A stretch of DNA of 21,716 bases from a virus. Position 1 is the first letter of the stretch; every line of letters begins with the position of its first letter. The position numbers were made by a program, and so were the translations under genes. Under the pieces are notes generated by a model, which was given only the letters and a program-made list of their open reading frames with translations, ran no database searches and was not told the DNA's origin. This document shows, piece after piece, positions 1 through 21,716 of this stretch. Location of the stretch: positions 1 to 21,716 of IMG/VR virus record IMGVR_UViG_3300046758_000089; one strand, given 5' to 3'.

Positions 1-394
1 ATACTTTCATTACACCATCTGATGAAGAAAAGATTTTAGTAGCCATGTCTCTTGCTTCTAGATCTCTTGGAAACGTAGGTGTAATCCCAAACAATGGATA
101 TAAGTCAGAAACAGCATTACCTGCGAACTTGCTTAGATATTTTGCTTCATCTTGTGTTACTGGAATAGTTTTGCCATCGATTGTTTTGATGTCGCCACCG
201 TCTGTACCAAATGCGTAAGACAAATGTCTTGCCTGTGTTGCAACTTGATCAAATCCTTTGCTTAGTCCTGCTTCGTCATCATCAGCACTATCTTTTTTCT
301 TTGCGATAGATCTCATAATGTCATCTTGATTGAACTTACCAAAGTCCGGCTCTGCTTCTAAACTAACTTGTTCGTCTAGGTCTTTCATTTTCAT
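1..394 (-). CDS. Partial phage protein of unknown function (C-terminus outside window)
   Basis: An open frame reads leftwards from an ATG at 394 to the window edge without a stop, giving 131 residues that begin MKMKDLDEQVSLEAEPDFGK. A Shine-Dalgarno (GGAG, about 8 nt upstream) lies just after the stop of the large gene at 405, so the two are probably co-transcribed. The N-terminus is acidic and rich in D, E and K, followed by a stretch with no recognised motif. No signal peptide or membrane segment is seen. I do not recognise the family; its place beside a large conserved phage-type gene suggests a phage protein. Confidence 0.75.
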   Translation of the reverse strand, partial: MKMKDLDEQVSLEAEPDFGKFNQDDIMRSIAKKKDSADDDEAGLSKGFDQVATQARHLSYAFGTDGGDIKTIDGKTIPVTQDEAKYLSKFAGNAVSDLYPLFGITPTFPRDLEARDMATKIFSSSDGVMKV

Positions 395-404
395 AGTTTT
401 TCTC

Positions 405-2672
405 CTATCTCTCTACTGCTCTATTAGCGGCAGTAAACACTGCTCTGTTAACTAATTTAATATCGCCTTCAGGATGAGCTAACACATACCCTTCGCCGCC
501 TTCTTTACCAGCTGTCTTAGCCTTAACCGCATTTGGGTTTTTATCTAAATCAGCAATAATACTATCTTTAACTTTCATTACACCTGTAATAACTTCAAAC
601 AATGATGTCCAAGCATTCATGTTCTGCTTAATGTATTCAATAATCTTTTGTTGTTTACCTTGACTTATTCCTTTTTGTGCTACTAACCATTTAGTAAAAT
701 CACGTCCTAAGTTATCAAGTCCAGTATCAACTTTACTATTCATATACTTGTAAATAATTTTAGCAAAGTCTGTCATTTTCATCTGTCTTAATTTGTTTTG
801 ATCAAGTAGGCTATCAATATCTTTAGCATCTTTTTTAATGATCTGTTCTAGCCTATCAATTTCTGGGCTATCAATTTGTGCAGGCTGTTCTATTGATACA
901 GGAGGTACAACTAATAAGTCATTACCTTGGAATATCTCTAGGTCTTTGAGTGGGTGTTCACTACCGTCTGGGTCTACCATTCTGTGTACAACTACACCAG
1001 CACTTGATTTAGCAATCTTCTTGCCTAAGTCACTTGCAACATCAACAGCATATTCTACAATTTGTGGTTTAAATACAAAGTTCTTTTCTATTACTGGCGG
1101 AGTGTTATAATATAACAAGTCGCCTTTGAAGTAACCTCTATAGTCTTTTGGTACTGCTTTTTCAAACACACCAAATGCTTGCGCCATATTATCTGCAAAT
1201 TGTATTCTATCAGGCTTGTCTTTGTTTACTCCACCACTTCGCATAAGCAGTTCTTGTTTAAGTGCGTCTGGACTAGTTGTTCTACCAACTCCTCCTGATT
1301 TAACAAACCCACCTTTATCTGTGAATACAAACTCACCATCGTCATTACGACCAAAAACAACTGCGGGAGATCCGTCCCATTTAAGTGTAACGTTTCCTTG
1401 TCCACCTTGTGCCATGTTGCGTAAACTTTGTAACGCTCTCATTGCTCCTTGTGAACCTTGTAGGTAAACTAAGTCTTCAGCATGATCAATTCTTGCGCCT
1501 TCTCTAATAATACTTTCATTGTTTTGAGATTCAGTTTTAATAACCCAACCTGATTTGTCCCAGCCCTTGGCAGTATAATCTTTCTTTGAAATTTCTCTTT
1601 CATCTTTTGCATTGTTAGGATGAAATATTACGACTGCATTTTTAGGAACTACTTTCCAATTTGCTTTTGTATATTTCTCAACATCGTTTGCCGCAATAGT
1701 TTTAAATACTTGTTGGCCTTTAACTCTACCTTTAACAGTAACAGTATTACCTATGATTCTCTGTCCTACCCTTGTGCCTATGTCACTAACTTGACCTAGC
1801 GTAGTTTTACGTCCACCAGCATCTTTATAAGTCTTAGCCATACCACCGATACCTTGCGATCCTTTACGTCCAACAGCATAGCCACCTTTGAAAGTATCTA
1901 ATGCTTTACCTAGAAAATTCTTTTCATCAACTCTTGCTTTAGCCTGTAACATACCTGCTACCATACCACGTGTCTCTGGAATAGGTAATCCTTGCTTTTC
2001 AAAGTTTGCGAACGCATCTGCTGTTAATGCTTCGTAGTCTGGACTGTTCTTAATCTTCTTAATTATAGTTTCAACACTATCCATATCAGCACGATTAGAA
2101 CCTTGTCCCATTAATGCTACTGCAACTTCATCTGGTGCACTAGCAACAAGATCGTTTGTTTCTCTATCAAGTAATCCTTTACCTGGAGACCATTTAAATC
2201 CTCTTGCCTTTGCCATACTAGCAATCATAATTGCTCTGTGGGCACCTTTGTATACTGTTCCGTCGCCTGTGCCTTTAAATGCAAACTTCATTGCTTCTGG
2301 ATTACCAAACATTAAATCTGTTTGTACGTATCCATTGTTAGGGTTTCCGTTGATAGGTGTTTTAAAATGCACACTAATACCTGACTTGGCTACCCATTGC
2401 CTAGTAGTATCGTCTGGATGATTTTTCATTTTCCATGCATTAAGTTTATCAAATAATTCTTGCTTGTCTACTTTACTTGCGTCAATAGCAACATCTAAGT
2501 CACCACTCGTATCTTTGATACCTGTTGACCCAAGTTTCATATCAGTATGATTTAATCCTGTAATCTTTTCTAACCATGCCAGTGTTGGATCGACATCGTT
2601 TCTAGCAATGCGTTGTGTAACAGGTGTACCCTGTTCGTCTTTGAATATGTTTCCACCTTCTTTAAGAATCAT
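405..2672 (-). CDS. Large protein combining a nucleotidyltransferase-like and a ligase-like (KxDG) domain
   Basis: 755 residues from the chosen ATG at 2672, which overlaps the upstream gene by 11 nt. Upstream in-frame starts at 2687 and 2759 exist but would run deeper into that gene. Near residues 48-60 is a polymerase-beta nucleotidyltransferase pattern: a GS pair followed by GDLDVAID (acidic D58, D60), with a possible third acid in VQTDLMF (about D119). Near residue 431 is TLKWDGSPAVVFG, matching the KxDG lysine motif of ATP-dependent nucleic acid ligases. FKGDLLYY (about 517-524) and SAGVVVHRM (about 557-565) lie where ligase motifs III and IV would be, but the latter lacks the usual E and K, so activity is uncertain. 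It resembles large uncharacterised proteins of marine T4-like phages. A processing or repair role is inference only. Confidence 0.85.
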   Translation of the reverse strand: MILKEGGNIFKDEQGTPVTQRIARNDVDPTLAWLEKITGLNHTDMKLGSTGIKDTSGDLDVAIDASKVDKQELFDKLNAWKMKNHPDDTTRQWVAKSGISVHFKTPINGNPNNGYVQTDLMFGNPEAMKFAFKGTGDGTVYKGAHRAIMIASMAKARGFKWSPGKGLLDRETNDLVASAPDEVAVALMGQGSNRADMDSVETIIKKIKNSPDYEALTADAFANFEKQGLPIPETRGMVAGMLQAKARVDEKNFLGKALDTFKGGYAVGRKGSQGIGGMAKTYKDAGGRKTTLGQVSDIGTRVGQRIIGNTVTVKGRVKGQQVFKTIAANDVEKYTKANWKVVPKNAVVIFHPNNAKDEREISKKDYTAKGWDKSGWVIKTESQNNESIIREGARIDHAEDLVYLQGSQGAMRALQSLRNMAQGGQGNVTLKWDGSPAVVFGRNDDGEFVFTDKGGFVKSGGVGRTTSPDALKQELLMRSGGVNKDKPDRIQFADNMAQAFGVFEKAVPKDYRGYFKGDLLYYNTPPVIEKNFVFKPQIVEYAVDVASDLGKKIAKSSAGVVVHRMVDPDGSEHPLKDLEIFQGNDLLVVPPVSIEQPAQIDSPEIDRLEQIIKKDAKDIDSLLDQNKLRQMKMTDFAKIIYKYMNSKVDTGLDNLGRDFTKWLVAQKGISQGKQQKIIEYIKQNMNAWTSLFEVITGVMKVKDSIIADLDKNPNAVKAKTAGKEGGEGYVLAHPEGDIKLVNRAVFTAANRAVER

Positions 2673-2922
2673 TTTTTTTGCTCTCATTAATTTTATATAT
2701 GCCTCGTTTAAACTTGCGAGCATCCCCACTCTTAATACTGTTAATAAATCTACGTTCAAGCTCTAGTGCTTCGTCTTCTGAATAATGTTCAGATATTTGT
2801 TCAAACAAGTTAACTGCACTCTCAACAAGGTTTACCCCTGTAGTTTCGATAAGATGTCCTTTATTTCTATTGAAATTAAGGTTATTCAGTTCTTCAAGTA
2901 TAGATCTAGTAGCTTTTTTCAT
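2662..2922 (-). CDS. Small hypothetical protein upstream of the NTase/ligase-like gene
   Basis: 86 residues, highly charged, beginning MKKATRSILEELNNLNF and ending in a lysine-rich tail. The ATG at 2922 has a Shine-Dalgarno AAGGAT about 8 nt upstream and a CTAAATAC late-promoter-like box just before it. Its 3' end overlaps the start of the downstream large gene by 11 nt, indicating translational coupling. It is probably helical (LVESAVNLFEQISEHYSEDEALELERRF). No known family is recognised. Confidence 0.75.
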   Translation of the reverse strand: MKKATRSILEELNNLNFNRNKGHLIETTGVNLVESAVNLFEQISEHYSEDEALELERRFINSIKSGDARKFKRGIYKINESKKNDS

Positions 2923-2941
2923 TATGTTACATCCTTATAAC

Positions 2942-2949
2942 GTATTTAG
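2942..2949 (-). promoter_or_regulatory. Late-promoter-like box CTAAATAC (minus strand)
   Basis: Read on the minus strand this is CTAAATAC, followed by GTTATAAGGATG and the start of the 2922 gene. It matches the T4-type late box (NATAAATA / CTAAATA), which replaces a -10 and needs no -35. Assignment is by motif and position only. Confidence 0.45.
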
Positions 2950-2960
2950 TCATGCAAAGC

Positions 2961-2968
2961 AATAAATA
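2961..2968 (+). promoter_or_regulatory. Late-promoter-like box AATAAATA (plus strand)
   Basis: AATAAATA followed by TTGTATT lies 23 nt before the lipase ATG and directly before its Shine-Dalgarno GGAGG. It is back-to-back with the minus-strand late-like box at 2942-2949, making a compact divergent late control region. Confidence 0.45.
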
Positions 2969-2990
2969 TTGTATTAACGGAGGGCGAAGT

Positions 2991-3752
2991 ATGACAATCG
3001 AAAAAATGGACTTTAATGCACGTTCCTTATTATTTGCAAAGTTATCAAGTATAGCATATAATAATGTCAAAGAAGCAAAAAGTCAAGCGAAAAAGTTAGG
3101 ATTCACTACAACTGAATTTTACCAAAAAGATGGAGCACAAGCGTATCGCTTCATGAACAAAACAGATCTAGTAATTGCATGTCGTGGAACTGAACCAACA
3201 GAGTTTAACGATATCAGTGCAGACTTAAAAGCATTGCCAGTAATGGCAGAAACGATCTCAAGAGTGCATCAAGGTTTTAAAGCAGAGGTAGACGAACTAT
3301 GGCCTGCTATAACAGAAGACATCAATCGTAAAGTAAACTTAGGCAAAACACTATGGTTCTGTGGACACTCATTAGGAGCGGCAATGGCAACTATAATGGC
3401 CAGCCGTTGTTTACATAATGAAGAACTTAATGATCCGGTTGAACTGTATACATTTGGTTCACCACGTGTGGGTTGGAGAGGATATGTTAAGAGTCTAGGT
3501 GTAACACATCATCGTTGGAAGAACAACAATGATATTGTTACTACTGTTCCACTTTGGATTATGGGCTATGTACATCACGGTACAGAACATTATCTAAATG
3601 CATACGGCAACTACAGAAAGCCTACAGGTTGGCAACTAGTCAAAGACAAATGGCGTGGTATTTGGATGGGTCTAAAGCAAGGTAAGATAGATAGCTTTGG
3701 AGATCATTCAATGACAGAATACATCAAACACATTACACAAATAAAGAGCTAA
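2991..3752 (+). CDS. Class 3 lipase-like alpha/beta hydrolase
   Basis: 253 residues from the ATG at 2991, which has an ideal GGAGG 7 nt upstream; an in-frame ATG at 2952 lacks one. The protein is a Lipase_3 fold: the CRGTEP strand near residues 64-69 (oxyanion region), nucleophile elbow GHSLGAA with S127, FGSPRVG at 155-161, then NDIV with D181 and GDHSM with H239, completing a Ser-Asp-His triad. There is no signal peptide, so it should act in the cytoplasm on esters or membrane lipids of the infected cell. Related genes occur in large phages, with substrate unknown. The 3' end overlaps the convergent prs gene by 20 nt. Confidence 0.88.
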   Translation: MTIEKMDFNARSLLFAKLSSIAYNNVKEAKSQAKKLGFTTTEFYQKDGAQAYRFMNKTDLVIACRGTEPTEFNDISADLKALPVMAETISRVHQGFKAEVDELWPAITEDINRKVNLGKTLWFCGHSLGAAMATIMASRCLHNEELNDPVELYTFGSPRVGWRGYVKSLGVTHHRWKNNNDIVTTVPLWIMGYVHHGTEHYLNAYGNYRKPTGWQLVKDKWRGIWMGLKQGKIDSFGDHSMTEYIKHITQIKS

Positions 3753-4686
3753 CACTTTCTTCGTTTGTTACACGTCTAATAGCTTCACCAAACAAAGGCG
3801 CGACACTAACCTGTCGTGTCTTTTTACAATTCTTAGGACAACGATTAGGAATACTATCTGTAACTACTAATTCGTCAAGCACACTCTTCTCAACCTTTTG
3901 ACATGCTTCGTTTGATAAGACACCATGTGTGATGTAAGCACGAACACTTGCCGCACCAGCATCCATAATTGCTTTGGCCGCATTACATAGTGTGCCACCT
4001 GAGTCTACAATGTCATCTACTAGGATAGCATGTTTACCTTTTACATCTCCTATCAAGTTCATAACTTCGCTCTTGCCTGCTTCTGGTCTACGTTTGTCTA
4101 CGATAGCAATGTCGCCATTGAACATATCAGCAAACTTCCTAGCACGGACAACACCACCTGCGTCTGGTGATACAAATACTGTGCCTTGTTGATGTACTTC
4201 TGGATCGTCTACAATTCCTATTGCACGTTTAATATCTTTTGCAAACACTACACGACTTGTTAAATCATCTACAGGGATATCAAAGAAGCCCTGTATCTGT
4301 CCTGCATGTAAATCCATAGTAAGAATTCTATCAGCACCTGATGTTGTAATTAAATTACTGACAAGTTTAGCAGTAATAGGAGTACGTGACGCACTCTTAC
4401 GGTCCTGCCTAGCATATCCAAAGTAAGGAATAACTGCTGTAATTCTATCAGCACTTGATCTTCGTGCCGCATCAATCATAATCATAAGTTCCATAATGCT
4501 GTCATTAACTGGAGTACATGTACTCTGTATAATAAAAACGTCTTCTCCCCGAATGTTCTCTAAGAACTCCACGCTGGACTCTCCGTCCGCAAACGTGGTT
4601 ACCTTCGCTGGCACTAGTGTTGCAAAACAATGTTCTGCAATCGCTTGTGCTAGGTCTGGATTAGCATTTCCTGTGATAATTTTCAT
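3733..4686 (-). CDS. prs: Ribose-phosphate pyrophosphokinase (PRPP synthetase), class I
   Basis: 317 residues from the ATG at 4686 (MKIITGNANPDLAQ), close to the family's usual ~315. The enzyme makes PRPP from ribose 5-phosphate and ATP for purine, pyrimidine and NAD synthesis. Visible hallmarks are FADGE, the RQDRK segment, DLHAGQIQGFFDIP (metal-binding region), VSPDAGGVVRAR, the PRPP loop VDDIVDSGGT and the typical C-terminus RRVTNEESVSSLF. AGGAAGG lies 14 nt before this ATG but only 8 nt before an in-frame TTG two codons upstream, so TTG may be the true start. It has its own -35/-10 promoter just upstream. No nadV/NAMPT partner, seen in some phages, is present in the window. Confidence 0.95.
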   Translation of the reverse strand: MKIITGNANPDLAQAIAEHCFATLVPAKVTTFADGESSVEFLENIRGEDVFIIQSTCTPVNDSIMELMIMIDAARRSSADRITAVIPYFGYARQDRKSASRTPITAKLVSNLITTSGADRILTMDLHAGQIQGFFDIPVDDLTSRVVFAKDIKRAIGIVDDPEVHQQGTVFVSPDAGGVVRARKFADMFNGDIAIVDKRRPEAGKSEVMNLIGDVKGKHAILVDDIVDSGGTLCNAAKAIMDAGAASVRAYITHGVLSNEACQKVEKSVLDELVVTDSIPNRCPKNCKKTRQVSVAPLFGEAIRRVTNEESVSSLFV

Positions 4687-4737
4687 TTTCAAGTTGTAAG
4701 CCTTCCTACTTTGTTGTTGAGTTAATGTTATACTTAT

Positions 4738-4766
4738 ATAATACACTAACTTGGTTGTTAAGTCAA
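4738..4766 (-). promoter_or_regulatory. Sigma70-type promoter for prs
   Basis: On the minus strand TTGACT (4761-4766), 17 bp, then TATTAT (4738-4743), about 50 nt upstream of the prs start. Same architecture as the phage early promoters on the right side of the window. It begins directly after the pit terminator. Confidence 0.75.
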
Positions 4767-4767
4767 G

Positions 4768-4797
4768 AAAAAAGGCAGTGTCGTTGTACACTACCTT
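4768..4797 (-). terminator. Intrinsic terminator after the phosphate permease
   Basis: On the minus strand a 10-bp stem (AAGGTAGTGT with ACACTGCCTT, one G-U pair) with a 6-nt loop is followed by a run of six T. It sits 11 nt after the pit stop codon, separating pit from the prs promoter. Confidence 0.85.
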
Positions 4798-4807
4798 TCC
4801 AATTTGT

Positions 4808-5767
4808 TTAGTATCCGTTTGGTACTATAACATAGTGTATCATTAACACTACTCCTACTGATGCACCTAAGCCAATCATCATTTTGAAGAAGTCTTTGGT
4901 TACTAATGGAAACACTGTCTTAAACTTTTCCTTGCCTGTCATAGTTGCCATAGCAAGTTCACGTCCACACAGTAAACCTACGAACACCCATGTTGTTGAC
5001 ATAGGTATATCGTTTAGTTCTTTAAAGAACAGTAGTATTAAAAAGTATACACAATCAATAATAGTTGCTGAACGCACATATCTTGTGTTGTGTTTTTCTA
5101 GTACAATCTTTTGGATCTTACCACCACCCTCTTTAAACATAAATGCAAGACCTACAACAAACACAAGACTCACTAGGATCATTAGGTCCCATGGTATCTG
5201 TCTTGGAAGGAACACAGCAATGTTTGCCATGTCATGACTTAGCCAAGTAAACCACAGGAAGCCTGTTGTTACCCATTGTGCTATTCGCCACGCTTTCTTA
5301 TGTTCTTCTTTGACAGGCTTTGCTTCGTTTAGTAGTTTAGTAACTCCTATCCAAATAACATATGCCGCAACTGCCGCGACAGCATAGCCCATCATGCTTT
5401 TCATAAGCATCTTCTCTAATACAAATGTACTTGCAAAGGCACTTAATACTAAAAAAGAAGTACTAACTGGTACTCCTATTCGTGTAAGTATTAATAATAG
5501 TCCTGGTGCCATTGCGTGATACCATTGTATCTCTTGGAATGGAATCTTATTCAAACGTCCGTAACTAATGTCACCTCCGTTCATATACCAACCATACCAA
5601 AGTGTATACAGTAGAACAGCCGAAGCCGCTCCCCACATCACTTTCCAATTAAATTTTTCGTTATTACTTGCGATCCATGTACCTAGTGTTTGTACGGAAT
5701 CATTTGCGATAACTGCGTAACCTGCGAACAGGAAACCTACAGCCATCCATAGGGTGAGTGCGTCCAT
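4808..5767 (-). CDS. pit: PiT-type inorganic phosphate permease
   Basis: 319 residues, very hydrophobic, with roughly eight predicted membrane helices. The duplicated PiT pattern is visible. Repeat one has AVIANDSVQTLGTW (about 18-31) and GVPVSTS (about 98-104). Repeat two has LSHDMANIAVFLPRQ (about 176-190) and IPMSTTW nearer the C-terminus. In the PHO4/PiT family these ANDxxxxxGT and PxSTT segments bind phosphate and cation. It should import phosphate across the inner membrane by ion symport. The start has AGAGGAGAT upstream; the gene ends at its own terminator. It is shorter than most bacterial PiT proteins (400-500), as a compact phage version might be. Phosphate supply for phage DNA synthesis is the likely benefit. 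Confidence 0.85.
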   Translation of the reverse strand: MDALTLWMAVGFLFAGYAVIANDSVQTLGTWIASNNEKFNWKVMWGAASAVLLYTLWYGWYMNGGDISYGRLNKIPFQEIQWYHAMAPGLLLILTRIGVPVSTSFLVLSAFASTFVLEKMLMKSMMGYAVAAVAAYVIWIGVTKLLNEAKPVKEEHKKAWRIAQWVTTGFLWFTWLSHDMANIAVFLPRQIPWDLMILVSLVFVVGLAFMFKEGGGKIQKIVLEKHNTRYVRSATIIDCVYFLILLFFKELNDIPMSTTWVFVGLLCGRELAMATMTGKEKFKTVFPLVTKDFFKMMIGLGASVGVVLMIHYVIVPNGY

Positions 5768-5785
5768 TTATTATCTCCTCTGCTT

Positions 5786-5855
5786 GCCGCTTTTACCACG
5801 GCGCTCACATAATAAGAGCAGGCTCAACGATGCCTGCCAGGAACGGGATTGTTCC
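5786..5855 (-). promoter_or_regulatory. Structured 5' leader of the phosphate permease gene
   Basis: Between the pit promoter and its start codon the minus strand contains three successive hairpins. They are GGAAC/GTTCC (5840-5855), GCAGGC/GCCTGC with an 8-nt loop (5818-5837), and GCCG/CGGC (5786-5802). All precede the AGAGGAGAT Shine-Dalgarno. No known riboswitch consensus is recognised. A leader of about 95 nt with three stems suggests regulation of translation or transcript stability. Confidence 0.45.
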
Positions 5856-5867
5856 AACGTTATTTAT

Positions 5868-5896
5868 AAAGTAACATCATTTCGATACTTTGTCAA
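5868..5896 (-). promoter_or_regulatory. Probable promoter for pit
   Basis: Minus strand TTGACA (5891-5896), 17-bp spacer, TACTTT (5868-5873). The -10 is poor, but a TG one base before it makes an extended -10 (TGTTACTTT). Confidence 0.5.
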
Positions 5897-5925
5897 GGTT
5901 TTTGGATCGTTGCGTGTAACGCATG

Positions 5926-5981
5926 ACAGCCTTTACAAAAGATGGGGCACTTTTCGGTCGACTTTAGGGCAGTAAGGCTGT
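5926..5981. repeat. Inverted repeat in the divergent control region
   Basis: ACAGCCTT (5926-5933) and its exact complement AAGGCTGT (5974-5981) are separated by 40 nt. Inside lies a second stem, AAAAG/CTTTT (5937-5941 with 5950-5954). Just to the left, TGCG(TGTAA)CGCA at 5911-5923 is another small palindrome. The repeat ends 7 nt before an exact late box. It could be an operator, a small-RNA stem or a terminator remnant. The rest of 5768-6181 (414 bases) holds no long gene. Confidence 0.5.
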
Positions 5982-5988
5982 ACTATTA

Positions 5989-5996
5989 TATAAATA
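5989..5996 (+). promoter_or_regulatory. Exact T4-type late promoter box TATAAATA
   Basis: TATAAATA on the plus strand, the only exact match to the T4 late consensus seen here. It would start a transcript with a leader of about 175 nt before the small-ORF operon at 6182. Confidence 0.55.
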
Positions 5997-5999
5997 AGC

Positions 6000-6181
6000 G
6001 TGTTAAAAGAACTGCAATGGCGATTTTAACAACACACATAGACACATTGGATAGACAATGGGAGATAAGAAAGCACTCCTAAACATGCAATTGACGGGTA
6101 CCAAAGGTTCACGCACCGCCGGGGAAGTTCCGGGGTATTGCTTTCCTTAAGCATCATGAAAACTTAACCAAGGAGAATAAA
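6000..6181 (+). promoter_or_regulatory. Long structured leader of the DUF1127-type small-ORF operon
   Basis: The leader opens with a 7-bp stem GTTAAAA/TTTTAAC (6002-6008 with 6024-6030), extendable by GTG/CAC across a bulge. Further on it has a GC-rich hairpin CCGG/CCGG around a GGAAGTT core (about 6119-6133). Near the end, CCTT and AAG can pair with CTT and AAGG, which would cover the Shine-Dalgarno AAGGAG before 6182. The segment GGTTCACGCACCG (about 6106-6118) is conspicuous but I cannot match it to a riboswitch class. A cis-regulatory role is inferred. Confidence 0.45.
6017..6082 (+). CDS. Possible 21-residue leader peptide
   Basis: ATG at 6017 to TAA at 6080-6082 encodes MAILTTHIDTLDRQWEIRKH followed by S. 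No good Shine-Dalgarno is present and the start lies in the loop of the first leader hairpin. It may be a regulatory upstream ORF, a small DUF1127-like peptide, or chance. No homology is recognised. Confidence 0.25.
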   Translation: MAILTTHIDTLDRQWEIRKHS

Positions 6182-6361
6182 ATGGCAACAATGCTATTCA
6201 ACGGCCTTGTGAGTTTACTTGGAAACCCAAGCCCAACTAAGGCTTTCGAAAAAGAGATGCTCACTTACGCCAAAACAGAGTACGGAAGAGATTGGCAATA
6301 CGCCTATCACTACATGTTAACCCACAAGGGCAAAGGTCCTAAAATGGGGGTAACATTATAA
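6182..6361 (+). CDS. Small phage protein, first gene of the DUF1127-type operon
   Basis: 59 residues with a strong Shine-Dalgarno (AAGGAG, 6 nt before the ATG). The sequence has a hydrophobic N-terminus (MATMLFNGLVSLLGNPS) and a tyrosine- and histidine-rich centre (GRDWQYAYHYMLTHKGKG). The stop overlaps the next ATG as TAATG at 6361, so translation is coupled. No named domain is recognised. Confidence 0.75.
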   Translation: MATMLFNGLVSLLGNPSPTKAFEKEMLTYAKTEYGRDWQYAYHYMLTHKGKGPKMGVTL

Positions 6362-6618
6362 TGACATCAGCAATTTTAACAGCGTCAAGCTGGATACAAG
6401 ATGCTATCGTTGGCATTCAAGATCTATTACATGCACGTAAAATACGTAAAGCTCAAAGAGATAGTTATAGAAGAACACTTAACGAACTAGGTAAACTAAC
6501 CGACTTTGAACTTAATGACATTGGTATTTGTCGTGGAGACATATACAATGTAGCACGTGGTGATAAAACACTAAGACGTGGAATAGAAGTTAATGACAAT
6601 TTGAAAGGATCAGTATAA
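6361..6618 (+). CDS. DUF1127 family small protein
   Basis: 85 residues. Residues about 31-69 carry the DUF1127 (YjiS-like) signature: arginine-rich YRRTLNELGKL, then FELNDIGICRGDIYNVARG. DUF1127 proteins are abundant in Alphaproteobacteria, where they have been linked to RNA turnover and to phosphate and carbon metabolism. This one is longer than the usual ~45-70 residues because of an N-terminal extension and a short polar tail. It is coupled at both ends by TAATG. Encoded close to a phosphate permease, it may tune host metabolism or RNA handling; that is inference. Confidence 0.85.
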   Translation: MTSAILTASSWIQDAIVGIQDLLHARKIRKAQRDSYRRTLNELGKLTDFELNDIGICRGDIYNVARGDKTLRRGIEVNDNLKGSV

Positions 6619-6824
6619 TGACTGTAGCAACAATGACTAACACAACATGGACTTACACATGTAAAATTTGTAAGGTACTTAGAACTGCATTGAGTGTTGC
6701 ATTCGTAGGATTAATTGCATTAGGTGAATCAGCAGGTAGAGCAAGAGCCGCATCAGAACTATCAAGACAAGGGTATCATGATGAAGCAAAAGCATTAATG
6801 ACAAGTCCAAAGGATTTTAGATAA
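6618..6824 (+). CDS. Small membrane-anchored protein with GRARAASEL-GYH motif
   Basis: 68 residues: a polar N-terminus, one hydrophobic segment (about 25-40, ALSVAFVGLIALGE), then GRARAASELSRQGYHDEAKALM. The tail resembles short arginine-rich helices that accompany DUF1127 proteins in Alphaproteobacteria, and a matching pattern recurs in the next ORF. Start and stop are both TAATG overlaps. CKICK near the N-terminus could bind metal but is a single pair. Confidence 0.7.
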   Translation: MTVATMTNTTWTYTCKICKVLRTALSVAFVGLIALGESAGRARAASELSRQGYHDEAKALMTSPKDFR

Positions 6825-6958
6825 TGTGGAAAAGATTTATTAGAGCAATGGAATACAGAAGTTACTGTATGGCAATTCGTGAACTAAGAGCTCATGGCTA
6901 TCACAAAAGAGCAAGTGAGATTACTGAGTTCAAGAATAACATGTATCCGAGTTACTAA
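6824..6958 (+). CDS. Small basic protein sharing the ELRxxGYHxxA motif
   Basis: 44 residues, start overlapping the previous stop as TAATG. The core MAIRELRAHGYHKRASEI aligns with ASELSRQGYHDEAKAL of the preceding gene, suggesting a duplicated family. It is basic, with no membrane segment. Confidence 0.65.
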   Translation: MWKRFIRAMEYRSYCMAIRELRAHGYHKRASEITEFKNNMYPSY

Positions 6959-7023
6959 TGATTGATCCCAATCATAGTTACTTTAGAGCATACCTATTAC
7001 AAAAGAAAAAGGGCGGTAAGTAA
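6958..7023 (+). CDS. 21-residue peptide ending the small-ORF operon
   Basis: MIDPNHSYFRAYLLQKKKGG plus K, starting by TAATG overlap with the previous gene. Its last codons and stop lie inside a hairpin (7010-7030). It is very short, but consistent coupling across five ORFs supports translation. Confidence 0.45.
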   Translation: MIDPNHSYFRAYLLQKKKGGK

Positions 7024-7030
7024 TCGCCCT
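7010..7030 (+). terminator. Hairpin at the end of the small-ORF operon
   Basis: AGGGCG (7010-7015), 9-nt loop, CGCCCT (7025-7030). No T-run follows, so it may be a weak terminator or a processing/stability hairpin between the small ORFs and the pseudoazurin gene. Confidence 0.45.
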
Positions 7031-7068
7031 AGTTCATAAACTACACACATAGAAAAGGAAACACACAA

Positions 7069-7503
7069 ATGAAGACACTAGGATTTTTTGTAGCAGTGTT
7101 TGGTTTGGTATTCGTATCAACCCTTGCATATGCAGAAGATATTACAATTGAAATGTTGAATAAAGATGCAGACGGCAACAAGATGGTTTACTCAAACGAG
7201 TTAGCACGTATTGACGTAGGCGATACTATTACTTGGGTACCAACATCCAAAGGACACAATGTAGAATTCAAAGCAGGTCCAACTGGTTGGAAGGCTCCTA
7301 AAAAATCAAAAAATAGTAAAGAAGTAGCAATTACATTTGATACTCCGGGTATCTATTACTATTGGTGTACTCCACACAAAGGTATGGGCATGATTGGTCT
7401 TGTCGTTGTAGGAGATGATACATCAAACATGGCAACTATTGTTAAAGCAAAAGCAATGGGTAAGTCAAAGAAGAAACTTAAAGCATTGTTAGGTGAACTG
7501 TAA
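7069..7503 (+). CDS. Pseudoazurin (type 1 blue copper protein), secreted
   Basis: 144 residues. A signal peptide (about 1-22, ending LAYA) sends it to the periplasm; mature pseudoazurins are about 120 residues, as here. The type 1 copper ligands are visible: H63 in KGHNVEF, and C100, H103, M108 in CTPHKGMGMIG, with the spacing of pseudoazurin. The N-terminal EMLNKDADGNKMVY and the C-terminal lysine-rich helix also fit that family rather than plastocyanin. Pseudoazurins carry electrons to copper or cytochrome nitrite reductases and other periplasmic acceptors. A Shine-Dalgarno AAAAGGAAA precedes the start, and the stop overlaps the next tiny ORF (TAATG). Confidence 0.92.
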   Translation: MKTLGFFVAVFGLVFVSTLAYAEDITIEMLNKDADGNKMVYSNELARIDVGDTITWVPTSKGHNVEFKAGPTGWKAPKKSKNSKEVAITFDTPGIYYYWCTPHKGMGMIGLVVVGDDTSNMATIVKAKAMGKSKKKLKALLGEL

Positions 7504-7550
7504 TGTGGCCTTATACTGACGACGAAAACGACTTTTTAAACGGAAAATGA
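7503..7550 (+). CDS. 15-residue peptide coupled to pseudoazurin
   Basis: MWPYTDDENDFLNGK, starting at the TAATG overlap with the pseudoazurin stop. It is acidic and aromatic. Similar WPYTDDE-type peptides seem familiar to me from marine alphaproteobacterial and phage sequence, but I cannot confirm this. Real translation is plausible from the coupling only. Confidence 0.4.
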   Translation: MWPYTDDENDFLNGK

Positions 7551-7596
7551 TAAGTACCAATATAACTAATTAGATATTGAAAGTACTGCTACTACT

Positions 7597-7797
7597 ATGA
7601 AAACAAATTCGAATCCGATTGTTAAAGCTCTAGTAAGACTTAGAATGTTTTATGCTGACGTTCGTGGACATCACGGCAAGCGTTGGAACTATGAACCTTC
7701 TAACTATTATATGGGAATGAAGCAATCTAAGAAGTTTAAGAAAAATGACAGAGCTGTCCGCCAAGACGGCTCTGCCATAACTTCTAAAGTGTTATGA
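7597..7797 (+). CDS. Small basic hypothetical protein
   Basis: 66 residues, strongly basic, with an aromatic middle (GKRWNYEPSNYYMGMKQSKK). There is no convincing Shine-Dalgarno. Its 3' part encodes a strong RNA hairpin (7749-7774), which constrains the C-terminal sequence. No family is recognised. Confidence 0.5.
   Translation: MKTNSNPIVKALVRLRMFYADVRGHHGKRWNYEPSNYYMGMKQSKKFKKNDRAVRQDGSAITSKVL
7749..7774 (+). terminator. Strong hairpin in the 3' end of the 7597 gene
   Basis: CAGAGCTGTC pairs with GACGGCTCTG around a CGCCAA loop: 10 bp with one G-U on the plus strand. On the minus strand the same position becomes a C-A mismatch, so the structure favours plus-strand RNA. No T-run follows on the plus strand. 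It probably limits plus-strand read-through into the convergent gene at 7805. Confidence 0.5.
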
Positions 7798-7804
7798 TTT
7801 AATA

Positions 7805-8041
7805 TTACGACTTGCGATTGTATATATGATATAACACCCATACAGCAACTAGCCCAACTAATCCTTGTGCAGATAACGCTGTTATCATTCCAGTGATGTT
7901 GTCGACTACGCTGATGTTTGGCCAGAACGGAATGCCCTGTCCATTAAAAAGGATTTCAAGTACGATAGCTAATGAAATAAGTGCGATACCTACTTCAGTG
8001 ATTGCGCCTGCCCAACCCTTTACTTTGTTTAAGATTTCCAT
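7805..8041 (-). CDS. Small two-helix membrane protein
   Basis: 78 residues with two hydrophobic segments (about 11-32 AGAITEVGIALISLAIVLEI and about 52-72 ITALSAQGLVGLVAVWVLY), separated by a short loop with a proline/tryptophan motif. An excellent Shine-Dalgarno (AAGGAGAT) precedes the ATG. Two-helix membrane proteins of this size could be holins or modulators of membrane complexes, but there is no specific signature. Confidence 0.75.
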   Translation of the reverse strand: MEILNKVKGWAGAITEVGIALISLAIVLEILFNGQGIPFWPNISVVDNITGMITALSAQGLVGLVAVWVLYHIYNRKS

Positions 8042-8061
8042 TTGGATCTCCTTTCAAATTG

Positions 8062-8091
8062 CTGAGTAATAGTACTCAGTCTATTATTTAA
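8062..8091 (-). promoter_or_regulatory. Hairpin and late-like box upstream of the small membrane protein gene
   Basis: A perfect 7-bp stem CTGAGTA/TACTCAG with a 4-nt loop (8062-8079) lies 21 nt before the start codon. Immediately upstream on the minus strand is TTAAATAA (8084-8091), a weak match to the late box. The hairpin would sit at the very 5' end of such a transcript. Confidence 0.35.
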
Positions 8092-8151
8092 GAGTGAGAG
8101 ATCCAAAAGTTAAACTACCATAAATGGTCTTAGGTATCAAAAATGTAGGAT

Positions 8152-8568
8152 TTATTTTATCCAGGCTATTTTTTCGCCTGCTTTTACTCTACGTTCTTGC
8201 TCTTTTACACTGCCTGGATATCTCCAAGCCCAAATAGCAACTAGTGCCATAAAGCCTCCGCTCCACATTACAGCCTTAATATTTTCTGTAGTGAACCAAA
8301 GGAATGCTAACGATGATGACATTACTATAATCATCGCATACTTGCCTTTGGTAGGGAATACTTTCTTTTGTACCCAGTTCGTTAAGAACGGTCCAAAGTA
8401 TTTGTGATTATATAACCACTTGTGCATTCTTGGGCTTGACTTTGCAAAACAATATGCGGCCAAGACAAGAAAGATTGAGAAAGGAATACCAGGAACTATA
8501 ATTCCAATGTAAGCCATTCCGAGTGACAGGAATCCAAGTCCCATCCAAAAATATTTTTTAATGTTCAT
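8152..8568 (-). CDS. DUF454 (YbaN-like) inner membrane protein
   Basis: 138 residues with about four hydrophobic stretches. The N-terminal half shows the DUF454 pattern: [35 protein letters not shown] is the core (within about 12-46), then [12 protein letters not shown]. The family is a widespread, uncharacterised inner membrane group. The start overlaps the end of hemA by 11 nt (ATGAACATTAA), so the two are made together, suggesting a haem-related or membrane role here. Confidence 0.85.
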
Positions 8569-9745
8569 TTAATACTTTCCTTAATGAATCCACCAGCTGA
8601 GAAATCATTGCATCTGTATGCAACGGAGTTGGAGCAAATCTCAAACGTTCTGTTCCTTCTGCTACTGTAGGATAGTTAATTGGTTGACAGTAGATGCCGT
8701 GTTCTTCTAACAAAACATCACTGAGTTTCTTACAACGTACAGGATCACCTATCATCACCGGAACAATATGAGTACTTGCATCTGGGTGTACTTCTATATC
8801 ATAGTGTGCAAGTTTTCTTTTGAGTTTACTTGCTTGTAGTTGATGCTGTTCGCGTAATTCGTTGTGGTCCATTACGTACTTAACACTTGCTAGTGCGCCT
8901 GCACATATAACTGGACTAGAACTTGTAGTAAAAATAAAACCTGAGGCAACAGATCGGATAGCGTCTATAACGATCGCTTCCCCTGCGATATATCCTCCCT
9001 GTACACCAAAGGCTTTTCCTAAAGTGCCATTAACAATATCGACTCTATCTTGCAAGCCAAGTTCTTCTAACTTACCTCCGCCATGCTTGCCATAAAGGCC
9101 TACTGCATGTACTTCGTCGATGTATGTTATTGCACCATATTTTTCTGCTAAGTCGCAAACTTCGAGCATAGGCGAAACGTCCCCATCCATGCTATACACA
9201 GACTCAAATACTACACAAGGTGTACCTGACACGTTTTTTAGCTTATCCTCGAGGTCCTCCATATCATTGTGCGTCCATATAACCTTGTCTGCACCACTGT
9301 GTCGAATGCCTTGAATAAGTGAAGCGTGGTTTGCACTATCACTTAGAAACACAATGTCGGGAATGATTTGTTTAAGAGCGACCAACGTCCATTCGTTTGC
9401 GACATAAGCGGACGTATAAAGTAATGCTGTCTCCTTCTTATGAAGTTTAGACAGCTCATGTTCTAATGCAACATGGTAGTGAGTTGTACCTGCAATATTA
9501 CGTGTTCCGCCTGCACCTGCACCTGTTTGGTCTAGTGCTGTATGCATTGCATCTAATACTACTTTGTTCTGCCCCATGCCTAAGTAATCGTTTGAACACC
9601 AGTTTACAATGTTTTTAATATTGTACGGTCCATACCAGATGGCATTAGGATACTCTCCACGCTCTCGGAGTATATCATTAAAAACTCGGTATTTGCCTTC
9701 AGACTTTAGTCTGTCTATTGTCTTTTGAAATGGTTCTTTGTTCAT
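8558..9745 (-). CDS. hemA: 5-aminolevulinate synthase (C4 pathway)
   Basis: 395 residues, near the ~400 of alphaproteobacterial ALAS. The PLP enzyme condenses glycine with succinyl-CoA to 5-aminolevulinate, the first step of haem synthesis. Signatures: [11 protein letters not shown] (50-60), [13 protein letters not shown] (75-87), DSANHAS (136-142), [13 protein letters not shown] (180-192), [11 protein letters not shown] with D210, and the PLP lysine K244 in [19 protein letters not shown] favours ALAS over the related AONS and KBL enzymes. All catalytic segments are intact. Its start lies inside the upstream small ORF (47-nt overlap) and has AAGAAGT upstream. It would raise haem supply during infection. 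Confidence 0.95.
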
Positions 9746-9884
9746 TTAAATACTTCTTAAATTGTTCTTTGTCTACATATGTATAATTGCCTAAATGGTG
9801 TACAGAATGGAATATACCCATTTGGTTAAGTTCTTTCTGTACTTCGTTCCATCCTCGGAACAGTTCTCTAATCCACGTTAGCAT
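9699..9884 (-). CDS. Small hypothetical protein upstream of hemA
   Basis: 61 residues beginning [19 protein letters not shown], with an amphipathic N-terminus and a charged tail. Its 3' end overlaps hemA by 47 nt, unusually long for this genome. No strong Shine-Dalgarno is seen. It could be a coupling ORF or a small regulator; the family is not recognised. Confidence 0.55.
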
Positions 9885-9929
9885 ACACTTACTTATGTCT
9901 TTAGGATCCAGAACTTTTAGAAAAGATTG

Positions 9930-9955
9930 CCCCCTGCTGTTTTTTTAGCAGGGGG
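9930..9955 (-). terminator. Strong GC-rich hairpin terminator
   Basis: A perfect 9-bp stem CCCCCTGCT/AGCAGGGGG with an 8-nt loop (all T except one on the plus strand), in the gap between the genes at 9966 and 9884. On the minus strand it follows the stop of the 9966 gene and is followed by CAATCTTTTC, a modest T-rich tract. It probably separates the two minus-strand operons. Confidence 0.7.
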
Positions 9956-9965
9956 TACGATGTCT

Positions 9966-10325
9966 CTATATACTGTTGTTGTAAGAGCTATGCTCTGGGT
10001 AATAGTTATTTTTTGTATCGCCGGTTACGAAGTTGTAAAAGTGTTCTGCGGCGTCTAATACTTCTTTGCTACCTGGTACTTCAGGACCTTTCAAAGTTGA
10101 TGAAAATTGTCCGGTTTTAGGATCACGTTCTACAGTTTGTTCAAACTGACCCCATTTAGCATAATAGTCTTTCCAGACTGAAACACTCGCCAGTTTTAAT
10201 ACTTCTGTGCGAATTTCATATCCGTTTTTGTTTGTGGTTACTTTTGGCATTGCCGCTTTAAACATCTCAGTAAACTCTTTGGTTTGATTAAAGATGGCTT
10301 CACCGTATTTTGTGTCTACGCTCAT
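9966..10325 (-). CDS. Phasin-like conserved phage protein
   Basis: 119 residues, mainly amphipathic helix, with an FNQTKEFTEMFKAAMP helix, an NKNGYEIRTEVLKLASVSV helix (about 32-50) and a charged C-terminal part ending in a glutamine/asparagine-rich tail. NGYEIR followed by a helical stretch reminds me of phasin-type granule proteins and of proteins in marine T4-like phages, but the match is weak. A strong Shine-Dalgarno (GGAG, 6 nt) precedes the ATG, and its promoter contains both an early and a late box. No signal peptide. Confidence 0.7.
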   Translation of the reverse strand: MSVDTKYGEAIFNQTKEFTEMFKAAMPKVTTNKNGYEIRTEVLKLASVSVWKDYYAKWGQFEQTVERDPKTGQFSSTLKGPEVPGSKEVLDAAEHFYNFVTGDTKNNYYPEHSSYNNSI

Positions 10326-10359
10326 TATTTTCTCCTATGTGTGTCTGTAGTGTGTTATT

Positions 10360-10388
10360 AGTATAACAGAGTATTTAGTGCGTGTCAA
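10360..10388 (-). promoter_or_regulatory. Early promoter with an embedded late box
   Basis: Minus strand TTGACA (10383-10388), 17 bp, TATACT (10360-10365), feeding the gene at 10325. The spacer contains CTAAATAC (10371-10378), a late-promoter-like box, so two start modes may overlap. The -35 overlaps the stop of the upstream gene. Confidence 0.65.
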
Positions 10389-10813
10389 GTCTGTTTTTCT
10401 GATCTTGCAGGCTTAAAATTACCACCACTATTAACTATACACCAAAAACCAACGTCAGGAAACTTAGCAACTAATGAATAAGTGCCAGTGTCAATATTAA
10501 CATACAATGTCATTAGTGTTGGCATAATCACGCCGTCTGGTCTTTTGATAACAGTTCCGCCGTTAACAAAAGGTACTTCGCCAAACTGTCCTTGGACTAT
10601 TTGTGTAATTGCTTGTGGGCTACTACAGTCAATCATTGACGGTAAGTGCATTATGGTAGGTTTCCCTGGTTGAGGCTGTGGAGTAGGAGTCTCAGGTTTT
10701 ACATTGTCTTCTGTAGTATGCAGATTGGAAGTAGCACTTATTATTCCTGCATTACTTGCATTTATTGATGCAAAAGAAACAACTACGAGACTTAATATCA
10801 TTAATAGTTTCAT
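10385..10813 (-). CDS. Secreted conserved phage protein
   Basis: 142 residues with an N-terminal signal peptide (about 1-22, MKLLMILSLVVVSFASINAS, followed by NAG). A proline-rich linker (PETPTPQPQPGKP, about 40-52) leads to a compact domain with two cysteines (in IDCSSP and FWCIV) that may form a disulfide. The Shine-Dalgarno is AGAGGA, 7 nt from the ATG, with an AATAAATA late-like box about 27 nt upstream. It should act in the periplasm. No enzymatic motif is seen. Confidence 0.78.
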   Translation of the reverse strand: MKLLMILSLVVVSFASINASNAGIISATSNLHTTEDNVKPETPTPQPQPGKPTIMHLPSMIDCSSPQAITQIVQGQFGEVPFVNGGTVIKRPDGVIMPTLMTLYVNIDTGTYSLVAKFPDVGFWCIVNSGGNFKPARSEKQT

Positions 10814-10839
10814 TATACATTCCTCTGTCTATGTAATAC

Positions 10840-10847
10840 TATTTATT
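10840..10847 (-). promoter_or_regulatory. Late-promoter-like box AATAAATA
   Basis: On the minus strand AATAAATAGTATT, resembling T4 late promoters that continue with a CTATT-type initiation region. It precedes the secreted protein gene and touches the stop of the AlgH-like gene. Confidence 0.5.
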
Positions 10848-11389
10848 TAGAAATACTCGTCCATTAAACGCGAACTGGCAAGTGATACTCCTGCTTCCCA
10901 TTGATCTTCGTTATCATAGTTATAAAATATATCAAGATTAGGTTCAACTACTAGCCATGCTTTGTGTTTGTATATCTCTGACTGCAACTGTGGAACTAAC
11001 CATGTACTCATTCCGCTCATTAGTCTCCAACACTTAGGCATGTTGTTGTGTGCCATCTTCTCTAACATTAATTCATCTGAGCTAATAGCATTACCGTGTG
11101 TTGCTGGTATTGTATTGGTAGAGTACCAATCGTCTGTGTGTAGAAGTAACAAACTTTGTTCACTAACAGGTCCGCCTCGATACAAATGACCTGCGGCCCC
11201 GCTGTTGACTGCACCTCTCATTGTTTGAATGTCACCTACATTCATGTAACTAGGTTTGTTTAGAATTAATCCAATACAGACTTTCTCTGTTTGTTCATAG
11301 ATGTATACCACACTCTTTGCAAAGTGAGGATCCTTCATTACGTTAGGCTTTGCAACCAAAAGTTTACCTTTGAAGGTGTCTAACATCAT
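10847..11389 (-). CDS. AlgH/YqgE (UPF0301) family protein
   Basis: 180 residues, the normal family length. Signatures are the N-terminal GKLLVAKPNVMKDPHFAKSV, IGLILNKPS near residue 40, and LYRGGPVSEQSLLLLHT near 69-85. This is the UPF0301 family (YqgE, AlgH), conserved in proteobacteria and without an established biochemical function; in pseudomonads AlgH has been tied to alginate regulation. It is cytoplasmic with no signal peptide. Its start overlaps the preceding stop (TAATG) with no separate Shine-Dalgarno, so it depends on translation of the upstream gene. Confidence 0.9.
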   Translation of the reverse strand: MMLDTFKGKLLVAKPNVMKDPHFAKSVVYIYEQTEKVCIGLILNKPSYMNVGDIQTMRGAVNSGAAGHLYRGGPVSEQSLLLLHTDDWYSTNTIPATHGNAISSDELMLEKMAHNNMPKCWRLMSGMSTWLVPQLQSEIYKHKAWLVVEPNLDIFYNYDNEDQWEAGVSLASSRLMDEYF

Positions 11390-11631
11390 TAGCTATAGTC
11401 CGGTAATGGTCCGCCGTACTTTTTGCCTTTGATCTTCTTGCCGCCGACTGTGACTCTTGTCTTCTTACTAATCTTATGACTCTTACGTCCTGATCTTGTT
11501 CGTAGACCTTGACTCTTACAACTCGCTAGGGCACTTGCACCTAATTTGCTGTTAGGTCTTGATGAGCGACACAGCTCTTTACTAGCCTGCCATTCTAATT
11601 CTAATGATTCGTCAATATCTGTTATCTTCAT
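11389..11631 (-). CDS. Small basic conserved phage protein
   Basis: 80 residues. The N-terminus is acidic, then come CRSSRPNSKLGASALASCKSQG and a very basic, glycine-rich tail ending KIKGKKYGGPLPDYS. Similar proteins are familiar from T4-like cyanophages, with no function known to me. Charge suggests nucleic acid or protein binding. A GATAAATA late-like box lies just upstream, and the stop is coupled to the AlgH-like gene. Confidence 0.75.
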   Translation of the reverse strand: MKITDIDESLELEWQASKELCRSSRPNSKLGASALASCKSQGLRTRSGRKSHKISKKTRVTVGGKKIKGKKYGGPLPDYS

Positions 11632-11632
11632 G

Positions 11633-11857
11633 CTATCTATATTTATCCGCTAACGCCTCTTCACTATGGTCTAACGAATCGTTATTTTGCGATAGACTAA
11701 ACGTAAGTGCCTTTCTAGTTCCACGGGTCGTTCCTAACACGACCTCCCCTGACTTTTCATGATATTCTATCTTTGTAATCTTTGCAGGCTTTTTAGATTG
11801 GCCGACAAGAATTTCTTGGCCTAATTCAAGGCTCAAATCGATTGTTCGTAATGTCAT
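11633..11857 (-). CDS. Small hypothetical protein
   Basis: 74 residues from the ATG at 11857, chosen because GGAG lies 6 nt before it; a second in-frame ATG at 11869 itself contains that GGAG. The middle (ILVGQSKKPAKITKIEYHEKSGEVVLGTTRG) looks like a small beta-barrel, with lysines and arginines on the surface. No family is recognised. It heads the minus-strand operon and is led by an overlapping early/late promoter. Confidence 0.7.
   Translation of the reverse strand: MTLRTIDLSLELGQEILVGQSKKPAKITKIEYHEKSGEVVLGTTRGTRKALTFSLSQNNDSLDHSEEALADKYR
11640..11647 (-). promoter_or_regulatory. Late-promoter-like box GATAAATA
   Basis: Minus strand GATAAATATAG immediately upstream of the 11631 start codon, overlapping the last codons of the previous gene. 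It is a motif match only; because it is also coding sequence it could be chance. Confidence 0.3.
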
Positions 11858-11903
11858 TGGATTCTCCATAATTGGTGTGGTCCCTTTCTACTTTGGACAA
11901 TAG

Positions 11904-11939
11904 TATTTATTTTATAGCGTCATTCGATTTGTATGTCAA
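11904..11939 (-). promoter_or_regulatory. Overlapping early and late promoter of the minus-strand operon
   Basis: Minus strand GGTTGACA with -35 TTGACA (11934-11939), 17 bp, -10 TATAAA (11911-11916). Directly overlapping its end is AATAAATACTATT (box 11904-11911), a near-consensus T4 late promoter. The GGTTGAC match ties it to the early promoter family on the right. Confidence 0.65.
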
Positions 11940-11992
11940 CCAAAAAATAAGCAAGGCCCCGCTGTATGCACTTAACCCCTGCCTACCATTTG

Positions 11993-12000
11993 CTAAATAT
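11993..12000 (+). promoter_or_regulatory. Late-like box CTAAATAT
   Basis: CTAAATATTATT on the plus strand, about 17 nt before the ATG at 12017. It would give a very short leader. Confidence 0.35.
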
Positions 12001-12016
12001 TATTATGAGATACCAA

Positions 12017-12196
12017 ATGTTAGACGACTCCCTCGGTAACTATTTGATTATTGATACCTGGGCAAACCATTTGTTGGCAAAGGTGACCACCATGAACTTG
12101 GCGGCACGAACCTGCCAGCAACTCAACAAACGACTTGGAACACCTGAATACTTAAACGAACTTCGCCAAAAAGTCTTGACAAAAGATCCTATATAG
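12017..12196 (+). CDS. Small hypothetical protein
   Basis: 59 residues from the ATG at 12017 (MLDDSLGNYLIIDTWANHL), preceded by a weak GAGA. An earlier ATG at 12005 overlaps the late-like box and one at 11966 precedes it. It looks helical in the second half (TCQQLNKRLGTPEYLNELRQKV). Its last codons contain the -35 of the next promoter. No family is recognised. Confidence 0.5.
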   Translation: MLDDSLGNYLIIDTWANHLLAKVTTMNLAARTCQQLNKRLGTPEYLNELRQKVLTKDPI

Positions 12197-12204
12197 TATA
12201 GTAT
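12176..12204 (+). promoter_or_regulatory. Sigma70-type promoter for the small membrane/lipoprotein pair
   Basis: TTGACA, 17 bp, TAGTAT, preceded by CCAAAAAGTC as in the early promoter family. It overlaps the end of the upstream ORF. Confidence 0.6.
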
Positions 12205-12249
12205 ATAGAGGTAAGTTAGAAAAGTAACAAGTATTTGAAAGGTAATATC

Positions 12250-12357
12250 ATGTCGTTCTTAACTATTGTTGGCGGTTTACTCGCTATACAATTTGTCGCA
12301 TCTGCTTTAACAGGCGATCCTACCCCATTTATGATTTGTGTTTCGGGGTGCAACTAA
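12250..12357 (+). CDS. 35-residue membrane peptide
   Basis: MSFLTIVGGLLAIQFVASAL followed by TGDPTPFMICVSGCN. One hydrophobic helix and a short tail with two cysteines. AAAGG lies about 7 nt before the ATG. The stop overlaps the lipoprotein start (TAATG), so the two are coupled and may act together at the envelope. Confidence 0.65.
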   Translation: MSFLTIVGGLLAIQFVASALTGDPTPFMICVSGCN

Positions 12358-12590
12358 TGAAAACTTTAGTCCTCCTAATTGCATTGTTTAGTCTTAGTGC
12401 CTGTGGTGCAACGACTCAAACTGTTCTTAATGAATGGTACACTACTAATATAAATCCAACAGGGACAACTTCTTATGATCCTCCCAACGGAGATTGGACC
12501 TTTATTAGAAATGAACCAGGTGGAGCTCAGGCTCACTTAAAAAGAACACAGAATTGGGATTGGTCCTCAGGTACTGTTCCAAAATACTAA
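12357..12590 (+). CDS. Small lipoprotein
   Basis: 77 residues. MKTLVLLIALFSLSACG is a lipoprotein signal peptide with lipobox LSAC (C17), so the mature ~61-residue chain is lipid-anchored in the envelope. The mature part is rich in W, N, T and P with no known domain. An upstream in-frame start at 12336 is unlikely given the coupling at 12357. Phage lipoproteins of this size can be spanins or superinfection-exclusion factors; neither is shown here. Confidence 0.75.
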   Translation: MKTLVLLIALFSLSACGATTQTVLNEWYTTNINPTGTTSYDPPNGDWTFIRNEPGGAQAHLKRTQNWDWSSGTVPKY

Positions 12591-12595
12591 TATAC

Positions 12596-12672
12596 CTGCC
12601 CTTAGCTCAGCTGGATAGAGCGTTGGTTTGCGGAACCAGAGGCCAGGGGTTCGAATCCCTTAGGGCAGGCCA
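12596..12672 (+). tRNA. tRNA-Arg, anticodon GCG
   Basis: A complete cloverleaf: acceptor CTGCCCT/AGGGCAG (7 bp), D stem GCTC/GAGC, anticodon stem TTGGT/ACCAG with loop TTGCGGA (anticodon GCG, reading CGC and CGT), 5-nt variable loop, T stem AGGGG/CCCTT with TTCGAAT, discriminator G and an encoded CCA at 12670-12672. Bacteria normally read these codons with an ACG (inosine) tRNA-Arg, so GCG is unusual. It lies between the lipoprotein gene and the first right-hand early promoter. Confidence 0.95.
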
Positions 12673-12708
12673 ATAATAAATCTTTTTAATTCATACGTCC
12701 AAAAGTGG

Positions 12709-12737
12709 TTGACTTCTACTAATAATGATCGTATAAT
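12709..12737 (+). promoter_or_regulatory. Early promoter P1
   Basis: CCAAAAGTGG then TTGACT, 17 bp, TATAAT, then GTATATAATAATTAGGC. Nearly identical to the copy at 18524-18552 from upstream of -35 to the ribosome binding site. Confidence 0.9.
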
Positions 12738-12770
12738 GTATATAATAATTAGGCAAACAGAGAGGCACAC

Positions 12771-13007
12771 ATGATTTATTCCGTACTAGAATCCACAATG
12801 CGTTCAGCAATTGATAAGGATGAAAATAAAAAAGAAGACGGTTCCATTAACTGGAACTTCGTAGATGCAGACGCTTATATGGATTGCAAGAACTTATTCC
12901 GTAGCGATGCAGACTTTTATGAAGCATTTGACGACATTGGTGGCAAGATCCAAGCAGAGCAAAGAGGCGTCGATGCATTTGGTAATCAACTTGAGATGGA
13001 GGTATAA
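12771..13007 (+). CDS. Small acidic early protein, unknown
   Basis: 78 residues, acidic (MIYSVLESTMRSAIDKDENK...), with a repeated aspartate/phenylalanine pattern in the second half (SDADFYEAFDDIGGK). It is the first gene after early promoter P1; AGAGAGG lies about 8 nt before its ATG. No family is recognised. Early position and acidity would suit a host-protein inhibitor, but this is only a guess. Confidence 0.75.
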   Translation: MIYSVLESTMRSAIDKDENKKEDGSINWNFVDADAYMDCKNLFRSDADFYEAFDDIGGKIQAEQRGVDAFGNQLEMEV

Positions 13008-13010
13008 ATT

Positions 13011-13337
13011 ATGTTTTACATTTATGAAAAGAGTTCAACTTATATTATAGGCAAGCCAGACAGAAATGGTGTAGCCCGTCCTGATCACAGGCAGTGGTAC
13101 AAAACAATGTCGGCGGCCAAAGCAGGACTGACTAGGATTGCAAAGGCAGAAGGTTTGTTAGAAACGGATGACAATCATGCGTTCTTTCGTTATGCAATCG
13201 CAGAAACAGAATACTTCCACAAGAGTATTGAAGCAAGTCGCAAGGCAAAGAACATGATGAGTGGCGAATGGTTTGTAGAGCCAATTAACACCCCAGGTTA
13301 TATGAGTCCTGCACGTGAATCTTATTGGAGTATGTAA
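13011..13337 (+). CDS. Small early protein, unknown
   Basis: 108 residues starting MFYIYEKSSTYIIGKPDRNG, 3 nt after the previous stop, with GGAGG 8 nt upstream. A beta-rich N-terminus is followed by a helix (TMSAAKAGLTRIAKAEGL) and a C-terminus ending ESYWSM. No catalytic motif is visible. The stop overlaps the SWIM gene start as TAATG. Confidence 0.75.
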   Translation: MFYIYEKSSTYIIGKPDRNGVARPDHRQWYKTMSAAKAGLTRIAKAEGLLETDDNHAFFRYAIAETEYFHKSIEASRKAKNMMSGEWFVEPINTPGYMSPARESYWSM

Positions 13338-13585
13338 TGCCAAAGTTTAAGCAATCTTATATGAAGCCGACATTCAAATATGATACGAGCATATTCGAAG
13401 GCTTGACATGGAAAGAACCCAACTCTAAAGGTACTGACACCTATGACATCACATTAGAGGCCAAAGGCTTCACTTGTGATTGTCCAGGCTTTACTTTTAG
13501 GGGTAGGTGTAAGCATACTCTAATCGTTAACAACAGGGTCAAGAGAGCTATTGATAGCGAAGTCCCTGAATACTATACTGTCTAG
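13337..13585 (+). CDS. Small SWIM-type zinc finger protein
   Basis: 82 residues from the ATG at 13337, coupled to the previous stop (TAATG). Residues 46-60, TCDCPGFTFRGRCKH, form a CxC...CxH zinc site (C47, C49, C58, H60), the SWIM pattern found in DNA- or protein-binding modules of bacterial helicases and transposases. Here the domain stands almost alone with about 45 residues before it. The likely role is nucleic acid or protein binding early in infection. Confidence 0.82.
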   Translation: MPKFKQSYMKPTFKYDTSIFEGLTWKEPNSKGTDTYDITLEAKGFTCDCPGFTFRGRCKHTLIVNNRVKRAIDSEVPEYYTV

Positions 13586-13598
13586 GAGGACATATGAA

Positions 13599-13781
13599 AT
13601 GATAGAAGGATTTATTTTATTAGCCTATATATTAGGCACAGGCTTTGGCTGGTGGGTTGGCAGAAGTTCGGGTTTGAAACAAGGCATTGCCCAAACTGTT
13701 GATAATCTTATTGAACAAGGTTTTCTTAAATGGAAAGGTTCAAAATCGAATCCAGAAGTTATGAAATGGAACGAAAAATAA
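13599..13781 (+). CDS. Small single-helix membrane protein
   Basis: 60 residues from the ATG at 13599 (GGAGG about 9 nt upstream). The N-terminal hydrophobic segment (about 3-22, EGFILLAYILGTGFGWWVG) is followed by a soluble basic tail. An upstream in-frame start at 13551 lies inside the SWIM gene. No family is recognised. Confidence 0.65.
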   Translation: MIEGFILLAYILGTGFGWWVGRSSGLKQGIAQTVDNLIEQGFLKWKGSKSNPEVMKWNEK

Positions 13782-13795
13782 TCTTCCAAAAGAGG

Positions 13796-13824
13796 TTGAC
13801 TTTTATATCCGTTGACCATATACT
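13796..13824 (+). promoter_or_regulatory. Early promoter P2
   Basis: CCAAAAGAGG then TTGACT, 17 bp, TATACT, then GTATAAACAATAAGGC, leading to the 13863 operon. Confidence 0.9.
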
Positions 13825-13862
13825 GTATAAACAATAAGGCAATTAAACAGAGAGGCAATTAA

Positions 13863-14162
13863 ATGGCAAACTTAGTAACAAAGGCAAGCGAACTTATCTA
13901 TCAAATGGATGGTCCACAACTTCAAGAGATTATTGAGGCTGTTCAACTCAAAAGACAATACTTAGCCAAGCAGGCTATTAAGAACTTTATCAAAGGTGAT
14001 ATGGTTCAGTTCACTTCACGTAGAACAGGTGGTAAAGTGAATGCCACTGTTGAAAAAGTGAATAAGAAATATGTTATTGTTTCTACTCACATTGGTGGTG
14101 AGAAGTGGAGAGTACCTGCAACCATGCTAACCAAATTGAGTGACATCAAGGCATCTGCATAA
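13863..14162 (+). CDS. Small protein with SH3/KOW-like C-terminal barrel
   Basis: 99 residues. An N-terminal helix (about 1-45) is followed by a basic beta-rich region, KGDMVQFTSRRTGGKVNATVEKVNKKYVIVST (within about 44-76), resembling SH3-like barrels found in phage proteins. No catalytic residues are seen. It leads the P2 operon and its stop overlaps the next ATG (TAATG). It may bind nucleic acid or a host factor. Confidence 0.75.
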   Translation: MANLVTKASELIYQMDGPQLQEIIEAVQLKRQYLAKQAIKNFIKGDMVQFTSRRTGGKVNATVEKVNKKYVIVSTHIGGEKWRVPATMLTKLSDIKASA

Positions 14163-14380
14163 TGGGTCCTTGGTCCGAAGCAAAACAAATGGAGAGAGCA
14201 GAGTCGATCAAACGCCTGCTCGATACCAACCCTGACTTAGATCCTATCTATAAAGGTATGTGGCAGAAGCACCTATCTAATTTGGCTTTGAATGAAGCCA
14301 CATATAATTATAGAGTCAAACACGTCTATTCGTTATTGAAACCAAAGCATAAGGTTTGGGATAGATATGGCACAGAATAA
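14162..14380 (+). CDS. Small helical protein, unknown
   Basis: 72 residues, charged and helical (SEAKQMERAESIKRLLDTN...), tyrosine- and lysine-rich in the C-terminal half. Coupled to the gene before by TAATG and overlapping the gene after by 14 nt. No family is recognised. Confidence 0.7.
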   Translation: MGPWSEAKQMERAESIKRLLDTNPDLDPIYKGMWQKHLSNLALNEATYNYRVKHVYSLLKPKHKVWDRYGTE

Positions 14381-14591
14381 GAAATGGTCTATGAGTGCCA
14401 AGTTCACTCAGCCATATCACGGCTTAGGTAGCAGACAATTAAATGAATATATCAAAGGCAATGATCAGACAGTAGACAATGAACTGGCATGGATTGATTA
14501 TGTTGAAGAAGAATTTATCCAAAAGATGTTGACTTATCCAGACGCTGAAGCTATACTGAATAAAATTAAAAAGGAGATGCGAAATGATTAA
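14367..14591 (+). CDS. Small early protein, unknown
   Basis: 74 residues, beginning MAQNKKWSMSAKFTQPYHGL, with an acidic central part (ELAWIDYVEEEFIQKML) and a basic C-terminal helix. Overlaps its neighbours by 14 nt and 8 nt. No family is recognised. Confidence 0.7.
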   Translation: MAQNKKWSMSAKFTQPYHGLGSRQLNEYIKGNDQTVDNELAWIDYVEEEFIQKMLTYPDAEAILNKIKKEMRND

Positions 14592-14727
14592 AGCGATTGT
14601 TTACATAGGGGTGGGTGCCTTTCTTGCCTATCTTTACATGAACCCAGGTGATGTTACCGGAGCCACAGATATGCTCAAGTCAGGTATCAATCAAGGTGCA
14701 ACGATTATCCAAGAGGCTACTGAATAA
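14584..14727 (+). CDS. 47-residue membrane peptide
   Basis: One hydrophobic helix at the N-terminus (KAIVYIGVGAFLAYLYM) and a polar tail (GATDMLKSGINQGATIIQEATE). It overlaps the previous gene by 8 nt and its stop overlaps the next start (TAATG). No family is recognised. Confidence 0.65.
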   Translation: MIKAIVYIGVGAFLAYLYMNPGDVTGATDMLKSGINQGATIIQEATE

Positions 14728-14993
14728 TGATTGACATTCGAAAAGTTGAAGTAGGTAAATCATATGCCTGCAAGTTTAAGGTAGAACATATTTTAGATGA
14801 ATATGATCGCATACCAGGCCTAAGCGACACACCTATTAAAGGGCTTGGATGGTATGAAGGCTTTGGTGAATTAATGCAAAGAGATTCCGAAAAGCAATTG
14901 GTTAAGATACTCGACGAAAAGAGTAAAAAAGAATTCGTTGTTCCATTTGATCAAATATGGGATGTTGACGTAGTAGAATACGTAGAGGAATAA
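14727..14993 (+). CDS. Small beta-rich protein, unknown
   Basis: 88 residues, acidic, with alternating strands (VGKSYACKFKVEHIL..., QLVKILDEKSKKEFVVPFDQIWDV) that look like an SH3-type fold. Starts by TAATG overlap and ends 1 nt before the HD-hydrolase gene. Unknown function. Confidence 0.7.
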   Translation: MIDIRKVEVGKSYACKFKVEHILDEYDRIPGLSDTPIKGLGWYEGFGELMQRDSEKQLVKILDEKSKKEFVVPFDQIWDVDVVEYVEE

Positions 14994-14994
14994 A

Positions 14995-15507
14995 ATGAAA
15001 GACTCAGCAATTATTACTGCCGCCAAGATGTTGGCAGGCGAAGCTCACAAAGGACAGATGAGAAAGTATGGCGGATTGCCGTATATCATTCACCCTATTG
15101 AGGTAGCCACTATTGTAGAAGAAGCAGGTGGGACTGACAATATGATTGCGGCGGCTTTATTGCATGACGTGGTAGAAGATTGCCCAGGCTACACCTTTGA
15201 GACTATTGCAGACAAGGTTAGTCCAGAGGTTGCCGAATTGGTTAGAGGTATGACAGAAGCATCTAAGCCTGAAGATGGTAATAGAGCCACTAGGAAGGAA
15301 ATAGATAAAAACTTCTTAGCCGAGCAGAGTGCAGAAGTTCAAACCATTAAGTATGCCGATGTCATTTCAAATAGCAAAGACATTAGAGCTTATGATCCAA
15401 AGTTCGCAGAGGTTTATTTTAGAGAGATCAAAGCCTTGTTAGAAGTTATGGACAAAGGCGATCCTGCATTATATTCTAAGGCAATTGAAGCAGTCAATCA
15501 AAATTAA
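14995..15507 (+). CDS. HD-domain alarmone hydrolase (SpoT/MESH1-like)
   Basis: 170 residues, the size of a stand-alone small alarmone hydrolase. Metal and substrate motifs match the SpoT/MESH1 hydrolase domain: AHKGQMRK (H18, R23), PYIIHPIEVA (H33), LLHDVVED (H57, D58, E61, D62) and IKYADVISN (D122, N126). No synthetase, TGS or ACT domain is present, so it should only degrade. Predicted reaction: (p)ppGpp to GDP or GTP plus pyrophosphate. As the last gene of an early operon it would switch off the host stringent response or an alarmone-based defence. It may instead act on another pyrophosphorylated nucleotide. Confidence 0.88.
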   Translation: MKDSAIITAAKMLAGEAHKGQMRKYGGLPYIIHPIEVATIVEEAGGTDNMIAAALLHDVVEDCPGYTFETIADKVSPEVAELVRGMTEASKPEDGNRATRKEIDKNFLAEQSAEVQTIKYADVISNSKDIRAYDPKFAEVYFREIKALLEVMDKGDPALYSKAIEAVNQN

Positions 15508-15535
15508 AAAAGATTAGAATGTCAGCCAAAAGAGG

Positions 15536-15564
15536 TTGACATTCCTTACGACTGAACGTATAAT
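15536..15564 (+). promoter_or_regulatory. Early promoter P3
   Basis: CCAAAAGAGG then TTGACA, 17 bp, TATAAT, then GTATATATAATTAG, consensus at both hexamers. Confidence 0.9.
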
Positions 15565-15598
15565 GTATATATAATTAGAAAACAAAGGAGGGCATCCA

Positions 15599-15841
15599 AT
15601 GTCTACAGATTTAAGAAACGTTCCAAACTGTGAAGCAGAGAATGAATTACACCAAACACGTTTTTGGGGTGGCAAGGACAGAGCGACTTGTGTGCAGGTT
15701 ACTCAACGTAAACGTAAAGGTGAGAACAACGGTATAGCCGGCGACTTCTTCAACCATATACAATTGACACGTGAGCAGGCAGGTGCATTGGCTGTGGAGT
15801 TGATGTTATTTTCTCAAGAACGTGAAGTGGAGGACATATAA
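15599..15841 (+). CDS. Small early protein, unknown
   Basis: 80 residues. AAAGGAGGGCATCCA precedes the ATG, a very strong Shine-Dalgarno of a type shared by other promoter-led genes here. The protein has a basic middle (VTQRKRKGENNG) and a C-terminal helix (LTREQAGALAVELMLFSQE). Its form suggests a small binding protein. Coupled to the next gene by TAATG. Confidence 0.75.
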   Translation: MSTDLRNVPNCEAENELHQTRFWGGKDRATCVQVTQRKRKGENNGIAGDFFNHIQLTREQAGALAVELMLFSQEREVEDI

Positions 15842-16044
15842 TGGCAACTGAAAAGGATTGGGTAGCTGATCCTCTTCCACCATTACCAAGCAAGTTTCGT
15901 CTATTCTGTTCTAACAAATGGTGGGAACACCAAGACGAAATCTTTGCCTGGACAGGATCTAATCCTAAATACGATAACCGATATTATTTCAATAAGCATA
16001 AATGGTTGCTCAGAGATATGTTTAAAGAACAAGAAGGGAAATAA
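15841..16044 (+). CDS. Small aromatic-rich protein, unknown
   Basis: 67 residues, rich in W, F, Y and K (LFCSNKWWEHQDEIFAW), starting by TAATG overlap. No membrane segment or known motif. Probably co-translated with the next gene, which starts 1 nt after its stop. Confidence 0.7.
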   Translation: MATEKDWVADPLPPLPSKFRLFCSNKWWEHQDEIFAWTGSNPKYDNRYYFNKHKWLLRDMFKEQEGK

Positions 16045-16045
16045 G

Positions 16046-16306
16046 ATGGCTTATTATACTCACACAAAAGATCCTATTGGTGCATTCGTTGAAAAGAGTG
16101 TAGGCAATACTTTTGAATTCTCAGAGAACACTGACGAACATAAGGACGAATATCCGCATTTGATTTGGGTAGGCGACACTATAGGTTGGCCTTATCGTTA
16201 TGGCGAAGTGAAAAAGACTGTGGCCTATGTGGTTACTGACGAAGACGAAAGAGGCGGTGACTTCGTAGAGAAGTGGATGCTAAAGAAGAAGTGGGATTAT
16301 GTCTAA
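16046..16306 (+). CDS. Small early protein, unknown
   Basis: 86 residues from the ATG at 16046, chosen over an in-frame start at 15944 lying inside the previous gene. AAGAAGGG is upstream. Sequence is acidic and beta-rich (TIGWPYRYGEVKKTVAYVVTDEDE). Overlaps the next small basic gene by 8 nt. No family is recognised. Confidence 0.72.
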   Translation: MAYYTHTKDPIGAFVEKSVGNTFEFSENTDEHKDEYPHLIWVGDTIGWPYRYGEVKKTVAYVVTDEDERGGDFVEKWMLKKKWDYV

Positions 16307-16466
16307 GAATAATTGTAGCAGACCTCAAGCACCTAAGATCCGTAATTGGGTCGCCAAGGCATTAAGGAGCACTGAGAGTCCTTTCAAAGCTCGTACCGAA
16401 CGAGATCGCACTAAATGGAATAGAAAAATAAAACATCCAAAAGGGGTTGACTTATACGATAAATGA
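16299..16466 (+). CDS. Small basic protein whose 3' end encodes a promoter
   Basis: 55 residues, strongly basic (RTERDRTKWNRKIKHPKGVD in the second half). It overlaps the previous gene by 8 nt. The last codons contain the CCAAAAGGGG and -35 of early promoter P4, and the stop TGA lies in the promoter spacer. The basic charge suggests nucleic acid binding. Confidence 0.6.
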   Translation: MSKNNCSRPQAPKIRNWVAKALRSTESPFKARTERDRTKWNRKIKHPKGVDLYDK

Positions 16467-16475
16467 TCGTATAAT
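16447..16475 (+). promoter_or_regulatory. Early promoter P4
   Basis: CCAAAAGGGG then TTGACT, 17 bp, TATAAT, then GTATATAATAATTAGGC. The -35 and spacer overlap the end of the 16299 gene. Confidence 0.9.
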
Positions 16476-16513
16476 GTATATAATAATTAGGCAATAACAA
16501 AAGGGCAAAACAA

Positions 16514-16714
16514 ATGAATCAAAAATATATCCAAATTGGAACTAAGGTTAACAGTAATCACGGTGAAGCAAAGGTTACAGGAATCGAGCTATGTAAGAAT
16601 GGTGAGAAGTACGGTATTGATATGCCAAAGGTTTTCTTAGAAGATAAAGACAGATGCACATTTGATCTAGACAACGGTCATTGGGCTTATGGTTATCAAG
16701 TTCAACCAATATAG
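16514..16714 (+). CDS. Small early protein, unknown
   Basis: 66 residues, sole gene between P4 and P5. It has a short beta-rich pattern (IQIGTKVNSNHGEAKVTGIEL) and two tryptophan/tyrosine clusters near the end, like a small SH3-type fold. The stop lies 1 nt before the next -35. Confidence 0.7.
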   Translation: MNQKYIQIGTKVNSNHGEAKVTGIELCKNGEKYGIDMPKVFLEDKDRCTFDLDNGHWAYGYQVQPI

Positions 16715-16715
16715 G

Positions 16716-16744
16716 TTGACTTCTATTTTAGAAGGTGCTATATT
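16716..16744 (+). promoter_or_regulatory. Early promoter P5
   Basis: GG then TTGACT, 17 bp, TATATT. The CCAAAA element is missing and the -10 is weaker, so this looks like a diverged member of the family. Confidence 0.75.
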
Positions 16745-16774
16745 AAATTATAAACTAAACAAAGGGTAGATAAA

Positions 16775-17227
16775 ATGGGAACTAGAAGTTCAATCGCAAT
16801 CAAAACTGAAGACGGAATCAAAGCAATTTATTGTCACTGGGATGGTTATGTAGATCATAACGGTAAGATTCTAAAAGAATTCTATAACACTACAGACAAG
16901 GTGAATGAGCTGATTGCTCTAGGAGACCTATCAAGTCTACGACAAGAGCCAGGCGAGGCACATGACTTTGACAGAGGTGATGACAGCCTAGGACTTACAG
17001 ACAATTGGTGTATGGCCTACGGTAGAGACCGTGGTGAAAAAGATACAGAGGCTCAGACATTTGAAACTATTGCTGAGTGGGTAGAGGCTGAAGCAGAAAG
17101 ATGGTGTGAATATTTTTATCTGTTTGATGGTCAAGACTGGATCGTATCAAACGGCAAAAAGGACTCATCAGGTTGCTTCGAGTTTGATTTCTTAGAGGTA
17201 GCAATCCTAAAAGAAATTGTAAGTTAA
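16775..17227 (+). CDS. Conserved phage protein of the MGTRSxIAI type
   Basis: 150 residues beginning MGTRSSIAIKTEDGIKAIYC, then HWDGYVDHNGKILKEFY. This N-terminal pattern with a conserved H-W-D-G-Y is familiar from many phages and bacteria as a conserved uncharacterised protein. Acidic overall, with a tryptophan-rich C-terminal half. Conserved H, D and C residues could bind metal, but no enzyme class is assigned. Confidence 0.8.
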   Translation: MGTRSSIAIKTEDGIKAIYCHWDGYVDHNGKILKEFYNTTDKVNELIALGDLSSLRQEPGEAHDFDRGDDSLGLTDNWCMAYGRDRGEKDTEAQTFETIAEWVEAEAERWCEYFYLFDGQDWIVSNGKKDSSGCFEFDFLEVAILKEIVS

Positions 17228-17240
17228 TTTCCAAAAGGGG

Positions 17241-17269
17241 TTGACTTCTATGCAGAAAGATCATATACT
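17241..17269 (+). promoter_or_regulatory. Early promoter P6
   Basis: CCAAAAGGGG then TTGACT, 17 bp, TATACT, then GTATAGACAATAAAG. Confidence 0.9.
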
Positions 17270-17405
17270 GTATAGACAATAAAGAATTAGAAGGTGGTTA
17301 TGAATGGTGAATACTAGTTTACGTTATATTAAACCAGAGTCCGATTATTTGCAAACCAAGGCTCGGCCACTTTCTACCTTAAACAATTTAACCGGAGGGC
17401 ATTCC

Positions 17406-17765
17406 ATGGAAGACAATTTTATTCAAGAACGTGATCATTACGATAACCTAAAAGCAGAACTAGGTTATGATACTGTATTTGATTTAGACCTAAGAGGCTG
17501 TAAGCCTTTAGACTACAAATATTTCACAGACGACAAGCCGTTGATGATTACCTACAAGGTGATCAAAGACATGGGTCCTACCTTTAACGATACTGAATGG
17601 GTGACATTCACAGCCGTTGCAAAAGATGGCACCTTAGGCGAGCTTTGGAAAGCTGGTGAGTCTTTGTATCAACAGGCCAAATTGGCTGTAGGTGACTGGC
17701 ACATTTTTATTGAAGGCTTCGACGAAGCAGATGATGGATCACTAGAACTGGTAACAGGTTCATAA
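17406..17765 (+). CDS. Acidic early protein, unknown
   Basis: 119 residues from the ATG at 17406, chosen for the strong GGAGGGCATTCC before it. The same frame is open from an ATG at 17304 that also has a usable AAGGTGG, so a form with 34 extra residues or a separate leader is possible. The protein is acidic and aromatic with a helix (GELWKAGESLYQQAKLAVG, about 79-97). Its stop overlaps the lipoprotein start (TAATG). Confidence 0.75.
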   Translation: MEDNFIQERDHYDNLKAELGYDTVFDLDLRGCKPLDYKYFTDDKPLMITYKVIKDMGPTFNDTEWVTFTAVAKDGTLGELWKAGESLYQQAKLAVGDWHIFIEGFDEADDGSLELVTGS

Positions 17766-17944
17766 TGAGGCTTATCTTAATATTGGCACTGGCATTCTCT
17801 TTGAGTGCCTGTGGCTCCCATACAATTAAACAAATCAACAAGGTTAGAATGATCGGTACCCTTTCGAAAGCAGGGGTCACTGAAGAAGCAACCAATTGCA
17901 TCAAAGACATCTTCGACCCTAACAATAGAGGAAGTGGGTGTTGA
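17765..17944 (+). CDS. Small early lipoprotein
   Basis: 59 residues. MRLILILALAFSLSACGS is a lipoprotein signal with lipobox LSAC (C16). The mature 44-residue part has two further cysteines (TNCIK and the C-terminal GSGC). Early expression of a lipid-anchored peptide would suit superinfection exclusion or envelope changes, but no direct evidence exists. Coupled by TAATG; the stop is followed directly by a TTG start. Confidence 0.72.
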   Translation: MRLILILALAFSLSACGSHTIKQINKVRMIGTLSKAGVTEEATNCIKDIFDPNNRGSGC

Positions 17945-18190
17945 TTGGACAAAACTTATAAGTCTTATCCTGCCTGTGTAGGTTTATCTTACGTAGGAAG
18001 TGGTTGGGCTAAAGGATCTAGAACAGAATGTTGGAACGATATGAAAAGTCGGCCCTGGCCTTTGTACCTTAGATTTCTACCCCCGAGCTGGGTATCATTT
18101 GATAGAGATGGTGCTAGGCTTTTTATATTTCATAGAGAAAGGATCCAGCAATGGCAAGAGAAGAAACGACGACAGAAGAACAGGCATTAA
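17945..18190 (+). CDS. Small basic protein, probable TTG start
   Basis: 81 residues, aromatic and basic (PWPLYLRFLPPSWVSFDRDG, then HRERIQQWQEKKRRQKNRH). The frame starts with TTG immediately after the lipoprotein TGA (TGATTG). The first in-frame ATG is 32 codons later. Its 3' end overlaps the next gene by 40 nt, which lowers confidence. Two cysteines lie in the N-terminal half. Confidence 0.5.
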   Translation: MDKTYKSYPACVGLSYVGSGWAKGSRTECWNDMKSRPWPLYLRFLPPSWVSFDRDGARLFIFHRERIQQWQEKKRRQKNRH

Positions 18191-18318
18191 TCGACGCATG
18201 GCTAAAGAAGAATAAGCCTACAGTCTGTCCGCCAATGGAACGTACCAACCCAGACGATGTAAAGGCTATCTGGAAAAGAGGACGTGGTAGAAAGCCTGCC
18301 GCAAAGAAAAAGAATTAA
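18151..18318 (+). CDS. Small AT-hook-like basic peptide
   Basis: 55 residues with AAAGGA 7 nt before the ATG. The first half is acidic and helical (EETTTEEQALIDAWLKKNKP); the end is KRGRGRKPAAKKK, an AT-hook-like core (RGRGRKP) that grips the minor groove of AT-rich DNA. A chromatin- or replication-linked role early in infection is plausible; no family is recognised. Confidence 0.65.
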   Translation: MAREETTTEEQALIDAWLKKNKPTVCPPMERTNPDDVKAIWKRGRGRKPAAKKKN

Positions 18319-18325
18319 GAGACGT

Positions 18326-18490
18326 GTCGTTGATAGCGACTAATAGGGGATGGTAGCACCCTATGATGAGAAGATGGGTAACACCATCAAAACTCAGACC
18401 CGATGGTAGTATGCCCGGCACAAGGATGTCGTTAGATAGGTAAGGTGAGGCCGGTTTGAACCGGGTTCGATCTAATCGTTTTGAAACTAT
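18326..18490 (+). ncRNA. Candidate structured non-coding RNA
   Basis: Between the AT-hook-like gene and promoter P7 there is no ORF but a chain of stems. These are GTCG/CGAC (18326-18340), ATAGGG/CCCTAT (18343-18364), GATGG/CCATC (18373-18388), and TTAGAT/ATCTAA enclosing CCGGT/ACCGG (about 18432-18477). It starts a few nt after the stop codon, so it may be the processed 3' end of the P6 transcript. A TTCGATC heptamer is present, but no tRNA cloverleaf can be built. The class is unknown. Confidence 0.5.
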
Positions 18491-18523
18491 TCCTATCTCC
18501 TAAATCTTTTCTGCCAAAAGTGG

Positions 18524-18552
18524 TTGACTTCTGCTAATAATGATCGTATAAT
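18524..18552 (+). promoter_or_regulatory. Early promoter P7
   Basis: CCAAAAGTGG then TTGACT, 17 bp, TATAAT, then GTATATAATAATTAGGC. Only a few bases differ from P1 over roughly 75 bp. Confidence 0.92.
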
Positions 18553-18590
18553 GTATATAATAATTAGGCATAACAGAGAGGCACAAATAA

Positions 18591-19241
18591 ATGGCATATG
18601 TATCACAAGACGATAAGGCAAAACTAGCACCACAGATTAAGAAGGTGCTTTCCAAGTACGGCATGAAAGGTTCTATTTCAATCCGTCATCACATGAGTTT
18701 GGTAGTAACAATCCAAAGCGGATCAATTGAGTTTGATCATTCGCATGGTGATGGTTATACTCAGGTAAATGTTTACCACATTGACAGTCACTACGAAGGC
18801 AAGGCGAAGGCTTTCCTTACAGAACTATTGGCCGCAATGAAGGGTCCAGACTATTTTAATAATGATGATGCGATGACAGACTATTTTCATAGATCACATT
18901 ATACAGATATCAACATAGGTAAATGGAACAAGCCTTACTTCATGCAAGTAAGCAAGCCTAAGAAGACTAAGGCCGCTAAGAAGGCTTCTAAGACGGTCGT
19001 AAAGGCGTCTAAGACTACATCATTCAACGGATGGACACCTGAAGTAATCCAAGGTTCTAAAAGTATTAAGGTACCTGAGAGCTTTACCATTGCAGATGGT
19101 GATACTGCTGAAGCGGTTGCACGTATGACACTCACAGAACGTGAGAAGTTCGTTGCAGACATGGTTAGTCGTTATCCAACCCTAGCAGATCAGTTGATGA
19201 GTTCAATTGGTTACGAGCTTATGGAAAAAGAAGGCTACTAA
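18591..19241 (+). CDS. LPD29-like phage protein with lysine-rich linker
   Basis: 216 residues. The N-terminal ~110 residues (DDKAKLAPQIKKVLSKYGMK, HMSLVVTIQSG, YTQVNVYHIDSHYEGKAKAF) resemble the LPD29 domain found in large polyvalent proteins of phages and mobile elements. A lysine/alanine/serine-rich linker (about 122-143, KPKKTKAAKKASKTVV) follows, like a histone tail, then a C-terminal domain. LPD29 function is unknown. Strong early expression is expected from P7. The basic linker suggests nucleic acid contact. Confidence 0.78.
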   Translation: MAYVSQDDKAKLAPQIKKVLSKYGMKGSISIRHHMSLVVTIQSGSIEFDHSHGDGYTQVNVYHIDSHYEGKAKAFLTELLAAMKGPDYFNNDDAMTDYFHRSHYTDINIGKWNKPYFMQVSKPKKTKAAKKASKTVVKASKTTSFNGWTPEVIQGSKSIKVPESFTIADGDTAEAVARMTLTEREKFVADMVSRYPTLADQLMSSIGYELMEKEGY

Positions 19242-19327
19242 TGATATTGGCTATTCTAGGGGTTGTGGCTTGTTTGGCCTTTCCCCTAATAATGCTCTTA
19301 ATTTGGAACAAGGAGGATCCTAAATGA
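19241..19327 (+). CDS. 28-residue membrane peptide
   Basis: MILAILGVVACLAFPLIMLL then IWNKEDPK: a single membrane helix. Start overlaps the previous stop (TAATG) and the stop overlaps the next start (ATGA). Its last codons contain the AAGGAGGAT Shine-Dalgarno of the next gene. Confidence 0.55.
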   Translation: MILAILGVVACLAFPLIMLLIWNKEDPK

Positions 19328-19608
19328 AGTTTAAAGACATTCCATTCAATAAAACAAAAATGCCTAAAGGTATACAGGCGATGCTCAAATTTAATAAGTT
19401 TGATCTCAGCATAATTAAGAACGAAAGTTCATATGGGAGCAAGATGGGCCTATATGAGATTGCGGTATTCAGTGGCAACACCCAGATTGAGATGCCTGGT
19501 ATAACTGAAGAAGGAGATACTGTAAAAGGTTTCCTATCAGAGAGTGATGTTGAAAGTATCATCAAAAAAATGCACCTAGTATCAGGAGCAGATCCGGAGA
19601 CTGTCTAA
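19324..19608 (+). CDS. Small early protein, unknown
   Basis: 94 residues with a perfect AAGGAGGAT about 6 nt before the ATG, coupled by ATGA. Starts MKFKDIPFNKTKMPKGIQAM; the C-terminal half has helices (SESDVESIIKKMHLV). No domain is recognised. Confidence 0.72.
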   Translation: MKFKDIPFNKTKMPKGIQAMLKFNKFDLSIIKNESSYGSKMGLYEIAVFSGNTQIEMPGITEEGDTVKGFLSESDVESIIKKMHLVSGADPETV

Positions 19609-19716
19609 ATGGATGAAGTAATACTTTGGGAACATAGGAAGGCTTTGGTCAAGTGGATATGTATCAATAACTATTCACCACGCCATGCAAGACTTATCTT
19701 GATGGGGGCTGTCTGA
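19609..19716 (+). CDS. 35-residue peptide
   Basis: MDEVILWEHRKALVKWICIN then NYSPRHARLILMGAV. The start is directly next to the previous stop, with GGAG 9 nt upstream. Its stop TGA overlaps a putative CTG start of the next gene. Basic, possibly amphipathic. Unknown function. Confidence 0.5.
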   Translation: MDEVILWEHRKALVKWICINNYSPRHARLILMGAV

Positions 19717-19934
19717 AAGGCATAATCCTAATCCTACTGTTCACAGGTGAACTAGAATATAGAGCATTTGAATATGAGCCTCAAGGCACAACCAATGAAG
19801 AGATTGTTATGTCATGTTCCGAACGAGCAGAAGAACTAAGAGAACAGATATCAACTCACAGTTGGGACGATCCTAGAGGACAAGGCTTCTATCTAAAGGA
19901 CGGTACAGGAACAATACAGGGTCACATCTGTTAA
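19713..19934 (+). CDS. Small protein with signal-like N-terminus and probable CTG start
   Basis: A 73-codon frame with no ATG, GTG or TTG in its opening segment; the only sensible start is the CTG overlapping the previous stop (CTGA), with GGGGG just upstream. The product would be MKGIILILLFTGELEYRAFE..., a hydrophobic N-terminus then an acidic soluble domain with two cysteines (VMSCSER and GHIC). It fills the gap between the gene at 19609 and promoter P8. The non-ATG start needs testing; a frameshift fused to the upstream peptide is an alternative. Confidence 0.55.
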   Translation: MKGIILILLFTGELEYRAFEYEPQGTTNEEIVMSCSERAEELREQISTHSWDDPRGQGFYLKDGTGTIQGHIC

Positions 19935-19944
19935 CCAAAAGAGG

Positions 19945-19973
19945 TTGACTTTCTCATAGAAAGACCTTATACT
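19945..19973 (+). promoter_or_regulatory. Early promoter P8
   Basis: CCAAAAGAGG then TTGACT, 17 bp, TATACT, then GTAAGTATAACAATT. Confidence 0.88.
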
Positions 19974-20005
19974 GTAAGTATAACAATTAAAAATAAGAGG
20001 GCAAT

Positions 20006-20608
20006 ATGATAAACATTTCAAAAGAACAAATTAAAAAAGCATTCGTCAGTGACGTTAATAACATTGGTGAATATGTCTATAACAATCAGGACTGGTATCA
20101 AGAAGATACTCAGAGAATGAGATATATCCTAGCAACCATAGAGCTGTCACCAGGTGATTCTTATTCAGAGAATAAACAATTAGAATTAGGTCAAGAGGAC
20201 AATAGGTTCTATGGCTGTATTGAGTTCCATGATAGAGCAACCTATACCATAAAGGACGAAAAGAGACTGCTCGAGCTGATCAATATGACAGACACAGAAG
20301 TGGCAGACTATATTGCTGTCAATGAATATGATTGGGTTGGTGATGACTACGATCATGCAAATGAATACCTATTCCAAATAATGAATAATTGGCAGGATGT
20401 TATTGAATACGATACAGAAGATTATGACAACTGTGATCAAATGACGGTGACTACTAGATCAAGAGAATGGATTGTAGACCCTGACACAGGTTACAAGAGC
20501 GAGAATAAGCATGAAGTGGCCTATCAGATACTAATGGATTACTTCGATGAACTACCTGAAGAAACAAGAGCAGAAGCTCACAAAAGACTTGAGGCTGTAG
20601 AATGCTAA
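20006..20608 (+). CDS. Highly acidic early protein, unknown
   Basis: 200 residues with a strong excess of D, E and Y (for example YDWVGDDYDHANEYL and EYDTEDYDNCD). AAGAGGGC lies 6 nt before the ATG. No catalytic motif or membrane helix. Strong acidity can indicate a DNA mimic, but there is no sequence proof. Overlaps the nuclease-like gene by 7 nt, so the two are likely translated together. Confidence 0.78.
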   Translation: MINISKEQIKKAFVSDVNNIGEYVYNNQDWYQEDTQRMRYILATIELSPGDSYSENKQLELGQEDNRFYGCIEFHDRATYTIKDEKRLLELINMTDTEVADYIAVNEYDWVGDDYDHANEYLFQIMNNWQDVIEYDTEDYDNCDQMTVTTRSREWIVDPDTGYKSENKHEVAYQILMDYFDELPEETRAEAHKRLEAVEC

Positions 20609-21447
20609 CTTTGAGAGAGTCATATGGTTCCGAAACAAGTTTCACTCAGAAACTAGCAACTGACCTAGACAGCCTAAATAAGATTAATAATCTAATTGGA
20701 CTTCCTCTAGTGGTCAAGGCAACTAACGAATACTCTGTTCCAAACGGTAGTATTGATGTGGTGGGCTTTACTGCTAAGAACGAGGTTGTGGTGTACGAAC
20801 ATCAAGACTTGTCTGGTCGTGCAGATCAAACCCATGTAGGTAAGACTTCTCATTATGCAAGGATGATGAAGGCCAAAGGCTTTACTGTGATAGGTGCTGT
20901 CTTACTATGCGAATCAATTGATCAAATATTCTTAGACACGTTTGAAGACATTCGTTGGGCCTATAACAAAAGACGATATAATGGCCATTGTAATGTTCAT
21001 GCCGTAAAGAGTCAATGGACTGATGAGCTTGAATATATCCCAGAGCTATTCACTGATGATACTATTATCAAAGGTAGTGATACGGTACTAGACCATTACC
21101 AAGACTTCGTAAGTGTCTATGGTGCAGATTGGGCCATTCAACGAGAAGAAAACAATGGCTCGGCTATTACATTGTGGCATCGACCTGCTGAACTAGACAA
21201 TAGGTATATGGCCTATGTTCATACCCTTAAAGGATCAATCAAAGTAGGCCTTCACTGTCTAAAAGGCATTAAAGAACAAGACGAACAGTTTCTACAAAAA
21301 ATAACTCCAAAGGGCTTTGAATATCGTAGAAGTCAAGACAGGGCCACAATTGAAGCAAGTTTTCCTAAGAACACTGACCAAGAAGTATTGGCAGATGAAA
21401 CAGAAAAACTTAAGAGATCTATTCGAAAACACTTGACTTTCGCATAG
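20602..21447 (+). CDS. PD-(D/E)XK nuclease-like protein (ExQ type)
   Basis: 281 residues. Around residues 49-92 the sequence GSIDVVGF...EVVVYEHQ...HVGKTSHYARMM carries D52 and E66xQ68, the PD-(D/E)XK core with glutamine in place of lysine, followed by an H/G-containing helix. This arrangement matches the family of putative nucleases whose core reads as an E-N/H-Q motif and which often pair with a DUF4268-like C-terminus. The C-terminal part (tryptophan-rich, ending EKLKRSIRKHLTFA) is compatible. It is a likely DNA nuclease or DNA-binding relative, perhaps for host DNA breakdown. The 3' end overlaps promoter P9. Confidence 0.72.
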   Translation: MLTLRESYGSETSFTQKLATDLDSLNKINNLIGLPLVVKATNEYSVPNGSIDVVGFTAKNEVVVYEHQDLSGRADQTHVGKTSHYARMMKAKGFTVIGAVLLCESIDQIFLDTFEDIRWAYNKRRYNGHCNVHAVKSQWTDELEYIPELFTDDTIIKGSDTVLDHYQDFVSVYGADWAIQREENNGSAITLWHRPAELDNRYMAYVHTLKGSIKVGLHCLKGIKEQDEQFLQKITPKGFEYRRSQDRATIEASFPKNTDQEVLADETEKLKRSIRKHLTFA

Positions 21448-21461
21448 AAAGATCGTATACT
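21433..21461 (+). promoter_or_regulatory. Early promoter P9
   Basis: TTGACT, 17 bp, TATACT, then GTATAAACAATAAGG. The -35 is the coding sequence of the last residues of the nuclease-like gene and the CCAAAA element is reduced to GAAAACAC. Confidence 0.85.
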
Positions 21462-21494
21462 GTATAAACAATAAGGAAACAGAAGGAGGGCAAT

Positions 21495-21716
21495 ATGCCA
21501 AATTGGTGTAATAATTCAATAACAATTCAAGGGTCAATAGACACAATCAAGCCACTATGGGAAGAAGCCAACAGAGAAGGTTCAGGCTTGTTAAATGCAA
21601 TGAAGCCTATGCCCGAAGCTCTAAGAGGCACTACCAGCCCAGATGCTTCAGCAAAGACTCCACAGCCTACAGTAGATGGCTTCACTAACTGGTATGATTG
21701 GTCAGTGGCCAATTGG
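21495..21716 (+). CDS. Api92/YubB-like protein (partial)
   Basis: 74 codons to the window edge, starting MPNWCNNSITIQGSIDTIKP with GGAGGGCAAT before the ATG. MPNWCxNxxxIxG, then KPMPEALRG and a YDWSVANW segment, is the hallmark of the Api92-like/DUF1281 ferredoxin-fold family of phages and plasmids, of unknown function. The C-terminus is missing. Confidence 0.82.
   Translation, partial: MPNWCNNSITIQGSIDTIKPLWEEANREGSGLLNAMKPMPEALRGTTSPDASAKTPQPTVDGFTNWYDWSVANW

Follow-up and report, generated by a model that had tools for sequence, protein, structure and literature searches.

An ALAS gene overlapping a DUF454 membrane protein gene in an aquatic phage fragment suggests a haem-handling partner for phage haem synthesis

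Phage-encoded ALAS genes (valaS) have been described from marine and freshwater phages by Wegner et al. 2024 (PMC11480375), and ALAS is by now an established phage auxiliary gene, not a new one. The ALAS of phage CB_2 complements an E. coli 5-ALA auxotroph, overexpression of phage ALAS in E. coli leads to porphyrin accumulation and light sensitivity, and the haem-feedback residues known from R. capsulatus (His342 and Cys400) are often missing from the phage enzymes (PMC11480375). A haem oxygenase and a bilin reductase accompany phage ALAS in some of the genomes (PMC11480375). The main text of that paper, supplementary files aside, does not mention DUF454, and we found no report of a link between phage ALAS and DUF454 in the literature searched. 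The bacterial members of this family have been met in other settings. E. coli ybaN is under direct Fur control in two strains (PMC7157518) and is listed among the Fur targets in a nine-strain E. coli study (PMC10164565), DUF454 is up-regulated in iron-limited Avibacterium (PMC7970244), and DUF454 and haem oxygenase co-occur with type 11 secretion (T11SS) genes (PMC12282271). A literature search for YbaN together with heme oxygenase found only unrelated papers.

The window, by which we mean the whole stretch of DNA that was analysed, is a 21.7-kb fragment from a viral record (IMG/VR virus record IMGVR_UViG_3300046758_000089, positions 1–21,716), and its closest relatives are large aquatic phages. 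One of these, a 335-kb relative (L143 / G039:C57), has genes for a T4-like gp23, ALAS, DUF454, and bilin reductase on the same contig; it was binned in a Neomarinimicrobiota MAG and is probably a misbinned jumbo phage. The window's ALAS gene (vAlaS; 8558–9745, minus strand) is intact and encodes 395 amino acids. On the same strand, the gene for a DUF454 (YbaN-type) membrane protein of 138 amino acids (8152–8568) has its ATG within the 3′ end of ALAS, and the two reading frames have 11 nt in common (8558–8568), as the initial annotation had stated. The interval given there, 8152–9884, also takes in a conserved 61-aa ORF without a family match (9699–9884, minus strand), which overlaps the start of ALAS by 47 nt. 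Homologues of this ORF were found at 18 ALAS loci, on the same strand in all of them and with a median overlap of 47 nt. The likely operon order is the 61-aa ORF as first gene, then ALAS, then DUF454. A Shine-Dalgarno-like AAGGAAA lies ~ 8 nt before the DUF454 ATG, inside ALAS, and together with the overlap it points to possible translational coupling of the two genes. Upstream of the operon is a strong 9-bp hairpin (9930–9955, minus strand; −18.8 kcal/mol, z −5.6), which is likely to be the terminator for the gene before it (9966–10325), and a scan for sigma-70 promoters returned sites no commoner than in shuffled sequence. Adjoining DUF454 on the same strand, a 78-aa hydrophobic protein without a family match (7805–8041) recurs at 14 loci. 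Both ALAS (dN/dS 0.05–0.12) and DUF454 (0.05–0.23) are under purifying selection; synonymous changes far exceed amino-acid changes, and both genes are therefore maintained.

The identity of the ALAS is clear. In a profile search it scored 565 bits against TIGR01821 (cut-off 338.6), and the next-best family reached 325 bits, under that family's own cut-off. It matches the R. capsulatus ALAS structure 2bwn with 425 bits and aligns over nearly its full length to both 2bwn and 7x98, which are solved bacterial ALAS structures. The active-site motifs are intact, and the PLP lysine, K244, is a lysine in 120/120 phage homologues, which bears out the earlier description of a complete enzyme with all its motifs; its activity is predicted from these features. 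At the column of R. capsulatus His342 the window has Arg337, none of the 120 phage sequences has a histidine there, and the C-terminal Cys is absent from the window's ALAS. The suggestion in the initial annotation that a phage copy could bypass host feedback is thus plausible, but it is not new, because the missing residues and the complementation were already noted for a related phage (PMC11480375).

The DUF454 protein matches positions 1–114 of the 115 in PF04304 and scores 108.6 bits (cut-off 35.1). Its AlphaFold model is all helical with a mean pLDDT of 90.3, and the hydrophobic helices together with this predicted fold fit a protein of the inner membrane. A structure search of the model against the PDB gave no match at E < 3 and no functional hint. 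The histidine of the NHKxFG segment (H55) is invariant in the phage DUF454 alignment and present in most of the bacterial sequences aligned.

To place this pairing among other viruses, contigs were gathered with two ALAS queries, three DUF454 queries, and two haem oxygenase queries, and those having long identical stretches in common were removed; the collections consist of incomplete viral fragments. The initial annotation had named linkage unique to this contig as the outcome that would count against it, yet DUF454 lies within 6–8 kb of ALAS in 99/119 deduplicated ALAS contigs, and in 51 of 60 when one contig was kept per ALAS cluster at 85% identity. It is both the commonest and the nearest neighbour family of ALAS (the median gap between the two is 13 nt), and it is found downstream on the same strand in 59 cases, downstream on the opposite strand in 36, and upstream in 4. 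The commonest spacing is −11 (16 loci), the arrangement seen in the window, followed by −4 (11 loci). Among the marine-type contigs, ALAS and DUF454 are on the same strand and less than 100 nt apart in 53/72 and overlap in 44/72, mostly by 4, 8, 11, or 14 nt. The freshwater-type set has DUF454 within 6 kb of ALAS in 33/47 contigs, on the opposite strand (convergent) and at 443–5750 nt. The association is therefore general, and the tight overlap is found only in marine relatives; the coupling claimed from the single locus holds for these relatives, whereas the freshwater clade has the two genes close to each other but in convergent orientation.

Longer contigs give the same impression. When the ALAS contigs of at least 68 kb were searched whole, DUF454 was present in 38/40, one copy being degraded and some of the 40 being closely related. 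For G080 and G134, DUF454 may lie off the contig, since ALAS is at most ~ 4.5 kb from the contig end in the former and at most 1 kb in the latter. G024 and G131 have both genes, 24–28 kb apart. ALAS distances and DUF454 distances are only in partial agreement (Mantel r 0.35). Two individual contigs showed unusual DUF454 copies: in L034, one ALAS is flanked by two of them (7573–7989 and 9175–9591), and in L268 (G094:C1:21649–21936) three stop codons interrupt the reading frame, and no other copy seen was clearly degraded.

Other genes of the window were considered as well. A pseudoazurin-like cupredoxin with a signal-peptide-like N-terminus (7069–7503, plus strand) has the GHNVE, WCTPH, and GMGM motifs, which would hold the type-1 copper ligands. 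The initial annotation took this gene as a sign of a respiratory theme; it lies on the opposite strand, outside the ALAS operon, and occurs in only 13/90 surveyed loci, so that the theme is weak and a respiratory reading is not supported as part of the ALAS/DUF454 unit. A YqgE/AlgH-family protein (10847–11389, minus strand) ranks second in frequency among the neighbours of phage ALAS (74/119), and an HNH-like family is also frequent (68/119). Further along the minus strand are a ribose-phosphate pyrophosphokinase (PRPP synthetase; 3733–4791; 463 bits to NF002320) and a 319-aa membrane protein (4808–5767), conserved in 30 loci, with a weak PHO4 match below cut-off. We do not claim the pseudoazurin, YqgE, PRPP synthetase, or PHO4-like protein for the ALAS/DUF454 unit.

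Others have shown activity for phage haem oxygenase and bilin reductase. Neither haem oxygenase (hemO) nor bilin reductase (pcyA/X) was seen within the 21.7 kb of the window, and they are frequent in its relatives: haem oxygenase is present in 13/17 large marine-type ALAS contigs, the same 13 of which have bilin reductase, and in 13/19 freshwater-type contigs tested. G152 (262 kb) has ALAS, DUF454, haem oxygenase, and bilin reductase. DUF454 can also adjoin the degradation genes directly. In L122 it overlaps haem oxygenase, which is followed by bilin reductase, and in L119 the order is haem oxygenase, bilin reductase, DUF454. Two contigs without ALAS, G149 (372 kb) and G151 (172 kb), carry DUF454 with haem oxygenase and bilin reductase. 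These had been candidates for DUF454-only phages that would break the link, as had the 58-kb G153, in which ALAS lies elsewhere, and the idea was dropped. Across 50 haem-oxygenase contigs, DUF454 was found in 9/13 with ALAS and 1/37 without (Fisher p 2.6e-6, a value inflated because ALAS and DUF454 usually adjoin and the contigs are fragments). When sampling started from DUF454, with at least 3.5 kb on either side, at least one of ALAS, haem oxygenase, and bilin reductase was present in 37/56 contigs; DUF454 stood alone on several smaller fragments and on G015, a 102-kb partial contig. The coupling with ALAS was put forward as a clue to the role of the family, and its wide conservation, along with the occurrence of DUF454 beside haem oxygenase and bilin reductase, strengthens that view. 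In genuine cultured phages no DUF454 was found, and pelagiphage Mosig and cyanophages do have haem oxygenase. The cultured-phage collection did give ALAS- and DUF454-like matches; these come from records labelled as phage but look bacterial in origin, and they were set aside. By eye, the phage haem oxygenase of L161, L164, and L166 adjoins apparent ClpS-type and small heat-shock protein genes.

Bacterial replicons offer a further view of DUF454. Its plasmid-borne copies in Acinetobacter and Psychrobacter have a haemoglobin-type receptor and a haem oxygenase as neighbours. On the alphaproteobacterial plasmids inspected DUF454 is mostly among genes unrelated to haem. No ALAS adjoined DUF454 in the annotated regions examined of the plasmid records, and the sole listed plasmid record seen with both genes, from Rhizobium sullae, has them ~ 66 kb apart. 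When the phage DUF454 alignment was used to search bacterial genomes, only three matches came up, in odd MAGs, and they were uninformative about bacterial donors; the first of the three is on the 335-kb contig described above, which also has phage gp23, ALAS, and bilin reductase.

Taken by the company it keeps, namely synthesis and degradation genes in phages and uptake and regulation in bacteria, DUF454 appears to have a haem or iron role. We lean towards the reading that it acts as an inner-membrane haem- or iron-handling accessory of a phage tetrapyrrole module. The locus would then be part of a tetrapyrrole gene set in large aquatic phages. The phage ALAS would convert glycine and succinyl-CoA to 5-aminolevulinate, probably free of haem feedback, and so could keep flux through the host haem pathway going during infection. 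DUF454, presumably co-translated with ALAS, might move or shelter haem, or haem-tied iron, at the inner membrane; the additional tetrapyrrole would then be put to use and would not build up as toxic porphyrin. Where haem oxygenase and bilin reductase are present, as is usual in the relatives' genomes, they would consume the haem. Several observations count against this reading: the DUF454 fold has no PDB match, most of the alphaproteobacterial plasmid settings inspected are unrelated to haem, the gene is convergent with ALAS in freshwater relatives, no genuine cultured phage was found to have it although Mosig and cyanophages have haem oxygenase, and the region around it (YqgE, HNH-like genes) is itself partly syntenic. 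The more specific version, in which DUF454 handles haem or tetrapyrrole itself and ALAS, DUF454, haem oxygenase, and bilin reductase form one large-phage module controlling haem synthesis, membrane handling, and breakdown, is put forward tentatively, with confidence somewhat short of even.

The main rival is that DUF454 is hitch-hiking, its linkage to ALAS reflecting common descent within a conserved region of one jumbo-phage group that also holds YqgE, HNH-like, and structural genes. Common descent does explain part of the pattern, because the YqgE and HNH-like families are shared as well and the collections are incomplete fragments. Both families are frequent near ALAS (at the 74 and 68 loci given above), L127 and L433 have DUF454 beside YqgE without ALAS, the freshwater-clade DUF454 is convergent with ALAS, and a search of the 102-kb partial contig found DUF454 but none of ALAS, haem oxygenase, and bilin reductase. 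Against this, co-occurrence persists even though order and strand vary (59/36/4), DUF454 is retained in the genome even at 24–28 kb from ALAS, L122 and L119 have separate cassettes of DUF454, haem oxygenase, and bilin reductase, and the ALAS and DUF454 distances agree only in part. On this evidence we regard hitch-hiking as unlikely.

Two narrower functions have to be weighed beside it. DUF454 might help to supply or retain iron, with ALAS and haem oxygenase as the haem-side partners of an iron economy. Fur control of E. coli ybaN, a conserved target (PMC7157518, PMC10164565), and iron-starvation induction in Avibacterium (PMC7970244) favour this, as does co-occurrence with haem oxygenase, an enzyme that releases iron. 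In phages, nevertheless, the closest partner of DUF454 is a haem synthesis enzyme and not an iron transporter, and the mixed phage and bacterial DUF454 alignment has no evident conserved iron-ligand motif, leaving the idea rather unlikely. Alternatively, DUF454 could export or detoxify 5-ALA or porphyrin and so guard against the porphyrin build-up that ALAS causes. Such a role would suit both the porphyrin accumulation and light sensitivity of E. coli overexpressing phage ALAS (PMC11480375) and the close coupling of the two genes in marine relatives; it sits poorly with G149 and G151, where DUF454 accompanies haem oxygenase and bilin reductase and ALAS was not detected, and with bacterial contexts of haem uptake and degradation, and we consider it quite unlikely. 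The iron and efflux explanations are finer, overlapping versions of the accessory role, and the confidences given here are not additive to one.

If the more specific version, with DUF454 handling haem or tetrapyrrole in a four-gene phage module, is true, a role would be given to the widespread DUF454 family. The link to ALAS would make the role of a Fur-regulated bacterial membrane family directly testable and would add a membrane-handling step to the synthesis and degradation already known in phage haem metabolism.

The locus can be compared with several known systems. The Acinetobacter and Psychrobacter plasmid cassette likewise pairs DUF454 with haem metabolism genes on a mobile element; unlike the phage locus, it serves haem uptake and degradation, not synthesis, and is without ALAS. 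The hemO-pcyX cassette of Pelagibacter phage Mosig also represents tetrapyrrole genes in a marine phage, and the haem oxygenases of Mosig and L122 share 52% identity, but neither a DUF454 nor an ALAS match was found in Mosig. With the DUF454/YbaN family (PF04304), the phage protein shares a full-length match and is the same helical membrane protein. Compared with the aligned bacterial sequences, the phage versions have PGIPFS and a 12-residue motif and a longer basic C-terminus, and they are partnered by ALAS or haem oxygenase. The valaS phages (CB_2, TP6_1, and metagenomic contigs; PMC11480375) have the same Shemin-pathway phage ALAS with feedback residues missing, and their genomes often include haem oxygenase and bilin reductase as well, as do those of the window's relatives. 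What sets the window apart from them is that its ALAS overlaps DUF454, and that the haem oxygenase and bilin reductase of related large genomes are mostly tens of kb away.
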